Assembly: GCA_035531755.1 (NCBI GenBank)
Contig: DATKSK010000028.1
Coordinates: 39,151 to 103,150 of the forward strand
Origin: Acidimicrobiales bacterium
Lineage (GTDB): Bacteria; Actinomycetota; Acidimicrobiia; Acidimicrobiales; UBA8190
Direction of reading: 5' to 3'
DNA length: 64,000 nt
In this document: positions 1-64,000 of the stretch, one piece after another
Layout of the letters: each line of letters begins with the position of its first letter
How positions within the stretch are numbered: the stretch's first letter is position 1
Notes under the pieces: model-generated
Database searches by the model: none
The model's input: the letters and a program-made list of their open reading frames with translations, nothing else
Told to the model about the DNA's origin: nothing
Translations under genes and position numbers: made by a program

Positions 1-57
1 GGGCGTTTCCTCGCCTCGCACCTCGACCGTCAGCCGTAGCGCCCCACCCACGCACGC

Positions 58-1743
58 TCAGCTGGGAGCCGAGCCCCCGACCATCGCCGTCGCGGCCCGG
101 GCCGCCAGCGCCACCAGCGTGAGCGTGGGGCCGTATCCGGCCGAGGTGACGAACACCGAGGAGTCGGCCACCACCACGTTCTCGAGGCCGTGCACCCGTC
201 CGTAGGCGTCGACGACCGACGTCCGTGGGTCGTGGCCCATCCGGGTGGTGCCCATGACGTGACGGCTCATGGGAACGGCCGCCTCCGCGCCGCGGCGATC
301 CTCCCTCCCCTGGTGGTCGCGCCCGCCGACCTGCGGCGACGTGGCCGTCATGGTCCAGGTCGCCCCCATGTCCTGGAGGATGCGCACCATGCTCGGGGCA
401 TGGTGCGCCGAGGCCACCTCCTCGTGGCGGTGCGGTCGGTAGGTGATGCGGGCCACCGGGAACCCCCGCACGTCGCGCACGGTCGGGTCGAGGTCCACGC
501 GGTTGGTGGCCTGGGCGAGGTCCTCGCCCTGCATGGTGAAGGCCCACATGCGGTCGCGCATGGGCGACGAGCGCATGAGCGACTTGTGCTTCGCCCCCCA
601 GGGGTAGAGCTTCGCCTCCATGACCGGCAGGCTGGGGCCGCCGTGCTCGACCAGGCCCCCGCGGACCCACGGCAGGCCCGCCGCACGGGCCGCGGCCCTG
701 GCGGCGTCGTCGACGATCACAGCGTCGTCGTGGAGGTGGGTCACGGCCCGCCCCTTGTGGCCGTGCACGCGCTCAGGGAGGATGCCGATGGCGAAGGTCT
801 GAAAGTGAACCATCAGGTACCGGCCCACCAGCGGGTCGTCGATGCCCGACAGGAGCAGCAGGCGCGGGGTTTCGATGGCGCCGGCGGCGATGACGACGTG
901 CCGGGCGTCGATCGCCCGCGTGGCGCCGTCGGGCCCCACCACCTCCACGCCCGTGGCCCGGCGCCCGTCGCTGCGCACCCGGGCCACGAAGGTCTCGCTC
1001 AGCAGCTCGGCGTGGCCCGACGCCATGGCCCGGCGCAGCATGGCCACCGGGTCGCCCTTGGCATGGATGGGGCAGCCGAAGAACGCACAGAACCCGCAGT
1101 TGTTGCACGCCGGCCGGCCGTCGTAGGGGACGGAGTTCGCCGCCGTCGGTGCCGCGTACGGGTGCAGCCCCTGGCGCTCGGCCGCCGCCGTCGACAGCAC
1201 GGCGCCGTACATCGGGGCCCCGGAGGGCATGGGGTACGGGCCCGAGCGCCACGCCGCGAAGGGATTGGCGCCGGCCTCGCCGGCCACCCCGACGGAGCGC
1301 TCGGCCTCGGCGTAGAAGGGCTCGAGGTCGTCGTAGGTGATCGGCCAGTCGTCGACGTCGGCGCCGTCGACGGGGCCGTGGGTGCTGCGCAGGGTGAAGT
1401 CCTCCTCGCGAAAGCGCGGCACCTTGCCATCCGCGTGTGTCCCTCCGCCGCCGACGGTCGTGGGGATGGAGTTGACCTCTCCCACATGGGAGTGGTCGCC
1501 CTCCTCCTCACCGGTACGGAACGTGCGCGGCTCGATGATCGGGTCGGGCCCGAGGAAGTGCCGGTGCACGAACTTGAGCTCGTCGTTGGAGTAGTCCGCG
1601 GCGGGACGCGACAGGTCATCGGGGTCGAGCAGGTGATTCCGGCCCTTCTCGACGATGACCACGGACCACCCCGCCCGGGTGAGGACGTCGGCCACCGTGG
1701 CACCCCCGGGGCCCGACCCCACGATGACGGCGTCGACCGTCAC
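58..1743 (-). CDS. GMC-family flavoprotein oxidoreductase
   Basis: A 561-aa FAD-dependent oxidoreductase of the glucose-methanol-choline superfamily, probably oxidising an alcohol or sugar. It begins with a dinucleotide-binding motif, VIVGSGPGGATVADV (residues 5-19). A Cys-rich stretch CNNCGFCAFFGC lies mid-protein, and the C-terminal part has the GMC pattern HVMGTTRMG followed by VVADSSVF. That Cys cluster is typical of gluconate/sorbitol dehydrogenase-type large subunits. The GTG start is chosen because it overlaps the stop of the upstream small-subunit gene (GTGA) and leads directly into the FAD motif; the reading frame is open further upstream but has no protein-like sequence there. The substrate cannot be told. 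The acceptor is probably a membrane cytochrome or quinone, inferred from the subunit-3 partner. Confidence 0.88.
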   Translation of the reverse strand: MTVDAVIVGSGPGGATVADVLTRAGWSVVIVEKGRNHLLDPDDLSRPAADYSNDELKFVHRHFLGPDPIIEPRTFRTGEEEGDHSHVGEVNSIPTTVGGGGTHADGKVPRFREEDFTLRSTHGPVDGADVDDWPITYDDLEPFYAEAERSVGVAGEAGANPFAAWRSGPYPMPSGAPMYGAVLSTAAAERQGLHPYAAPTAANSVPYDGRPACNNCGFCAFFGCPIHAKGDPVAMLRRAMASGHAELLSETFVARVRSDGRRATGVEVVGPDGATRAIDARHVVIAAGAIETPRLLLLSGIDDPLVGRYLMVHFQTFAIGILPERVHGHKGRAVTHLHDDAVIVDDAARAAARAAGLPWVRGGLVEHGGPSLPVMEAKLYPWGAKHKSLMRSSPMRDRMWAFTMQGEDLAQATNRVDLDPTVRDVRGFPVARITYRPHRHEEVASAHHAPSMVRILQDMGATWTMTATSPQVGGRDHQGREDRRGAEAAVPMSRHVMGTTRMGHDPRTSVVDAYGRVHGLENVVVADSSVFVTSAGYGPTLTLVALAARAATAMVGGSAPS

Positions 1744-2300
1744 GGGCCCGCCACCTCGGCGTCGCTCCAGCCGCGCGGCTGGACGTCCCCGGGGTACCCG
1801 ATGGCGTCCCACCCCGTGCCGTCGCGGTTGCCGCCGTACTCGGGCGCGCCGTACATGCCCTCGCAGCAGTGCTCGTACAGCAGCGCGGTGAACTCGGCCG
1901 TGGCGCGCAGACGCTCGTCCTGCTCTCCGGGCCCGACGTCGCAGAACCCGGCTCCGAGGTCCTGCAGCCCCGCCCGGTAGCGCTCCTGCAGGCCGACCAC
2001 GGGCCCGTTGAACTCGCGCTCGACCAGGCCGCGCGACCCTTCGATGCGCGTCCGCCACGCCAGCTCGTCGAGCGGCGTCAGGCGGTGGAACCGCGAGAAA
2101 CCGGCCTCGCCGCCGTGGCGGCCCGACGTCGGGCCCCCTGCCCAGATCCGGGGCGGGTCGACGAGGAAGGCACCGAGCAGGCCGTCGATGTACTCCGGCA
2201 CCCCGGCGCTCACCGCCCCGGGCGACTCGTCCTCGGGGATGAGGCGCTCGCAGGCCGCCTGGAGGATCCGGTACTCGCCGTCGGTGAGCCACGTCGGCAT
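1740..2300 (-). CDS. Gluconate 2-dehydrogenase subunit 3-like protein
   Basis: A 186-aa protein beginning MPTWLTDGEYRILQAACERLIPEDE, which matches the start of the gluconate 2-dehydrogenase subunit 3 family (a helical small subunit accompanying GMC flavoproteins). Conserved-looking blocks are the YIDGLLGAF helix, the YRAGLQDL helix, and a GYPGD...GW ending. It lacks the twin-arginine leader that many family members carry; the N-terminus appears cytoplasmic. It overlaps the GMC gene by 4 bases, so the two are translationally coupled and probably form one enzyme. The ATG at 2298-2300 is preferred over farther upstream starts because upstream residues are low-complexity. Confidence 0.8.
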   Translation of the reverse strand: MPTWLTDGEYRILQAACERLIPEDESPGAVSAGVPEYIDGLLGAFLVDPPRIWAGGPTSGRHGGEAGFSRFHRLTPLDELAWRTRIEGSRGLVEREFNGPVVGLQERYRAGLQDLGAGFCDVGPGEQDERLRATAEFTALLYEHCCEGMYGAPEYGGNRDGTGWDAIGYPGDVQPRGWSDAEVAGP

Positions 2301-2398
2301 CAGGCGCCGCGGCCCCCTGCCCCGTGCCGGCGCGTCGCCGCGGCCCCCGTCCCTGACACCGGCGTCACCGTAGCAGTGGCCGCCCGGCGGGCTGCCGT

Positions 2399-2404
2399 TA
2401 TCCT
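2399..2404 (+). promoter_or_regulatory. -10 hexamer TATCCT, leaderless start
   Basis: TATCCT ends 7 nt before the GTG at 2412. There is no Shine-Dalgarno sequence between them, so the transcript probably starts at or next to the start codon. No clear -35 is seen. Confidence 0.45.
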
Positions 2405-2411
2405 CGCCACG

Positions 2412-3503
2412 GTGGACACGCGCCGCTCCCACGGGCACTCCCGGTCACCGCGGGCACGGCGCACGCTGGCCCCGGCCGTTCTGGCGGCCGTGGCGGCCGT
2501 GGCGGCCACCACCCTGGCGGGATGCGGCGCCGGACACAGCGGCACCGCTCCGCATCCGGGCACTCCCACCTCGGCCCGCGCTCGGTCCACCACGACGCGC
2601 CCGCCGTCGGGCACCTCGGCTGCCACCACCACCGTTCTGGCGGCGGGCGCCGGGCGCGAAGGGGTCCCCGCCTTCGCGCACCTGTTCGTCGTCGTCATGG
2701 AGAACCTCGACCGCCAGGAAGCCCTGGCGGTGCCCGCCGTCGCCGCGCTGGCCCACCGCTACGCCAGCGCCGACGCCTGGTACGCGGTCGCACATCCGAG
2801 CCTGCCCAACTACCTGGCGCTCGCGTCCGGCTCGACCTGGGGCGTCTCCTCGGACTGCACGTCGTGCATCCAGACCGGCGCAAACCTGGCGACGCAGCTG
2901 TCGGCCGCCGGCATCCCCTGGGGCGCGTACTTCGAGGGCATGCCGGGGAACTGCTTCCTCGGGCCTCAGTCGCCCGACGGCAGCTACGCCGCCAAGCACG
3001 ACCCGTTCGCGTACTTCACCGACGTGCGTGCCGACCCGTCGGTGTGCGCCCATCTCCAACCGCTGCACGCCCTGACGCCCCTCCTGGCGCCGGGGGCTCC
3101 CGCCTCCGGCGTCCCCCGCTTCGTGTGGGTGACCCCCGATCTGTGTCACAGCGGCCACGACTGCGGCGCGGCCGCCGGGGGCGCCTGGCTCTCCGGGTTC
3201 GTCGCCACCGTCACCACCAGCGCCGCCTGGGCCGACAACGGCGCACTCGTGGTCACGTGGGACGAGGGGGCCGACTCCGCCAGCGCGTCGTCCGGTGCGA
3301 TCACCGACAGCGGGGGTGGGGGGAACGTCCTCACGCTCGTCATCGCCCCCCACGTCCGCGCCGGTCTGCGCGTGGGCACGCTCTTCGACCACTACTCGTT
3401 CTTGCGCACCGTGGAGGACGCCTTCGGCCTGCCGCTCCTCGGTGGTGCCGCCGCCCGCACCACGGTGCCCATGTCGGCGTTCTGGGCGGGGACCGGCCCG
3501 TGA
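2412..3503 (+). CDS. Phosphoesterase-family lipoprotein (acid phosphatase/phospholipase C-like)
   Basis: A 363-aa exported protein. It has a basic start, a hydrophobic stretch and a lipobox LAGC around residue 36, followed by a Ser/Thr/Pro-rich spacer. The mature part resembles the phosphoesterase family (PF04185): FAHLFVVVMENLD near its start, the AHPSLPNYLALASGS substrate-side motif, VTWDEG, and a terminal FDHYSFLRTVEDAFGL. That family hydrolyses phosphomonoesters or phospholipids outside the membrane. The GTG start is chosen because it follows a -10-like hexamer by 7 nt and opens directly onto the signal sequence. The stop overlaps the DUF503 gene by 4 bases (GTGA). The exact substrate is unknown. 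Confidence 0.82.
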   Translation: MDTRRSHGHSRSPRARRTLAPAVLAAVAAVAATTLAGCGAGHSGTAPHPGTPTSARARSTTTRPPSGTSAATTTVLAAGAGREGVPAFAHLFVVVMENLDRQEALAVPAVAALAHRYASADAWYAVAHPSLPNYLALASGSTWGVSSDCTSCIQTGANLATQLSAAGIPWGAYFEGMPGNCFLGPQSPDGSYAAKHDPFAYFTDVRADPSVCAHLQPLHALTPLLAPGAPASGVPRFVWVTPDLCHSGHDCGAAAGGAWLSGFVATVTTSAAWADNGALVVTWDEGADSASASSGAITDSGGGGNVLTLVIAPHVRAGLRVGTLFDHYSFLRTVEDAFGLPLLGGAAARTTVPMSAFWAGTGP

Positions 3504-3802
3504 GCGCTCTGCACGTCGGGGCCCTCGAGATGGACCTGCACCTCGGGGAGAGCGCCTCGCTCAAGGCCAAGCGGGCCGTGGTGCGCCCCATCGTGGAGGG
3601 GGCCCGGCACCGCTTCGGGGTCTCGGCCGCCGAGGTCGCCCACCACGACCGCTGGCAGCTGGCCGGCGTCGCCTTCAGCGTCGTGGCACCGACGGCGCGG
3701 CGCGCGGAGGAGATCCTCGACCGGGTGGAGCGCTTCGTGTGGTCGCACCCCGAGGTCAGCGTGGTCTCGAGCGTGCGACACTGGCTCGACACCGACCCAT
3801 GA
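3500..3802 (+). CDS. DUF503 (YlxP-like) protein
   Basis: A 100-aa protein matching the DUF503/YlxP family: an N-terminal beta strand followed by LGESASLKAKRAVVRPIVEGAR, then FGVSAAEVAHHDRWQLA. YlxP-type proteins usually sit beside rbfA/infB and are linked to ribosome function. Here the gene is instead coupled (GTGA overlap) to a phosphoesterase lipoprotein and precedes a SulP permease, so context gives no functional hint. Length agrees with the family (about 95 aa). The molecular role is unknown. Confidence 0.78.
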   Translation: MSALHVGALEMDLHLGESASLKAKRAVVRPIVEGARHRFGVSAAEVAHHDRWQLAGVAFSVVAPTARRAEEILDRVERFVWSHPEVSVVSSVRHWLDTDP

Positions 3803-3833
3803 CGGGCCGCCGGGCGCAAGGGGGGGCCAGCCG

Positions 3834-5585
3834 ATGACCGCTCGGCCGACAGCGGGCTCCGACGGCGGGGCCGGGCCCGAGGAGGCGGCCGGCGCCGGAA
3901 ACCGGGCCGCAGCGTCGCACCCGATGGTCCCGGTGCTCGGGTGGGTCCACGGCTACCGGCGCCGATGGCTCGGGCCCGACCTGTTGGCGTGCGTCACGCT
4001 CCTCGTCATCGCCGTGCCCGAGCAGCTGGCCACCTCCCGCCTGGCGGGGATGCCCCCCATCACCGGCCTGTACGTCTTCGTCGCCGGCACGGTGGCCTTC
4101 GCCGCGCTGGGCTCCAACCCGCAGCTGTCGGTGGGCGCCGACTCCACCATCGCACCGCTGTTCGCGACGGGTGTCGCCCATCTGGCGCCCGCCAGCTCGG
4201 CGCAGTACGTCGACCTCGTTGCGCTGCTGGCCGTCATGGTGGGCGTGATCGTGGTGCTGGTCGGGCTGCTGCGGATGGGATGGATCGCCGACTTCCTGTC
4301 GGCGCCGATCATCACCGGCTTCCTCGCCGGCGTCGCCGTCATCATCGTGGTGCACCAGCTCCCCGACCTTCTCGGGCTGCAGGGAGCCTCCGGATCCACC
4401 GTGCACCGCCTGGCCGATGTCGCCCGGGATCTCGGCCACGCCAACGGTTGGGCGTTCTCCATCGGCGTGGCGGTCTTCGCCGTGGTCGTGGCGGCCGAGC
4501 GTGTCGACCGCAAGCTCCCCGGCGCGCTGATCGGCATGGTGGGCTCGACCCTCGTCGTGGCGGCCGCCGGGCTGCGCGACCGCGGCGTGCCCGTGCTCGG
4601 CACGGTGGCGCACGGGGCCCCGCACCTGGGCCTGCCCGGGGCCTCCTGGACGTCGGTCGGCCGCCTGTTGCCGCTCGCCGGCGTCGTGGCGCTCGTGGTG
4701 CTGAGCCAGACGGCCGCCACCACGCGCGCCTTCGCCGACGAGGGTGGCTACGACGTCGACCTGAACCGCGACTTCCTCGGCGTCGGCGCCGGTGGCGTGC
4801 TGTCGGGGCTCGCCGGTGCCTTCGCCGCCGACGCCAGTCCCGCCCGCACCGCGGCGGTGGCCTCCGCCGGGGGCAAGACCCAGCTCGCCGGGCTGGTCGC
4901 CGCGGCCGGCGTCGTCCTGCTCGTGCCGGCGGCCGGCCTGCTCACCGACGTCCCCCTGGCCACGCTCGCCGCCATCCTCGTCTACATCGCCACCCGCATC
5001 TTCCACGTCCGCGAGCTGGCGTCGGTGATGCGCTTCGACCTGTGGGAGTTCGGTCTGACGATCCTCACCCTGCTCACCGTCGCCTTCGTCGGCGTCGAGC
5101 AGGGCATCGGTGTGGCCGTGGTGCTCGCCATCCTCGACCGCACCCGGCGGTCGGCCCGTCCCCGGGCCTACGTGCTCGGCAAGATCCCCGGGACCACGAG
5201 CTGGGAGCCGCTGGCCCACCACCACCGGCCCGTCCAGGTCCCCGGCGTGGTGGTGGTGCAGTTCGTGGCCCCGCTGTACTACGCCAACGCCGACCAATTC
5301 CGCACGCTCGTCCACAAGGCGCTGGCCGAGGCACCCACGCCGCCCCGGGCCCTGGTCCTCGACGCCGACGCCATGGGCGACATCGACTACACGGGCGCCC
5401 GCACACTGCGGACGCTGCTCGACGAGTTCGCGCGCCAACACATCGCCGTGGGCGTCGCCCGCACCCTGGCCGTCGCTCCCCGCAACCTCGTCCGCAGCGG
5501 GCTGCTCGACCGCATCGGGCGGGACCACATCTTCGACACCATCGACGAGGCCGTCACCGCGCTCGGGCCGGGCACGAGCGCCTGA
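3834..5585 (+). CDS. SulP-family anion permease with STAS domain
   Basis: A 583-aa SLC26/SulP transporter. A short hydrophilic N-terminus is followed by about 10-12 membrane segments (residues 40-430), including the family start (LLVIAVPEQLATSRLAGMPP, then ITGLYV) and the NPQLSVGADSTIAPL segment. A C-terminal STAS domain (about 450-565) contains VVVVQFVAPLYYANADQF and LVLDADAMGDIDYTGARTL. SulP proteins move sulfate, bicarbonate or dicarboxylates, usually with Na+ or H+. The substrate cannot be assigned because no sulfate-assimilation or carboxysome gene is nearby. The first codon GVPEQ-like position reads AVPEQLATSRLAG rather than the commoner PQGMAYA motif, which suggests a divergent subgroup. 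Confidence 0.88.
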   Translation: MTARPTAGSDGGAGPEEAAGAGNRAAASHPMVPVLGWVHGYRRRWLGPDLLACVTLLVIAVPEQLATSRLAGMPPITGLYVFVAGTVAFAALGSNPQLSVGADSTIAPLFATGVAHLAPASSAQYVDLVALLAVMVGVIVVLVGLLRMGWIADFLSAPIITGFLAGVAVIIVVHQLPDLLGLQGASGSTVHRLADVARDLGHANGWAFSIGVAVFAVVVAAERVDRKLPGALIGMVGSTLVVAAAGLRDRGVPVLGTVAHGAPHLGLPGASWTSVGRLLPLAGVVALVVLSQTAATTRAFADEGGYDVDLNRDFLGVGAGGVLSGLAGAFAADASPARTAAVASAGGKTQLAGLVAAAGVVLLVPAAGLLTDVPLATLAAILVYIATRIFHVRELASVMRFDLWEFGLTILTLLTVAFVGVEQGIGVAVVLAILDRTRRSARPRAYVLGKIPGTTSWEPLAHHHRPVQVPGVVVVQFVAPLYYANADQFRTLVHKALAEAPTPPRALVLDADAMGDIDYTGARTLRTLLDEFARQHIAVGVARTLAVAPRNLVRSGLLDRIGRDHIFDTIDEAVTALGPGTSA

Positions 5586-5596
5586 CCCCTCCGCCG

Positions 5597-5612
5597 CGCC
5601 GCCGGGGCGGCG
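5597..5612. terminator. Short GC hairpin between convergent genes
   Basis: CGCCGC and GCGGCG pair around a 4-nt loop, between the SulP stop and the stop of the convergent GNAT gene. There is no U-tract. It is weak evidence for a terminator in DNA this GC-rich. Confidence 0.25.
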
Positions 5613-5650
5613 TGTCGGCGTGTCGGACCGGGGTGGTCCCTCGACTCGAT

Positions 5651-6271
5651 CTACGGGCCGCCGGTCCCCCTCGGATGGCCGGCCTCCCATTCGCGGCGGT
5701 GGACGACCCAGACCAGGCGCGTCCCGGTCTCCCCGGGTGCCTCGGGCTCGTGGTCGACGCGCGCCGCCAACCGGTAGCCGAGGCGGCGTGGCACGGCTGC
5801 ACTGGCCACGTTGGCCTCGTCGCAGTGGATCTCCATGCGCTCGATCCCGCGCAGGGCGAAGCCCGCCGCCGTGAGGGCGGCGGCGGCCGCCGCCGCGATC
5901 CCCCGGCGGGTGTGGTCGACGTGCACCCAGTACCCGATCTCCAGGGCGCTGCGGCCGATGCGCCGGTGCAGTCCGATGCCGCCCACCAGCCGGCCGTCGG
6001 GAAGGAACATGCCGTAGCCGTAGTCGCTGCCCGGCGTCCAGGCGCTGGCCGGGCCGAGCAGGCGCTCGCGTTGCGCCTCGAGCGACGTCCCCTCCGGTGT
6101 GGCCCAGGGCATCCAGGGGCGGAGGTGGTCCAGGCTCTCGACGGCGGCGGCCGACACCGTCGGGGCGTCGTCGGCGGTGAGGCGCGCCAGGACGAGGCCG
6201 TCGAGTTCGATGCGCTCCGGGGGCACGGTGGGGCGCGTCCCGGCGGCCCGGCGGCGCGGCCGCAGTCGCAC
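5651..6271 (-). CDS. GNAT N-acetyltransferase (RimJ/RimL type)
   Basis: A 206-aa acetyltransferase: PPERIELDGLVLARLTADDAPTVSAAAVES, then LHRRIGRSALEIGYWVH, the acetyl-CoA loop HTRRGIAAAAAAALTAAGF, and NVASAAVPRRLGY. This is the ribosomal-protein/amino-acid acetyltransferase-like subgroup (Acetyltransf_3). The GTG at 6269-6271 is chosen because it lies 11 nt after the GH31 stop and before the first conserved strand. The two genes are probably cotranscribed. The substrate is unknown. Confidence 0.8.
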   Translation of the reverse strand: MRLRPRRRAAGTRPTVPPERIELDGLVLARLTADDAPTVSAAAVESLDHLRPWMPWATPEGTSLEAQRERLLGPASAWTPGSDYGYGMFLPDGRLVGGIGLHRRIGRSALEIGYWVHVDHTRRGIAAAAAAALTAAGFALRGIERMEIHCDEANVASAAVPRRLGYRLAARVDHEPEAPGETGTRLVWVVHRREWEAGHPRGTGGP

Positions 6272-6282
6272 GGGGCGCCGCC

Positions 6283-8961
6283 TCAAGCCCGACGCGTCGG
6301 TGCGGGCCGCAGGCCCTCCACCGTCAGCTGCGCGAACGGCGCGCACTCGACGACGCCCCCCGACACCGGCACGTCGACGCCGTCGGCGGTGGCACGCTCG
6401 GCCACGAGCCCGTGCAGCACCACCCGCACCGACGGGGGCGGCGGGAAGTCCCCGTCGCGGTCCCACGTCCATGTCGCGGTGCCGCCCGGCACGGCTCCCT
6501 CCACCCGCACGAGGTCGCGTCGCACCGGCCCGTCACCGTCACCGGCGTCGTCGACGCACGTACCCTCGGCGCACCCGTCATCGTCCAACCAGGCGTGGAA
6601 CGCCAGATGGACCGGGGCGTGGTCGAGCGCCAGGCCAGGCCGCCCCGGACGCGACGGCGCGTCCCCTCCCGAGGCGTCGGGGGGTGGTGCGCCCGAGGTG
6701 GCGCCCCCGGTGGCGCCGTCGCCGTCGAGGGTGCAGGGCCCGCCGGGCTCCGCCCACCCGTCGTCGAGCGGGACCACCGCCCCGGCGCGGGCCAGCAGGG
6801 GCATCCGCTCGAGTGGTGCCGCGAACTCGCCGCCCTCCTGTTCGTCGCCCCAGATGCTGGTGAAGCCCCCGGCCGGCAGCGCAACGGCGCGGCGCCGTGC
6901 ACCGGGCTCGGTGACGGGCGCCACCAGGAGCGCGTCGCCGAGCAGGAAGGCGCCGTCGGCGTCGAGGGCGGCGTCACCGGCGGCGTCACCGGCGGCGTCA
7001 CCGGCGGCGTCGGCGCCGTTGGCGACCCGGGCGCCGGGCAGGGGCCACCACACCGGGCGCAGCAGCGGGGCACCCTCCGCCGACGCCCGGTGCGCCAACG
7101 TGTAGAGGTAGGGCAGGAGCCGGTACCGGAACCTGATCCAGCCGGCGACGATGCCGCGCGTGTGCTCGTCGAAGCACCACGGCTCGCGCGGGGGCACGCC
7201 GATCACCGAGTGCGTCCGGCAGTAGGGCATGAGGACGCTCATCTGGAGCCAACGCAGGTACAGCTCGTCGTCGGGGATCCCGCTGAAGCCGCCGATGTCC
7301 GAGCCCGAGTAGGGCACGCCCGACAGCCCCAGCCCCACGACGGTGGCGATCTGCTGGCGCATCGACTCCCAGCTGGTGGCGGCGTCCGCCGTCCAGTTCC
7401 ACGCCCAGCGCTGCATACCCGCCCACCCCGAGCGCGACACCACGAAGGGCCGGCGCTCGGGGCACGCCTGGCGCAGGCCCTCGTACCCGGCCCGGTTCAT
7501 GAGCAGGCCGTACAGGTTGTGCGCCTCCCCGTGGTCCCCGCCCCGACCGTCGAAATGATGGCGCGTCGGGGTCGGCAGCGTGGGATCGCCGAGCAGAGCG
7601 ATGGAGGTGGGCTCGTTCATGTCGTGCCAGACACCCGCCACGCCGGCGTCGGTGAGACGGCGGTACTTGGCCGCCCACCACGTCCGCGTGGCGGGGTCGG
7701 TGAAGTCGGGGTAGGCGCTGCGCCCGGGCCAAACCACGCCCTCGGCGATGTGCCCCTGCTCGTCGGTGCAGAAGCGGTGCTGGTCGCGCCCTTCGCGGTA
7801 CACGTCGTACTCGGGGTCCACCTTCACGCCGGGGTCGACGATGGTCACGACGCGCACGCCGCCGTCGGCGGCATCGCGGGCCAGGCCGGCGAGGTCGGGG
7901 AACCGCTCGGCGTCCACGGTGAAGACGCGGAACCCGCGCATGTAGTCGATGTCGAGGTGCACGGCACTGAGGGGGACGCCGAGGTTCGCGAACCCGTCGG
8001 TGACGGCACGCACGTCGGCGTCGCACCGGTAGCCCCACCGGCTCTGGTGGTACCCGAGCGCCCACCGCGGCGGCAGCGCGGGGCGACCCGTCAGCTCGCT
8101 GTAGCGGTCGAGGAGGTGCGGCACCGGGCCCGCCACCAGGTAACGCCGCAGCGTCCCTCCCGCGAACCGCACTGTCGCCGTGCCCGGCACGTCCGCGGCG
8201 GCGTCGCCGAAGTCGAAGGCGGCCTCGGTGGAGTTCTCGTAGAAGGCGAGCAGGTCTCCCTGCGGGTGCGTCGACACCAGCACGGGGACGCCGAGGTAGA
8301 GAGGGCTCTCCCCCGGGCCCCACGAGCCGCCGGGGTCCCGGTTCCACAGCCGGCGCGTACCCCCGCGCAGGTCGACCCCGGCCGCCTGCTCACCCAGGCC
8401 GCACATGCGCTCGCCGGCACGGACGGAGAACGACTGCTCCCACGCGGCCCCGCGTCGCGACGGCGCCGACTCGCTGCGCAGCAGGGCCCCATCGGCGTGG
8501 GCCGTGCGCAAGGCCCCGTCGGGCGACACCGTGACCTCGAGCGCCTCGCTGCGCATGACCCAGGGGCCCTCGGCGCGCATGGCGTCGATGGGATGGGCCT
8601 GGATGTCGGGGACGGGCCACGGAGCCTCGGCGGCGATGGCATAGGGGACGGGCGCGGGGCCCGGCCCCCACGACACGCGCACCACCTCCGCCGCCAGGAA
8701 GGCCACCTCCAGCTGGGCCCGCTCGAAGTGGAACAGCGCCGTGCCCGGGCGTGGGTTCCACACCTCCACGCGCTGCAGACGGCCCGGCGACATCGGCGCC
8801 GCGTCGGGCCGGCGGGTGTCGCGGCGGGGGGCGCGCAGCTGCCGGCGAGCCGAGTTGGCGATGATCAGGGCGACGGTGTGGGGACCCAGACGGCGCACGG
8901 TGTGGGCGGCGACCCGCGCCTGGGTCAGGGTGCGGCGCATCGTCGTCCGGGGGCGGGGCAC
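6283..8961 (-). CDS. Glycoside hydrolase family 31 (alpha-glucosidase-like)
   Basis: An 892-aa GH31 enzyme. The N-terminal galactose-mutarotase-like domain (about 60-280) is followed by the (beta/alpha)8 barrel. Motifs include LPPRWALGYHQSRWGY, the substrate loop VHLDIDYMRGF, and the nucleophile motif WHDMNEP near residue 447, whose Asp is the expected nucleophile. PFVVSRSGWAGMQRW and YSGSDIGGF follow, then C-terminal beta domains. No signal peptide is evident, so it probably works in the cytoplasm on imported alpha-glucosides. It carries an insert of Ala-Gly-Asp repeats near residue 655 encoded by a 12-bp tandem repeat. A TAGCCT hexamer at 8970-8975 is the likely -10. Substrate range cannot be fixed from sequence alone. 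Confidence 0.9.
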   Translation of the reverse strand: MPRPRTTMRRTLTQARVAAHTVRRLGPHTVALIIANSARRQLRAPRRDTRRPDAAPMSPGRLQRVEVWNPRPGTALFHFERAQLEVAFLAAEVVRVSWGPGPAPVPYAIAAEAPWPVPDIQAHPIDAMRAEGPWVMRSEALEVTVSPDGALRTAHADGALLRSESAPSRRGAAWEQSFSVRAGERMCGLGEQAAGVDLRGGTRRLWNRDPGGSWGPGESPLYLGVPVLVSTHPQGDLLAFYENSTEAAFDFGDAAADVPGTATVRFAGGTLRRYLVAGPVPHLLDRYSELTGRPALPPRWALGYHQSRWGYRCDADVRAVTDGFANLGVPLSAVHLDIDYMRGFRVFTVDAERFPDLAGLARDAADGGVRVVTIVDPGVKVDPEYDVYREGRDQHRFCTDEQGHIAEGVVWPGRSAYPDFTDPATRTWWAAKYRRLTDAGVAGVWHDMNEPTSIALLGDPTLPTPTRHHFDGRGGDHGEAHNLYGLLMNRAGYEGLRQACPERRPFVVSRSGWAGMQRWAWNWTADAATSWESMRQQIATVVGLGLSGVPYSGSDIGGFSGIPDDELYLRWLQMSVLMPYCRTHSVIGVPPREPWCFDEHTRGIVAGWIRFRYRLLPYLYTLAHRASAEGAPLLRPVWWPLPGARVANGADAAGDAAGDAAGDAALDADGAFLLGDALLVAPVTEPGARRRAVALPAGGFTSIWGDEQEGGEFAAPLERMPLLARAGAVVPLDDGWAEPGGPCTLDGDGATGGATSGAPPPDASGGDAPSRPGRPGLALDHAPVHLAFHAWLDDDGCAEGTCVDDAGDGDGPVRRDLVRVEGAVPGGTATWTWDRDGDFPPPPSVRVVLHGLVAERATADGVDVPVSGGVVECAPFAQLTVEGLRPAPTRRA
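6967..7011. repeat. 12-bp tandem repeat inside the GH31 gene
   Basis: Three perfect copies of GGCGGCGTCACC (6967-7002) plus a partial fourth. In the gene they encode a repeated Ala-Gly-Asp-Ala block in a non-conserved loop. The unit length is a multiple of three, so copy-number change keeps the frame. Confidence 0.8.
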
Positions 8962-9012
8962 AGCAGGCGAGGCTACGTTGCTGCCCGGTGGCGCGCCGGA
9001 AGGGCGCCTTCT

Positions 9013-9018
9013 TAGACT
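9013..9018 (+). promoter_or_regulatory. -10 hexamer TAGACT for the nitronate monooxygenase gene
   Basis: TAGACT lies about 100 nt upstream of the ATG at 9117, so the transcript would have a leader of about 90 nt that includes the 18-bp repeats. The leader ends in GGAGGATGTCATG, a good ribosome-binding site. Confidence 0.4.
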
Positions 9019-9029
9019 GATCCGCCAGT

Positions 9030-9071
9030 CAACACCCGTCCGTCAGGCAACACCCGTCCGTCAGGCAACAC
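9030..9071. repeat. 18-bp tandem repeat in the 5' leader of the nitronate monooxygenase gene
   Basis: Two perfect copies of CAACACCCGTCCGTCAGG (9030-9047, 9048-9065) plus CAACAC. They lie between the likely -10 and the ribosome-binding site and could be RNA structure, protein sites or slippage products. Confidence 0.8.
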
Positions 9072-9116
9072 GGCCGGATCGACGAGCTCGCGGCCGCGGC
9101 CGCGCCGGAGGATGTC

Positions 9117-10085
9117 ATGCAGACCCGACTCACCCGCCTGCTCGAGATCGAGCACCCCGTGATGCTCGCCGGCATGGGCGGCGTGTCCTACCACCGCCTG
9201 GTGGCGGCGGTGTCCGCCGCCGGGGGGTTCGGGTGCCTGGGCGCCTCCACCATGTCGACAGACGCCATGGTCGAGGAGATCGCCGCGGTGCGCGCCCTCA
9301 CCGACAAGCCCTTCGGCGTCGACCTGCTGACGGCCATGCCCGGCGACATGGTGGCGCAGGTCGAGAAGATCATCGAGGGTGGTGCCGCGGTCTTCGTGGC
9401 CGGCCTGGGCGTCCCGGTCGAAGTGGTGGAGCTGTGCCACCGCCACGGGGTGCTCGTCGTCAACATGTGCGGGAAGGTCGATCACGCTCGGCGCGCCGTC
9501 GACGCCGGGTGCGACATCGTGGTCGCCCAGGGCACCGAAGCGGGCGGCCACACCGGGCAGGTGGCCACCATGCCGCTCGTCCCCCAGGTCGTGGACGCCG
9601 TCGGTGACCGGGTCCCGGTGGTGGCGGCCGGTGGCATCGTCGACGGCCGGGGGCTGGCGGCCGCCCTGGCGCTCGGTGCCGACGGCGTGTGGGTGGGAAC
9701 GCGCTTCATCGCCACCCCCGAGGCCCGCTCGGTGGCCGGCTACAAAGAGGCCCTCCTGCGCACCGCCGAGGACGGCACCACCATCAGCCGCGCCTACTCG
9801 GGCAAGACCATGCGGGTCGTGCGCAACGCCTACACCGCCTACTTCGACGAGCACCCCGCCGAGCTGGAGCGCTTCCCCGCGCAACTCGGCAAGTCGATCA
9901 ACGACAAGGCCTTCCACCTCGGGGGCGACGCCGACACGCCCGAGGTGGACCCCGAGCGGGAGTGCTACCCGACCGGCCAGGGCGTCGGCGCCATCGCCGC
10001 GCTCGTGCCGGCGGCCGAGCTCGTGCACCGGTTCGTGGCCGAGGCCGAGCAGGCGCTGGAGCGGGCCCGCGCCGTGACGGCGTGA
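9117..10085 (+). CDS. Nitronate monooxygenase/NPD-family FMN oxidoreductase
   Basis: A 322-aa TIM-barrel flavoprotein of the 2-nitropropane dioxygenase family. The N-terminus TRLTRLLEIEHPVMLAGMGG is characteristic. It is followed by SAAGGFGCLGAST, the FMN phosphate motif AQGTEAGGHTG, PVVAAGGIVDGRGLAAALALGADGVWVGTRFIATPE, and a C-terminal lid with the GQGVGAI motif. The family oxidises nitronates or, in related proteins, reduces enoyl or quinone substrates with FMN. It starts at an ATG 6 nt after GGAGG. Neighbours are an unrelated hydrolase and a glycosidase, so the physiological substrate is open. Confidence 0.88.
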   Translation: MQTRLTRLLEIEHPVMLAGMGGVSYHRLVAAVSAAGGFGCLGASTMSTDAMVEEIAAVRALTDKPFGVDLLTAMPGDMVAQVEKIIEGGAAVFVAGLGVPVEVVELCHRHGVLVVNMCGKVDHARRAVDAGCDIVVAQGTEAGGHTGQVATMPLVPQVVDAVGDRVPVVAAGGIVDGRGLAAALALGADGVWVGTRFIATPEARSVAGYKEALLRTAEDGTTISRAYSGKTMRVVRNAYTAYFDEHPAELERFPAQLGKSINDKAFHLGGDADTPEVDPERECYPTGQGVGAIAALVPAAELVHRFVAEAEQALERARAVTA

Positions 10086-10098
10086 CCGCGTCCAGGCG

Positions 10099-10110
10099 TC
10101 GAACGTTCGA
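10099..10110. promoter_or_regulatory. 12-bp perfect palindrome TCGAACGTTCGA
   Basis: A perfect dyad between the nitronate monooxygenase stop and the hydrolase start, about 90 bp upstream of the latter. It could be an operator for a dimeric repressor. No bound regulator is identifiable. Confidence 0.3.
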
Positions 10111-10196
10111 GCCCCCACGCCCCAGGGTCCGGCGCGTGACGTTCCGTGTCGAATGGACCACAGAACGCGGGTAGTGACGCGTCCTGCGGTAGCGTC

Positions 10197-11318
10197 ATGG
10201 TCGTCATGCACGCTGCCGTGCTGCCTTCACGAGGGGACCAGGCCGGGGGGGACGGGGCCGGGGGGGACGGGGCCGGGGATGCCCACACCCCCCGACGGCC
10301 CGCGGTCGCGCCGCGGCGCCCCGTGCGCATGATCCCCCACAAGCTCGTCGTGGACGGCCGGCGGATGCGCTACGCCATATCGGACAACCACCGCGCCCAC
10401 GGCCCGGAGGGCGCCCGCAGCGAGCCGGTGTGGGCCGTCAACCTCCACGGGTACTTCGCCGGCGGCGGCATGTACTGGCGCGAGAGCGGCAACCTCGCCC
10501 AGGCCCTGGGGTGGCGCGTGCTCAACCCCAGCCTTCCGGGGTTCGCGGGCAGCGACCCGCTCCCGTGGGAGCGCGTCACCATCGCCGAGATCGCCGACCA
10601 GGTCGTGCACCTCCTCGACCACGTCGGGGCGGAGCGGGCCGTCCTGCTCGGGCACTCCATGGGCGGCGCCGTCGCCGTGCAACTCGCCGACGCCCATCCC
10701 GAGCGCGTGCTCGGCATCGTGTACCGCGACGGCGCCGCCACGCCGGAGTGGAAGCACCGGCACGGCGTCCTGGTGAAGCTGCTCTCCCCCGTCCTGCCCG
10801 ACATGGCCGGTGTCGCCGACCTGCTCGTGGCGGCCGTCCTCGACACCCCCGACCTGTTCATCGGGCGCCGGTTGGCGTCCACCCTGCGCGGGCTGTGGCC
10901 CGACGCCCGTCGGAACATCCGCTCGATGGGGCGCACCCTGCCGGTGGCGTCGATGCTCATGGCGATCGACCTGCGCACCGAGGTGGGGCGGGTCGTCGAC
11001 GCGGGCATCCCCATCCTCCCGGTCTGGGGCTGCTTCGACCGGATCGTGAGCCCGGAGACGGCCCGGGAGTTCGCCGAGCTCACCGGCATCGGCGTCGTGT
11101 GGGTGCCCGGCGGCCACTCCTGGATGCTGCCCCGGCCCCAGGGCCAGGCCGACGTCCTGCGCCATCTGCCTCGCGGCCGGGCCTTCGTCGCCGACGTCGC
11201 CGCCCGTCGCCGGCGATTGCTCGCCGGCGACGCCTCCGATCACCCGGGCCCCTCCGCCGACCCCGGGTCACCCGTTCACCCGGGCGACTCCTGGCCGGCC
11301 ATCCACATCGTCCGCTGA
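10197..11318 (+). CDS. Alpha/beta-fold hydrolase
   Basis: A 373-aa alpha/beta hydrolase. The core begins near residue 45 with HKLVVDGRRMRYAISD. The oxyanion region is VNLHGYFAGG and the nucleophile elbow is LLGHSMGGAVAVQLA (Ser in GHSMGG). The acid lies in GCFDRIVSP and the catalytic His in VPGGHSWM. It resembles the epoxide hydrolase/carboxylesterase group. The first 45 residues are a low-complexity Gly-Asp-Ala and Pro-Arg stretch encoded by a G-rich 15-bp repeat. The real start may therefore be the ATG at 10206 or 10329, since the latter opens directly on the fold. A TAGCGT hexamer at 10190-10195 lies just before the first ATG. Confidence 0.8.
   Translation: MVVMHAAVLPSRGDQAGGDGAGGDGAGDAHTPRRPAVAPRRPVRMIPHKLVVDGRRMRYAISDNHRAHGPEGARSEPVWAVNLHGYFAGGGMYWRESGNLAQALGWRVLNPSLPGFAGSDPLPWERVTIAEIADQVVHLLDHVGAERAVLLGHSMGGAVAVQLADAHPERVLGIVYRDGAATPEWKHRHGVLVKLLSPVLPDMAGVADLLVAAVLDTPDLFIGRRLASTLRGLWPDARRNIRSMGRTLPVASMLMAIDLRTEVGRVVDAGIPILPVWGCFDRIVSPETAREFAELTGIGVVWVPGGHSWMLPRPQGQADVLRHLPRGRAFVADVAARRRRLLAGDASDHPGPSADPGSPVHPGDSWPAIHIVR
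10241..10274. repeat. 15-bp G-rich tandem repeat at the hydrolase N-terminus
   Basis: Two copies of GGCCGGGGGGGACGG and the beginning of a third give several runs of G4-G7 on the coding strand. It encodes Gly-Gly-Asp-Gly-Ala repeats. Such runs could fold as a G-quadruplex near the mRNA 5' end. Confidence 0.75.
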
Positions 11319-11481
11319 CAGTGACCGGCCGGTCCTTACCGCGGCATCGGCCCGGCTCGCCCCATGCGCGCGCGACCCCTCCGGGGCCGCCGGCGGCCTC
11401 CCCTACACTGACGCCCAGCTGTCGCTGATCGACACGTCAGTTCGGCGACTCCCGCCCGGCGACCCAGGGAGGCACGAGCCG

Positions 11482-12735
11482 ATGCGCTGGAAGATCGAGG
11501 ACACGCCCGAGCAGGAGGCGTTCCGCCGGGAGTTCCACTCGTGGTTGCGGGACAACCTTCCCGCCGGGTGGACCGAGGCGGCCGCCGCCGGCGACGACCG
11601 GGCCCTCGAGGCGCTGAAGGCGGACAGCGGGTTCAACCCCTTCACGTGGCAGGGCACGATCGGGCGGAGCCCCTATGCCGCGCCCCTGTGGCCCCAGGAG
11701 TACGGGGGGCTGTCGGGCGAGGCGTGGATGCAGCAGGTCATCCGGTCCGAGCTCGTGCGGTACCGGCTCCCCACGGTGTCGATCAACCTGCTCGGCGTGG
11801 GCCTCGCCGGGCCGACTCTGATCGAGCACGGGACCGACGCGCAGAAGGAGCGCTACCTGCGCAAGATCCTGTCGGGCGAGGAGATCTGGTGTCAGCTCTT
11901 CAGCGAGCCGGGCTCGGGGTCCGACCTGGCGTCGCTGTCGACGCGGGCGGTGCGCGACGGCGACGAGTGGGTCGTGAACGGCCAGAAGGTGTGGACGACG
12001 ATCGCCCAATTCGCCGCCTTCGGCATGCTGCTCGCCCGCACCGATCCCGACGTGCCCAAGCACGAGGGGCTGAGCTACTTCATCCTGGACATGAAGACCC
12101 CCGGCGTGGAGGTCCGCCCCCTCAGGCAGCTGACCGGCTCCTCGGAGTTCAACGAGGTGTTCCTGTCCGAGGTGCGTGTCCCCGACGCCAACCGCGTGGG
12201 CGCCGTCGGCGACGGCTGGCGCTGCGCCCGCACCACGCTCATGAACGAGCGGGTGGCGCTGGCCGGCATCTCGCTCGACCCCGTGTCGTTCACCGGGGGC
12301 GTGCGTCGCGACCCGTGGCAGGCGTACCTCGACGGGATCCCGGACCGCACCGACCCGCTCGTGCGCCAGCACCTGGCGCAGTTCTACATCGAGTCCGAGG
12401 TGAAGGAGATCACCGCCTTCCGCGCCAATTCGGCGCGCCTGCGCGGCCAGCAACCGGGCCCCGAGGGTGCGGTGAACAAGGTCTTCAACGCCGAGTACAA
12501 CCAGCGGCGCTCGAGCTTCGCCGTCAACGCCAACGGCGTCGCGGCCACGGCGTGGCTGCCTGACGACACCGCGTCGCAGGCCCGCGCCCAGACCTTCCTG
12601 CGGGCGCGGGCGAACACCATCGAGGGTGGGACGTCGGAGGTCCTGCGCAACCAGATGGCGGAGCGGATCCTCGGGCTGCCGCGTGACGTCGAGGTGGACA
12701 AGGACGTCGCCTGGGCCGCCGTGAAGCGCAGTTGA
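11482..12735 (+). CDS. Acyl-CoA dehydrogenase
   Basis: A 417-aa FAD-dependent acyl-CoA dehydrogenase. The N-terminal helical domain contains LWPQEYGGLSG, the middle domain has QLFSEPGSGSDLASLSTRA and WVVNGQKVWTT, and the C-terminal domain has the FAD/tetramer motif NTIEGGTSEVLRNQMAERILGLPR. It performs alpha,beta-desaturation of an acyl-CoA. The insertion RGQQPGPEGAVNKVF is usual in actinobacterial FadE-type enzymes acting on long or steroid side-chain substrates. A GGGAGG ribosome-binding site lies 8 nt before the ATG, and TACACT at 11404-11409 is a likely -10. The stop overlaps the next start (TTGA), so it is coupled to a thioesterase. Confidence 0.92.
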   Translation: MRWKIEDTPEQEAFRREFHSWLRDNLPAGWTEAAAAGDDRALEALKADSGFNPFTWQGTIGRSPYAAPLWPQEYGGLSGEAWMQQVIRSELVRYRLPTVSINLLGVGLAGPTLIEHGTDAQKERYLRKILSGEEIWCQLFSEPGSGSDLASLSTRAVRDGDEWVVNGQKVWTTIAQFAAFGMLLARTDPDVPKHEGLSYFILDMKTPGVEVRPLRQLTGSSEFNEVFLSEVRVPDANRVGAVGDGWRCARTTLMNERVALAGISLDPVSFTGGVRRDPWQAYLDGIPDRTDPLVRQHLAQFYIESEVKEITAFRANSARLRGQQPGPEGAVNKVFNAEYNQRRSSFAVNANGVAATAWLPDDTASQARAQTFLRARANTIEGGTSEVLRNQMAERILGLPRDVEVDKDVAWAAVKRS

Positions 12736-13427
12736 CCGCCCTCGGGGAGCCGACGGGGCACGAACGCGCCGACGAGCCCAGGGCTGACGAGCCCAGGGCC
12801 GAGGACGGGCCCGCGTCGCCGGCGCGCATGGAGACGGCGGCGGCGTTGCGGCGGTTGGGCCACGCCATCGTGGCCCACGAGGTCGACGACGACACCTTCC
12901 ACCGCATGACGGCGGAGGTCCGTGCGCTCCTCGCCGTGGTCGACGCCATGGCGCCGAGGCACCGGACACCGCTCGACGTGACACACCGGGTGTTCGTCGT
13001 TCCCCCGCCTGACGGCGCATCGCGGTCTCACTTCCCGGACTGCATCGTGACCGGCCAGGCGAACCCGATGGGCATGGCGGCGGACATCGTGCGCGACGGT
13101 GACGAGGCCGTGCTGCGCACGACCCTGGGGCCCGCCTTCGAAGGCGCGCCGGGTCGCGCCCACGGCGGGGCGGTCGCCGCGCTCTTCGACGAGGTGATGG
13201 GTTTCGTGCTGTCGATCCAGGCCACGCCGGCGTACACCGGGCGGCTGACGGTGACCTACCGGGCGGCGACCCCGCTCGACCAGGAGCTCGAGCTGAGGGC
13301 CAAGCTGCACTCGCGCCACGGCCGCAAGCTCAGGATCGAAGCGCACGCCCGCCAGGGAGAGACGCTCCTCGCCGAGGCCGACGGCCTGTTCGTGGCGGTC
13401 GACCCCGAGCGCTTCGCCGCCGGCTGA
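12732..13427 (+). CDS. PaaI-type hotdog thioesterase
   Basis: A 231-aa protein whose C-terminal 120 residues are a hotdog fold with the PaaI/4HBT motif GRAHGGAVAALFDEVMGFV, where HGG and the following acidic residue form the acyl-CoA thioesterase site. LTVTYRAATPLDQELELRA follows. The N-terminal half (EVRALLAVVDAMAPRHR) is a helical extension. The TTG start overlaps the acyl-CoA dehydrogenase stop; the ATG at 12828 is the alternative and would skip a disordered stretch encoded by a 15-bp repeat (12771-12800). It probably hydrolyses an acyl-CoA made in the same pathway. Confidence 0.8.
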   Translation: MTALGEPTGHERADEPRADEPRAEDGPASPARMETAAALRRLGHAIVAHEVDDDTFHRMTAEVRALLAVVDAMAPRHRTPLDVTHRVFVVPPPDGASRSHFPDCIVTGQANPMGMAADIVRDGDEAVLRTTLGPAFEGAPGRAHGGAVAALFDEVMGFVLSIQATPAYTGRLTVTYRAATPLDQELELRAKLHSRHGRKLRIEAHARQGETLLAEADGLFVAVDPERFAAG

Positions 13428-13495
13428 GACCGCCGGAGAGGTGACCGAGAGCCGCACCGAGCAGGCCCGGAGCCCGCCCCGCCGGTCGCAGCGCC

Positions 13496-13744
13496 TCAGC
13501 GAGCAGGCGACGTGGAAGTGCCGGCGTCGGCGACGGTGCTCGTCGTGGCTGTGGCGGTGCTCCCGGTGCCGGCCGACGGGAAGTGGACCGGCGGTCGGAG
13601 GGCCGGTGCCGGGCTGCTCGTGCGGAGCGTGGGGGCCAGGTTGAGCAGGGCGACGACGCCGGCGACCACCACCGCCGACGGTAGGTAGCGCCGGACGAGG
13701 ACGAACGCTCCCACGACCGGCCCGCGCCGCCGCGTGCCGGCCAT
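13496..13744 (-). CDS. Small single-span membrane protein after the Liv transporter
   Basis: An 82-residue ORF starting at the ATG that shares one base with the transporter stop (TGATG), so it could be translated by re-initiation. It has a basic N-terminus (MAGTRRRG), one hydrophobic segment (YLPSAVVVAGVVALLNL, about 22-38) and a Ser/Thr/Pro/Ala-rich tail that would face outside. I recognise no family. Overlapping start/stop and membrane topology favour a real gene; low-complexity composition in GC-rich DNA argues caution. Confidence 0.4.
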   Translation of the reverse strand: MAGTRRRGPVVGAFVLVRRYLPSAVVVAGVVALLNLAPTLRTSSPAPALRPPVHFPSAGTGSTATATTSTVADAGTSTSPAR

Positions 13745-16700
13745 CACCCCACCCCCCGGGTCGCCAGCGCGTGCGCGGGCTCGGTGGCGGCGCGCCCGCC
13801 GAGCAACTCCTCGGAGCCGAGGTAGGCGGCCACCACCGCGGGGTCGTCGAGGACGTCGGCCGTGCCCCCTTCGGCGATGACCTCCCCGACGTGCATGCAG
13901 GCGATGCGGTCGGCGATGGAGGTCACCAGGGGGACGTCGTGCTCGATCACCACGAAGGACGCGCCCGTCTGGTCGCGCAGGGCCAGGAGCATCTCACCCA
14001 GCGCCTCGGACTCGCGCTGCGCGATCCCGGCGCTGGGCTCGTCGAGCAACAGCACCTCGGGCTCGTGGGCGAAGACAGCCGCCAGCTCGAGCACCCGGCG
14101 GGTCCCCGAGCTCAGCTCCGACACGGCGTGCTCCCGGAACCGGTCCAGCCCGAACAGCACCACGATGCGGTCGACCTGGCCGTCCACCTCGACCTCGGAC
14201 CTGATGGCGGCCGCCAGCCGCAGGGCACCCGCCACGGGGTCGCGCACCGGCACGTGACGCTCGAGCGACGTCCTGAGCACGTCGGCGACCGTCATGGCGG
14301 GGAACAGCCTGGCGTCCTGGAACACGCGCCCCAGACCGCGCGCCGCTCGCCGCGCCGGCGACAGCCTCGTGACGTCACGGCCGTGGAGGCGGACGCGGCC
14401 GGCGTCGGGGACGACGAACCCCGAGCACACGTCGAACAGCGTCGTCTTGCCGGCGCCGTTGGACCCGATCACGCCCACGATCTCGCCCGGCATGACCCGG
14501 AGGCTCACGTCGGTGAGGGCGGCGACGCCGCCGTACTGCTTCGTGGCGCCGACCACCTCGAGGGCGGGAACCGGTTCGATTCCGCAGATCGCCCGAGCCG
14601 GGTGCGCGCCCGGCGACCAGGACCGCGACACAGTGGCCGCCGGCCCGCCGGCCCCATCGGGGACGGCCGCCAACCGGTCGACACCGTCGGGTGCAGCCGT
14701 CAACCCGTCGGGGAGTGCGGCCGGCCTGTCCGCACCGTCCGGGACGGCGATCAGTCCGTCCCCGGCATCGGAGGTCCCTGCCATCGACGACTCGAACGCG
14801 TCGGGGACCGCCGTCATGGCGCGGCGAAGATCGGCGGCGGACACCGGGTCGGGCGCGGACACCGGGTCGGGCGCGGCCACCGGGTCGGGCACGGCCACCA
14901 TGCCCGTCGTCCCGTCGTCGACGCCCGGCGCCGGGGCGGGATCGGGCACGTCGGGTCGAGCGAACGGTAGGAGGCCTCCGCCGAGGATGACCGCCACGTC
15001 GTCGGGCGTGAGGACCGTCGGCGGCGCGCTCGGAACCGCCGCCGCCCGGACGGCGACGGGCGGCTCCCGGTGCTTGGCCCGGACGGCGGCGTGCATGAAC
15101 ACCGAGCGCAGCAGGTCGGGCTGGTGCGCCAGCTCGGGCGTCGGACCGCTGAAGCGCAGCCTGCCGCGCTCCATGAAGACGGCGCGGTCGGAGATCGACG
15201 CCGCCAGGTTGACGGACTGCTCGACGATCACGACGGTGACCCCGCTCTCGGCCAGGTCGCGCACTACCTGCACGAGATCGCCCACGACCGTCGGGGCCAG
15301 CCCGAGCGACAGCTCGTCGATGAGCAGCAGGCGCGGCCGGCACAGCAGCGCCTGGGCGAGCGCGAGCATCTGCTGCTCGCCTCCCGACAGCAACCCGGCC
15401 CGCTGGCGACCGCGATCGGCGAGGCGGGGGAAGATCTCGAGGATCCGGTCGGTGGCCGCCCGGGCGAAGGCCTCGTCGTGGTGGTTGCGCCGGGCCAGCC
15501 ACGCTCCCATGCGCAGGTTCTCGCCGACGGTCAGCGACGGGAAGACGCCGCGTCCGCCGAGCACGGTGACGATGCCGGCCTCGACGCGCCGTCGTGGGCT
15601 CCAGGAGCTGATGTCGGTCCCGAGGTACCGCACCGACCCGGCGGCCGGGCGGATCAGGCCGGCGGCGACCTTGAGGGCCGTGGTCTTGCCGGCGCCGTTG
15701 GTGCCGAGCAGCGCGACCACCTCCCCCTGGGCCACACCCAGGTGCACGCTCCGCAGCGCCGGGACCCGGCCGTAACGGGCGTCGACGTGCGCCATGGCGA
15801 ACATCGACCTGCGGCCGTCGGGGGGGCGGGCGTCGACCGGGGCGCCGTCGAGGCTCGGCGCCTGCCAGTGGACCTCGAGGTCCTCGAGTGCCGCCAGGCG
15901 AAGGGCGGCGGTGTGCACGGGCACCCCGGATCCCGGGCGGGCGTCGTCCCACGACGCATCGGCGGCGGCACCGGGCGCAGCCGCCCGGTCGGGCACGGGA
16001 CCGACGGCACCGCCGCCGGCGGTGCCGTGTCGGGCGGCCCGACGACCGGCCCCCGGGGGGTCGGTGCCGGCGCGCCGGGCGAGCACCGAGAGCGCGGCAT
16101 CGCGCAGCCGGAACACGATGCCGCCGAGGCCCTCGGGCCACACCATGAGCACGACGAGCAGTCCCGCACCCGACACCACCAGCTGCCACACGTCGGGGAG
16201 GAAGCTCGCCGAGCCCCGGATGTAGAGCGCACCCAGCACGCCGCCGGTCAACGACCCCAGGCCGCCGATGACGGCCATGGCGAACACGCTCACGGACTCG
16301 TCGGGGGGGAACCCCGCCGGGGCCTGGGGGATGCCCTGCTGCGCCACCACGAGCAACGATCCTGCGACGCCCGCCAGGGCGCCGGCGATGGCGAATGCCA
16401 TGAGTCGCGACTTGAGCGCGCTTATGCCGTAGGCGGACGCACCACGGGGGCTCTCGCGCACCGCCACGATGACGCGCCCGGCCCACCCCCGGCGCAGGTT
16501 CCACGCCAGCGCCACGGCCAGCACGAGGAAGAGGAGACAGAACTCGTACAGCGTGTAGGGCGAGTGCAGGTCGAAGCGCCCGAAGAGCACGGGCTGCGAG
16601 ACCGACGACGGGGTGAGCCAGGGCACATACGCCGACGACAACAGGAACGAGGACGCCACCACGGCGAAGGCGAGGGTGGCGACGGCGAGGTACAGGCCCT

Positions 16701-18063
16701 GGATGCGCAGGGCCGGGATGCCGACGACGCAGGCGACGACGGCGCCCGCCGCCGAGGCCGCCACCATGGCCACGAGCAGGTCGAGGTGCACGTGGACGAC
16801 GAGGGCGCCGGTGACGGCGGCCCCGATGCCGACCAGCGCGTACTGCCCCAGGCTGATCTGGCCCGCCCAGCCGGCGAGCACGACGAGCGACACCGCGATG
16901 ATCCCGTAGATGGGGACGTAGGTCAGCGTGCTCAGCCGGGGGGCGGGCAGCTGGAGGGGGATCACGACGGCGGCGGCGGCCACGGCGACGAGGCCGACCG
17001 CCCTGGCGGCCTTCACGGCGCGCAGCGCACTGAGCGCGGGCGCGATGCGCGGGATCTCGCGCAGGGCCACGAAGCCACCGAAGGCATTGCCGTCGGGTCG
17101 GCGGGTCACCCGCCGCTGCAGGAGCAGTGCGGCCAGGATGAGGACGAAGGCGATGACGTCGGTATAGGGGGCCTGGTGGTAGCTCCACGAGCTCGCCTGG
17201 CTGACGATCGCCAGGACCACCGCCCACAGCACGGTCAGGGGCAGCGACTCCATGCCCGCCAGGACGGCGGCCGCCAACGGCGTGAGGAGCGTGGCGGGCC
17301 CCGAGGCGACCCCGACGTTCTGCCCGAGGATGGGGGCCGACAGGATGGCGCCGACACCGGACAGGCCCGCGGCCACCATCCACGTGATGGTGCTCAGCCG
17401 CCGGACGGGTATCCCGAGGAGCACGGCCCGTTCGGCGGAGTCGGCGGCGGCGCGGATGGCGGTGCCGGTGTCGGTGCGCTGGAAGAACCAGTACAGCGCA
17501 CCGAGCGCCACGGGCACGACGCTGAGCGCCAGCAGGTCGTCGCCCGAGAAGGTGAACGGGCTCACGCGGAAGTGGAAGGAGAACGGCGTCGTGAAGGTGG
17601 TCGTCGAGTGCGAGGGCTTGAGCTGGCGCGGCAGCTCCACCTGCGCCGCCCCCAGGAGCTGCGCCAGCCCGATGGTGGCGACCGTGAAGATCATCCGCGG
17701 GGCGTCGGTGAATCGGCGGGCGACGACGACGTCGACGAGCCACCCCGTCGCCACCGCCCCCGCCAACCCCACGGGGACCGCCACGTAATACGACCAGTGC
17801 TCGCCGGTGACGAGGACGATGGCCAGGGACGCCGCCAGGCCGCCGATGGCGGTCTGGGCGAAGTTGATGATGCGCGTCGACCGGTAGACGAGGACGAGGC
17901 CCATGGCCACGAGGCCCTGCAGACCGCCGAGCACCAGGCCGCGGAGGAGCACCCCGGCGGGGAGATGGCTGGGCAGGAAGCGGTCGGCCACGACGTAGGC
18001 GCCGACGATGGCGGCGGCGCCGATCGTCCATGCGCCGATCCGGCCGCGCCCCGCACCGCTCAT
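13744..18063 (-). CDS. Single-chain Liv-type ABC transporter: permease-permease-ATPase-ATPase fusion
   Basis: A 1,439-aa polypeptide holding a whole branched-chain amino acid type importer core. Residues about 1-300 are LivH-like (VLVYRSTRIINFAQTAIGG). About 350-650 are LivM-like (LAGWAGQISLGQYALVGIG). About 750-985 are a LivF-like ATPase (LLGTNGAGKTT; signature LLSGGEQQM; Walker B LLLIDELSLGLAP). A linker (985-1155) rich in VPD/APD repeats follows, then a LivG-like ATPase (about 1160-1415; IGSNGAGKTTL; LLLDEPSAGI). The LivG signature reads LSSGTRR instead of LSGGQ. Such TGTRR-type signatures are, to my knowledge, usual in actinobacterial LivG fusions, so this is not necessarily a defect. The ATG at 18063 overlaps the binding-protein stop (ATGA). 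The substrate may be an amino acid or another small carboxylate. Confidence 0.9.
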   Translation of the reverse strand: MSGAGRGRIGAWTIGAAAIVGAYVVADRFLPSHLPAGVLLRGLVLGGLQGLVAMGLVLVYRSTRIINFAQTAIGGLAASLAIVLVTGEHWSYYVAVPVGLAGAVATGWLVDVVVARRFTDAPRMIFTVATIGLAQLLGAAQVELPRQLKPSHSTTTFTTPFSFHFRVSPFTFSGDDLLALSVVPVALGALYWFFQRTDTGTAIRAAADSAERAVLLGIPVRRLSTITWMVAAGLSGVGAILSAPILGQNVGVASGPATLLTPLAAAVLAGMESLPLTVLWAVVLAIVSQASSWSYHQAPYTDVIAFVLILAALLLQRRVTRRPDGNAFGGFVALREIPRIAPALSALRAVKAARAVGLVAVAAAAVVIPLQLPAPRLSTLTYVPIYGIIAVSLVVLAGWAGQISLGQYALVGIGAAVTGALVVHVHLDLLVAMVAASAAGAVVACVVGIPALRIQGLYLAVATLAFAVVASSFLLSSAYVPWLTPSSVSQPVLFGRFDLHSPYTLYEFCLLFLVLAVALAWNLRRGWAGRVIVAVRESPRGASAYGISALKSRLMAFAIAGALAGVAGSLLVVAQQGIPQAPAGFPPDESVSVFAMAVIGGLGSLTGGVLGALYIRGSASFLPDVWQLVVSGAGLLVVLMVWPEGLGGIVFRLRDAALSVLARRAGTDPPGAGRRAARHGTAGGGAVGPVPDRAAAPGAAADASWDDARPGSGVPVHTAALRLAALEDLEVHWQAPSLDGAPVDARPPDGRRSMFAMAHVDARYGRVPALRSVHLGVAQGEVVALLGTNGAGKTTALKVAAGLIRPAAGSVRYLGTDISSWSPRRRVEAGIVTVLGGRGVFPSLTVGENLRMGAWLARRNHHDEAFARAATDRILEIFPRLADRGRQRAGLLSGGEQQMLALAQALLCRPRLLLIDELSLGLAPTVVGDLVQVVRDLAESGVTVVIVEQSVNLAASISDRAVFMERGRLRFSGPTPELAHQPDLLRSVFMHAAVRAKHREPPVAVRAAAVPSAPPTVLTPDDVAVILGGGLLPFARPDVPDPAPAPGVDDGTTGMVAVPDPVAAPDPVSAPDPVSAADLRRAMTAVPDAFESSMAGTSDAGDGLIAVPDGADRPAALPDGLTAAPDGVDRLAAVPDGAGGPAATVSRSWSPGAHPARAICGIEPVPALEVVGATKQYGGVAALTDVSLRVMPGEIVGVIGSNGAGKTTLFDVCSGFVVPDAGRVRLHGRDVTRLSPARRAARGLGRVFQDARLFPAMTVADVLRTSLERHVPVRDPVAGALRLAAAIRSEVEVDGQVDRIVVLFGLDRFREHAVSELSSGTRRVLELAAVFAHEPEVLLLDEPSAGIAQRESEALGEMLLALRDQTGASFVVIEHDVPLVTSIADRIACMHVGEVIAEGGTADVLDDPAVVAAYLGSEELLGGRAATEPAHALATRGVG
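14837..14899. repeat. 18-bp tandem repeat in the inter-ATPase linker
   Basis: Three near-identical copies of GCGGACACCGGGTCGGGC (14837-14890) and a partial fourth. On the coding strand they give the repeated Ala/Val-Pro-Asp-Pro-Val linker between the two ATPase domains. Confidence 0.8.
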
Positions 18064-19718
18064 GACGGGCACGTCGGCTGTGTGTGGGGCGGGACGCCGC
18101 TGGCGCGGCTGCTCGGCGCGTCCCCGCCGCCGGACGGAGCGGCGAACCGGAAGACCTTGCCCCTGTCACAGGGCACGAAGGCGCCGAGCTGTCCGTCCTG
18201 GCGGCTCGTGGCCGTCGGGCTCCAGCGCAGGAGCTGGTAGTCCGACGCCGGGTCGACGCTGCCGGGACCGAACGACCACCCGCCGAGCTGGCCCCCGGGG
18301 GCCGAGGGGGCGAGCGAGGCGGTGTCCGCCATGGCGGCGTGCAGCGTCCGGGGGGTCAGATCGGGCCCCGCCGCCTGCAGGAGGTCGAAGAAGTACAGCA
18401 TCGAGCCGTAGACGAAGGGGTACGACGGGAGCAGGCCGTCCTGCGAGCCGCCGTTCCCGAGCTCATAGGCCCTCACGGCCTCCTGGTCGGCGTGCGCCAC
18501 CGTCGCCGTGCCGGTGGCCAGGATGCCGGCGGCCTCGTCGGCCGCGCCCGACTTGGTGACCTCGTTGCGCACGAAGGTGTCCTGGTTGTCGCTGTTGCCG
18601 GCGAAATAGGACTGGAACACCCACTCGGGGCGGTACCCGTCGGCATGGGCCGCCTGGAGCAGGAACACGGGTGTCACCGGGTCGCACGAGGAGCAGATGA
18701 TCGTGGTCACACCGTGGGACCGCAGCTGGGCGACGGCGTCGGCCGAGGACTGCACGAGGGTGGCCGGGTCGAAGGTGAACCCGACGTCGACCGCCGAGGG
18801 GTGGTGCGCGGCGGTGAGCGCAGCCTCGACCTCCTGGGCGCACACCGTGGCCGTGGAGTTGTCCGGGTAGACGATCCCGTACACCCGGTCCTTGGCCCGC
18901 AGGTCGGCCTCGCCGGCGAACACGGCGGGGCGCTCGGACATGCCCGTGCCGAGCAGGTCGCCCAGCGCCGACGCGCCCTTGGTGCAGTTCGGCCCCGTCG
19001 TGTACTGGTACGGGGACGCCTGCCGGTACCACGACGCGTCCTGGAGGTACAGCCCGAACGACGCCACGCCGCGCGCCTGGAGCGCGCCGGTGTAGATCAC
19101 GCTCGAGTCCACGAGCGACATGTCGGCGAACCCGTGGATGGCGGACGACACGGTGAGGGCGTCGGCCTGGGCCTCGGCCATGCCCGACCCGGTGTCCTCG
19201 GTGATGAAGTTCCCCTGGCCGTTGTAGGTGCGCAGCACCACCTTGCGCCCGTAGAGCTCGAAGTAGTGGTTGAACGTGTTCACGTAGGCCTGCATCGTGT
19301 GCACCGCTTCGTCGTTGGTGCCCACGGTCGCCGGCGGGATGAGGGCGTACAGCTCCTGGAGCTCGTTGGTCGCCGCCAGCCGGTAGACGAGCGTGATGGT
19401 CTTCGACGTCACCCCGTTGGAGGTGGCGCCCCCGTTGTCGCCGTGCCACGCCGGCTCGCACACCGGGGCGTAGGCCGACCACGGCACCTGGCGCACGCCC
19501 GGACCGCAGGAGATGCCGCCGACGGTCGTGCCGGGCGTGCCCGGCGCGGCCGGCGCGGTGATGCGCGACGCCACGCCGGTGGACGAGGCGGTGGCCGAGA
19601 TCTTGGGCGACAAGAGCAGCAACAAGGCCAACCCGGCAATGAGGCCGACGGTCACTGCATGGCGCCGGGCCAACGCGGTCGACCGACGCCCGTGCTGTCG
19701 CGGCCTGTGACCGCTCAC
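18060..19718 (-). CDS. Periplasmic-type substrate-binding protein of the fused Liv transporter
   Basis: A 552-aa type I periplasmic-binding-protein-like receptor (Leu/Ile/Val-binding family). A basic N-terminus precedes one hydrophobic segment (AVTVGLIAGLALLLLL, about 24-39) without a lipobox Cys, so the protein is probably anchored by an uncleaved or plain signal sequence. The two-lobe part starts near residue 90 (SKTITLVYRLAATNELQELYALIPP) and includes YGIVYPDNSTATVCAQEV and GVTTIICSSCDPVTPVFLLQAAHADGYRPEW. It is longer than the usual 380-420 aa, with an extra N-terminal Cys-containing region. It overlaps the transporter gene by ATGA, so it is its dedicated receptor. TATCTT at 19839-19844 (minus strand) is a plausible -10. 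Confidence 0.82.
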   Translation of the reverse strand: MSGHRPRQHGRRSTALARRHAVTVGLIAGLALLLLLSPKISATASSTGVASRITAPAAPGTPGTTVGGISCGPGVRQVPWSAYAPVCEPAWHGDNGGATSNGVTSKTITLVYRLAATNELQELYALIPPATVGTNDEAVHTMQAYVNTFNHYFELYGRKVVLRTYNGQGNFITEDTGSGMAEAQADALTVSSAIHGFADMSLVDSSVIYTGALQARGVASFGLYLQDASWYRQASPYQYTTGPNCTKGASALGDLLGTGMSERPAVFAGEADLRAKDRVYGIVYPDNSTATVCAQEVEAALTAAHHPSAVDVGFTFDPATLVQSSADAVAQLRSHGVTTIICSSCDPVTPVFLLQAAHADGYRPEWVFQSYFAGNSDNQDTFVRNEVTKSGAADEAAGILATGTATVAHADQEAVRAYELGNGGSQDGLLPSYPFVYGSMLYFFDLLQAAGPDLTPRTLHAAMADTASLAPSAPGGQLGGWSFGPGSVDPASDYQLLRWSPTATSRQDGQLGAFVPCDRGKVFRFAAPSGGGDAPSSRASGVPPHTQPTCPS

Positions 19719-19879
19719 GTCCCCGCCATGTGTGGCATCGGCCCCGGTGTGTGTCGCATCGCCCCGGTCTCGGCTCGGCCCGGCGCCCGACCCTCGGTCG
19801 GCCCGCCCCCACGACCTCCGGGACGCCGGCTGGCGCTCAAGATAGTGCGGAAGGCCCCCGCGACCCGGGATGTCGGGGG

Positions 19880-21364
19880 CTACCGGGGCCCGGCCAGCAC
19901 GGTGCGGTCCCCGGCCCGCAGGCCCTGGATGATCCGCCGGTAGGCACCCGCGGCGTCGAACCCCATGGCGTCGGTGGCGAGCACCCGGATGCCCCGCTCG
20001 CGGTCGACCCCGTGGATCCCGAAGCGCGGCTCGTAGCTGCCCCACTCGTAGTTGTCCACGAGCGACCAGTGGTAATAGGCGCCCACCGGCATGCCGGCGT
20101 CGATCGCCGCCACCAGCGCCTCGAGGTTGCGCTGGAGAAAGCGGACACGGTCCCACCCGTCGAGGCGCGGGAAGCTCCGGCCCCGCCGCACCCGGTTGCA
20201 CAGGCCGTTCTCCACGATCCACAGGCCGAGGCCCGGCACCAGGTTGGCGCCCGAGTACTCGACCAGGCCGGCAGGGTGGATACGGTCGTCCCACAGATCG
20301 TTCCCCGGCTGCCACGAGCGCCCGCCCGCCGTCCGGTGGCCGGGCAGCCGGGCGTGGTGCGCGACCACGGGGTCGTAGTAGTCGATGCCGACCACGTCCA
20401 GCGTGCGCTCGTGCGGGCTCGCCCACAGGGCGTCGAGCGCGCTCGAGAGCCCACCGCCTCGCTCCCACACCGCCGCCATCAGCCGCCGCAGGGCGCGCTC
20501 GAGGGCCCCGGCCGGCGCCACCGCCGCGTACCAGTCCGACCGGCGCTCGCCGAGCCAGCGGTGCAGGCCGTCCCTCGTCACACCCGTGCTGCGGGCCAGG
20601 AGCACGTCGACGAGCATCCGATCGATCTCGTACAGGCTGATCGACACGTTGTTCGTCGTCACGACGGCCTCGGGCTGGATGCGGTGGACGACCTCGTATC
20701 CCTTGACGTGGGCCGCCAGCAGGTGGTCGAAGGCCGTGGCCATGTCGACGAACGCCCCGGTGCGCCCCGGGGGGAAGAGCCCGAGCACGTAGGAACCGAG
20801 CCCGACGACGTTGATCTCGTTCAGGGTCACCCAGGTCTTGCAGCGTGACGCCAGACGGGAGACGGCGGTCTCCACCCACCGGGCGTACCGGTCCGGCGAG
20901 TCGCCCGACAGCCAGAAGTCCTCGCCCAGCCATGCCGGATGGGTGAAATGGTGCAGCGTGACCAACGGCTCCATGCCGCGCTGGCGGCAGGCGTCGAGAA
21001 TGGCGGCGTAGTGGTCGAGCGCGCCGTCGTCGACCTCCCCGGGACGGGCTTCGACGCGCGCCCACTCGACGCCCAGACGAAATGCGTCGCACCCGAGAGC
21101 GAGCGCCCGGTCCAGGTGCTCCTCGTACCGGTTCCAGAAGTCGACGGCGACGCCCGAGGGCTCCACGCGCCCGGCGCGCTCCCAGCGCACCCAGTTGTTG
21201 GCGGGCTCGCCCGGGCCGTTGAACCCGCCTTCGATCTGGAAGCCCGACGTGGCCACACCGAACCGGAACCCGTCGGGGAGGACGGCGCCCCCGGCCCGGC
21301 CCGGCGCGTCCGTCGGGGCCCCGGCGGACGAATGGGGGTCGTGCGCGTGCACGGCGCTCAGCAT
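19880..21364 (-). CDS. Glycoside hydrolase family 1 (beta-glucosidase-like)
   Basis: A 494-aa GH1 enzyme. LPDGFRFGVATSGFQIEGG is the family N-terminus. The acid/base Glu lies in WVTLNEINV (near residue 180; the usual NEP is NEI here) and the nucleophile Glu in LWIVENGL (near 385). YHWSLVDNYEWGSYEPRFGIHGVD is the conserved aglycone-side block. No signal peptide is seen, so it is probably cytoplasmic. Replacement of Pro after the acid/base Glu is seen in divergent GH1 members, so activity is expected but the substrate is uncertain. It is divergent from the CrtC-like gene with only 33 bp between the starts. Confidence 0.88.
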   Translation of the reverse strand: MLSAVHAHDPHSSAGAPTDAPGRAGGAVLPDGFRFGVATSGFQIEGGFNGPGEPANNWVRWERAGRVEPSGVAVDFWNRYEEHLDRALALGCDAFRLGVEWARVEARPGEVDDGALDHYAAILDACRQRGMEPLVTLHHFTHPAWLGEDFWLSGDSPDRYARWVETAVSRLASRCKTWVTLNEINVVGLGSYVLGLFPPGRTGAFVDMATAFDHLLAAHVKGYEVVHRIQPEAVVTTNNVSISLYEIDRMLVDVLLARSTGVTRDGLHRWLGERRSDWYAAVAPAGALERALRRLMAAVWERGGGLSSALDALWASPHERTLDVVGIDYYDPVVAHHARLPGHRTAGGRSWQPGNDLWDDRIHPAGLVEYSGANLVPGLGLWIVENGLCNRVRRGRSFPRLDGWDRVRFLQRNLEALVAAIDAGMPVGAYYHWSLVDNYEWGSYEPRFGIHGVDRERGIRVLATDAMGFDAAGAYRRIIQGLRAGDRTVLAGPR

Positions 21365-21382
21365 GGCACGGCGGTGAGGGCG

Positions 21383-21392
21383 AACGTAGGGT
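21383..21392. promoter_or_regulatory. Overlapping divergent -10 elements
   Basis: The 33-bp gap between the GH1 and CrtC-like genes contains TAGGGT (21387-21392, plus strand, 5 nt before the ATG) and, on the other strand, TACGTT (21388-21383, 18 nt before the GH1 start). The hexamers share two bases, so the two promoters should exclude each other. Confidence 0.4.
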
Positions 21393-21397
21393 GACGC

Positions 21398-22363
21398 ATG
21401 GGTCGTCGGCCGTCCGACGCGCTGGCCCGCCGGTGGGACGGCCGGCCGGCGCGCCTCGAGGTCTGGTACGCCACGCTGTCGGACCCCGGCTCCGGCCTCG
21501 GGTGCTGGATCCACCACGAGCACGTCGCCCCCGTGGCCGGGGCGCCCTTCGCCCACGGGTGGACGGCGGTGTTCCGCCCGGGCACCGACCCCGTGCTGGA
21601 ACGGTTCGGGCCCGGGCCGGTCCGGACCGGTGGACCCGACGGCGCCCTCTCGGCGGCGGGCGGCGCCGTGCTGGACCCCCCGCGGCTCCACGGCGCCGCG
21701 GGCCGGTGCCGTTGGGACCTGCGATGGGAGGAGACCGGGCCCGAGGGCGGCACCCCGCCGACGTTGTTCACGTTCCCGGCATGGGCGTGGGACCGCGACG
21801 TCCTCCCTGCCGCACAGGTCGTGCCCGCGCCCAGCACACCGTTCGCCGGGTCGATCCGGGTGGACGACGAGGAGATCGCCCTGTCGCCCGGAGCCCGCGG
21901 CGGCGTCTCCCACATCTACGGCCACGGGAACGCTCAGCGGTGGGGTTGGCTGCACGCCGATCTCGGCGCCGGCGACGTGCTCGAGATCGTCAGCGCGGTG
22001 AGCCGGAGGCCGGGAATGCGCCGCCTGCCCCCGCTCGCCTTCGTCCAGCTGCGGCTCGGCGGCCGTGACTGGCCGCGGGACCCGCTGGCGGCGGCCCCGT
22101 TGTTCCACACCGAGCTCGGGCTGCCCTCGTGGCGGGTGCGGGGCACCGTGGGGAGGTGGCGCCTGCGCGTGGAGGTGACCATCCCGAGCGCCGACGCCGT
22201 GCGGGTCGGCTACGTCGACCCCGACGGCGCCGGCGCCACGTGCACCAACAGCGAGCGCGCCGACGCGGACATCGTCCTCGAACGCCGGCGCGCCGTCTGG
22301 GAGGTGGCGGCGCGCTGGTCCCTGCGCGCCGGCGCGCACGCGGAGATCGGCACGCGGCCGTGA
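21398..22363 (+). CDS. CrtC/tocopherol-cyclase-like beta-barrel protein
   Basis: A 321-aa protein without membrane segments. It is rich in Trp and beta-strand patterns: LEVWYATLSDPGSGLGCWIHHEHVA, then GGVSHIYGHGNAQRWGWLHADLG, FVQLRLGG, and a C-terminal GTVGRWRLRVEVTIP. Paired lipocalin-like halves with a HGNAxxWGW centre recall the CrtC (carotenoid hydratase)/AttH/tocopherol cyclase-like group, which act on or bind long hydrophobic substrates. The assignment is by pattern only. No carotenoid genes are adjacent. It starts 5 nt after a TAGGGT hexamer, so the mRNA may be leaderless. Confidence 0.5.
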   Translation: MGRRPSDALARRWDGRPARLEVWYATLSDPGSGLGCWIHHEHVAPVAGAPFAHGWTAVFRPGTDPVLERFGPGPVRTGGPDGALSAAGGAVLDPPRLHGAAGRCRWDLRWEETGPEGGTPPTLFTFPAWAWDRDVLPAAQVVPAPSTPFAGSIRVDDEEIALSPGARGGVSHIYGHGNAQRWGWLHADLGAGDVLEIVSAVSRRPGMRRLPPLAFVQLRLGGRDWPRDPLAAAPLFHTELGLPSWRVRGTVGRWRLRVEVTIPSADAVRVGYVDPDGAGATCTNSERADADIVLERRRAVWEVAARWSLRAGAHAEIGTRP

Positions 22364-22432
22364 CCACGGTCGGCGCGTGGGGCCGGTCGATCGAGCGCCC
22401 GTCGGGCCCAGTCGACTGACGAATCGGTTTGC

Positions 22433-22438
22433 TAGCCT
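22433..22438 (+). promoter_or_regulatory. -10 hexamer TAGCCT before the TetR remnant
   Basis: TAGCCT ends 6 nt before the ATG at 22445 with no ribosome-binding site between, another leaderless arrangement. Confidence 0.4.
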
Positions 22439-22444
22439 GCCGCG

Positions 22445-22956
22445 ATGGCGGGCGCTCCTCCGGTGACGACGACGGCAACCCGCCCGCGGCGCGCCCTGCG
22501 GCGCGCCATGAGCGATCAGGAGAAGCAGGAGCGCCACGACGACATCCTGGCCGCCGCCAAGAGGATGTTCGCCCGCATGGGCTACCACTCCACGACGATC
22601 GCCGATCACCCGACGCGCCGGTGCGCGCCGCGGTGCGGACGACGTTCGAGTTCTTCGGGTCCGACCCGGCCCTCGTGAAGCTCCTCTTCCGCGACGCCTA
22701 CGCACTGGGCGACCGGTTCGAGAAGCACCTCTTCGGGATCTTCGAGCGCTTCATCACCGACATCGACAAGATCGTGCAGGACGCCCAGCAGCGCGGCCTG
22801 GGCGTGGCGGGACCCCCGCGCCTGGTCGCCTTCTCGGTGGCCAGCCTCGTCGGCCAGATCGCCCACCGCCGGCTGGTCACCGACGACGGGATGTCGGCCG
22901 CGGCCGCCGCCGACTTCGTGGTGCCGTTCCTGCTCGACGGGCTCCTGCCCCGCTGA
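22445..22956 (+). pseudogene. TetR-family regulator with internal deletion and frameshift
   Basis: The first frame encodes a normal TetR start, QEKQERHDDILAAAKRMF followed by ARMGYHSTTIAD, then breaks at about 22,607. A second frame continues from about 22,620 with PVRAAVRTTFEFFGSDPALVKLLFRDAYALGDRF and a typical TetR C-terminal ligand domain down to a stop at 22,956. The recognition helix and helix 4 that normally separate these parts (roughly 40-60 residues) are absent, so this is a deletion with a frame change, not a one-base sequencing slip. The protein could not bind DNA normally. The gene lies 11 bp upstream of the thiolase-like gene, which it probably once regulated. Confidence 0.8.
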
Positions 22957-22967
22957 GGACGTCAGCC

Positions 22968-24449
22968 GTGGCGCTCGACGAGACCAGGATCCCGGTCGTG
23001 CTCGCGTCGGGACAGTCGATCGAGCGCGCCGCCACGGTGACGGCCCTCGACCTGGCGGTGCGCGCCGCCGACGAGGCGCTCGACGTCGCTCCCCGCCTCC
23101 GGGCGAGCGTCCAGCAGGTCTCGATGGTGAACATCCTCTCGCCGGTGGGAGCCGCGCCGGCGGCGGCGCTCGCCGCCCGGACGGGGCTGTCACCGCAGCG
23201 GACCGAGGTCACGACGGTCGGGGGCAACTCCCCGCAGTGGCTGGTCAACCGGGCCGCCGCCGCCATCGCCGCGGGCGAGCTCGAGAGCGCTCTCGTCGTG
23301 GGGGCCGAGGCGCAGCGTTCGGCCCGGGCCGGCAACGCCGCGCCCGGCGTGCCCGCGGGCCAGCCCACCGGCGCCGGCGATCCCGGTGCCGACCCCGTCG
23401 TCGGCGACGACCGCCCCGGGGTGGGCGACGCCGAGCTCGCCGTCGGGCTGGTCGCCCCGGTGCACGTGTACGCCCTGTTCGAGAGCGTCATCGCCCGGCG
23501 CGCCGGGCGGACGGCGGCGGAGCACCGGCGGGTGCTCGGGGCGCTGATGGCCCCGTTCTCCGCCGTGGCCGCCACGCACCCGCAGGCGTGGTTCCCCGTG
23601 GCGCGCACCGCCGCCGAGCTCGCCGAGGTCCACCCCGACAACCGTCTCGTGACGGAGCCGTACCCGAAGCGGATGTGCGCGGTCCTCGCCGTCGACCAGG
23701 GGGCCGCCGTGCTGGTGACGTCGCTGGCGCTGGCGCGCGCCTGTGGTGTGGCGGACCGGGCGGTCTTCTGCTGGTCGGGGGCGCAGGCCACCGACGTGTG
23801 GTTCCCGTCGGCGCGGCCCGACCCCGGCACGTCCCCCGGCATCCGGGCCGCCGCCACCGCCGCGCTCGGCGCCGCCGGGCTCGGCGTCGACGACATCGGC
23901 GCCTTCGACCTCTACTCGTGCTTTCCGTCCGCGGTCCACATGGCCGTCGAGGCGCTCGCCATCGCCCCCGACGACCCCCGCGGCCTCACCGTCACCGGCG
24001 GGCTGCCCTACTTCGGGGGGCCCGGCAACAACTACGCGCTCCACGCCATCGCCACGCTGGCGGACCGCCTGCGCGGGCGGGACGGCACCGCGCTGGTGAG
24101 CGCCATGGGCTGGTACGCCACCAAGCACGCCGTCGGCGTGTACGGCGCGGCGCCGCCGGGACAGGGCTGGCGCCGGGGGGACACGACCGACCGGCAGCGG
24201 GCCATCGACGCCTCGGCCGTCGAGGTGGCCACCGACGCCGGCGGGCGGGCCGTCGTGGTGGCCTCGACCGTGGCCTACGGCCGCGACGGAGCGGTGACCG
24301 CGGCCCCGGTGATCGCCCGCCTCGACGACGGCCGGCACGTGGCCGCCGCGGCCGCAGCCGGGGAGCTCCCCGCGCTGGCCGGGCGCAACCTCGTGGGCGA
24401 GCCCGTGGTCGTGGCGGGCACGCCGCCGCGGTACCGCACGGCGGGCTGA
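22968..24449 (+). CDS. Thiolase-superfamily protein lacking the catalytic cysteine
   Basis: A 493-aa thiolase-like protein annotated in many actinobacteria as acetyl-CoA acetyltransferase. Thiolase-fold landmarks are present: AALAARTGLSPQRTEVTTVGGNSPQWLVNRAAAAIAAGE, then FDLYSCFPSAVHMAVEAL, TVTGGLPYFGGPGNNYALHAIATL and ATKHAVGVYG. The position of the acyl-accepting Cys is occupied by Asn87-Ser88 (GGNSPQW). It therefore probably does not catalyse ordinary Claisen condensation or thiolysis, and may be a scaffold or an atypical ligase. A C-terminal extra domain (from about 410) resembles an OB-type acyl-CoA-binding tail. It starts at GTG 11 nt after the TetR remnant and is followed by an enoyl-CoA hydratase. 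Confidence 0.82.
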   Translation: MALDETRIPVVLASGQSIERAATVTALDLAVRAADEALDVAPRLRASVQQVSMVNILSPVGAAPAAALAARTGLSPQRTEVTTVGGNSPQWLVNRAAAAIAAGELESALVVGAEAQRSARAGNAAPGVPAGQPTGAGDPGADPVVGDDRPGVGDAELAVGLVAPVHVYALFESVIARRAGRTAAEHRRVLGALMAPFSAVAATHPQAWFPVARTAAELAEVHPDNRLVTEPYPKRMCAVLAVDQGAAVLVTSLALARACGVADRAVFCWSGAQATDVWFPSARPDPGTSPGIRAAATAALGAAGLGVDDIGAFDLYSCFPSAVHMAVEALAIAPDDPRGLTVTGGLPYFGGPGNNYALHAIATLADRLRGRDGTALVSAMGWYATKHAVGVYGAAPPGQGWRRGDTTDRQRAIDASAVEVATDAGGRAVVVASTVAYGRDGAVTAAPVIARLDDGRHVAAAAAAGELPALAGRNLVGEPVVVAGTPPRYRTAG

Positions 24450-24533
24450 GGGCCCGGCGCTCCCGGCCGGGGCCGGGTGGCGGCTCCGGGCGACGCGCGG
24501 CCAGACTCGGGCGGACCGAGGGAAGGAGCACCC

Positions 24534-25304
24534 ATGCCCGCAGTCGAACGCGAGCGCCGAGGACACGTCGAGATCCTCACCATCAACAGGCCCGAGGCGC
24601 GCAACGCCATCAACGGCGAGGTCAGCACGGCCATGGCCGCCGCGCTCGACGAGCTCGAGGCCGACGACGAGTGCGCGGTCGTGGTCCTGACCGGGTCGGG
24701 TGACAAGGCGTTCTCGGCCGGGATGGACCTGAAGGCCTTCGCCTCGGGCGAAGGGGCCTCGATCATGGGCGGCTCAGGGGGCTTCGCCGGGATCACCCAG
24801 CGCGACTTCCCGAAGCCCATCATCGCCGCCGTCAACGGCGCCGCCCTGGCGGGCGGGTGCGAGATCATGCTGTCGTGCGACCTCGTGGTGGCCGCCGACC
24901 ACGCCACCTTCGGCATTCCCGAGGCCAAGCGGGGGCTCGTGGCCGGCGCGGGCGGCCTGATCCGCCTCCCGAAGCGGCTCCCCGTGGCCGTCGCCCTCGA
25001 GCTCGCCCTCACCGGCGACTCCATCGACGCCGAGCGGGCGCTGGCCCTCGGCCTGATCAACCGGGTCGTCCCCGCGGCGCGGCTCATGGAGGAGACCCTG
25101 GCGCTGGCGGCGGTCATCGCCGAGAACGCCCCCCTCGCCGTGCGCTGGTCCAAGCGCGTCATGGTGCGCGCCGCGGGCGTGTCCGAGGAGGAGGGGTGGA
25201 AGCTCAACGCCGAGGCGGTGGCAGCCGTGTTCTCCTCCGCCGACGCCATGGAGGGGCCCGTCGCCTTCGCCGAGAAGCGCAAGCCCAACTGGCAGGGCAG
25301 GTAG
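24534..25304 (+). CDS. Enoyl-CoA hydratase/isomerase
   Basis: A 256-aa crotonase-fold enzyme. GHVEILTINRPEARNAIN opens the fold, GSGDKAFSAGMDLKAF forms the first oxyanion-hole strand, AAVNGAALAGGCEIMLSCDLVVAADHATFGIPEAKRGLVAGAGG holds the second oxyanion Gly and the catalytic-Glu region, and LTGDSIDAERALALGLINRVV follows. Hydration of trans-2-enoyl-CoA is the default family reaction. In the site region, the sequence after IPEAKRGL has VAG instead of a second acidic residue, so isomerase-like or other crotonase chemistry cannot be excluded. A GAAGGAG ribosome-binding site precedes the ATG at 24534, which is preferred to the upstream in-frame ATG. Confidence 0.88.
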   Translation: MPAVERERRGHVEILTINRPEARNAINGEVSTAMAAALDELEADDECAVVVLTGSGDKAFSAGMDLKAFASGEGASIMGGSGGFAGITQRDFPKPIIAAVNGAALAGGCEIMLSCDLVVAADHATFGIPEAKRGLVAGAGGLIRLPKRLPVAVALELALTGDSIDAERALALGLINRVVPAARLMEETLALAAVIAENAPLAVRWSKRVMVRAAGVSEEEGWKLNAEAVAAVFSSADAMEGPVAFAEKRKPNWQGR

Positions 25305-25308
25305 GCCC

Positions 25309-25719
25309 GTGCCGGCCACGCTCGCGCCCGCCCTCGACGGGCTGCGCCTGTCGGTCCACGTCCTGGCGGCCTCGGTCTGGGTGGGCGGCCAGATCACGAT
25401 GGTCGGCCTGCTGCCGGCGGCGCGGGGCCTCGGAGAGGGGGCACCCCGGGCCCTGGCCCGGGCATTCGGCCGCGTGCAGTGGCCCGCCTACGGCCTCCTG
25501 GTCGTGACGGGCCTGTGGAACGTCTCGTCCGACCACGCCGGCCAGTCCCACACGTGGCAGGCCGTGCTGGGCGTGAAGATCACCGTCGTGGTCCTCGCCG
25601 GTCTGGCGGCCTACCTCCACGCCCGGGCCACCACCCGCCGGGGGCTCGCCGTGTGGGGGGCGATCGCCTCCCTCTCCTCGCTCGGCGCCCTGGTCCTGGG
25701 GGTCTTCCTGGCCGGCTGA
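25309..25719 (+). CDS. CopD-like four-span membrane protein
   Basis: A 136-aa integral membrane protein with four hydrophobic segments: SVHVLAASVWVGGQITMVGLL, WPAYGLLVVTGLWNV, VLGVKITVVVLAGLAAYLHARA and AIASLSSLGALVLGVFL. The His in SVHVLAASVWVGG and the GLWN motif resemble the CopD/DUF2269 type of heme or copper-related membrane proteins. It follows the enoyl-CoA hydratase stop by only 4 nt with a GTG start. The role is unknown. Confidence 0.6.
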   Translation: MPATLAPALDGLRLSVHVLAASVWVGGQITMVGLLPAARGLGEGAPRALARAFGRVQWPAYGLLVVTGLWNVSSDHAGQSHTWQAVLGVKITVVVLAGLAAYLHARATTRRGLAVWGAIASLSSLGALVLGVFLAG

Positions 25720-25780
25720 GGGCACCGCGCCGGGCCGGGCCCGAGGGCGGGCCCGGTGTCGCCGGCGGCCGGGAAGGGTC

Positions 25781-25786
25781 TAACCT
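25781..25786 (+). promoter_or_regulatory. -10 hexamer TAACCT for tatA
   Basis: TAACCT about 49 nt upstream of the tatA ATG, in the only non-coding gap between the CopD-like gene and tatA. Confidence 0.35.
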
Positions 25787-25834
25787 CGGGAGCACGACGA
25801 TCCCGCTCCCCGAGCGGCCTGTCAGAGAAACGAG

Positions 25835-26119
25835 ATGCCCATGGTGGGAATCATCGAGAGCGAGTGGGGGATCATCATCATCGTGGCGGTGGTGGTGCTC
25901 GTCTTCGGCGGGAGCCAGCTCCCCAAGCTGGCCAGGTCGCTGGGGTCGGCCCAGTCCGAGTTCAAGAAGGGCCTGGCCGAGGGCAAGGGCGACAGCCCCA
26001 AGCCCACCGACAGCAAGGCCACCGACAGCAAGGCCACCGCCACAGACAGCAAGGTCACCGGCACGGACAGCAAGGCCACCGCCACCGACGGCGACGGGCC
26101 CAGCGCCACCTCGGGGTAG
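25835..26119 (+). CDS. tatA: Sec-independent protein translocase TatA
   Basis: A 94-aa TatA/E-type protein. A short N-terminus ends in the Glu-containing ESEWGIIIIVAVVVLVFGGSQLPKLARSLGSAQSEFKKG: one membrane span, the FGxxxLP hinge and an amphipathic helix. The C-terminal tail is built of six TDSKAT-like repeats and is expected to be disordered. TatA oligomers form the twin-arginine export path with TatC, which is not in this window. An alternative start two codons downstream (MVGIIES) is possible. Confidence 0.92.
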   Translation: MPMVGIIESEWGIIIIVAVVVLVFGGSQLPKLARSLGSAQSEFKKGLAEGKGDSPKPTDSKATDSKATATDSKVTGTDSKATATDGDGPSATSG

Positions 26120-26183
26120 CCCTCCCATCGGCCCCGGCTCACCGGGCAGGGGCCCCGACGGGGCCGCGCCGCCTCGTCGCCCC

Positions 26184-26660
26184 GTCCCTTTCGTCGCCCA
26201 CCAGCTGCTGGAGTACCTCCTGGCCGGCGTCCTGGCCGGGCTCTCCGTCCACACCCGGCACGGCGCCCTGCTCCTGGCGGGCGCGGGCGCCTTCGCCGTC
26301 CTGGCCGTGACGGCCCCGGGACCCCTGGGCCTGGCCCGTGTGTGCAGCCCCCGGCTCCATGCCGGGCTGGATGTGGCCGTGGCACTCGCCCTCGCCCTGG
26401 CGCCCGTGGCCCCCGCCCTCAGACCGGACCTGCCCGGCATCGTGGCGGCAGAGCTGACGGCCGTGGTGTGGATCCGGATGGCAATGCTCACGCGCTACCG
26501 CCGGCCGCCCGGCGCGCCGGCCGGCGCCGACCCACCGCGGGGCGGGGGCACCGAGACGCAGGACAGGCTCGCCCACGGTGCCCGGCGGGCCGGGCGCCAT
26601 GCGGCGCGCCACGTGGGCCGCGTGCAACGGGCCTGGCGCCAGCCGCCCGGCACACCCTGA
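26184..26660 (+). CDS. Small actinobacterial membrane protein, start unresolved
   Basis: From about 26184 the frame encodes PFVAHQLLEYLLAGVLAGLSVHTRHGALLLAGAGAFAVLAVTAPGPLGLARVCSPRLHAGLDVAVALALALAPVAP followed by a third hydrophobic segment (AAELTAVVWIRMAML) and a basic C-terminus. This looks like a real 3-4 span membrane protein with strong GC3 bias. No ATG, GTG or TTG lies in frame between the tatA stop and the first conserved residues, so translation may begin at a CTG (26205 or 26208) or another rare codon. The coordinate given is the beginning of recognisable sequence. I do not know its function. Confidence 0.5.
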   Translation, partial: VPFVAHQLLEYLLAGVLAGLSVHTRHGALLLAGAGAFAVLAVTAPGPLGLARVCSPRLHAGLDVAVALALALAPVAPALRPDLPGIVAAELTAVVWIRMAMLTRYRRPPGAPAGADPPRGGGTETQDRLAHGARRAGRHAARHVGRVQRAWRQPPGTP

Positions 26661-26764
26661 CGCCCCGTCGGGAACGGCCCGGCGGCCCGCCCCGGGGCCT
26701 TGGGCCCGGGACCCCGCTGCGCCGTAGGCTCGGCCTCCGGCGCAGCGGACCCGGACGGAGGGCG

Positions 26765-28060
26765 ATGGTCGACGACATCCTCGATCTGGCGGACAAGCTC
26801 TGGCGCGGCGAAGTCGACGTCGTCGAGCTCCATCCCGTCGGCGGCTACCTGGGCGGCCTGGCCGAGGTCGACGCCGGCGTCGCCTTCGTCCCCTCGTTCG
26901 CCAACGTCTCCGCCATCGCCACCGACGACGGGCTCGTCCTGGTGGACACGGGGTCGAGCTTCGTGGCCGGAGCGGTGCACGACGTGGTACGGGCGTGGTC
27001 GCCCCTTCGCCTCAACACGGCCATCTACTCCCACGGTCACATCGACCACGTCTTCGGCGTTCCCGTCTGGGAGCAGGAGGCTACGGCCGAGGGTTGGCCG
27101 GCGCCCGTGGTCGTCGCCCACGACGCCGTGCCGGCGCGCTTCGACCGCTACATCGTGACCGCCGGCTACAACGAGATCGTCAACCGGCGGCAGTTCGGCG
27201 TGCCGGGCCTGCGGTGGCCCACCGAGTACCGCTACCCCGACCGCACCTACGCCCGCCGGCTGGCGCTCGACGTGGGTGGCACCGCCCTGGAGCTGCACCA
27301 CGCGCGCGGCGAGACCGACGACCACACCTGGACGTGGCTCCCCGGGCGCCGGGTGCTGTGCTGCGGCGACCTGTTCATCTGGGCGTCGCCCAACGCCGGG
27401 AACCCCCAGAAGGTGCAGCGCTATCCGCGGGAGTGGGCCGCCGCCCTCCGGGAGATGGTCGGGCTCGAGCCCGAGGTCCTGCTCCCGGGCCACGGGTTCC
27501 CCGTGGTCGGGGCGGGGCGCGTGCGCCAGGCGCTCACCGACACCGCGGACCTGCTCGACTCCCTCGTCGACCAGACGATCGAGCTCATGAACGCCGGGGC
27601 CCGCCTCGACGAGGTCCTCCACACCGTGGCCCCCCCGGCGCACCTCGTCGACCGGCCCTACCTGCGGCCCGTCTACGACGAGCCGGAGTTCGTGGTGCGC
27701 AACGTCTGGCGCCTCTACGGCGGCTGGTGGGACGGGAACCCGGCGTCGCTCAAGCCCGCGCCCGAGGCCGAGCTGGCGTCCGAGCTCGCCGCCCTGGCCG
27801 GCGGGGCGGGGGCCCTGGCCGAGCGGGCGCTGGCCCTGCTCGAGGCGGCCGACCCCGGCCTCGGCGGCGACACGGCCCGGCGCCTGGCCGGGCACCTGGC
27901 GGAGCTGGCGGCACTGGCCGCGCCGGGGGACCCCGGGGTCCACCGGGCCCGCGCCGAGGTGTTCACCCGGCTGTCCGAGGCGGCCACGTCCACCATGGCC
28001 AAAGGCGTGTTCACCTGGACCGCCCGGGACTCGGCGGGGCGCGCGCGACACGACGGCTGA
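26765..28060 (+). CDS. Metallo-beta-lactamase-fold hydrolase (alkylsulfatase-like)
   Basis: A 431-aa MBL-fold protein. IATDDGLVLVDTGSS leads to the metal motif IYSHGHIDHVFG (HxHxDH), further metal ligands lie in HHARGETDDHTWTWLPGRRVLCCGDLF, and the last His is in VLLPGHGFPV. The C-terminal half (from about 270) is helical with IELMNAGARLDEVLHTVAPP and resembles the dimerisation domain of SdsA-like alkylsulfatases. The Zn ligand set is complete, so it is probably active. The substrate is unproven. TAGGCT at 26726-26731 could be its -10. Confidence 0.82.
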   Translation: MVDDILDLADKLWRGEVDVVELHPVGGYLGGLAEVDAGVAFVPSFANVSAIATDDGLVLVDTGSSFVAGAVHDVVRAWSPLRLNTAIYSHGHIDHVFGVPVWEQEATAEGWPAPVVVAHDAVPARFDRYIVTAGYNEIVNRRQFGVPGLRWPTEYRYPDRTYARRLALDVGGTALELHHARGETDDHTWTWLPGRRVLCCGDLFIWASPNAGNPQKVQRYPREWAAALREMVGLEPEVLLPGHGFPVVGAGRVRQALTDTADLLDSLVDQTIELMNAGARLDEVLHTVAPPAHLVDRPYLRPVYDEPEFVVRNVWRLYGGWWDGNPASLKPAPEAELASELAALAGGAGALAERALALLEAADPGLGGDTARRLAGHLAELAALAAPGDPGVHRARAEVFTRLSEAATSTMAKGVFTWTARDSAGRARHDG

Positions 28061-28100
28061 GAGGCGGCGTTCCAACTACTCCTCGCGGATCGCGGTTGGC

Positions 28101-28106
28101 TAGTGT
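28101..28106 (+). promoter_or_regulatory. -10 hexamer TAGTGT, leaderless ctaC start
   Basis: TAGTGT is followed by 7 nt and then the GTG at 28114. No ribosome-binding site is present. This would drive the ctaC-ctaD-ctaF operon. Confidence 0.5.
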
Positions 28107-28113
28107 CATCGCC

Positions 28114-28986
28114 GTGAGCCCCCGAGCCGCCGAACCGACGAGCACGATCGCGCCCCGTCGGCGCCGCCGACTCCTCGGAGCGGCCGCGGCCGCAGCCCTC
28201 CCCCTCGTGCTCGGCGGCTGCAGCCTCCCCACGTTCTACGGCTACAAGGGATCGACCAAGCAGGCGCACGACGAGTTCCTGCTGTACTCGGGGACGACCA
28301 TCGCGGCGCTCGTCGTGGGCGTCCTGGTGGCCGCGCTGATCGCGTGGTCGGTGATCCGGTACCGCAAGCGGTCCGACACCATTCCCCGCCAGTTCCAGTA
28401 CCACATCCCCCTGGAGATCACCTACACCGTCGTCCCCGTGGTCATCGTGCTGATCCTGTTCGGGTTCACCGTGGTGACCGAGAACCGCGTCGACGCCGTG
28501 AAGGCCGACCCCGCCACCAAGGTGACCGTCACCGCCTTCCAGTGGGGCTGGCGTTTCGACTACCCCGGCAACGTGTCGGTGACCGGCCTCACCACCGAGG
28601 ACCCCGACCCGGTCGGGCTCGACGGCGGGCAGTGCGCCCCGGCGGTCGACTGCCTGGGCCCGGGCCTCGTCGTGCCCGCCGGCCGGACCACCCGGATCAC
28701 CCTGGTCACCAAGGACGTCATCCACGGCTTCTACGTGCCCCAGTTCAACTTCAGCCGCTACGCCCAGCCCGGCGTGACCAACGTCTTCGACCTGACCGTC
28801 CAGCATTCGGGCGTCTACCGGGCCCAGTGCACCCAGCTGTGCGGGCTGTACCACTCGCTCATGTTCTTCCACGTGGTGGCCCTGCCCCCCGCCCAGTTCC
28901 AGTCCTGGCTCAGCTCGCAGCAGGGGGCCGCCACGGCGGCGTCCGGCTCGTCCTCGTCCACCTCGAACACGAAGGCGGCAGCATGA
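28114..28986 (+). CDS. ctaC: Cytochrome c oxidase subunit II (aa3 type)
   Basis: A 290-aa lipoprotein subunit. An Arg-rich leader ends at the lipobox LGGCS (about residue 35), two membrane spans follow ([21 protein letters not shown] and [20 protein letters not shown]), then an external cupredoxin domain ([12 protein letters not shown]). The CuA site is H in [11 protein letters not shown] plus the [12 protein letters not shown] block (Cys, Cys, His, Met). The residue between the Cys pair that is usually Glu is Gln here; its backbone, not side chain, binds copper, so electron entry should remain. The stop overlaps ctaD (ATGA). Confidence 0.95.
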
Positions 28987-30719
28987 CCGTTCTCGCCGAG
29001 CGCCCCGTCGCCCACGAGCACGAGCACGATCACGAGCACCACGAAGGGCCCAGCGGGATCCTGAAGTGGCTCACGAGCACCGATCACAAGCTCATCGGCA
29101 TGAGCTACATGGTCACGTCGCTGGTGATGTTCTTCCTCGCCGGCATCATGGGGCTGCTCATCCGCACCCAGCTGACGAGCCCCCACAACTCGTTCCTGAG
29201 CTTCCAGCAGTTCAACGCGCTGTTCACCATGCACGGCAGCCTGATGCTGTACCTGTTCGCCGGCCCGTTCGCCTTCGGCGGCCTGGCCAACTACATCCTG
29301 CCCCTGCAGGTCGGCGCCCCCGACATGGCGTTCCCCCGCTTGAACGCGCTGTCGTACTGGCTGTACCTGGGCGGGTCCGTCACCATGCTGCTCGGCTTCT
29401 TGGTCGCCGGCGGGGCCGCGGCGTTCGGCTGGGTGGCCTACGCCCCCCTGTCGTCGGTGGAGTTCGCGCCGGGGTCAGCTCCCGACCTGTGGATCCTCGG
29501 CATCGCGTTGACCGGGTTCTCGGCCATCTTCACCGCCGTGAACCTGGTGACCACGACCTTCTATCTGCGGGCGCCGGGCATGACGATGTTCCGGCTCCCC
29601 ATCTTCACGTGGAACATGTTGGTCACCGCCATCCTCATCCTCATCGCCTTCCCCATCCTCACCGCCGCGATGATCCTGTTGTTCGCCGACCGGCACTTCG
29701 GGACGCACTTCTACTCGGTGGCGGGCGGCGGGGTCCCGATCCTCTATCAGAACCTCTTCTGGTTCTTCGGGCATCCGGAGGTCTACATCCTGGCCTTGCC
29801 ATACTTCGGCATCGTCAGCGACGTCATCCCGGTCTTCTCGCGCAAGCCGCTCTTCGGCTACAAGGGGATGGTCTTCGCCACCATGTCGATCGCGGCGCTG
29901 TCCACCGGGGTGTGGGCGCACCACATGTTCACCACCGGCGTCGTCCTCCTGCCGTTCTTCTCGCTGCTCTCCCTGCTCATCGCCGTGCCGACGGGCATAA
30001 AGTTCTTCAACTGGATCGGCACCATGTGGCGAGGGCAGCTGGTCTTCTCCACGCCGATGCTGTTCTGCATCGGATTTCTCTTCGCCTTCCTCATGGGTGG
30101 TCTGACCGGGGTCATGCTGGCGTCACCGCCTATCGACTTCGCCACCCACGACACCTACTTCGTGGTGGCCCACTTCCACCAGGTGCTCTTCGGCACCGCC
30201 GTGTACGGCGGGTTCGCCGGTCTCTACTACTGGTACCCGAAGTTCTTCGGCCGGATGTACCGGGAGTCGCTCGGCAAGATCCACTTCTGGCTCCTCACCG
30301 TCGGGTTCTGGGTGACGTTCATGCCCCAGTACGTGCTGGGCCTGCACGGCATGCCGCGACGCGTGGCCTCGTACCCGTCGGGACTGGGCTGGCAGTCGCT
30401 CAACGTGGCCTCCACGATCGGCGCCTACATCATCGGTCTGTCGTTCGTGTTCCTGCTCGTGAACCTGTGGGTGTCGTGGCGCAAGCCCGTCCCCGCCGGC
30501 GACAACCCCTGGGACGCCCACACCCTGGAGTGGTTCGCCACGTCGCCGCCGGTGCACCACAACTTCGAGCGCCTCCCCGCCATCCGCTCGGAGCGGCCCG
30601 TGTGGGACTACCACCATCCCGACGCCCGCACCGAGACGCACCACAACGGGCACGGCCATGTCACCGAGGCCGGTGTCGCCGAGGCCGGTGTCGGCGCGGA
30701 CGCCGGCGACAAGGCGTAG
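28983..30719 (+). CDS. ctaD: Cytochrome c oxidase subunit I (aa3 type)
   Basis: A 578-aa heme-copper oxidase catalytic subunit with 12 spans. Visible landmarks are [12 protein letters not shown] (heme a His), [23 protein letters not shown] (CuB His, cross-linked Tyr and the D-channel Glu), WAHHMFTTG (CuB His pair), and [17 protein letters not shown] (heme a3 and heme a His). It reduces O2 to water and pumps protons. The N-terminus holds a His/Glu-rich run of about 15 residues, and the C-terminus ends in a 15-bp-repeat-encoded [10 protein letters not shown] stretch (30663-30692). Its partners are ctaC, ctaF and, on the other strand, ctaE and qcrCAB. Confidence 0.97.
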
Positions 30720-30728
30720 GGGGCCGGC

Positions 30729-31121
30729 ATGCGCGTCGAAGCCCTCTTCCTGCTCGGGGTGGCCGCCTTCTTCGGTGTCGTGGGCGTCATCTACTGGTTC
30801 TGGGCCTACGAGCAGGGCGGCACGGCCATGCTGGTCGGCACGACCCTCCTCGGATTCGTGCCCGGCAGCTACTACCTGTGGTGGGCGCGCCGCATGCGGC
30901 CGCGCCCCGAGGACCGACCCGACGCGTCCATCGAGGACGGCTCGGGCGTCATCGGCTCCTTCCCGAGCTCGAGCATCTGGCCCTTCGTGCTCGGCATGGG
31001 CCTGTTCCTCATGGTGCTGTCGATGGTCTTCGGCCTCTGGCTCATCGCCCCGGGCATCTCGCTCGTGCTGTCGGCCATGATCGGTGTGACCGTCGAGAGC
31101 CGACGGGGCGGCACCGTCTGA
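30729..31121 (+). CDS. ctaF: Actinobacterial cytochrome c oxidase subunit IV
   Basis: A 130-aa membrane protein with four hydrophobic segments: ALFLLGVAAFFGVVGVIYWFW, AMLVGTTLLGFVPGSYYLWW, WPFVLGMGLFLMVLSMVFGLWL and GISLVLSAMIGV. The order and the IYWFWAYEQGGTAML motif match CtaF (PF12270), a subunit found in the actinobacterial bcc-aa3 supercomplex. It follows ctaD by 9 nt. Confidence 0.92.
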   Translation: MRVEALFLLGVAAFFGVVGVIYWFWAYEQGGTAMLVGTTLLGFVPGSYYLWWARRMRPRPEDRPDASIEDGSGVIGSFPSSSIWPFVLGMGLFLMVLSMVFGLWLIAPGISLVLSAMIGVTVESRRGGTV

Positions 31122-31180
31122 TTCCCCATAGGGGATCGGCTGAGCGGCCCGGCCCGAGCCCGCACCCGACGACCCGAGTC

Positions 31181-31215
31181 GGCTCGGCACCGGGTCGCAG
31201 CACCGGTGCCGAGCC
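31181..31215. terminator. Perfect 13-bp hairpin between convergent ctaF and PhyH genes
   Basis: GGCTCGGCACCGG (31181-31193) and CCGGTGCCGAGCC (31203-31215) pair perfectly around a 9-nt loop. It lies 60 bp after the ctaF stop and 190 bp before the stop of the convergent PhyH gene, so it can end transcription from either side. There is no U-tract, as is common in actinobacterial terminators. The rest of this 283-bp gap shows no ORF I can support. Confidence 0.65.
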
Positions 31216-31404
31216 CGCGCTCGCGACCCGGATGTCGTCCGGCATCACTGCCCCCCTGTGGACGACAGGCCCAGCCTGGACCGCGAGGATCAACCGGCCT
31301 CCACCCCGGCCCCAATTCCGAGCCAACGAGCCCGCCGCCGGCGCCGGGCCGGACGGGCGTACCGGGCCGGCCGCCGGTCCGGGGTGGAGGGGAACGCCGA
31401 GCGG

Positions 31405-32631
31405 TTACCGCGACGCGGTGCTCGGGGGCTGCGACACGGTGATCGCCGCCGTCTCGCGTACGTCCCGCAGGCGCCGGCGCGCCGCCGCGCCGGCGTCGGG
31501 GCGCAGCGGCGGCAGCCGGAACCCCGTGTACATCACGCGGCGCTCGCGCTCGACCGGTGGCTGCGCCATGTGGAGCGTGCAGCTCAGATGCACGGTGACG
31601 TCGCCGGTGCGCGTGGGCAGGTCGACCACGGGCAGGGGGTTGTCGCGCCGCAGGAACGCAGGCCACACGAGGACGCGGTTGCTGCCGGCGACGACCCGCA
31701 ACTGCCCCGAGGTCTCGTCCGCGCCCGTCACCGAGATGCCGACGGTGAGCGAACAGCACTCGTAGCCGTGGCGCCCGAGCGAGCAGTCCTTGTGCCAGGG
31801 AACGTCGGAGATCCCCGCCACCACCCCGATGGGCTTCACGAGGGCCTCGAGTGCGTTGGCGTCCATCGCCCCCCACTCGTGGCCGTCGCCGGGGAGCGCC
31901 CCGAGGCGGGCGAGGCGCCCGTCGGAGACGATGCCGGCAGCCGCCGGCGACCGCCGGTCGAAGCCCTGCATGCGCACCAGCCGGTCGCTGCCGTCGGCCG
32001 TGCGGGCCCACCAGGAATGTCCGTCGTCCTGGGCGTAGGTCGGGGCGGCCCGGTCCATGTCGGCGGACACCGCCGCCATTTCGTCCTCGGTGAAGACACC
32101 GGCCAGGTGGAGGAAGCCGGTCTGCCCGAGGAACCGGGCCATCTCCTCGTCGTCGTCGTCCCACCCGAACGTCCGCCCGAGGTCGAGCGGGGCACCGGCG
32201 GCGTCCTCGAACGCCAGGTCGCCCGTCACATGGGGCGCCACCCCGTCGAGCGAGCCCCGGAGCACGAGCCACCAGTCGAGGAGCCGCTCGAGCCGGCCGT
32301 GGAGGTCGAGCGCCCCGCTCGAGAACCAGCCCATGGGGGTGGCCTGGTCACACACGAGGTCGGACAGCGCGGCCCCGTCCAGGCGCAGCCGCAGGGCGGC
32401 GTCGGCGGTGGTGGCGCCCGGTCGGACCTCCACCCGGGGCCCGTGCGCCTCGAGGGTCCAGGCGTCGCCGTCGACCTCGATCACGAGGGGCGGGGGCGCC
32501 AGCGTCTCGCAGGCCGACGCCACCAGGGCGCGGGCAGACGTTAGGGCGGCCGGGAGGTCGTGACCGAAGAACCGGAGGGGATCGACGACGGTCTCCTCGC
32601 CGTCGAGCCGGGTGCGCACGTCGACGCTCAA
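31405..32631 (-). CDS. Phytanoyl-CoA dioxygenase-family protein with SCP2-like N-terminal domain
   Basis: A 408-aa protein with two parts. Residues about 45-135 (PPLVIEVDGDAWTLEAHGPRVEVRPG...LDWWLVLRGSLDG) resemble an SCP2/sterol-carrier domain. Residues about 150-400 are a 2-oxoglutarate/Fe(II) dioxygenase: FLGQTGFLHLAGVFTEDEMAAV, iron ligands in VPWHKDCSLGRHG (HxD) and the distal His in VHLSCTLHMAQ, with a nearby Arg region for 2-oxoglutarate. A lipid or acyl-CoA hydroxylation is likely. The TTG start at 32631 is preferred because a GGGGAC site precedes it and TACCGT sits about 30 nt upstream; an ATG 11 codons upstream is the alternative. Confidence 0.8.
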   Translation of the reverse strand: MSVDVRTRLDGEETVVDPLRFFGHDLPAALTSARALVASACETLAPPPLVIEVDGDAWTLEAHGPRVEVRPGATTADAALRLRLDGAALSDLVCDQATPMGWFSSGALDLHGRLERLLDWWLVLRGSLDGVAPHVTGDLAFEDAAGAPLDLGRTFGWDDDDEEMARFLGQTGFLHLAGVFTEDEMAAVSADMDRAAPTYAQDDGHSWWARTADGSDRLVRMQGFDRRSPAAAGIVSDGRLARLGALPGDGHEWGAMDANALEALVKPIGVVAGISDVPWHKDCSLGRHGYECCSLTVGISVTGADETSGQLRVVAGSNRVLVWPAFLRRDNPLPVVDLPTRTGDVTVHLSCTLHMAQPPVERERRVMYTGFRLPPLRPDAGAAARRRLRDVRETAAITVSQPPSTASR

Positions 32632-32649
32632 GTCCGTCCCCTTTCTGTT

Positions 32650-32937
32650 TCCGCCAAGCGCCACGGTAGCCCGGAGGGGAGGCCCGACGACGGGCCGTCA
32701 CCGCCCGGCGGGTCACGGTGGCGACGGCCCGGTCGAGCTGCGCGGCGCGGCGGACGAACACCAAGACGATGTCGGCGCCGACGCCGAGGGAGCGCCGGGT
32801 CCGGACCCCTCGGGGAGGTCCGGCACGGCCCACCCCCGGGGGGCGCCGACGAGCGCCACGACGTGGCCGGGGCGGATCCCGAGCTTCGGGGCGAGCGGCG
32901 TGCCCGAGGAGCCGGCCGCGCCCGGCGAGGAGCTCAC
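32650..32937 (-). pseudogene. Frameshifted, 3'-truncated DUF3052-family gene
   Basis: Frame one, from a GTG at 32937, reads SSGTPLAPKLGIRPGHVVALVGAPRGWAVPDLPEGSG, the usual DUF3052 N-terminus. The frame then slips near 32,800, and another frame continues with VGADIVLVFVRRAAQLDRAVATVTRRAV, the matching second block. After about 32,700 the remaining 50-60 residues of the family (a PPAGALWVAWPRR-type strand and the C-terminus) are missing. Both damage types indicate a decayed gene. It is tail of a possible operon with the GNAT gene and is preceded by a tandem repeat of the stop/start junction. Confidence 0.7.
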
Positions 32938-33013
32938 GGGCCCGGCGGCGGGCTCACGGGCCCGGCGGCGGGCTCACCGGCCCGGCGGCGGGCTCACCGG
33001 CCCGGCGGCGGGT
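32921..33013. repeat. 20-bp tandem repeat carrying a GTGA stop/start junction
   Basis: Three full copies (32941-33000), a partial copy (33001-33013) and a degenerate copy (32921-32940). Each of the four units from 32921 to 33000 holds TCA on the plus strand (32934, 32954, 32974, 32994), which on the coding strand is the TGA of GTGA. The GNAT gene stops at the one at 32994-32996 and the DUF3052 remnant begins at the last GTG, 32937. The unit length is not divisible by 3. Confidence 0.85.
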
Positions 33014-33506
33014 CCCACGGTCGCCGGCGCATGGCCAGGCCACCGGTGCCGCGCCAGAAGCCCTCGGCGCGGTACAGGCCGACACCTTCGTCCGACGCGT
33101 GGAGCTCCACGTTGTCGACCCCCCGGTCCTCGAACCAGTCGAGCAGCCCGAGCAGCACCGCCCGGCCGAGCCCGCGACGGCGGAAGGCGGGGTCGGTGGA
33201 CATCCACTGGACGTAGCCCACCCGGGCGTCGGCGTGCCACGGATTGGGCAGGCGCTCGGTGATCGTCCCCGCCCCGCACGCCACCAGCCGGCCCGGCGCG
33301 CCCGGGTCACCGGCGACGATCACGGTCAGGTCCGCGCCCAGTCGCGTCCGCACCACGCGTTGCGCGCCGCGGCGCCACCGGGCCCAGGCGTCATCGGTGC
33401 ACCGCGCGCCGAGGGCGCGGTACATGAGCTCCGCCAGCCGGGCGATCTCGGGGGCGTCGTCAGGGCGCGCCGACCGCACCGGCGGGGCGGCGTCGGGTCC
33501 GGGCAC
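32994..33506 (-). CDS. GNAT N-acetyltransferase
   Basis: A 170-aa acetyltransferase: VRSARPDDAPEIARLAELMYRALG at the N-terminus, VIVAGDPGAPGRLVACGAG, the acetyl-CoA pyrophosphate loop TDPAFRRRGLGRAVLLGLLDWF, and GVDNVELHASDEGVGLYRAEGF. It starts at a GTG 18 nt after the qcrB stop, so it may be read through from the respiratory operon, though a functional link is not obvious. The extreme C-terminus (DPPPGR) is encoded by the first unit of the 20-bp repeat. The substrate is unknown. Confidence 0.85.
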   Translation of the reverse strand: MPGPDAAPPVRSARPDDAPEIARLAELMYRALGARCTDDAWARWRRGAQRVVRTRLGADLTVIVAGDPGAPGRLVACGAGTITERLPNPWHADARVGYVQWMSTDPAFRRRGLGRAVLLGLLDWFEDRGVDNVELHASDEGVGLYRAEGFWRGTGGLAMRRRPWDPPPGR

Positions 33507-33524
33507 GCGGGCGGGGCCCGGCGC

Positions 33525-35096
33525 CTACTGGCGGCGTGGGATGCGGCGGACGCCGGGGATGCCCGCACCCACCGGCTCGGGCTCGTCGAGCTCGATGCGG
33601 ACCGGCACCGGGGTGGGGTCGAGCTCCGCCGGGCTGTCGCCGGGGCGGGGATCGGTGGGGATGCTCTCGTACTCCCCCTCGGGGCTCCGGGTGATGACCA
33701 CGGCACGCTTGCGCCTGCCGATCCCGGGCACGCCCGACATCTCCCGGCACAGGTAGTAGGCGAAGAAGCCGGCGACGGCGGGGACCACGAAGACCGCGAA
33801 CCGGAAGAACCACAGGACCTCGTTGAGCGAGACCTCGAAGTAGTTGGCCAGGACGTCGGTGGAGCTGGCGGCGAACAGGGTGAAGAAGAAGGCCAGCGCG
33901 GCCACCCCGACGGCGGTGCGCCGCGGCTTGTCGCGGGGTCGGTCGAGGAGGTTGTGCTCGGCGCGGTCCCCGGAGAGCTTCGCCTCGAGGGAGGGCCAGG
34001 CGTAGAAGAGGGTGAAGCACAGGCCCGGGAAGATCACCGCCGGGAAGGTGACGACGAACGGGATGGTGTGGCCGAAGGCGTGGAACGACCACGGGGGCAT
34101 GATCCGCAGCGCCCCGTCGAGCCAGCCCATGTACCAGTCGGGCTGCACGGCGTAGCTGATCTTGTACGGCTCGTACTGGCCGAACTGCCAGATGGGGTTG
34201 ATCTGGGCGAGCCCCCCGAGGGCCCACAGCACCCCGGCGGTCACGAACAGGAAGCCCGTCGTCTTGAAGATGAACGTGGGGTACATGGGCGACCCCACCA
34301 CGTTCTTCTCGGTGCGGCCGTGGCCGGGGAACTGCGTGTGCTTCTGGCGCACGAGCAGGCCCAGGTGCGCGGCGATGAGGCCGCCGATCACCGCCGGCAG
34401 GACGAGCACGTGGATGATGAACAGGCGCGGGATGATGGAGCCGTCGCCGGGGAAGTTCCCGCCGAAGAGGAACGTGGCCAGGTAGGTGCCCACGACCGGC
34501 ACCGACAGCACGATCGAGAACATGATGCGCAGGCCCGTCCCCGACACCAGGTCGTCGGGCAGCGAGTAGCCGAGGAACCCGTTCGCCAGGGCCAGGGTCA
34601 ACAGCGTCACCCCGATCATCCAGTTGAGCTCGCGGGGCTTTCGGAAGGCGCCGGTGAAGAAGATGCGGCACATGTGCACGGCGATGGCGCCCACGAAGAC
34701 ATCGGCCGCCCAGTGGTGCATCTGGCGGATGACGAGGCCGCTGCGCACCTTGAAGGAGAGGTCCACCGTCGACGCGAAGGCCGCCGACACGCGCGCCCCG
34801 CGCAACGGTGCGTACACCCCGTGGTAGATGAGCTCGTTGGCGGACGGCACGAAGTAGAGGCTGAGGAACACGCCCGTGGCGATCAGCACCACGAACGAGT
34901 AGAGGGCGATCTCGCCGAGGAGGAACGACCAGTGGTCGGGGAAGATCTTGTCGAGCAGGACGCGCCCGCCCTTGGCCACGCCGAGGCGCTCGTCGATCCA
35001 CCGGACGCCGGCGACGACGGGGTCGGGCTTCTTGGCGCCGCCCCTGGCGCCGGTGCGGCTCGCGCCGGCCGATGTGGGGGACGTGGATGTGGTCAC
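33525..35096 (-). CDS. qcrB: Cytochrome bcc complex cytochrome b
   Basis: A 523-aa membrane subunit of menaquinol:cytochrome c oxidoreductase. HWSFLLGEIALYSFVVLIATGVFLSLYF starts the first span. Heme b ligands lie in IRQMHHWAADVFVGAIAVHMCRIFFTGAFRKPRELNW and IIHVLVLPAVIGGLIAAHL. The Qo-site PEWY equivalent is QPDWYMGWLDGAL, in which Asp replaces Glu, as I understand is usual for actinobacterial QcrB. The C-terminal tail (from about 455) is hydrophilic with REMSGVPGIGRRKRAVV. GTGA overlap with qcrA. Confidence 0.95.
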   Translation of the reverse strand: MTTSTSPTSAGASRTGARGGAKKPDPVVAGVRWIDERLGVAKGGRVLLDKIFPDHWSFLLGEIALYSFVVLIATGVFLSLYFVPSANELIYHGVYAPLRGARVSAAFASTVDLSFKVRSGLVIRQMHHWAADVFVGAIAVHMCRIFFTGAFRKPRELNWMIGVTLLTLALANGFLGYSLPDDLVSGTGLRIMFSIVLSVPVVGTYLATFLFGGNFPGDGSIIPRLFIIHVLVLPAVIGGLIAAHLGLLVRQKHTQFPGHGRTEKNVVGSPMYPTFIFKTTGFLFVTAGVLWALGGLAQINPIWQFGQYEPYKISYAVQPDWYMGWLDGALRIMPPWSFHAFGHTIPFVVTFPAVIFPGLCFTLFYAWPSLEAKLSGDRAEHNLLDRPRDKPRRTAVGVAALAFFFTLFAASSTDVLANYFEVSLNEVLWFFRFAVFVVPAVAGFFAYYLCREMSGVPGIGRRKRAVVITRSPEGEYESIPTDPRPGDSPAELDPTPVPVRIELDEPEPVGAGIPGVRRIPRRQ

Positions 35097-36067
35097 GACC
35101 GCTCCCAGAATCCAGGGCCGACGGGCTCGCTGTAGGGCCCCTGCGCCCGGAGGAACCCTTGGCCGTCGATCATGAGCGGCAGCTGCGGCAACGGGCGCGG
35201 GGCGGGCCCGAACACGGGGTTCGCCCCGGTCAGCACCGAGAACAGCGACTGGTGGCACGGGCACAGCAGCTTCTGCAGCGTCTGCTCGTAGAGGCCCACC
35301 GGGCACCCGGCGTGCGTGCACAGCTTGGAGTAGGCCAGGTAGCCCCGGGGCCCCCAGGTCTCGCGGCCCGGCTTGGTCACGATGTCCTGGTCCGTGGGCC
35401 CCGGCCGGATGAGCATCGTCTGGTTGACCGAGGTGCCGGCGAAGCCCTTGGGGAAGACCGTGAGGGAACCGCCCACCTCGAGGTCGGCCTGGTGGATCGG
35501 GCGCTCGTCGAGGTCGACCAGCTGGATGCCCTTGGTCCAGTTGGTGGTGTCGAGGCTCTTCTTCGGCTGCGGGCCCAACGAGCGCAGCAGGGGGAAGGCG
35601 AGCACGATGCCCATCACCCCGGCTCCGGCGCCGAGGATGGTCCCCAGGAGCCCGCGCCGGCGGAACACGATCCTGCCGCGCTCCTCGATCGCCGCCGCCA
35701 TGGCCTGCACCTCGGGCTCGGTCGAAGCGAACGGGTGGCGCTCCTCCTCGAAGGGCCCCTGTGGGAGGAGGTACTTGCCCCAGGCCGACATGCCGAAGCC
35801 GAAGGCGAACAGGCCGACGCCGAAGAACACGCCCTCCCACTGCGGCTGGCCCCCGACCCAGTAGAGCCCGCCGTAGGCGCAGAAACCGGCGAGGCCGACG
35901 AGGAGGACGAGGCCGATGAGCGCTTCCGCGCGGCGCGGGTTCTTGGCGAAGGGCTGCAGGTGGGGATCGTCGAACGACGTCAGGGGTAGGCCCCCCCGAT
36001 CCCCGTCGGCGTGGCCGCTCTCGGCGGCCCCGCCGGACGCGCCCGAGGTGAGGTTGTCATCGGTCAC
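35093..36067 (-). CDS. qcrA: Rieske iron-sulfur subunit of cytochrome bcc
   Basis: A 324-aa protein with three N-terminal membrane segments (AEALIGLVLLVGLAGFCAYGGLYW, EGVFFGVGLFAFGFGMSAWG, GLLGTILGAGAGVMGIVLAF), as in actinobacterial QcrA. A soluble domain follows with the [2Fe-2S] ligands in CTHAGCPVG and CPCHQSLF. It carries electrons from menaquinol to the diheme QcrC. It overlaps both qcrB and qcrC by GTGA. Confidence 0.96.
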   Translation of the reverse strand: MTDDNLTSGASGGAAESGHADGDRGGLPLTSFDDPHLQPFAKNPRRAEALIGLVLLVGLAGFCAYGGLYWVGGQPQWEGVFFGVGLFAFGFGMSAWGKYLLPQGPFEEERHPFASTEPEVQAMAAAIEERGRIVFRRRGLLGTILGAGAGVMGIVLAFPLLRSLGPQPKKSLDTTNWTKGIQLVDLDERPIHQADLEVGGSLTVFPKGFAGTSVNQTMLIRPGPTDQDIVTKPGRETWGPRGYLAYSKLCTHAGCPVGLYEQTLQKLLCPCHQSLFSVLTGANPVFGPAPRPLPQLPLMIDGQGFLRAQGPYSEPVGPGFWERS

Positions 36068-36906
36068 TTGCGGTCCCCCAGCCAGAACGCCACCAGCATC
36101 AGCCCGCCCACGCCGAAGAGGAGCCCGATGAAGCCCTCGGCCACCGGCCCGATGCCACCGAGGCCCAGGCCGCCCTGGTTGGAGGGGTGCTGGATGGGCC
36201 CCGTGACGTAGGCGACGATGTCGGCCACTTGCTTGTCGGTGAGGTTGTGCGGCCCGAAGTGGGGCATCTGCGTCGGCCCGGTGCGGATGGCCTCGACGAC
36301 CTGGCGCGCCTTCGCCTTGTGCAGCGACGGGGCGAAGAAGCCGTTGGACAGGGCGTCACCGGCCCCGGTGATGGTGTGGCAACCGGCGCAATTCAGGACG
36401 AACAGCGAGTTGCCCTCGACGATGTCGCCCGCCGAGACGTCCACGTTCGGGATGCCCGACGGGTAGTCGGGGGCGGTGGGGGCGAGCGAGTTCACGAACG
36501 CCACGATCTGCAGCGTCTCGGTCCGGTTGAAGCGGGGGGGCTTGCGCGCCGGCTGGGCGTTGGCGTCCGCCAACGGCATTCGGCCCGTCGACACCCAGAA
36601 GTCGACGGTGGCCGGTCCGAGGCCCTGCAGGTTCGGCGCCCGATCGGTGCCCGAGGCGTCGACACCGTGGCAGCTGGCGCAGTTCTGCTCGAACAGGGTC
36701 TGGCCGGGCGCCACGTACGAGCTCGGCGGCAGGTCGTACGTGATCGGGCCGGTCATGGCGCTCGAGGCCGAGTGGAGGGCCTTCGCCCCCGCCGGCGGGG
36801 TGGCCGCCTGCGAGACGGCCGCGCCCGAGGTGAGCAGCCCCGCGACCGCCACCCCGACCACCACCAGGCCGGGCAGCAGGTACCGCCAACGGTGCGTGCG
36901 TTGCAT
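36064..36906 (-). CDS. qcrC: Diheme cytochrome c subunit of cytochrome bcc
   Basis: A 280-aa membrane-bound diheme cytochrome. After a basic start comes the membrane segment YLLPGLVVVGVAVAGLL. The two c-type heme sites are CASCHG and CAGCHT, with GRMPLAD and PTQMPHFG providing the Met ligands. A C-terminal span (GFIGLLFGVGGLMLVAFWLG) fixes the protein. QcrC passes electrons directly to CuA of the aa3 oxidase. The ATG at 36904-36906 is chosen because it opens on the basic leader; ctaE ends 24 nt upstream. Confidence 0.95.
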   Translation of the reverse strand: MQRTHRWRYLLPGLVVVGVAVAGLLTSGAAVSQAATPPAGAKALHSASSAMTGPITYDLPPSSYVAPGQTLFEQNCASCHGVDASGTDRAPNLQGLGPATVDFWVSTGRMPLADANAQPARKPPRFNRTETLQIVAFVNSLAPTAPDYPSGIPNVDVSAGDIVEGNSLFVLNCAGCHTITGAGDALSNGFFAPSLHKAKARQVVEAIRTGPTQMPHFGPHNLTDKQVADIVAYVTGPIQHPSNQGGLGLGGIGPVAEGFIGLLFGVGGLMLVAFWLGDRK

Positions 36907-36929
36907 GTCCTCGCCGTCCCCCGCCGCGC

Positions 36930-37544
36930 TCAGCCGGTCTTCAGGAGGAACAGGCAGCTGAAGATGCCGATCCACATGAAGTCGACGAAGTGCCAGTAGT
37001 AGCCGACCGCCTGGAACACGTTTGTCTCGCCGGGGTCGCCGCCCCGGCCTCCCATCCGTCCCAGGAGGAAGATCATGGCGACGAGGCCGAGCGCCACGTG
37101 CAGCCCGTGGATGCCGGTCATGACGAAGAACAGCGACCAGTACGCGTTGAGCGACGGGCCGTGGTGCGAGGCCGCGAAGTCCGACCATTCGTAGAGCGTG
37201 TTGCCGAGGAACGCCGCGCCGAGGAGGAAGCTCGTCACGATCCACGCCACCGCCCGACGGCGCTCACCGCGCTCCTGTGCCCACACGCCGAACTGGAACG
37301 TCGGGCTCGACACCAACAGGATGATGCTGAAGATGCCGGCCTGGACGTAGTCGAGCTTCGCCCCCGCGAGCGGCGGCCATGCCGACGAGTGCGCGCGGAT
37401 CGTGAAGTACGCGGCGAACAGGCCGCTGAAGAACATCAGCTCCGAGCCCAGCCAGATCATGACCCCGACGGCCAGCAGCGGGGGCCGCTCGGGGACGTGG
37501 CGGGGGGCGCGCGCGGGTCGTTCCACCGACAGGGCCTGCGTCAC
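36930..37544 (-). CDS. ctaE: Cytochrome c oxidase subunit III
   Basis: A 204-aa membrane subunit with five spans: VGVMIWLGSELMFFSGLFAAYFTIR, FSIILLVSSPTFQFGVW, VTSFLLGAAFLGNTLYEW, YWSLFFVMTGIHGLHVALGLVAMIFLL and YYWHFVDFMWIGIFSCLFLL. The conserved FFVMTGIHGLHV and YYWHFVDxMW motifs are complete. The GTG start follows an AGGAAAG site. It leads the qcr operon, the standard actinobacterial order ctaE-qcrC-qcrA-qcrB. Confidence 0.95.
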   Translation of the reverse strand: MTQALSVERPARAPRHVPERPPLLAVGVMIWLGSELMFFSGLFAAYFTIRAHSSAWPPLAGAKLDYVQAGIFSIILLVSSPTFQFGVWAQERGERRRAVAWIVTSFLLGAAFLGNTLYEWSDFAASHHGPSLNAYWSLFFVMTGIHGLHVALGLVAMIFLLGRMGGRGGDPGETNVFQAVGYYWHFVDFMWIGIFSCLFLLKTG

Positions 37545-37601
37545 GGCGTCTTTCCTAGCGGACGGCGACCCTTCCGCGCCAACACCGTGGGCGTGCCCGG
37601 T

Positions 37602-40049
37602 TCAGGCGTGCAGGGCGGGGGGCAACGGCCGCGCGTGGACGACCGCCAGCCGGCGGGTCGGCCGGGTGAGCGCGACGTACAGCGCGCGCAGGCCCTGGGG
37701 GGACGCCTCGACCACGGCGGCGGGCTCGACCACGACGACGGCGTCGAATTCGAGGCCGTTGGCCAGGTCGACGGGCAGCAGGCTGAGCGGGGCACCGAGG
37801 CCGTCGCGCCGGGGGTCGGTCGCCTGCAGCCCGGCGGCGTCGAGGGCGACGGCGAGGTCGGCGACGAGGGAGGCCGGGGCCAACACGGCGGCCGTGCCGG
37901 GGGCGACCTCGGCACAGGCCTCGGCGGCCAGCGCCACCACCCGGTCGGCGAGGGAGCCGGCGCCGACGTGCTCGAACCGCGGCGCCACCCCGGTCCGCCG
38001 CACGGGAGTCGGGGGGCGCAGGCCCGGCGCGGTCACGGCCAGCAGGCGGCTCGCCACCTCGACCACCTCGGCCGGGGTGCGGTAGCTGACCGTCAGCTCC
38101 ACCATGCGGGGCGGGCGCTGGCCGGGGAGATGGGCGGTCACCTCCTCCCAGCTCGCCGGGGCCCAGGGCCCGGTGGCCTGGCCGATGTCCCCCACCACGG
38201 TGATCGACCCCGACAGCGAGCGGCGGGCCACCGAGCGCAACTGCATGGGGGACAGGTCCTGGGCCTCGTCGACGACGATGTGGCCGTAGGTCCGGGGACC
38301 CTCGTCGTGGTCGGTGCCGCCCTGGCGGGCGCGGCGCGGCCCCAGCAGGACCCGGGCCTCGTCGATCAACGCGAGGTCGGCGACCGTCCACGGGATCTCG
38401 GCGAGGGCCTCGCTGCGCGGGCGCAGCAGCCGCGCCTGCTCGGCCGGCGACAGCACGCCCTTGCCCGCCAACGCCAGCAGGGGCCGGGAGCCGAACAGGT
38501 CGTGGAGGAGCTCCTCGGCGCTGAGCCGGGGCCACATGCGGTCGAGGGCGTCGGCGACGGCGGGCTGGCGGCGCACCTGGCGCGAGAACTCGGCCAGGTC
38601 GAACGTGGCCTCCTCACCGTCGTCACCGTCGTCACCGTCGGGCCGTCCCGGGTCGTCGGCGCCGGGCCCGATCCTGGCGTGGCCGTTGGCGTCCGGGGCC
38701 CGGAGCTGCCCGTTGCCCAGGGCGCCGCCGTGCCCGTCACCGTCCGGCCGCCCGGCGGGCGCCGACGCGTCGCCGGGCCCGACCCCGTGGACGCTCAGCG
38801 TCCGTAGGTACTCGTCGGCCAGCCGGCGCACGACCAGCTGCCCCACGAAGCGTCGCCGGGCGTTGTGGGTCCCCGGGCGCCGCCGGGCGGCGGACACGAT
38901 GCCGGCCGACACCTCGGCGGTGAGGCGGAGCACGGCGGCCCCGAAGGGGACCTCGGCGTCGCGGCGCAGCGGGCGCTGGCGGGTGCGCACGGCCCGCGCC
39001 ACGAGGGTGGCCATGCGGGCCTCGCCCTTCAGCCGGGCCACGCCCGGGCCGTCCTCGGCCCGGGCCTGCACGCCGTGCACGAGGCCTCCGACCGTCGACA
39101 GGGTGACCCCGCTCTCGCCCAGCGAGGGCAGGACATGCTCGATGTAGCGCAGGAACAGGGGGTTCGGCCCGATCACCAGGACTCCCTGGCGTTCCAGGGG
39201 GAAGCGGTGCGTATAGAGGAGGTAGGCGGCCCGGTGCAGGGCCACCGCCGTCTTGCCCGTGCCGGGGCCACCCTGCACCACCATCACCCCGGGGAGGGCG
39301 GAGCGGATGATGGCGTCCTGCTCCCGCTGGATGGTGGCGACGATGTCGCGCATCACGCCCGTGCGCGCCCCCTCGAGCGCCGCCAGCAAGGCCCCGGGGC
39401 CCCCGAGCTGCAGGTCGTTGGGCTCACCGTCGGCCGAACCGGGTCCGGCGGCCGCCGAGCCGTTGCCGCCGCCCGCAGCGTCCGACGGCGCGCCACTCCC
39501 GAACCACTCGTCCTCGATGGCCACGATCCGTCTGCCCTGGGCGGCCAGGTGCCGGCGGAGCACCAGGCCCATCGGCTCGCGGCCGGTGGCGCGGTAAAAG
39601 GGCTCGGCTACCGGCGCCCGCCAGTCCACCACCAGGGGCTCGAGGTCGTCGCCGGAGATGCCCAGCCGGCCGATGTGGAAGCTCTCGCTCGGCCCCGGCG
39701 GGACCGGGAGGAGACGGCCCTCCCCGCCGTCGGGGCGGTCGTCGCCGTCGGCACGGCGGTGGAGGCGGTCGTTGCCGTCGGCACGGCGGTGGAGGCGATC
39801 GTCGCCGTCGGCGCGCCGGTCGATGCGACCGAAGCACAGGGCCTGCTCACCGATGTCGAGCTGGTCGAGGCGGGCCAAGCTGGTGCGGACGATGACGTCG
39901 CGCTCCTCGCGGAATTGGTGCGTGCCCCCGCGGCCCTGGTCGAGCACGGAGCGAAGGAGCTCCGCGGTGTCCGAGCGCAACTGGTCGAGGCGCTCGTAGG
40001 CCCTGTCCACGTGGGCCTGTTCCGCCTCGAGCTCAGGATGCGTTGCCAC
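37602..40049 (-). CDS. helD: HelD-like superfamily 1 helicase
   Basis: An 815-aa UvrD-like ATPase. The N-terminal coiled region ([26 protein letters not shown]) is typical of HelD. Next come [18 protein letters not shown], Walker [28 protein letters not shown], Walker [22 protein letters not shown], motif [11 protein letters not shown], and motifs [16 protein letters not shown] and [13 protein letters not shown]. Actinobacterial HelD releases stalled RNA polymerase and is linked to rifamycin tolerance in some species. A 30-bp repeat encodes three [14 protein letters not shown] copies near residue 75-105, in the region that may touch RNA polymerase. The GTG start follows a GGAGGGGG site. Confidence 0.82.
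39738..39827. repeat. 30-bp tandem repeat in the HelD N-terminal region
   Basis: Three consecutive 30-bp units (39738-39767, 39768-39797, 39798-39827), the first two differing at one position and the third more diverged. They encode Arg/Asp/His-rich decapeptides. Confidence 0.85.
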
Positions 40050-40061
40050 GGCCGCTCCCCC

Positions 40062-40092
40062 TCCACCGCTGCGCGGTGGACCATCGATCATA
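40062..40092 (-). promoter_or_regulatory. helD promoter -10 and leader hairpin
   Basis: On the minus strand TATGAT (40092-40087) is a near-consensus -10. It is followed by a perfect 8-bp hairpin, TCCACCGC/GCGGTGGA with a 3-nt loop (40062-40080), whose 3' arm runs straight into the GGAGGGGG ribosome-binding site. The hairpin may limit helD translation. Confidence 0.45.
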
Positions 40093-40188
40093 CCCGTCGG
40101 CGCGCGCATGGCGGTCGGCCCGGCGGGCGGCGCGCGCCCGCGGGGATCGGGCTCTCCAACAGGGAGATGTCCGGCGCGCAGGGTCAAC

Positions 40189-40194
40189 TAGCGT
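40189..40194 (+). promoter_or_regulatory. -10 hexamer TAGCGT, leaderless hemE start
   Basis: TAGCGT is followed by 7 nt and the GTG at 40202 with no ribosome-binding site, so the hem-lnt operon transcript is probably leaderless. Confidence 0.5.
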
Positions 40195-40201
40195 CCCTGC
40201 C

Positions 40202-41257
40202 GTGCCAGTCGCCGACTCGGCGTTCCTGCGGGCCTGCCGGTGCCAGCCGGTCGACCGGGTACCGGTCTGGTTCATGCGCCAGGCGGGGCGCTCCCTGCCC
40301 GAGTACCGGGCGGCGCGCGGCCCCGGGAGCGTGCTCGACGCCATCCGCCGCCCCGAGCTGGCCGCCGAGCTCACGCTGCAGCCCGTCCGCCGCTACGGCG
40401 TCGACGCCGCCATCCTCTTCGGCGACATCGTGGTGCCCGTGGCCGCCGTCGGCTTCGGCGTGGAGGTCGAGCAGGGCCGGGGCCCCGTGGTCGAGCGACC
40501 CTTCCGCGCCGCTCCCGACCTCGCCCGCCTGCGGCCGCTCGAGCCCGAGGCCGACACCCCGTACGTGCTCGAGACGATCGCGCTCGTCACCCGGGAGCTC
40601 GATCCGCTCGGCATCCCCCTGATCGGCTTCGCAGGAGCACCGTTCACGGTGGCCAGCTACCTCATCGAGGGCGGTCCCTCGCGCGTCTACGCCACCACGA
40701 AGGCGCTCATGCGGGGCGAGCCCGGTCTGTGGGGCCGGCTCCTGGACGCGCTCGCCGACATGGCGCTGGTGTCGCTGCGCGCCCAGGTGCGGGCGGGCGC
40801 CTCGGCGGTGCAGCTGTTCGACAGCTGGGTGGGGGCGCTGTCCCCCGCGGACTACGACCGCTACGTCCTGCCCGCCACCCGCAAGGTCTTCGCCGGGCTG
40901 GCCGACCTCGGCGTGCCCCGCATCCACTTCGGGGTGGGCACCGGTGAGCTCCTTCCGCTGATGGCCGAGGCCGGCGTCGAGGTCGTCGGGGTGGACTGGC
41001 GGGTCCCGCTGGACGAGGCCCGGCGACGCGTGGGCCCGGGGCTCGCCCTGCAGGGCAACCTGGACCCGGCCACCTGCCTGGCGCCATGGGACGTGGTGGA
41101 CGCCGAGACCCGGGACGTCCTGGCGCGCGGCGGAGGAACGGGCCACGTGTTCAACCTCGGGCACGGGGTACTCCCCGAGACCGACCCCGACGTCCTCGCA
41201 CGCGTCGTCGACCTCGTGCACGCGACCGCACCGGGCGGGACCGCGGGGGCGCCATGA
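40202..41257 (+). CDS. hemE: Uroporphyrinogen decarboxylase
   Basis: A 351-aa cytoplasmic enzyme converting uroporphyrinogen III to coproporphyrinogen III. The N-terminal signature [20 protein letters not shown] is intact, as are [18 protein letters not shown] (active-site Asp), [36 protein letters not shown], and the C-terminal [14 protein letters not shown]. The GTG start is chosen because of the -10 hexamer 7 nt upstream and the absence of family-like sequence before it. The first gene of a tightly overlapping heme operon. Confidence 0.95.
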
Positions 41258-42201
41258 CGTCGCTCGGTGTGCTGGTCATGGCCCACGGAACGCCCCACAC
41301 GCTCGACGACCTGGCGGCCTTCTACACCGAGATCCGACGGGGCAGCCCTCCCCCACCCGCCCTGCTCGCCGACCTGGAGCGCCGCTATCGCGCCATCGGC
41401 GGGACGTCCCCGCTCAACGAGCGCACCGCCGCGCAGGTCGAGGGCATCCGGCGCGCTCTCGATGCCCGGGACCCGGGACGGTGCACCGTGGCCGCCGGGG
41501 CCAAGTTCGCCGCCCCGCGCATCGAGGAGGCCGTGGCCGGGCTCGGACGATCCGGGGTCGGGCGCATCGTCGGCGTGGTGCTCGCCCCGCACTTCTCCGC
41601 CGCCAGCGTCGGCGAGTACGCCCGGCGGGCGCGCGCCGCGGCCGCGGGCCTCGGCCCCGACGAGGGCGGCCCCCGCCCCGTCGACATGGTCGAGCACTGG
41701 CACCTGGCGCCGGGCCTCACCGAGCTGCTGGCCGGGCGCGTGCAGGCCGCGCTCGACTCCCTGCCGCCGACGGCGCGCCCCGAGGCGGCGGTCGTCTTCA
41801 GCGCGCACAGCATCCCGGCGCGCCTCGTGCAGGGCGGGGACCCCTACCCCCTGCAGGTGCAGGAGTCGGGGGCCGCCGTCGCCGCCGCCATCGGCCTCGA
41901 CCGGTGGTCGGTGGCGTGGCAGAGCGCCGGGCGCACCGCCGAGGCGTGGCTCGGGCCCGACGTGCGCGACGTCATCGCCTCGCTCCCCACGACGGGCGCC
42001 TCGGCCGTGGTGGTGTGCCCCGTGGGATTCGTGTCCGACCACCTCGAGGTGCTCTACGACATCGACGTCGAGGCGCACGCGGCGGCGTCGGCAGTCGGGC
42101 TCCCCTTCGCGCGCACGGCGTCGCTCAACGACGACCCGGCGTTCTGCGACGTCCTGGCCCGCGTCGTGCTCGACGCGGCCGCGGGCGCGCCGACCCGATG
42201 A
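41254..42201 (+). CDS. hemH: Ferrochelatase (probably coproporphyrin type)
   Basis: A 315-aa ferrochelatase: [43 protein letters not shown], and the catalytic His in [21 protein letters not shown] followed by [20 protein letters not shown] and [23 protein letters not shown] (acidic metal-transfer residues). The early PPP and SPL motifs are those of Gram-positive enzymes, which insert iron into coproporphyrin III (CpfC). No ChdC/HemQ gene is in this window to confirm the route. ATGA overlaps on both sides with hemE and hemY. Confidence 0.93.
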
Positions 42202-43739
42202 CGGGCGACGCCGTGGCACACCGGCCGACCGCGGTCGTGGTGGGGGGCGGCATCGCCGGGCTCAGCGCGGCGTGGGCGCTCACGTCGGCGGCACCCGGGC
42301 TGGGCGTGGTCGTGTTGGAGTCCGACGACCGGCTCGGGGGCAAGCTGCGGACGGGAGAGATCGGCGGGCGCGCCGTGGACCTCGGCCCGGACGCCTTCCT
42401 GGCCCGCCGGCCCGAGGCGGTGGCGCTGTGCCACGAGATCGGCCTGGGTGACGAGCTCGTGGCCCCGGGGGACCGGCGCGCCTACGTGTGGTCCCGCCGC
42501 CGGCTCCGGGCGCTCCCCGCCGGGCTGGCGCTCGGCGTGCCCACGCGCCTGGGCCCGCTGGCGCGGTCGGGGATCCTGTCGCCGCTCGGGCTGGGACGCG
42601 CCGCGCTCGACCTCCTCGGCTGGTCGGTGCCCGGCGGCGGCGCCCGCCGGCACGGCACGGACCGGTCGGTGGCGGACATCACGCGGCGCCGGCTCGGGCG
42701 GGAGGTGACCGCACGGCTGGTGGACCCTCTCGTGGGGGGTATCCACGCCGGCGACACCAGCGTCCTGAGCGCGGCGGCCGTCTTCCCCCCGCTGCTCGAG
42801 GCGGCGGCGCGCGGCGGCAGCCTCATGCGGGCGCTGCGGGGCGCCGCTACGCCGGCTGCGCCGCCTGGCCCCGGCGGCACCGGGCGCCCGCAGGACGACG
42901 AGGGCGACGACCGGCCGCCCGTCTTCCTCACCGTGCGGGGCGGGTTGTCACGGCTCGTCGAGCGGCTGGCGACGGCCCTGGCGGCGCGCGGCGTCGAGAT
43001 CCGCACCGACGCGCCGGTCGATCGACTGGAGCTCGTGGCGCGCCCGGTCCCACCGGACGGCGGGCCGGCCCCCGCCGGGAACGGAACCGGGGGACGGTGG
43101 GCCGTGCACACGCCCCACGGCACCATCGCCGCCGACGCCGTCGTCCTGGCCACCCCGGCATGGGCCACCGCCGGGCTGCTCGCCACCGTCGACCCCGCCA
43201 CCGCCGCCCTGCTCGATGCGATCGCCTACGCCGACGTGACCCTCGTCACGCTCCGCTTCCCCGCCGCGGCCGTGGCCGAGCCGCTCGACGGCACGGGCTT
43301 CCTCGTCCCGGCGGACGGGGGGCGACTGGTGACGGCCTGTACCTGGCTCACCTCGAAATGGCCCGAGCTGCGCCGCACCGGCGACGTCCTGCTCCGGGCG
43401 TCGGTGGGCCGCGCCGGTGACGACCGCGCCGCCCGCATGTCCGACGACGACCTGGTGGCGCGCATCATGGACGAGCTCGGCCCCGTCATGGGGATCAGCG
43501 AGCGCCCGACCGCCATCGTCGTCACCCGCTGGCCCCGGTCCTTCCCCCAGTACGCCGTGGGTCACCTCGAGCGCGTCGCCGCCATCGAAGCGGGCGTGGC
43601 GCGACTGCCCGCCCTGTCGCTGGCGGGCGCCGCCCTCCACGGTGTCGGGATCCCGGCGTGCATCGGCAGCGGGCGCAGGGCGGCGGACGCCGTGCTGCAC
43701 GCCGACGCGCTCGCCGGTACCGGGACTGCGGCCCCGTGA
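42198..43739 (+). CDS. hemY: Coproporphyrinogen/protoporphyrinogen III oxidase
   Basis: A 513-aa FAD-containing oxidase. Dinucleotide motif AVVVGGGIAGLSAAWAL near residue 12, LESDDRLGGKLRTGEIGGRAVDLGPDAFLARRPEA, LVDPLVGGIHAGD, the substrate region FLTVRGGLSRLVERLATAL, and the C-terminal FAD motif LSLAGAALHGVGIPACIGSGRRAADAVL. In Gram-positive bacteria this enzyme oxidises coproporphyrinogen III ahead of CpfC. A Pro/Gly-rich insertion sits near residue 220-245. It overlaps hemH (ATGA) and lnt (GTGA). Confidence 0.93.
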   Translation: MTGDAVAHRPTAVVVGGGIAGLSAAWALTSAAPGLGVVVLESDDRLGGKLRTGEIGGRAVDLGPDAFLARRPEAVALCHEIGLGDELVAPGDRRAYVWSRRRLRALPAGLALGVPTRLGPLARSGILSPLGLGRAALDLLGWSVPGGGARRHGTDRSVADITRRRLGREVTARLVDPLVGGIHAGDTSVLSAAAVFPPLLEAAARGGSLMRALRGAATPAAPPGPGGTGRPQDDEGDDRPPVFLTVRGGLSRLVERLATALAARGVEIRTDAPVDRLELVARPVPPDGGPAPAGNGTGGRWAVHTPHGTIAADAVVLATPAWATAGLLATVDPATAALLDAIAYADVTLVTLRFPAAAVAEPLDGTGFLVPADGGRLVTACTWLTSKWPELRRTGDVLLRASVGRAGDDRAARMSDDDLVARIMDELGPVMGISERPTAIVVTRWPRSFPQYAVGHLERVAAIEAGVARLPALSLAGAALHGVGIPACIGSGRRAADAVLHADALAGTGTAAP

Positions 43740-45736
43740 GCAGTGGCACGCCGTCGGGCCCCTCGACGGAGACACCGTCGGGCCCCTCGACAGAGACACC
43801 GTCGGGCCGGTCGACGGACCGGGGACTGCAGCGCCCGGCGGCGCCGCTGCGACGGGAGCGGCGCAGCCCACGGCGCGGACGGGTGGTCGTGCCGAGCCTG
43901 GCGGCGGGAGCAGGCCTCGCGCTGTCGCTCCCGCCGTGGGGGTGGTGGGTGCTCGCCTTCCCGGCGGCCGGGCTGTTGTGGTGGCGCCTCGGCGGCCTGC
44001 GCCTGCGGGCCCGCCTGCTCGCCGGATGGGCGACCGGCCTGGGGCTGTTCGTCCCCGGCCTGTGGTGGGCCACGACGTTCAACACCTATGGCGGCGCCGT
44101 CCTCATGGCGGTGGAATCGCTGTTCCCGTTGCTGGCGTGCGCCGCCGTGCCCCGCCGGGCCCGCGGGCGGACCGTGGTGCTGGCGGGCGCCATGGTGCTG
44201 GTGGAGGCCCTGCGGGACACGTGGCCGTTCGGCGGCCTGCCCATGGGCGGTGTCGCCCTGGGCCAGGCGGCGGGGCCCCTGGCCGGGGCAGCCCGCGTGG
44301 GCGGGCCCCTCCTGCTGGTGGGCCTGGTCTGGCTCGGTGGCGCCGGGGTGGCGATCCTGGCCGAGGAGGTTCTGCGCTGGGTGGGCCGGGCCCGGGCGAA
44401 CCGGCGCCTGGCCGCGTCGGAGGCGGACCGTCAACCGGGGACGCCGGCACGCCGCCACGCGCCGGAAGAGTCGCCGTCGACGTACCCGCCGGGGACGGGT
44501 TGGTGGGGCACGACGGCCGCGCCCGAGACGCCGCCCGAGCCCGCGGGTGCGACACCGCCCCCCGGGCGGCGCGTGCAGGCGCCGGCGCCGGCGCCGGCGC
44601 CGGCGCCGGCGACAGCTTCCCTCCGGGCACGACGCCATGACGTGCGCACGGGGACGACCTTCGGGGCACCGACCGCGGCCCCGCCCCGGGGGCCCGCCGC
44701 ACGCCCCGTGCTGGCGGCGGTGGTGGCGATGGCGGCGGTGGCCGGCATCGGAGCATGGGGGACGTCCGCCCCCGACGGGGGCCCCGCCCTGCGCACGGTG
44801 CGCGTGGCGGCGGTGCAGGGCGGGGGCGTGCGCGGGCTGCGCAAGGCCGACGTCGACCCCGCCGTGGTGTACGCCGCCCAGTTGGCGGCCAGCGCCGAGA
44901 TCCCCGGACGCGACGGTGGGCGCGCCCCGTCGCTGGTCGTGTGGCCCGAGGACGTGGTGTCGCTCGACACTCCCCTCGACGGGTCGCAGGCCGAGAAGGA
45001 CCTGTCAGGCCTGGCGGTGCGCCTGCATACCACGCTCGAAGCGGGCGTGACCGAGACGGTGCGCGGCCGCCGGTTCCTCAACGAGGTGGTCGCCTTCGCC
45101 CCCTCCGGTGCGCTGGTCGGCCGCTTCGAGAAGGTCCACCGGGTGCCCTTCGGCGAGTACGTCCCCTACCGGTGGTTCTTCAAGCACCTCGCCGACCTGT
45201 CGGGGGTCCCGCTCGACGCCGTGCCGGGGCACGGGAACGGCGTCCTGCACACCCCCGCCGGCCCCCTCGGCACGATGGTGTCGTACGAGGTCTTCTACGC
45301 CCAGCGGGGCCGGATCACCACGCGTGCCGGCGCGCAGCTCCTCACCGACCCCACGAACACCTCGTCCTACCTGACCAGCCAGGTCCCGACCCAGGAGGTC
45401 GCCGCCGCCCGGTTGCAGGCGATCGCCGAGGGCCGCGACCTCGTCCAGGCGGCACCCACCGGGTTCAGCGCCCTGGTCGACCACACGGGCCGCGTCGTGG
45501 CGCGCAGCGCCCTGGCCGAACGTGCCGTCATCATCGGCGACGTGTCCTTGCGCAGCGGCCGGACCCTCTACGAACGAGCCGGCGATCTTCCCGTCCTCGT
45601 CGTGTCCGGGCTGTTCGTCCTCGGGGGGTGGCTCGCCACGCTCGGCTCCGACCCCGATCCCGACCTGACCCGGGCGGCACGGCGCGAGCGCCGGGCGCGC
45701 GACGGACGGCGGGCGCAGCGCGCCGTCGGTCCCTGA
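43736..45736 (+). CDS. lnt: Apolipoprotein N-acyltransferase-like protein with Ser at the nucleophile position
   Basis: A 666-aa protein with a repetitive N-terminal tail, 5-6 membrane spans (about 50-215), a long Pro/Ala-rich linker (about 235-330) and a nitrilase-fold domain (about 350-620), then one last span. The nitrilase triad can be aligned: Glu405 in VVWPEDVV, Lys466 in RFEKVHRVPFGEYVP, and the third position in GTMVSYEVFYAQRG. The E-K and K-nucleophile spacings (61 and 50) are close to those of E. coli Lnt (68 and 52). The third residue is Ser516 (TCG at 45281-45283), not Cys. Thioester-based acyl transfer would be lost or altered. Coupled to hemY by GTGA. Confidence 0.85.
   Translation: MSSGTPSGPSTETPSGPSTETPSGRSTDRGLQRPAAPLRRERRSPRRGRVVVPSLAAGAGLALSLPPWGWWVLAFPAAGLLWWRLGGLRLRARLLAGWATGLGLFVPGLWWATTFNTYGGAVLMAVESLFPLLACAAVPRRARGRTVVLAGAMVLVEALRDTWPFGGLPMGGVALGQAAGPLAGAARVGGPLLLVGLVWLGGAGVAILAEEVLRWVGRARANRRLAASEADRQPGTPARRHAPEESPSTYPPGTGWWGTTAAPETPPEPAGATPPPGRRVQAPAPAPAPAPATASLRARRHDVRTGTTFGAPTAAPPRGPAARPVLAAVVAMAAVAGIGAWGTSAPDGGPALRTVRVAAVQGGGVRGLRKADVDPAVVYAAQLAASAEIPGRDGGRAPSLVVWPEDVVSLDTPLDGSQAEKDLSGLAVRLHTTLEAGVTETVRGRRFLNEVVAFAPSGALVGRFEKVHRVPFGEYVPYRWFFKHLADLSGVPLDAVPGHGNGVLHTPAGPLGTMVSYEVFYAQRGRITTRAGAQLLTDPTNTSSYLTSQVPTQEVAAARLQAIAEGRDLVQAAPTGFSALVDHTGRVVARSALAERAVIIGDVSLRSGRTLYERAGDLPVLVVSGLFVLGGWLATLGSDPDPDLTRAARRERRARDGRRAQRAVGP
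43748..43819. repeat. 24-bp tandem repeat at the lnt N-terminus
   Basis: Three 24-bp units starting at 43748, 43772 and 43796 encode the repeated octapeptide TPSGPSTE. The first two units differ at two bases and the third is more diverged. Confidence 0.8.
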
Positions 45737-45771
45737 GCCCGCGCCGCGCGCCCGCACCCGGGCCTCGGCGC

Positions 45772-46695
45772 TCAGTGCGACAGGAGCTCGCCGTGGCGGG
45801 CGGCCACCATCTGCCGCATGCCGTCCTTCCAGTCGACGACGGTCGGCCCGGCGATCTCGTGCATCCGGGTGAGGTCGAGCTGCACGCTGTCGATGGTGTG
45901 CTCGGTCGGCTCGAAGCGGGCCTCCAGGCCGGTGATCTCCCCCAGGTAGGTGCACCACTCCTCGATGCTCACCGCGGCGTCGCCGCCCCAGTTGACGACG
46001 GTGGCGGGCACCGTGGCCGCCGCCAACAGGCGCGGCACCATCCGGGCGATGTCCTGCTCGTGCAAGGGGTGGTAGACGCTCGGCGCGTCGACGTGGACGG
46101 GGATGGCGGAGCCGTTGATCATCATGTGCAGGTGGACGGCCGGCCAGCCCCCGCGGTCCCCGTACGGCACCGACAGCCGGGCGATCGTGGTCGGCAGTTC
46201 GAAGCGCCGGGCCGCCCACCGGGCGCTCGCCTCGGCCGCGATCTTGCAGATGCTGTAGGTGCGCAGGAAGGGCCAGACGGCGTGGTTGTCGCCGAGGGGG
46301 CCCGTCTCGGCGAAGACGTGGTGGCCCATGGGCTTGTACACCGCCGTCGTGGAGCAGTGCAGGAAGGCGCGCGCGCCGCGATGGTGCTCCATCAGCGACA
46401 GCAGGCCGCCGCTGTTGGCGTCGAGGTCGACGTCCCAGTCGTTGGTCTTGGTCACGGCGAAGTTGAGGACGTAGTCGGCGTCCGCCGGCAGTGCGCCCAG
46501 GTCCCCGGCCAGCAGGTCGACGGGGACGCACCGGACACCGGCCGCCTCGAGCCGCCGGCGCGCCTGCACATCTGTGAACCGGGCACCGCCGATCACCTCG
46601 TTGTGTCGTGCCAAGGTGCACGCCAACGGCTCGGCCACCTGCCCGGTGACCCCGGTGACGACGATCGTGGCCCCTCGCAGTGCTGTCGCGTCCAT
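45772..46695 (-). CDS. NAD-dependent epimerase/dehydratase-family protein
   Basis: A 307-aa short-chain dehydrogenase of the extended type. Its N-terminal nucleotide motif is IVVTGVTGQVAEPLA (GxxGxxx), with VPVDLLAGDLGALPADADYVLNFAV. The active-site region is STTAVYKPMG...YSICKIAAEA, where Y-x-x-x-K reads YSICK. Late residues GGDAAVSIEEWCTYLGEITG resemble sugar-nucleotide epimerases. The substrate is unknown. The ATG at 46695 is chosen because family homology begins there. A TAGGCT hexamer at 46755-46760 (minus strand) is a likely -10. Confidence 0.8.
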   Translation of the reverse strand: MDATALRGATIVVTGVTGQVAEPLACTLARHNEVIGGARFTDVQARRRLEAAGVRCVPVDLLAGDLGALPADADYVLNFAVTKTNDWDVDLDANSGGLLSLMEHHRGARAFLHCSTTAVYKPMGHHVFAETGPLGDNHAVWPFLRTYSICKIAAEASARWAARRFELPTTIARLSVPYGDRGGWPAVHLHMMINGSAIPVHVDAPSVYHPLHEQDIARMVPRLLAAATVPATVVNWGGDAAVSIEEWCTYLGEITGLEARFEPTEHTIDSVQLDLTRMHEIAGPTVVDWKDGMRQMVAARHGELLSH

Positions 46696-46778
46696 CGTGG
46701 TCGCTCCCACCCGTCGGTCCGATACGGCCGGTCGTCCCCGCCGGCCACCGGCCGAGCCTACGGTGCCGTCGCCCGCAC

Positions 46779-46826
46779 GGCGCCACTCACGGCGCGACGG
46801 GCGGGCGCCGCTCACGGCGGCGCCCG
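46779..46826. promoter_or_regulatory. Direct repeat and 10-bp palindrome between divergent genes
   Basis: GGCGCCACTCACGGCG (46779-46794) and GGCGCCGCTCACGGCG (46804-46819) are 25 bp apart with one mismatch. The second copy lies in a perfect 10-bp hairpin (46802-46811/46817-46826, loop TCACG). They sit between the epimerase -10 and a TACGTT hexamer (46847-46852) facing the beta-helix gene, so a shared operator is plausible. Confidence 0.35.
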
Positions 46827-46921
46827 TCGACACTCGCCCCGGTTGCTACGTTCGGGGTACCGCCGCGAGGACGGCGGGGCGGCCCGGCGTACGCCCGGCC
46901 GCCGGTGCGGGGGTGACTGGC

Positions 46922-48556
46922 ATGGGTGAGACGTCCCGACCGATGCGGCACCGGCGTGCGGCGACGGTCGCCGTCGGCCTGCTGGCGGCCACCGCCCTGG
47001 CGGCGTGCAGCTCGGGTGCGAAGAGCGGCACCGGCGCGGCGGGCTCGGGCCGCGTGCTGCTCGTGGGGACACTGGCCGGGGTGGCGGGCACGTACACGTC
47101 GATCCAGGCGGCGGTCGACGCCGCCCGTCCCGGGGACTGGGTCCTGGTAGGGCCCGGCGACTACCACGAGAACGCCGACGAGGCGCACCCCGTCGCCAAC
47201 ACCGACCACGGGCAGTTCGGCGGCGTCCTGATCACGACGCCGGACATCCATCTGCGGGGAATGAACCGCAACACCGTGGTGGTCGACGGCACGCAGGCGA
47301 CGGGAACCGCGCCCTGCGCCCCGGAGGCGTCGAAACAGAGCTTCGGTGCGACGCTCCCCGACGGCAGATCCACAGGCCGCAACGGCATCGTGGTCTGGAA
47401 GGCGAACGGCGTGAGCATCGAGAACCTCACCGTCTGCAACTTCCTGGGTGGGGCCGCGGCCGCCGGCAACGAGATCTGGTGGAACGGCGGGGCCGACTCG
47501 GGTCGCATCGGCCTGCGCGGCTACAGCGGCCGCTACCTGACGGCCACGTCCACGTACTACGGCGGCGAGGTGAGCGCCGCGCAGTACGGGATCTTCTCCT
47601 CGAACGCACAGGGACCTGCCACGTGGGACCAGCTCTATGCCAGCAACTTCAACGACTCGGGCATGTACGTCGGCGCCTGTCTCCAGCTGTGCGGCATCAC
47701 CATCGACCACGCGTGGATGGAGTTCAGCGCCCTCGGGTACTCCGGGACCAATTCCGGCGGCGCCATCGTGATCGAGAACTCCCAGTTCGACAACAACAAA
47801 GACGGGCTCGACACCAACACCCAGATCGACGGCGACCCCCCTGCCCCCCAGAACGGCGCCTGCCCGCACGGCGGCACGAGCACCATCACCCACACCCACT
47901 CGTGCTGGGTGTTCGTCCACAACACCGTCCACGACAACAACAACCCCGACGTGCCCCAGGCGGGAAGCGCCAGTGCCGGCCCGACGGGCACCGGCATGAC
48001 CGTCTCGGGCGGGACCAACGACACGGTGATGGACAACACGTTCGTGAACAACGGCGCGTGGGGTGTGCTGTTCGTCCCCTACCCCGACGGCAATCCGCCC
48101 GTGCTGGGCCAGACCTGCAGCGGCGCCGGCGGCACCGAGCTGTCGGGGTTCGGGTGCGTCCTCGACGCCAAGGGCGACGCCCTGCTCCACAACACCTTCG
48201 TCCACAACGGGTTCTTCGGGAACGAATCCAACGCCGACTTCGGGCAGATCACCATCAACGCCGGCCTGCCCCAGAACTGCTTCTCGGGCAACACCGCCCC
48301 CGACGGGAGTGCCCCCGCCGACCTGGAGCAGTTGCAGCCGACGTGCGGCACCACCACGCGCGTGGCGAACACCGGTGGCCCCCTCCTCGGGCAGGTGCTG
48401 TGCGACACGGGCTTCGGTGCGTGCCCACCCGGGGCGCGTTACCCCCAACTCGGGACGATCGTGATGCACCCGCTGCCCCCCCATCTTCCGTCGATGCCCG
48501 ATCCCTGTGCCGGTGTCCCCCACAACCCCTGGTGCCCAGCCGGCAGGTCGTCCTGA
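46922..48556 (+). CDS. Right-handed beta-helix lipoprotein
   Basis: A 544-aa exported protein. The signal peptide ends in the lipobox LAAC at about residue 29. The rest has repeated rungs of Asn-rich turns (VLITTPDIHLRGMNRNTVVVDG, IVVWKANGVSIENLTVCNFLGG, GITIDHAWMEFSALGYS, IVIENSQFDNNKDG, MTVSGGTNDTVMDNTFVNNGAWGVLF), typical of pectate-lyase-like or NosD-type right-handed beta-helices. It begins with the carbohydrate-enzyme-like SIQAAVDAARPGDWVLVGPGDYHEN. At least ten Cys residues in the mature part suggest disulfides. Surface polysaccharide binding or cleavage is plausible; no catalytic set is clear. Confidence 0.82.
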   Translation: MGETSRPMRHRRAATVAVGLLAATALAACSSGAKSGTGAAGSGRVLLVGTLAGVAGTYTSIQAAVDAARPGDWVLVGPGDYHENADEAHPVANTDHGQFGGVLITTPDIHLRGMNRNTVVVDGTQATGTAPCAPEASKQSFGATLPDGRSTGRNGIVVWKANGVSIENLTVCNFLGGAAAAGNEIWWNGGADSGRIGLRGYSGRYLTATSTYYGGEVSAAQYGIFSSNAQGPATWDQLYASNFNDSGMYVGACLQLCGITIDHAWMEFSALGYSGTNSGGAIVIENSQFDNNKDGLDTNTQIDGDPPAPQNGACPHGGTSTITHTHSCWVFVHNTVHDNNNPDVPQAGSASAGPTGTGMTVSGGTNDTVMDNTFVNNGAWGVLFVPYPDGNPPVLGQTCSGAGGTELSGFGCVLDAKGDALLHNTFVHNGFFGNESNADFGQITINAGLPQNCFSGNTAPDGSAPADLEQLQPTCGTTTRVANTGGPLLGQVLCDTGFGACPPGARYPQLGTIVMHPLPPHLPSMPDPCAGVPHNPWCPAGRSS

Positions 48557-48589
48557 GCACGCCGTGACGCGCCGGGGGTCCCGTTCGCC

Positions 48590-48952
48590 GCCGACCGGGG
48601 CACCCTCGTGCCGGTCCTGCGCCGCTGGCGGCCCCTGGTGCTCTTCACCGTGGTGGAGATGGGCGTGCCGTGGTTCGTGCTGTTCCGGGCGGAGCGGCAC
48701 GTGTCGAGCTCGGTGACGGCGGTGATCGCCACCGTCCCGCTCTTCGGCGCCGTCGTGGCCCGGACGACAGGGTCCCACGGCGTCGACGCCCGGAAGGTCG
48801 CTGGGCTCCTGCTCGGAGGTGGGAGCGTCTTCGCCACGCGGCCCGCCACCGGTGGCCGGCGGCGTTGGCGGCGCCACCGGTGGCCGGGCGCTGCCGTCGA
48901 CCTCACCGCCCCAGGGCGGGCGTCGCACCCACCTGCACGGTCCTGGCGATAG
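48590..48952 (+). pseudogene. Fragment of an EamA/DMT-family transporter
   Basis: About 70 residues match the middle of an EamA permease: RRWRPLVLFTVVEMGVPWFVLFRAERHVSSSVTAVIATVPLFGAVVARTTG, then DARKVAGLLLGGGSV. The N-terminal half and all later spans are absent, and the frame decays into Arg-rich low complexity. The stop codon at 48950-48952 lies in the target duplication of the transposon. The fragment was probably already decaying before the insertion, because sequence on the other side of the element does not resume a transporter. Confidence 0.6.
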
Positions 48953-48954
48953 TG
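48947..48954. repeat. Left target-site duplication CGATAGTG
   Basis: Eight bases directly outside the left terminal inverted repeat, identical to 52075-52082. Length fits the 8-9 bp duplications of IS1-family elements. Confidence 0.85.
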
Positions 48955-48971
48955 GGTAGTGGGTCAGTTTG
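48955..48971. repeat. Left terminal inverted repeat
   Basis: GGTAGTGGGTCAGTTTG, the exact reverse complement of 52058-52074. Confidence 0.9.
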
Positions 48972-49143
48972 GGGAACTGTCCCGGCCGTGCCTCTCTTTG
49001 GTTGATCGGGAGGCAGTGCGCTGCTGGGCGAAGAAGGCTCTCCAACCCCCTCCCTGACGCAAAATCCGCCACACCGCCCAGTACGTGAGAATCGAAAAGC
49101 CGAGGCTGAGAATCGCAACGAAGACCCACACGACCGCCGTCAT
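48964..49143 (-). CDS. 59-aa single-span membrane peptide of the transposon
   Basis: A small ORF from ATG at 49141-49143 to a TGA at 48964-48966, which is part of the left terminal repeat. The N-terminal half is strongly hydrophobic (TAVVWVFVAILSLGFSILTY, about 2-21, then WAVWRIL), and the C-terminal half is polar and basic (QQRTASRSTKERHGRD). This gives a membrane helix with a cytoplasmic tail. It lies 42 bp downstream of the transposase stop on the same strand and may be cotranscribed. GGTGAG about 6 nt upstream is a weak ribosome-binding site. Use of the terminal repeat for the stop codon recalls IS elements that save space this way. I recognise no family. Confidence 0.5.
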   Translation of the reverse strand: MTAVVWVFVAILSLGFSILTYWAVWRILRQGGGWRAFFAQQRTASRSTKERHGRDSSPN

Positions 49144-49185
49144 TGGTCGCTCACCGCGGCCTGGGGGGACGGGCGATTCACCCGA

Positions 49186-50025
49186 TCAGTCAAGCAGAGC
49201 GGCGATCTGAAAGGTTGACCATGGGTGAGTCTCGACACCGGCCGCCATGGCGGGGGTGGTGGGGCGCCCGGCCTTCTTGGAGAGCGTCTGGTGGGTCCGG
49301 CCGAGGTTGTACCAGGCGAAGTGGAGGCTCATGGCAGCCGCGTGGTTCTCGACCTTCTTGGAGAAGGCGTTGGTGAGCCTGGTGAACCGTCGCATCCCCA
49401 TCCGCATTGTGAGGTTCTGGCGCTCCACGTAGCTGGTCGAGATGTGCTTGGGGTCGGGTCGACCGGTGATCGTCCGCTTGTCGATGCCGGTGCACTTCGC
49501 CGGCGAGTAGCGGGTCTCGACCTGGCTGGATTCGTACATCTTGACGAGCTGGGCGAAGTCGACCCGGTCGGCCCCGAACAGGGGCTCCACGCACTGGAGG
49601 TAGGACCCGAGGCCGTCCGTGGTGAGCTGGATTCGGCCTGGGGCCAGCCGGGAGCGCAGGTCGGACAGGAAGTAGTAGCAGTCGCGGCCGGTGCGCTCGC
49701 CCACCAGCCAGCTCGGGACGAGCTTCGTGTCGGCGTCGATGGCGGTCCAGGTCCACACGTCCCCGTAGTCGTCGGGGTGGTGCTCCATGACGTGGGCTTC
49801 CTTGGCCCCCACGAAGGACCAGATCTCGTCGCACCGGACCCGCTTGATGGGGAGCTTCTGGAAGGCCCCGTCCTGGTACTCCGAACACGCCTCGCCCAGG
49901 TCCAGGAGGAGCTTGGTGATCGTGTTCTTGGCCGCTCCGGTGACCCGGACCGTGGACCGGATGCTCATGCCCTCCACCAGGCAGGCGACCACCTGTCCCC
50001 TGCGCTCCGTGGAAAGCCTGTTCAT
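49186..50025 (-). CDS. IS1-family transposase
   Basis: A 279-aa single-frame transposase. MNRLSTERRGQVVACLVEGMSIRSTVRVTG and AAKNTITKLLLDLGEACSEY form a helix-turn-helix. The DDE triad is Asp66 in VRCDEIWSFVGAKE, Asp137 in QLTTDGLGSY, and Glu201 in STSYVERQNLTMRM, with the IS1-type RMGMRRFTRLTNAFSKKVENH and WYNLGRTHQTL following. Unlike classical IS1 there is no separate insA frame or frameshift. The ATG at 50025 is chosen because it lies 7 nt after CATAAT of a good promoter; a GTG at 50073 and an ATG at 50034 are also in frame. It should move elements bearing these 17-bp ends. Confidence 0.9.
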   Translation of the reverse strand: MNRLSTERRGQVVACLVEGMSIRSTVRVTGAAKNTITKLLLDLGEACSEYQDGAFQKLPIKRVRCDEIWSFVGAKEAHVMEHHPDDYGDVWTWTAIDADTKLVPSWLVGERTGRDCYYFLSDLRSRLAPGRIQLTTDGLGSYLQCVEPLFGADRVDFAQLVKMYESSQVETRYSPAKCTGIDKRTITGRPDPKHISTSYVERQNLTMRMGMRRFTRLTNAFSKKVENHAAAMSLHFAWYNLGRTHQTLSKKAGRPTTPAMAAGVETHPWSTFQIAALLD

Positions 50026-50032
50026 ACTGACC

Positions 50033-50061
50033 ATTATGCTTGAGTCTTGTGCGAACGTCAA
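50033..50061 (-). promoter_or_regulatory. Transposase promoter TTGACG-17-CATAAT
   Basis: On the minus strand TTGACG (50061-50056), a 17-bp spacer and CATAAT (50038-50033) form a near-consensus sigma-70-type promoter. The ATG follows the -10 by 7 nt, so the transcript is leaderless or nearly so. Confidence 0.65.
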
Positions 50062-50075
50062 CCTCGATTCCACAA

Positions 50076-50126
50076 ATATGTCATACTTCTATCTATGCCG
50101 ATCCGGCCAGGAGAAGTATGACATAT
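50076..50126. promoter_or_regulatory. 15-bp inverted repeat with two TATGNCATA sites over the ATPase start
   Basis: ATATGTCATACTTCT (50076-50090) and AGAAGTATGACATAT (50112-50126) are perfect inverted repeats 21 bp apart. Each arm contains a TATG-N-CATA palindrome, centred at 50081 and 50121, exactly 40 bp apart (about four helical turns). The right arm includes the ATPase start codon and part of its AGGAG ribosome-binding site. As DNA this looks like a paired operator; as RNA it would be a 15-bp hairpin hiding the start site. Confidence 0.7.
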
Positions 50127-51776
50127 CCCCCGTTCCACTGGTCAAGCACCGACCCCACGCCGATGGTCCTCTCCGACGACGAGTTCGCCGAGATGTTCCC
50201 CGGCGAAGGGGACTACATCGAGTTCAAGCAAGGACTCGGCATTGACACCCTCCGCGAGACAGTCACGGCATTCTCCAATGCCGACGGTGGCGTCATCGTC
50301 ATCGGGGTATCCGATGACGGACAGATCCATGGCCACACCCTCACGGGTGATGCGATAGCCAAGATCCATCGTCTCATCTCTGATGTTCACCAGGCCGGCC
50401 GCTACGACATTCGTTCAATACCGGTCGGGGAGAAGTCGGTGACGTTCCTCGCGGTTGATCGTCGCCGAGAAGGATTTGCTCAGGATACGGACGGGGCGGT
50501 GCTCCTGCGGCGCGGTGCATCGAATATCCGACTCTTCGGCGCAGAGTTGGGTGCGTTTATGGCGGAGCGTCGCCTGAACCGGTTTGAGGTGACCAAGACC
50601 GATGTCACCCTCGACGAGGTGGATACGACGCTCCTTGATCGTCTCGCCGCGGCATGGGGATGGGGGTTGGAAGGACGGACTGATCGCTTGGTCGAACACG
50701 GCCTCGCGGAACGGAACCGCGAGGTTGGGCTCACAGTCGCCGGCGCCCTATACCTCCTAGACGATCCCTCGTCGGTCCTCGGCAAGTCGTATATCGAGAT
50801 CTACCGCTTTCCTGAGGGAGCCCGTGATTACGACAAACGCACGGCGATTCGCGGGCCCCTCAACGTGCAGGTCGAGGACGCCACGAACCAGGTTATGAAT
50901 GAGCTCGGCGCCGAGCTGGTTGTGCTTGGCTTACGCCGATACGAACTCGATCGAATCCCACGTTCCGTTCTTCGTGAGGCAATCGCGAACGCCGTGGCTC
51001 ATCGAGACTACGAGAGCACCGGTACGGCGGTCCGCATCGAGATCCGGCCCGACAAGGTTGTGATTATCTCCCCCGGCGGCCTTCCTGAGCCCGTCACGGT
51101 CAGCAACATCCGCGAGCAACAGGCAGCTCGCAATCTCGCCACAATCGACACTCTTCGGCGATTTCGACTTGCCGAGGACGCAGGGCGAGGTGTCGATCTA
51201 ATGGAGGATGACATGCTCGCCAACATGCTCCAGAAACCCATCTTTGAGGACAGCGGCACAGCTGTAACCGTGGATCTGCTGATCGGAAGCTCGGTTGCCC
51301 CCGTTGAACGAGCCTGGCTATTGGAGCTGGAACAGCGGGGCGAGGTGTCTCCTCAAGAACGGGTACTCCTCGTACATGCTGCTCGAAATGAATCCCTAAC
51401 CAATTCATTTGTTAGGGACATTCTCAACGTTGATTCCGTGGACGCATGGAGCTTGCTCCAGCGGTTGAGGGACCGCGACTTCCTGACTCAATCTGGAACC
51501 AAGGGAGGAGCGGTGTATCGCCTGGCGGGTGACCTTGCGCCCCCAGCGGGCCTTCGCCTTAGCCCGGAACAGCTAGCCGATCTGATTGAGGAACTAGCGC
51601 AGAACATGCCAGTCACCAACGCTCTGGTCCGAAAGCACACGGGCCTTGGTCGAACCGAATCGATCCGCCTACTCAATGACCTCGTCCGGCAAGGACGACT
51701 GGTGCAAGTCGGTAGCCGCCGTGGGACTCGGTACGTGCTCCCTGGAGAGGACGAGTCCCAACTCTCGCTGCGCTAG
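50118..51776 (+). CDS. AlbA_2 (Schlafen-type) GHKL ATPase with winged-helix C-terminus
   Basis: A 552-aa protein of the AlbA_2/divergent-ATPase family often annotated as RecG-like regulator. About residues 30-120 form the AlbA_2 domain (GDYIEFKQGLG, ETVTAFSNADGGVIVIGVSDDG). About 300-400 resemble a GHKL ATP pocket (SVLREAIANAVAHRDYESTGTAVRIEI, then VVIISPGGLPEPV and the DAGRGVDLM turn). The C-terminus (about 425-545) has two winged-helix-like units, the last being NALVRKHTGLGRTESIRLLNDLVRQGRLVQVGSRRGTRYVL. AGGAG lies 4 nt before the ATG. Codon use is more A/T-tolerant than in flanking genes. Possible roles are regulation of the element or defence; neither is shown. Confidence 0.82.
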   Translation: MTYPPFHWSSTDPTPMVLSDDEFAEMFPGEGDYIEFKQGLGIDTLRETVTAFSNADGGVIVIGVSDDGQIHGHTLTGDAIAKIHRLISDVHQAGRYDIRSIPVGEKSVTFLAVDRRREGFAQDTDGAVLLRRGASNIRLFGAELGAFMAERRLNRFEVTKTDVTLDEVDTTLLDRLAAAWGWGLEGRTDRLVEHGLAERNREVGLTVAGALYLLDDPSSVLGKSYIEIYRFPEGARDYDKRTAIRGPLNVQVEDATNQVMNELGAELVVLGLRRYELDRIPRSVLREAIANAVAHRDYESTGTAVRIEIRPDKVVIISPGGLPEPVTVSNIREQQAARNLATIDTLRRFRLAEDAGRGVDLMEDDMLANMLQKPIFEDSGTAVTVDLLIGSSVAPVERAWLLELEQRGEVSPQERVLLVHAARNESLTNSFVRDILNVDSVDAWSLLQRLRDRDFLTQSGTKGGAVYRLAGDLAPPAGLRLSPEQLADLIEELAQNMPVTNALVRKHTGLGRTESIRLLNDLVRQGRLVQVGSRRGTRYVLPGEDESQLSLR

Positions 51777-52009
51777 TCCTTGATCCCCCACCGAGCGGCG
51801 GCGGCCTTCTTGGCGATCTCCGAACGCTGCTCGGGCGTCAGCTTCTCAGCCCTGGCCTTGCCACCCTTCCGCCCACCTCTGCGGCTCAGCTCCACGGCTG
51901 CCGGGTTCTTGCCCTCGTAAGGGTCCACAGGCTCCTCAGAGGTCGCCTGGGCCACCACGGCCGCCGCTCGGCGGTTCACGTCGGCAGGCTTACTTGACCG
52001 CTTGGGCAT
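51773..52009 (-). CDS. 78-aa basic KGG-type protein of the transposon
   Basis: A small Lys/Arg/Ala-rich protein. A variable N-terminal half (MPKRSSKPADVNRRAAAVVAQ) leads to AVELSRRGGRKGGKARAEKL and TPEQRSEIAKKAAAARWGI. The GGxKGGxARAxxLTPEQRxEIAKKAAxARW motif occurs in many small uncharacterised actinobacterial and phage proteins and resembles KGG/histone-H1-like nucleic-acid-binding peptides. It is convergent with the ATPase gene, overlapping it by 4 bases at the stops. Its promoter lies just inside the right terminal repeat. DNA or RNA binding is inferred from charge only. Confidence 0.72.
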   Translation of the reverse strand: MPKRSSKPADVNRRAAAVVAQATSEEPVDPYEGKNPAAVELSRRGGRKGGKARAEKLTPEQRSEIAKKAAAARWGIKD

Positions 52010-52015
52010 ACCACC

Positions 52016-52043
52016 AGCCTACGGGTCAGGCCCCCGGCGTCAA
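52016..52043 (-). promoter_or_regulatory. Promoter TTGACG-16-TAGGCT for the KGG gene
   Basis: On the minus strand TTGACG (52043-52038), 16 bp, TAGGCT (52021-52016), then 6 nt to the ATG at 52009. It lies 15 bp inside the right terminal repeat and points inward. It shares the TTGACG -35 and leaderless layout of the transposase promoter. Confidence 0.6.
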
Positions 52044-52057
52044 CGGGGCCGGCGAGT

Positions 52058-52074
52058 CAAACTGACCCACTACC
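52058..52074. repeat. Right terminal inverted repeat
   Basis: CAAACTGACCCACTACC, the exact reverse complement of 48955-48971. Confidence 0.9.
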
Positions 52075-52082
52075 CGATAGTG
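52075..52082. repeat. Right target-site duplication CGATAGTG
   Basis: Directly abuts the right terminal repeat and equals 48947-48954. Joining the flanks through one copy recreates the uninterrupted pre-insertion sequence. Confidence 0.85.
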
Positions 52083-52137
52083 GGCGCCATGACCCAAGCG
52101 AGTAGCTTGGCCTCTGCCTCAGCGAAAGGGAATCGCG

Positions 52138-52863
52138 ATGCAGACCAAGGTCGATGAACTCGCTGACGGTATCTTCAGGATCTCGACGTGGGTCGCCGAG
52201 ATCGCTCCACCCGCCGGCTTCACCTTCAACCAGTTTCTCATTCGGGCCGAACAGCCCCTCCTCTTCCACACCGGTCCCCGGGCGATGTTCCCGCTGGTCT
52301 CTGACGCGGTTGCCAGTGTGCTCCCGGTCCACCAACTTCGCTGGATCACCTTCGGGCATGTAGAGGCTGACGAGTGCGGCTCGATGAATCAGTGGCTGGC
52401 AGCTGCCCCTGACGCCGAGGTTGCGCACGGCGTCGTCGGCTGCATGGTGTCGCTGAACGACCTGGCCGACCGACCGCCTCGCGCATTGGCTGACGGGGAG
52501 ATCCTCGATCTCGGGGGCAAGGTGGTTCGACACGTCGACACGCCCCACGTGCCGCACGGATGGGATGCGCGCGTTCTCTTCGAGGAGACAACCGCAACGC
52601 TCTTCTGTGGCGACTTGTTCACTGCCCTCGGCAACGGGCCCGCCGTCACCTCCGACGACGTCGTGGCGCCGGCCATGGAGGCCGAGGCTGTCTTTCGGGC
52701 CTCGTGCCTGGCACCTGACACAGCGACAGTGATGCGTCGGTTGGGCGAGCTGTCTCCCCGAAACCTCGCGCTCATGCACGGTTCCTCCTATGCCGGGGAC
52801 GGAAACCGTGCGCTCTGCGATCTTGCGGGCGCGTACGAGGAGCAATACCTGAGTCCGGCGTGA
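52138..52863 (+). CDS. ODP-type metallo-beta-lactamase-fold protein
   Basis: A 241-aa protein like the metallo-beta-lactamase half of flavodiiron proteins (ODP domain). ADGIFRISTWVAEIAPPAGFTFNQFLIRAEQPLLFHTGPR is the N-terminus, the metal motif is FGHVEADECGSMNQW in place of HxExDHxG, VVRHVDTPHVPHGWDARVLFEE carries further ligands, and the last His is in LALMHGSSY. The usual second His of HxExDH is Glu-Cys here, so metal binding may differ; no flavodoxin domain is attached. An AAAGGGA site precedes the ATG. It may respond to oxygen or NO, by family only. Confidence 0.75.
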   Translation: MQTKVDELADGIFRISTWVAEIAPPAGFTFNQFLIRAEQPLLFHTGPRAMFPLVSDAVASVLPVHQLRWITFGHVEADECGSMNQWLAAAPDAEVAHGVVGCMVSLNDLADRPPRALADGEILDLGGKVVRHVDTPHVPHGWDARVLFEETTATLFCGDLFTALGNGPAVTSDDVVAPAMEAEAVFRASCLAPDTATVMRRLGELSPRNLALMHGSSYAGDGNRALCDLAGAYEEQYLSPA

Positions 52864-53082
52864 CAGCTCTCTGCGCTCGTCCGGACAGTGCCGCTGGAGC
52901 CAGGCGAACCGATACCGGTGGCGCCCGGAGTGCTGACCGCCGGCACGACTGACCTCGCACCCGGCACCGGTGTCCCGGGGGGTCATGGCCATCTGCGGAT
53001 CACAGTGACCTTCGGCACTGGATCCCCGACGGGCCGCGGCTCACGATTGCATGGGGAGACCAGCCGAACGGAGGTCGAGGCC

Positions 53083-53562
53083 ATGACCCGTAATCGTGTC
53101 ATCGGGCTGGTGGCGGCGGGGGTCCTGGCCGCCGGAGTGATGCTTCTCGAGACGGTGGCCGGCCGCCGTGTCTCTCGGAGACTGGCTCGTGCTGTCACCC
53201 GGTGGGCCCGGTACCAGAGCGGCCAGCTCGAGGGCTTCCGCTACCGCCTCGCCGGCCGCCACCCGGACCCCACCGCGGAAGGGCCCCTGCTGGCGGACCG
53301 CGTCCGCTCATCACTGGGTCCTCTCGAGCACCGCCTCGACATCCCCCACCTCCACGTGATGGCCGAGGGTCACGACGTGCTCTTGCACGGGGACGTCGCC
53401 TCCGAGGACCAGGTGGGCACCCTCGTCGAGGCGACTCGGCGGGTGCCGGGCGTGGCCGAAGTGCGCTCGCACCTGCATGTCGGGCTCCTCCCCGGCGACA
53501 CGCGCCCATCGGCGGGGCACGATCATCACGATGCGCCTCTCCCCGCCCGACGCACGCCGTGA
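53083..53562 (+). CDS. BON-domain protein
   Basis: A 159-aa protein. An N-terminal hydrophobic segment (VIGLVAAGVLAAGVMLLETVAG) precedes a basic linker (RRVSRRLARAVTRWARYQ), and then a BON domain (about 70-140): LLADRVRSSLGPLEHRLDIPHLHVMAEGHDVLLHGDVASEDQVGTLVEATRRVPGVAEVRSHLHVG. BON domains bind membranes or phospholipids and are common in stress-response proteins. GGAGG lies 9 nt before the ATG. It overlaps the universal stress protein gene by GTGA. In 52,864-53,082 upstream I see no supported gene. Confidence 0.75.
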   Translation: MTRNRVIGLVAAGVLAAGVMLLETVAGRRVSRRLARAVTRWARYQSGQLEGFRYRLAGRHPDPTAEGPLLADRVRSSLGPLEHRLDIPHLHVMAEGHDVLLHGDVASEDQVGTLVEATRRVPGVAEVRSHLHVGLLPGDTRPSAGHDHHDAPLPARRTP

Positions 53563-54410
53563 CCGGCGAAGACCGACGGGTCCTGCTCGCCGCCCTCGAC
53601 GACACCCCCGCCGCCCATGACGTGCTGATGACTGCCCTGGGGACGGCTCACCTCGTCGGGGCGACGGTGGAGGTGCTCCACGTCGCAGGAGGGCACCACA
53701 GCGCGAGAATCGCCGCCGGGGCCGCCGGGGCCGCTGGTGTTCCTCTCCGGGTAGCCCGGGGCGCGGTGGCCGAGACCATCCTGGGTGCCATGGACGATCC
53801 GACGGTGGTCGGCGCCGTGGTCGGGACCAGGGCCTTCCGGGGCGGCCCGCGCCCCGCCGGCAGCGTGGCGCGTCGAGTGTTGGCCGGGGCGTCCAAGACG
53901 GTCGTCTTCGTCCCCCCGGATCTCCGTCGTCCGACCGCCGACGCCCCCCGACGTCTCCTCGTGCCTCTCGACGGGAGTGCCGAGGCCTCAGCCGGGTTCT
54001 TCGAGCTCGAGCGGGAGCTGCGACCCGACGTCGAACGTGAGATCACCGTGCTGCTCACTTTCGACGGGGTCAGGCCGGCGATGCTGGATCACCCCGTGCG
54101 AGACATCCCCGAATGGGGGCGCGAGTTCCTGGCCCGCTACTGCCCGGGTGAGCGACGGACCTTTCAGGGAAGGTCGGGAAACCCGGGAGATGCCGTGATC
54201 GAGGTCGCCGACGCCACCGGGAGCGAGCTCATCGTTCTCACCTCCAGCGGGAACATCGAGGGCGGCCACGGGGCTGTGGTCCGTGAGGTCCTGACCCGCT
54301 CCCGAGTGCCGGTGCTGGTTCTGCCCGTTCCATGCCGGAAGGCGCGGTCGGACGGCACTGCCGTGACCTCCGTGTCGACGACAGACTCACCCTTCGTCAC
54401 GTTCAACTAG
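53559..54410 (+). CDS. Universal stress protein (two Usp-like halves)
   Basis: A 283-aa protein with two Usp-type alpha/beta halves. The first (about 5-130) contains VLLAALDDTPAAHDVLMTALGTAHLVGATVEVLHV and ends VARRVLAGASKTVVFVPP. The second (about 140-265) contains RRLLVPLDGSAEASAGFFELEREL and ends in the ATP-loop-like GSELIVLTSSGNIEGGHGAVVREVLTRSRVPVLVLP (GxxGxGxVxxxxL pattern with changes). Tandem Usp proteins act in dormancy or stress in actinobacteria. Coupled to the BON gene. Confidence 0.75.
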   Translation: MTGEDRRVLLAALDDTPAAHDVLMTALGTAHLVGATVEVLHVAGGHHSARIAAGAAGAAGVPLRVARGAVAETILGAMDDPTVVGAVVGTRAFRGGPRPAGSVARRVLAGASKTVVFVPPDLRRPTADAPRRLLVPLDGSAEASAGFFELERELRPDVEREITVLLTFDGVRPAMLDHPVRDIPEWGREFLARYCPGERRTFQGRSGNPGDAVIEVADATGSELIVLTSSGNIEGGHGAVVREVLTRSRVPVLVLPVPCRKARSDGTAVTSVSTTDSPFVTFN

Positions 54411-54522
54411 CCGGTGCACGTTGGCACATGCGCGGGCCTTCGGCTCTTTTGCTGCTCGCGGACAGGTGCGACGCTCGCACGACGACCGACCACTGAGCGC
54501 CTCCCCCCGAGCGCACAGCAGC

Positions 54523-54563
54523 GGCTTCGGTGAGGGTCGATGTCTCATCCCCTCACCGAGGCC
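54523..54563. terminator. 14-bp hairpin between convergent genes
   Basis: GGCTTCGGTGAGGG (54523-54536) pairs with CCCTCACCGAGGCC (54550-54563), all but one G-U pair perfect, with a 13-nt loop. It lies between the stress-protein stop and the stop of the convergent small gene and could serve both directions. Confidence 0.6.
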
Positions 54564-54586
54564 CGGTCGGCCCCACCGGGGACGGA

Positions 54587-54856
54587 CTACTTCTCGATGT
54601 AGACCGTGATCGGGGGCAGGACTCCGTGCCTTTCCATGGCGGACCCCAGTTCAGCGGGCGGTGAGGAGAGGGCCGCCATGACACCCTCCACATCGTCCAC
54701 GTCGGCGGAAATGGCGACGGCGTTGCTTGCGTCATGCGCCACGTGGTCCACCGCGTTGGCGCCTCCCATGCCACGGATGGCGTCGGCCCGCTCAGCCTTG
54801 AACTGCAGCCATGCGTCCACGTCGACGACGCTGTGGGTGATGATCATCTTCGGCAT
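54587..54856 (-). CDS. Small dimeric alpha/beta-barrel-like protein at the end of the arsenic operon
   Basis: An 89-aa protein, MPKMIITHSVVDVDAWLQFKAERADAIRGMGG then VAISADVDDVEGVMAALSSPPAELGSAMERHGVLPPITVYIEK. The pattern of an N-terminal strand, a long helix and a second strand-helix pair resembles dabb/monooxygenase-type ferredoxin folds, with no catalytic residue identified. AAGGAG lies before the ATG. It is the last gene behind arsM and may be cotranscribed, but I cannot assign a role in arsenic metabolism. Confidence 0.6.
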   Translation of the reverse strand: MPKMIITHSVVDVDAWLQFKAERADAIRGMGGANAVDHVAHDASNAVAISADVDDVEGVMAALSSPPAELGSAMERHGVLPPITVYIEK

Positions 54857-54960
54857 ACCATCTCCTTCGAGGAGGCGTCGTCTCCGTACGGCGCCGGATC
54901 CCTCTTTATAGCCCGGGCGTGGCTCAGCCACCGGCGCCATGTTGTGGATCCCCCGCGGCG

Positions 54961-55797
54961 TTACCGGGTCGGCTTGCGTGCTCGGACGAAGGCGCTCATC
55001 ACGGCCCCGCCCAACTCGGCCACGGTCGCCTCCACGTCGAGAGTCTCCGGGACCTCCACGGAGGCGGACAGGTCATCGGCCATGCGGGCAATGTCGGCAA
55101 TGTCGAAGACGTGGGTAGGTTCGACCTCGACCTGCGCGAAGCCGGCTTCCTCCAGCCTCTCGCGGTAGTCGGTGTCGAGCAGCGCTCCGGCGACGCAGCC
55201 GGTCCAGAGGCCCATGACGTGGTGCACGGGTTCGGGCAGGGCTCGGCGCAAGACGATGTCGGAAATGGCCAATCGCCCACCCGGTTTGAGTACTCGGAAC
55301 GCCTCGCGGAACACGGCGGGTTTGTCGGTGGACAGGTTCACGACGCAGTTGGAGATGATCACATCCACCGACGCGTCGGGCAACGGAACGGCTTCGATGG
55401 TGCCCTGAAGGAACTCGGCGTTGGTCACACCGGCCTCCGCCTGGTTGCTCCGGGCGAGGGCCAACATCTCGGGCGTCATGTCCAGGCCATACGCCTTTCC
55501 GGTCGGAGCGACCCGTCGAGCCGACAGGAGCACGTCGATCCCCCCACCGGAGCCGAGATCGAGGACCACCTCGCCCGGATGCAGCTCGGCGAGCAGCGTG
55601 GGGTTCCCACAGCCGAGAGACGCCGCCAGAGCGGCATCGGGCAACGCGTCGGCGTCGTCCTGCCCATACAACGTGCGGCCGATGAGACCGGCGGTGGTGC
55701 CGGTCGGGCCGCAACACGACGTCCCGACCGCTCGCGCCGCCTCGGCATAGTGCTCGCGCACCGCCGTTCGGACCTCGTCGTCACCCTGTTCGGCCAT
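54961..55797 (-). CDS. arsM: Arsenite S-adenosylmethionine methyltransferase
   Basis: A 278-aa ArsM. An N-terminal Cys pair is in GTSCCGPTG (about 28-29), the SAM motif is VVLDLGSGGGIDVLLSARRV, and the arsenite-binding Cys residues are in ISNCVVNLSTDK (about 150) and LWTGCVAGAL (about 200). All four family Cys positions are present, so it should methylate As(III) to methylated, partly volatile species. It lies about 100 bp downstream of the DUF2180 gene in the arsenic operon. Confidence 0.9.
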   Translation of the reverse strand: MAEQGDDEVRTAVREHYAEAARAVGTSCCGPTGTTAGLIGRTLYGQDDADALPDAALAASLGCGNPTLLAELHPGEVVLDLGSGGGIDVLLSARRVAPTGKAYGLDMTPEMLALARSNQAEAGVTNAEFLQGTIEAVPLPDASVDVIISNCVVNLSTDKPAVFREAFRVLKPGGRLAISDIVLRRALPEPVHHVMGLWTGCVAGALLDTDYRERLEEAGFAQVEVEPTHVFDIADIARMADDLSASVEVPETLDVEATVAELGGAVMSAFVRARKPTR

Positions 55798-55904
55798 TTC
55801 GACCTCCTCGTCCCGACGGAGATGCGTCGAACCATGGTCGGCGCGGCCTGGCTCGCCTGCTGCTCAGCACCGGGCTCACCGAGTCCCTGTCGGGCTTGCC
55901 GTTC

Positions 55905-56141
55905 TCATCCTGTCGCCCCGACATGCGTGGCGGGCACGGCGTCGTGAGCTGTCTGGCACACACTGCAGCGGATCATGCGTGCCGGAGGCTCGACGTTCAC
56001 CGTGCGGTTGATCACTGCGGTACGAGTGAGCCAGTGAGGTGAGACACGAGCGTGGTCATGGCAGAGCGCCGCACCACAATCGGCGCACACCGCGACCGCC
56101 TGGGTGGAGTGGCTCTGCGAGGCACAGTCGAAGCAGTTCAT
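55905..56141 (-). CDS. DUF2180-type zinc-ribbon protein
   Basis: A 78-aa Cys-rich protein: MNCFDCASQSHSTQAVAVCADCGAALCHDH, then RMIRCSVCQTAHD. It has two CxxC pairs plus a C-H pair, enough for one or two zinc sites. DUF2180 proteins are often next to arsenic or transport genes in actinobacteria. It overlaps the ACR3 gene by ATGA, so translation is coupled. A metal-sensing or chaperone role is possible but unproven. Confidence 0.7.
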   Translation of the reverse strand: MNCFDCASQSHSTQAVAVCADCGAALCHDHARVSPHWLTRTAVINRTVNVEPPARMIRCSVCQTAHDAVPATHVGATG

Positions 56142-57241
56142 GAGACGACCTCCTCGGCCCGGTAGAAGCGGCGCTTCGCCCACAGCGCGACGTAGACCAG
56201 ACCCACCAGCGCCGGGACCTCGATGAGCGGCCCGACGACACCCGCAAGGGCCTGCCCGCTGGTCACCCCGAAGACCCCGATCGCCACCGCGATGGCCAGC
56301 TCGAAGTTGTTGCTGGCGGCGGTGAAGGCCAAGGTGGCCGTGGCGGGGTAGGAAAGGTGCATCCGATAGCCAAGGGCGAACGACCCGGCCCACATCAGTG
56401 TGAAGTACGCCAGTAACGGCAAGGCGATACGGGCCACGTCGCCGGGGTGCCGGCTGATCGCGTCGCCTTGCAGGGCGAAGAGCAGGACGACCGTGAACAG
56501 CAAGCCGTACAGGGCGACCGGCGCGACGCGGGGGATGAAGCGCTGCTCGTACCAGTCCCGGCCCCGGAAGTGCTCTCCGAGGCTGCGGCTCGCCCACCCG
56601 GCGGCGAGGGGGACACCGAGGAAGATGAGAACGCTCTTGGCGACCGCCCAGACCGAGACGTGAACGGCGGCGGTGGACAGCCCGAGCCAACTCGGGAGCA
56701 CGTGCAGGTAGAAATAGGCGAGGGCGGCGAAGGCGACGATCTGGAAGAGGGAGTTCAGAGCCACGAGGACCGCGGCAGCTTCTCGGTCACCCCCGGCGAG
56801 GTCGTTCCAGATGAACACCATCGCGATGCAACGGGCGAGCCCGACGATGATGAGGCCGGTGCGATAGGCGGGCAGGTCGGGGAGCATGGACCAGGCCAGG
56901 GCGAACATGAGGGCAGGCCCGACCAGCCAGTTCAGGACGAGCGACGGCACCATGAGTCGACGGTTGGAGGTGACCCGGCTCAACTCGCGGTAGCGGACCT
57001 TGGCGAGCACGGGGTACATCATCACGAGCAGGCCTATGGCGATCGGCAGGCTGGTGCCGGCGAGTTTCGCCGTCCCGAGCCACGTGTCGAGGTGGGGCAG
57101 GAGCCGACCGAGTGCGATTCCCCCCGCCATCGCCGCCGCGATCCACACGGGCAGGAACCGGTCGAGCACGGAGAGCCGACCGAGGACCGGGCCCTGTGGC
57201 ACAGATCTCGTCGACGCCTCGCCCAGGGAGGTCACATTCAC
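56138..57241 (-). CDS. acr3: ACR3-family arsenite efflux permease
   Basis: A 367-aa permease with ten membrane segments. Diagnostic blocks are FLPVWIAAAMAGGIALGRLLP, LPIAIGLLVMMYPVLAKVRYREL, GLIIVGLARCIAMVFIWNDLAGGD (with the essential Cys) and FTAASNNFELAIAVAIGVFGVTSGQALAGVVGPLIEVPALVGLVYVALW. It exports arsenite with a proton gradient. The GTG start at 57241 is uncertain; GTG at 57235 is also usable. No arsR gene lies beside it here, so control may be from elsewhere. Confidence 0.94.
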   Translation of the reverse strand: MNVTSLGEASTRSVPQGPVLGRLSVLDRFLPVWIAAAMAGGIALGRLLPHLDTWLGTAKLAGTSLPIAIGLLVMMYPVLAKVRYRELSRVTSNRRLMVPSLVLNWLVGPALMFALAWSMLPDLPAYRTGLIIVGLARCIAMVFIWNDLAGGDREAAAVLVALNSLFQIVAFAALAYFYLHVLPSWLGLSTAAVHVSVWAVAKSVLIFLGVPLAAGWASRSLGEHFRGRDWYEQRFIPRVAPVALYGLLFTVVLLFALQGDAISRHPGDVARIALPLLAYFTLMWAGSFALGYRMHLSYPATATLAFTAASNNFELAIAVAIGVFGVTSGQALAGVVGPLIEVPALVGLVYVALWAKRRFYRAEEVVS

Positions 57242-57315
57242 GAGTGTCTATCCATTCCTGCCGGCCGACCAGGGCCGAACGACCCATCAGGCCCGCCGTC
57301 CCGGCTGCCGTGCGG

Positions 57316-58263
57316 TCAGGTGCCGGCCAGGCGTGACACCAGCGGCGCCAACGCCTCCCAGCAGTCGGCCTCGATCGAGAAGTACGACATGCCGTATTCC
57401 CGGCGCCGCCACCGGAGCTCCTCGGCCATCTGGTCCAGGGTGCCGATCAGCGCCAGGGGCACGTGCAGCGCGTCGCCGGGGTCGATCCCGAACGTCGGCG
57501 CCATGGCGTCGACGACCTTCTGGCGGTCGTCGGTGATCAGGGCGAACCCGATCAGACAATTGAGCTCGATGTCGTCGAAGCGCTCCCCGGCGGCCTCCTT
57601 CACCCAGGCGACCTTGCGGCGCGTGGCCTCGGGCGCGGCGTTCGGCGCCGACTCCACGCCCCCCGTGCCCGCCCGCAGGTCGACGTTGATGCTCACGATG
57701 TCGGCCCACTTCCCCGCGATGGTGAGCACGCGCCGGCCGCCGCCACCCAGGATCAGCGGGGGCCGTGGGCGCTGCGCGGGCCGCGGGAGCAGGGTGTGCT
57801 CGGTGATCGTGTAGTGCTCGCCGGTGAACGAGAACGGCCCGTCCGACTCGAGGAGGCCCGCGACGACGGCGACGCCCTCGGCGAAGCGGTCGACGCGGGT
57901 GGCGGGCGGGTCGTAGGCGATGCCCGACTCCTCGTAATCCGTCCGCATCCATCCCGCGCCGAGCCCCAGCTCGAGGCGACCGTCGGACAGCAGGTCGAGG
58001 GTGGCGGCCTCCTTCGCCAGCACGAGCGGGTGCCGGTAGTCGTTGTCGAAGACGAGCGCGCCCAGCCGCAACGTCGACGTGGCGTCAGCGGCCGCCATCA
58101 GCGCCGGCACGGGCGCCAACTGGTCGCCGAAGTGGTCGGGCATGAGCAGCGACGAATACCCGAGGTCCTCGGCCCTGCGGGCCTGCTCGGCCCAGGAGCG
58201 CGCCGTGCCGTCGGGCGCCTTGGAGAGCTGGGCGGCGAACCGGAAGGTGCGGGGATGCGCCAT
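57316..58263 (-). CDS. LLM-class F420-dependent oxidoreductase
   Basis: A 315-aa luciferase-like TIM-barrel enzyme. FRFAAQLSKAPDGTARSWAEQARRAEDLGYSSLLMPDHFGDQLAPVPALMAAADAT is the classic N-terminus, followed by NDYRHPLVLAKEAATLDLLSDGRLELGLGAGWMRTDY and PLILGGGGRRVLTIAGKWADIVSIN. The family often uses coenzyme F420 in mycobacteria and relatives. The substrate is unknown. It is the last gene of the acs-HAD-LLM cluster, starting 6 nt after the HAD stop. Confidence 0.85.
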   Translation of the reverse strand: MAHPRTFRFAAQLSKAPDGTARSWAEQARRAEDLGYSSLLMPDHFGDQLAPVPALMAAADATSTLRLGALVFDNDYRHPLVLAKEAATLDLLSDGRLELGLGAGWMRTDYEESGIAYDPPATRVDRFAEGVAVVAGLLESDGPFSFTGEHYTITEHTLLPRPAQRPRPPLILGGGGRRVLTIAGKWADIVSINVDLRAGTGGVESAPNAAPEATRRKVAWVKEAAGERFDDIELNCLIGFALITDDRQKVVDAMAPTFGIDPGDALHVPLALIGTLDQMAEELRWRRREYGMSYFSIEADCWEALAPLVSRLAGT

Positions 58264-58269
58264 CGGACC

Positions 58270-58794
58270 TCATTCGTAGTAGCCGGAATGGATGTAGATG
58301 CAGGGGATGCCCTCGGCGTGGAACATGTCGCGGTTGCGCGGGTCGTCCTCGAACGCGAGCCGGGGATCGAGGCCGTGCGCCCTGATCTCGGCCACCGCGG
58401 CGCGCTTGAACCTCGACACCTGGGAGTAGTCGCCGCGGTCGCGCATCACGAGCACGTCCCAGCGCAGTCGGTAGTGGGCCAGCCAGGCGAGGGTCTGCGG
58501 CTGGACGCGCAGGGGGCGCCCGGTGAGCAGGACGATGCGCAGGCCGGGATCGAGGAGCTCGAGCAGGCGGGCCACCTCGCCGACCAGCGGGTCGTCGCCG
58601 CAGGCGTCGAAGAAGGCGTCCCAGTCCCGGCGCCCCCATTCCAGGAAGTGCTGCCGGCCGGCCGCGTCCGACAGCACCCCGTCGAGGTCGAACACCACCG
58701 TAGGACCGGGCTCGGGGCGCGAGACCCGCCAGCACCAGTTCGGTGGCGTCGTCGGTGTCAGCGCCGGTGCACCGCCGGCCGCGTCCGCGTCCAC
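58270..58794 (-). CDS. HAD-superfamily phosphatase (polynucleotide kinase 3'-phosphatase-like)
   Basis: A 174-aa protein. After a Pro-rich start comes the HAD motif I, TVVFDLDGVLSDAAGRQHFLEW. Motif II is IVLLTGRPLR and motif III is spread over RFKRAAVAEIRAHGLDPRLAFEDDPRNRDMFHAEGIPCIYIHSGYYE. The FEDDPRNRDMFHAxGIPxIYIHSGYY ending resembles T4-Pnkp-type 3'-phosphatase modules. No kinase domain is fused. It may repair RNA/DNA ends or act on small phosphates. It starts 18 nt after the acs stop. Confidence 0.72.
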   Translation of the reverse strand: MDADAAGGAPALTPTTPPNWCWRVSRPEPGPTVVFDLDGVLSDAAGRQHFLEWGRRDWDAFFDACGDDPLVGEVARLLELLDPGLRIVLLTGRPLRVQPQTLAWLAHYRLRWDVLVMRDRGDYSQVSRFKRAAVAEIRAHGLDPRLAFEDDPRNRDMFHAEGIPCIYIHSGYYE

Positions 58795-58812
58795 GTGTCG
58801 AGCGGCCCGGGC

Positions 58813-60783
<1,971 letters not shown>

Positions 60784-60939
60784 GGCTGGCGATCCCCTCC
60801 CGGTGTGGGCTCGGCGACGCGTGGCGCGGCGGCCGGCGGGGCGAGCCTACCCAAGCGGTCGGCGAACCGGCCGTCCCCGGCACGTCGACGGCCGGCGGCG
60901 ACCGTCGATCTCGGCAGGGCCTGTCAAGATGGGAAGGAA

Positions 60940-63900
60940 ATGGCCGACGGCGCCTCCGAGGCCCCCTCCCGCGTGCCCGGACCTCCGCAGCCGGGCACCG
61001 ACACCATGGCCATCCCGGTGGGCGTCGGCCGCCGTGTCCTGGTGGCCGCCAATCTCGGGCTGGCGCCGGCGTCCACGGCGGCGACGGCATGGGCGGCGAC
61101 GGGCCTGGCCCGGGCGCTCGACACCTGGGAGGGCCCGGGCCTGGTGGTGATCGCCGGCAACCTGCTGGAACTCGGCACCGCCCCGGACGGCGACGGGCGC
61201 GACCCTGCCGCCGAGGCCCGCCAGGCATTCGATGCCCATCCCCGACTGACCCGGGCCCTCGAGACGTTCGCCGCCGGTGACGATCGCCGGGTGGTGTGCC
61301 TTCCCGGCGCCGGTGATCCCGCCGTCGGCGCCGAGGCCCGGGGCGTGGTGGAAGACCTCGGGCTCGAGGTGGCCGCCGCCGCCGAGCTCCGGCTCGAGAC
61401 GGCGGCCGGGACGCGCGTCGTGCGGGTCGACACCGGGCTCACGGGCGGCCCCGCCCCGGCGGGTGCCGACCCGGCGGCGGGTGCCGACCCGGCGGCGGTC
61501 CCTGGAACCCCGGCGGTGCGCAGCGGCCCGGCGCCGCGACGCGCCACGCTCACCTTGGTGCCCGACCCCGCGGCCGAATGGCAGGAGGGGCTCGACCGCC
61601 TGGCGGACCCCGCCAGCACGCCGCGTTTTCTCACGTCACGCCTGCTGTACCGCCGCTTCGCCCGCTTCGCGTGGTGGCTGCTCGTGCCGTTCGCGGTGGC
61701 CATCGCCCTGCGGATCCCCTTCGTGTACACGGCACTCGACCATCTCGTCTTCGGCCATCCGGCGCCGTCGCGCGCCATCCGGCGGGCCCACGAAGCCGGA
61801 TGGTTCGCCCGCCTGTTCTTCGCCGCCCTGGTGTGCGTGGCCGAGCTCGTGATCCTGGCCGTGGCGCTGGGCTGGGTCGCCCGCAAGGCGTGGCGGACGC
61901 TGGGGGGAGGCGAGCTCCACCGGCTCTTCGACGACTCCCTGTCGGCCGCCGGCGCGACCGCCAACGACGAGGGGCGCGACGCGGCGCGGTCGTTGTGCGG
62001 CCACGGGTACGCGGGGCTGGTCACCGGGGCGACGCTGCAGGCCGAGCTCACGCACCTCGGACCGGGGTTCTTCGCCAGTGCCGGTGCCTCCGGGGAGGTC
62101 GTCGAAGAGCACCACGGGCGCCTCGGCATGCTCCCGGTGTTCCTCGCCTGCCGGCAGCTGTCCTGGGTGGAGCTCGAGACCGGTGCCGAGCTGCACGCCC
62201 GGCTCCTGCTCACCCGCTCGGAGCTGCCCGGCGCCACGCTCCTCGAGCGCGTGGCGGCTCGAGACCGCCAGGTCCACGACACCGTGCCCTCCGTGGTCGC
62301 CGCCTACCCCCACGGGGCCTCGTGGCCGCCGGCTCCGGACCTGGGGGCCGTGCGCAGCCGGTCCCGGCGCGTCCGGCGCTGGGCAGCCGCGTCGATCGCC
62401 GTCGCCGGGGTGGCCGATCTCCTGACCGCCGTCACCCCCCCGCTGCGGGGCCGGCTCCATCTCGTGCTGCAACTGCTCCCCTTCGGTGCCAGCCAGGCCG
62501 CCGGCGCGCTGGTGGCGCTCGTGGGCATCGGCCTCCTGGCGCTGGCGCGCGGCGTGCGCCGAGGCCAACGGCGCGCCTTCGTGATCGCCGTGTGGGCCCT
62601 CGCCATCAGCCTGGTCCTGCACCTCGCCCGCGGCGGCGACGTCGAGGAGTCGCTCTTCGCCCTGGCGGTCCTCGGGTTCCTGGTCGTCAACCGGCGCCAG
62701 TTCCCCGCGGCCTCCGACCGCCCGGCCTTGCGCTCGGCGCTGATCGCCCTCGTCGGTGGGGTCGTCGGCATCACCGCCGTCACGACGGTGCTCGTGGAGA
62801 TCACGCTGCATTTCGACCACGACCGGCCCCGCATCCCGCTGTGGCGCGCCGGCCAGGCGGTGCTGGAACGCCTCGTCGGGATCCGGGGCGTGCGCCTCCC
62901 CGACCGGCTCGACGACTTCCTGTCGCCCAGCCTGCTCGCCATCGGCGTCAGCCTGGCCCTGGTGGCCGTCCTGCTGGCCACCCGTCCACTGGTCGACCGG
63001 CGCCGGTCGGCGGGCAAGGCGGCCGAGGCCCGCGCCCGCGACATCGTGCGCCGCCACGGGGCGGGCACGCTGGACTACTTCGCGCTGCGTAGCGACAAGC
63101 AGTGGTTCTTCCACCGGGACTCGCTCGTCGCCTACGCCATCTACAGCGGCATCTGCCTGGTGTCACCCGATCCCATCGGGCCCACGGCCGAGCAGGAACA
63201 GGTGTGGGGGGCGTTCCGGCGCTTCGCCGACGACAGGGGCTGGGTCGTCACCGTGATGGGAGCGAGCGAGCACTGGCTTCCCATCTACCGGGCCACCGGG
63301 ATGCACGACATCTACATCGGCGACGAAGCGGTGGTCGACGTGCAGGAATTCTCGTTGGCGGGCGGGCACATGAAAGGGCTGCGCCAGGCCTACAACCGCA
63401 TCGCCAAGTACGGGTACACCGTGTCGTTCCACGACCCCGGCCACCTCGACCGCCAGACGGCGGGGCAGCTCGAAGGGCTCATGTCCCAAGGCCGGCGGGG
63501 CGAGTTCGAGCGGGGCTTCTCGATGGTCCTCGGCCGCATCTTCGATCCCCGCGACGAGAACCTCATCCTGTGCATGGTGACGGGGCCCGACGGCTGTCCC
63601 GCCGCCATGTGCCAGTTCGTCCCGGCCCGGGGTATCGGCGGCTACTCGCTCGACCTGATGCGGCGCGACCGGGGCGAGCACCCCAACGGACTGATCGACT
63701 TCGCGCTCGTGTCCACCATCGAGCACCTTCGCAATCTCGGCTGCCAGGGCGTCAGCCTCAACTTCGCGGCGTTGCGGTCGGTGCTCGAGGGCGTGGGCGG
63801 AGACGGACCCACCCAGCGGGTGGAGCGATGGGCGCTCAAGAAGATGTCGAGCTTCCTGCAGATCGAGACGCTGTGGCGATTCAACGCGAAGTACGGGCCC

Positions 63901-64000
63901 GAGTGGCTCCCTCGCTACGTCGTGTACGACGCCGCCGAGCACCTCGTCCCCGTGGTGCTGGCCATCTTGCGGGCCGAGTCGCTGTCCGAGGTCCCCGTGA
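60940..64000 (+). CDS. Phosphatidylglycerol lysyltransferase-like (MprF/DUF2156) protein, partial at window end
   Basis: An ORF open from ATG 60940 to the window edge (1,020 codons, no stop). The N-terminal domain (about 28-200) resembles a metallophosphoesterase with replaced metal ligands (VLVAANLGLAP; VVIAGNLLELG; VVCLPGAGDPAVG). Next come membrane spans (about 240-325 and 470-700) and, from about 690, the DUF2156/LPG-synthase C-terminal domain: LDYFALRSDKQWFFHRDSLVAYAIYSGICLVSPDPIGP, HMKGLRQAYNRIAKYGYTVSF, GGYSLDLMRRDRGEHPNGLIDFALVSTIEHLRNLGCQGVSLNFAAL. That domain transfers lysine or alanine from aminoacyl-tRNA to phosphatidylglycerol in MprF. An 18-bp repeat lies at 61461-61496. AAGGA lies right before the ATG. 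Confidence 0.82.
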   Translation, partial: MADGASEAPSRVPGPPQPGTDTMAIPVGVGRRVLVAANLGLAPASTAATAWAATGLARALDTWEGPGLVVIAGNLLELGTAPDGDGRDPAAEARQAFDAHPRLTRALETFAAGDDRRVVCLPGAGDPAVGAEARGVVEDLGLEVAAAAELRLETAAGTRVVRVDTGLTGGPAPAGADPAAGADPAAVPGTPAVRSGPAPRRATLTLVPDPAAEWQEGLDRLADPASTPRFLTSRLLYRRFARFAWWLLVPFAVAIALRIPFVYTALDHLVFGHPAPSRAIRRAHEAGWFARLFFAALVCVAELVILAVALGWVARKAWRTLGGGELHRLFDDSLSAAGATANDEGRDAARSLCGHGYAGLVTGATLQAELTHLGPGFFASAGASGEVVEEHHGRLGMLPVFLACRQLSWVELETGAELHARLLLTRSELPGATLLERVAARDRQVHDTVPSVVAAYPHGASWPPAPDLGAVRSRSRRVRRWAAASIAVAGVADLLTAVTPPLRGRLHLVLQLLPFGASQAAGALVALVGIGLLALARGVRRGQRRAFVIAVWALAISLVLHLARGGDVEESLFALAVLGFLVVNRRQFPAASDRPALRSALIALVGGVVGITAVTTVLVEITLHFDHDRPRIPLWRAGQAVLERLVGIRGVRLPDRLDDFLSPSLLAIGVSLALVAVLLATRPLVDRRRSAGKAAEARARDIVRRHGAGTLDYFALRSDKQWFFHRDSLVAYAIYSGICLVSPDPIGPTAEQEQVWGAFRRFADDRGWVVTVMGASEHWLPIYRATGMHDIYIGDEAVVDVQEFSLAGGHMKGLRQAYNRIAKYGYTVSFHDPGHLDRQTAGQLEGLMSQGRRGEFERGFSMVLGRIFDPRDENLILCMVTGPDGCPAAMCQFVPARGIGGYSLDLMRRDRGEHPNGLIDFALVSTIEHLRNLGCQGVSLNFAALRSVLEGVGGDGPTQRVERWALKKMSSFLQIETLWRFNAKYGPEWLPRYVVYDAAEHLVPVVLAILRAESLSEVPV

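Follow-up and report, generated by a model that had tools for sequence, protein, structure and literature searches.

Positions 48955 to 52074 of the window (the whole 64,000-nt stretch of DNA analysed here) are wholly occupied by an intact IS1-family element of 3120 bp that carries further genes besides its transposase. We consider it probable that the core of this transposon consists of the transposase and a second small gene, KGG, that its AlbA_2/ATPase gene is one exchangeable cargo, and that the KGG product is a predicted DNA-binding helper or regulator of the transposase. Since transposase and KGG recur together in related elements while the other genes change, the window element is likely a compact vehicle by which replaceable genes, including some that resemble defence genes, pass from one microbe to another.

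Results

An intact IS1-family element with additional genes

The element and its immediate borders comprise the following features.

48947..48954, no strand: target-site duplication, left copy, 8 bp, CGATAGTG, from the sequence
48955..48971, plus strand: terminal inverted repeat, transposase side, 17 bp, GGTAGTGGGTCAGTTTG, perfect
48964..49143, minus strand: predicted membrane peptide, 59 aa, an open frame between the transposase and the terminus
49186..50034, minus strand: IS1-family DDE transposase, 282 aa, PF03400, likely start ATG at 50025 (MNRL)
50033..50061, minus strand: promoter-like site of the transposase, TTGACG-17-CATAAT, a consensus match only
50076..50126, no strand: inverted repeat, 15 bp, perfect, with a 21-bp spacer, overlapping the AlbA_2 start codon
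50118..51776, plus strand: cargo protein with SLFN_AlbA_2 and HATPase_c_4 domains (Pfam), 552 aa, likely winged-helix C-terminus
51773..52009, minus strand: KGG gene, 78 aa, basic, the conserved second core gene, from the profile search
52058..52074, minus strand: terminal inverted repeat, KGG side, 17 bp, GGTAGTGGGTCAGTTTG, perfect
52075..52082, no strand: target-site duplication, right copy, 8 bp, CGATAGTG, from the sequence

The perfect 17-bp ends and identical 8-bp duplication reported in the initial annotation were thus borne out. At up to three mismatches, the end sequence has two matches in the 64 kb, which are the two ends of the element; shuffled sequences gave a mean of 0.05 matches, and two matches occurred in 1 of 100 shuffles. 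The repeat search returned 18 nt rather than 17 because the flanking bases pair by chance. The transposase passed the PF03400 cut-off (38.9 bits against 24.1) and fell below that of the NCBIfam IS1 equivalog (55.9 bits against 100). Its catalytic triad, D69-D140-E204 in the 282-aa numbering, corresponds to the previously noted D66-D137-E201 counted from the MNRL start and is invariant across 26 aligned transposases. The promoter-like site was observed once, with 0.5 expected in shuffles. The frame for the membrane peptide overlaps the terminal repeat on the transposase side, and a tblastn search of the loci fetched by then gave no match except the window's own. An Rfam scan gave no match, and the element is present as a single copy in its own genome.

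IS1 is among the best-studied insertion sequences. Members of the family have ends that start GGTnnTG and duplicate 8-9 bp of target, and the ends and duplication of the window element agree with this rule. It resembles classical IS1 in its PF03400 DDE transposase, in ends starting GGTAGTG and in its 8-bp duplications. However, classical IS1 is about 0.77 kb long and encodes only a transposase, made by the programmed InsA/InsB' frameshift. The window transposase is a single open frame of 282 aa in which the frameshift arrangement is absent, and the short transposase-only layout does not apply at 3120 bp, nor in the shortest relative, at 1323 bp. Single-frame IS1 members exist.

Related elements across several phyla

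We fetched 160 transposase loci, 161 with the window, comprising the best 80 of at least 556 confirmed genome stretches and the best 80 of 173 viral loci. An element was called where the ends agreed in at least 15 of 20 bases and were flanked by an exact 8- or 9-bp duplication. From this sample, 94 distinct elements were delimited, of which genome loci supplied 51, viral contigs 42 and the window one, whereas the reversed sequences of 85 loci yielded no element at the threshold and a best score of 14. The 65 of 161 loci that were not delimited lie in many cases close to contig ends, and 52 of them have a KGG match.

The 94 elements measure 1.3-6.7 kb, with a median of 3.0 kb, and 93 exceed 1.8 kb. 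An 8-bp duplication was found in 93 of 94 by a search that demanded 8 or 9 bp. The first seven end positions are conserved at 93-100%, and base preference at the target sites is weak, at no more than 0.27 bits per position. The elements come from several bacterial phyla and lie at unrelated sites, each with its own duplication, which bears out the earlier proposal that the ends are intact and enclose an enlarged unit of the IS1 family. A bare transposase between such ends, the outcome that had been named as evidence against that proposal, was seen in none of the 94. Among plasmid loci of named isolates, all four carry KGG and three are complete with a duplication.

A search of related genomes for the target of the window element gave no clean empty site. 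Homologues of the right-flank gene (56-87% identity) are present in four other genomes of the family, or 5 of 17 including its own, and in the nearest of these relatives (G002) homology ends about 12 bp outside the insertion. The check for empty sites gave a positive result for one related element, whose target occurs both filled and uninterrupted in the same assembly, subject to an assembly caveat.

KGG is the constant partner of the transposase

A KGG profile, built from 28 of these same 94 elements, matched 89 of the 94 at E<=0.01, 80 of them above 45 bits; among the 66 elements not used for building it matched 61, and outside the elements it gave one match in 793,763 bp. In 76 of 94 elements, a KGG match that exceeds 45 bits is located upstream of the transposase and on the same strand, at a median of 64 bp from the element end (45-110 bp in 56 of those 76). 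Five elements have no match (L029, L169, L171, L175, L181), and in nine more the match is weak or partial (L027, L038, L075, L083, L129, L135, L143, L172, L174). KGG is on the opposite strand in four elements (L050, L081, L141, L142). None of five distant IS1 loci (25-32% transposase identity) carries KGG. Distances between KGG sequences correlate modestly with those between transposases (r=0.34 for 74 of the 94 elements, with 0 of 2000 permutations equally high). The KGG stretches are basic, with a pI above 9 in 73 of 74 and a median pI of 10.6.

KGG without a visible transposase or end was found in 2 of the 9 genomes from the class and in 9 of 33 viral-contig loci, a set that includes near-identical contigs and contigs already among the best 80 of 173. 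KGG-type matches also occur on P63C-type cargo genes. In a survey of 50 genomes, 45 had KGG matches, 54 in all and one to three each, and no complete identical pair of elements was found. The 78-aa protein matched no Pfam family at E<=1, and hence not the KGG family, which we take to be PF10685. Some KGG genes seemed by eye to contain a HicB-like insert, which Pfam did not support for L030. Comparison with solved structures, by sequence and by fold, gave no relative, and the structure model is globally uncertain (pTM 0.35). The role of KGG is therefore argued from linkage, position and charge, from which we predict that the protein binds DNA and assists or regulates the transposase.

The intervening genes are exchanged

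The closest relative of the window element among the fetched loci, L025 (86% transposase identity), aligns with it only over KGG (81%) and the transposase (84%), and carries a Fic gene at the position held in the window by the Schlafen-AlbA_2/ATPase gene. Hence the four genes do not form one conserved travelling set, as had been proposed: the AlbA_2/ATPase gene is present in 1 of 94 elements, the window's own, and the membrane peptide has no match in the other loci fetched by then. Of the passengers originally listed, KGG is the one that proved constant. Across the sample, a cargo homologue was common to an element and its nearest transposase neighbour (>=70% identity) in 4 of 68 elements, by family lists compiled by hand; the open-frame caller lost real genes, such as the L025 Fic gene overlapping KGG, so cargo sharing is perhaps undercounted. 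In 8 of 10 close pairs picked by hand, alignment is confined to the KGG and transposase blocks, with or without the outer ends. Some of the cargo belongs to toxin or defence types. Pfam and PADLOC alignment scans took in 104 of the 118 cargo representatives that reach 110 aa (the 14 left out by hand are all under 200 aa) and give counts without member identity, cluster names having been checked on single members. Many cargo genes adjoin KGG in opposite orientation.

The AlbA_2/ATPase cargo and its palindrome

The cargo protein of the window passed the PF04326 (AlbA_2) cut-off (55.4 bits against 25.3). Its profile matched PDB 3lmm (Corynebacterium DIP2311) over residues 43-384 (E 8.7e-21) and Schlafen chains over about residues 29-89, with E30 and E35, both invariant in 45 aligned sequences, aligning to two Glu of 5yd0. 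Schlafen RNases have an E-x4-E...D active site and cleave tRNA or rRNA. The profile likeness to 3lmm is set against low whole-chain fold similarity of the modelled protein (TM ~0.4). A defence library gave a partial match to a pAgo model (residues 43-385, E 4.6e-18), with weaker matches to Aga models, and no complete system. Relatives at 78-89% identity exist. A search of viral contigs for the AlbA_2 gene gave none.

The palindrome lies between the divergent start codons of this gene and the transposase, 15 bp upstream of the transposase promoter-like site. A dyad of like kind occurs at the start codon in 9 of 15 homologous AlbA_2 loci elsewhere, and at those loci such ends were not found within about 1.5 kb. 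Because the dyad recurs at AlbA_2 relatives in these loci, it likely belongs to the cargo, and we prefer to read it as serving the cargo rather than the element. The palindrome is likely the AlbA_2 gene's own operator, through which the product, likely a nucleic-acid-binding or RNase-type Schlafen protein, would control itself; it possibly has a role in defence.

Discussion

These data fit a model in which the transposase would act on the 17-bp ends and mobilise the entire unit, while the basic KGG protein would work on the left end or the transposase complex, taking the place of InsA, the regulator in classical IS1. Recombination within the conserved KGG and transposase genes may swap the cargo between them. 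A broader proposal is more tentative, and we hold it at slightly under an even chance: that these elements form a hitherto unrecognised superfamily of transposons with two core genes, one for an IS1-type transposase and one for a dedicated DNA-binding KGG protein, that shuttle interchangeable defence and toxin-antitoxin cassettes across phyla with the core genes as recombination anchors.

Other roles for KGG can be imagined. It could stand outside the transposition machinery and guard the cargo, as an antitoxin-like or silencing protein that restrains toxic or defence genes, in keeping with the nature of some cargo, with the many cargo genes placed next to and opposite KGG, and with the KGG-type matches on P63C-type genes. 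This is unlikely, given that KGG stays with the transposase despite changing cargo, requires no single cargo family and typically sits just within the element end. We also think it improbable that KGG serves in the choice of targets, in target immunity or in shielding element DNA once it has reached a new host, rather than in catalysis or its control; a basic, nearly universal, separate gene in the IS1 group studied, with a broad host range compatible with an establishment function, would suit such a role, whereas the weak base preferences at the target sites speak against target choice.

Were the AlbA_2/ATPase protein to regulate the window transposase through the palindrome in their shared divergent promoter region, the location of the palindrome would be explained; yet the like dyads at homologues away from such ends, and the absence of the ATPase gene from the 93 other elements, which would make any effect specific to this copy, leave this quite unlikely. 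Control of transposition by the ATPase in general, as suggested in the initial annotation, is unlikely for the same reason. Very doubtful, finally, is an ordinary insertion sequence with chance passengers and KGG as a neutral hitchhiker without function. Insertion sequences with passenger genes inside the ends of one IS (tIS) are indeed an accepted class according to parts of PMC7986276 and PMC9330008; against this, KGG keeps its upstream, same-strand position in 76 of 94 elements from several phyla while other passengers are replaced. We thus favour KGG as a predicted partner of the transposase.

The window element is like a tIS in bearing passengers within the ends of a single IS, and its group differs in a conserved non-transposase core gene, near-complete cargo turnover and a length above 1.8 kb in 93 of 94 members. 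It also differs from classical IS1 in the group's single-frame transposase of about 280 aa, its separate KGG gene and its 1.3-6.7 kb size range. The ISMhu11 subgroup of IS1 in ISfinder includes long members. The IS1-related IS1595 family has 8-bp duplications and passenger genes; the window transposase differs in matching PF03400. Tn7-like transposons carry diverse defence cargo, according to the part of PMC8649781 consulted, and have another transposase family, in contrast to these ~3-kb elements with few cargo genes. Among the matches listed, in a search that mostly did not extend to subscription papers, we found no description of the KGG partner gene or of the cargo turnover; tIS are already known, and the partner gene and turnover may be new as far as the literature was searched.

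The elements described here form a branch of the IS1 family that likely serves to carry genes, at a length of about 3 kb and with one conserved gene besides the transposase. If KGG belongs to the transposition machinery, it would be a new accessory factor, and if the two-gene superfamily is real, many KGG proteins labelled "hypothetical" or "histone H1" in metagenomes would be transposon proteins. Delimitation by the ends offers a practical handle for gathering defence-like genes, and should the cassettes prove to be defence genes, they would have here a very compact means of spreading.

An intact element with passenger genes

The initial annotation of an intact IS1-family element at 48955-52074 is borne out: the 17-bp ends are exact, and the 8-bp sequence CGATAGTG is present at both flanks. 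The ends have two matches in the window and no others at up to three mismatches (0.05 expected), and the element is found in one copy in its own genome. It contains:

49186..50034 (-), transposase, 282 aa, PF03400
50118..51776 (+), SLFN_AlbA_2/HATPase_c_4 protein (AlbA_2/ATPase), 552 aa
51773..52009 (-), KGG gene, 78 aa, without a Pfam match
Hydrophobic open frame, 59 aa

A promoter-like site of the transposase (50033-50061) stops immediately 5´ of the MNRL start; by its position, a leaderless transposase message would fit.

A family of long elements

Transposase relatives are encoded by at least 556 genome loci and 173 viral-contig loci. The window and the best 80 loci of each kind were examined for a pair of inverted ends that begin with GG and enclose the transposase, flanked by a perfect duplication of 8 or 9 bp (fetched loci carry L-numbers). 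These features were found at 96 of the 161 loci, giving 94 elements once two duplicates were removed. With the threshold unchanged, nothing qualified in the reversed sequences of 85 of these loci. Lengths range from 1323 to 6673 bp (median 3029), with one element below 1.8 kb and none below 1.3 kb; ISfinder recognizes a subgroup of IS1 with long members. The most frequent end sequence on both sides is GGTAGTGGGTCAGTTTGAA, the duplication is 8 bp in 93 elements and 9 bp in one, and target preference is weak. By their titles, the genome loci with delimited elements come from Actinomycetota, Acidobacteria, Chloroflexi, Verrucomicrobia, Proteobacteria, Nitrospirae, Armatimonadetes, Patescibacteria and an Asgard archaeon bin. 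The complete element in the last of these (L094), whose contig bears the label Asgard group archaeon, may reflect a binning error or a cross-domain case.

Complete elements are also present on plasmids of Mesorhizobium loti, Hoeflea and Acidiphilium; at a fourth plasmid locus, from Methylocapsa, KGG is present and the duplication was not found. No clean empty site for the window insertion was found among the family genomes. In one acidobacterial assembly, the 52- to 53-bp flanks of a 3300-bp element (L088/L270) are joined with a single TGGATTTC on another contig (L269, 4614-4710), where the target resembles a transposase gene by translation of the flank. The same contig additionally carries the left flank and first 483 bp of the element, a partial copy that ends in an N run and shows that the assembly is not clean at this point.

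The KGG gene is core to the family

A KGG profile, built from small proteins of 28 of the elements, matches 89 of the 94 and one place in 793,763 bp of flanks; among elements that did not supply the profile, 61 of 66 matched, 52 of these above 45 bits. In 76 elements the transposase is preceded on its own strand by a KGG match above 45 bits, with the start of the match a median of 64 bp from the left (KGG-side) end; KGG is on the strand opposite to the transposase in four. Nine elements have a weak or partial match only, among them the shortest (L129), which keeps the N-terminal half, and five (L029, L169, L171, L175 and L181) have none. At five distant IS1 loci (25-32% identity), KGG and such ends are both absent. 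Over 74 elements, distances in KGG correlate with those in the transposase (r=0.34, 0 of 2000 permutations as high), and the KGG-matched stretches are basic (pI >9 in 73 of 74). The KGG gene is thus a core component of the family.

When KGG was searched independently of the transposase, matches were found in 9 of 395 genomes of the class, counting the window's own, and in seven of the nine an end and/or transposase, remnants included, lies beside KGG. The KGG genes at L211 (genome G144) and L212 (G345), near which neither ends nor a transposase could be recognised, may belong to other carriers or be domesticated. On viral contigs, 24 of 33 KGG loci, near-duplicates included, have a transposase or an end upstream of KGG, and all 18 transposases found are downstream of KGG on the same strand. 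At L324 (6278-10032), KGG lies between matching ends with the duplication GGTGAACA and no transposase was detected; this element is possibly non-autonomous, or its transposase very divergent.

Of 7995 scored candidates, 7975 are homologues of the KGG protein. None of the 120 among the matches listed has a Pfam domain, and their names, where given, are hypothetical, uncharacterized or histone H1, the last also being the annotation in M. loti. The predicted model has three helices (mean pLDDT 81, pTM 0.35) and matches no solved structure. In four mycobacterial elements (L030, L036, L043 and L044), an inserted stretch splits KGG between its N- and C-terminal motifs; by eye the insert appeared HicB-like, a reading without Pfam support for L030, where nothing beyond a sub-threshold match to Emfourin came up.

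Cargo turnover and repertoire

Between the window element and that of L025, its closest relative, only two blocks align, the left end plus KGG (81%) and the transposase (84%), and a Fic gene (PF02661, 52.9 bits) takes the place of AlbA_2. In eight of 10 hand-picked close pairs, nothing but the KGG and transposase blocks, with or without outer ends, aligns; the exceptions are L074/L108, with common cargo, and L171/L181, without KGG. A cargo homologue is held in common with the nearest transposase neighbour in 4 of 68 elements at ≥70% identity and in 5 of 94 with no identity limit, and members of the seven cargo families tested are no closer in transposase than random sets. These comparisons indicate that cargo is exchanged.

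The largest cargo clusters are an HTH/IrrE peptidase (12 proteins), P63C (10), a ~380-aa protein with a sub-threshold IrrE match (8), and an SDH-type protease and a DNA methylase (6 each), the methylase of L183 being fused to an Mrr-type nuclease region. Single-member matches include Fic, GmrSD, SIR2_2, AbiEii-type AAA, SocA/Panacea, nSTAND1, HicB-like antitoxin, D12 methylase and NYN; one Mutator and one IS1 transposase match are probably nested elements or fragments. Defence-library matches include the RmrA, methyltransferase, SoFic, HEC-06 and PD-Lambda-5 models, and many cargo genes have no match at all. A second KGG-type match lies on a P63C-cluster cargo gene at L043, L047, L073, L082, L088, L095, L147 and L183; cargo proteins too seem to carry the C-terminal KGG motif as a fused domain.

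The present cargo of the window element

Relatives of the AlbA_2/ATPase gene (40-54% identity) occur in nine further genomes of the 395, with no such ends within ~1.5 kb on each side; closer relatives (78-89%) form four clusters known as proteins only. The protein resembles both 3lmm and Schlafen N-domains, and its invariant E30 and E35 align with two Glu of Schlafen chain 5yd0, which we take to belong to the Schlafen RNase site.

The AlbA_2 start codon is overlapped by a 15-bp palindrome (50076-50126). An inverted repeat of at least 10/13 bases is present at the gene start in ten of 15 homologous loci, and nine of the ten (L014-L018, L023, L024, L281 and L283; L022, with another sequence, was excluded) have a TATGnCA-type dyad whose letters change yet remain complementary. 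Among 200 shuffles per locus, at most one was as good in six of the nine, and 11, 11 and 21 in the rest. In four of the five loci lacking an inverted repeat of this quality the start is uncertain, and L021 has 8/13. L016 has a second such dyad ~140 bp further upstream. Since the dyad recurs at the starts of AlbA_2 homologues, it is likely an autoregulatory operator of the gene, travelling with it.

A probable carrier with a two-gene core

Insertion sequences with passengers are already known as tIS (PMC7986276 and PMC9330008). Neither the KGG partner nor such cargo turnover was found described among the papers listed in literature searches. The element is best read as a carrier whose core consists of two genes, transposase and KGG. 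Family knowledge and the duplications suggest that the PF03400 transposase would act at the 17-bp ends to transpose the element; linkage, position and charge suggest a DNA-binding KGG protein that may assist or control the transposase; and, judging from where homology stops, recombination within the core genes would exchange the cassettes.
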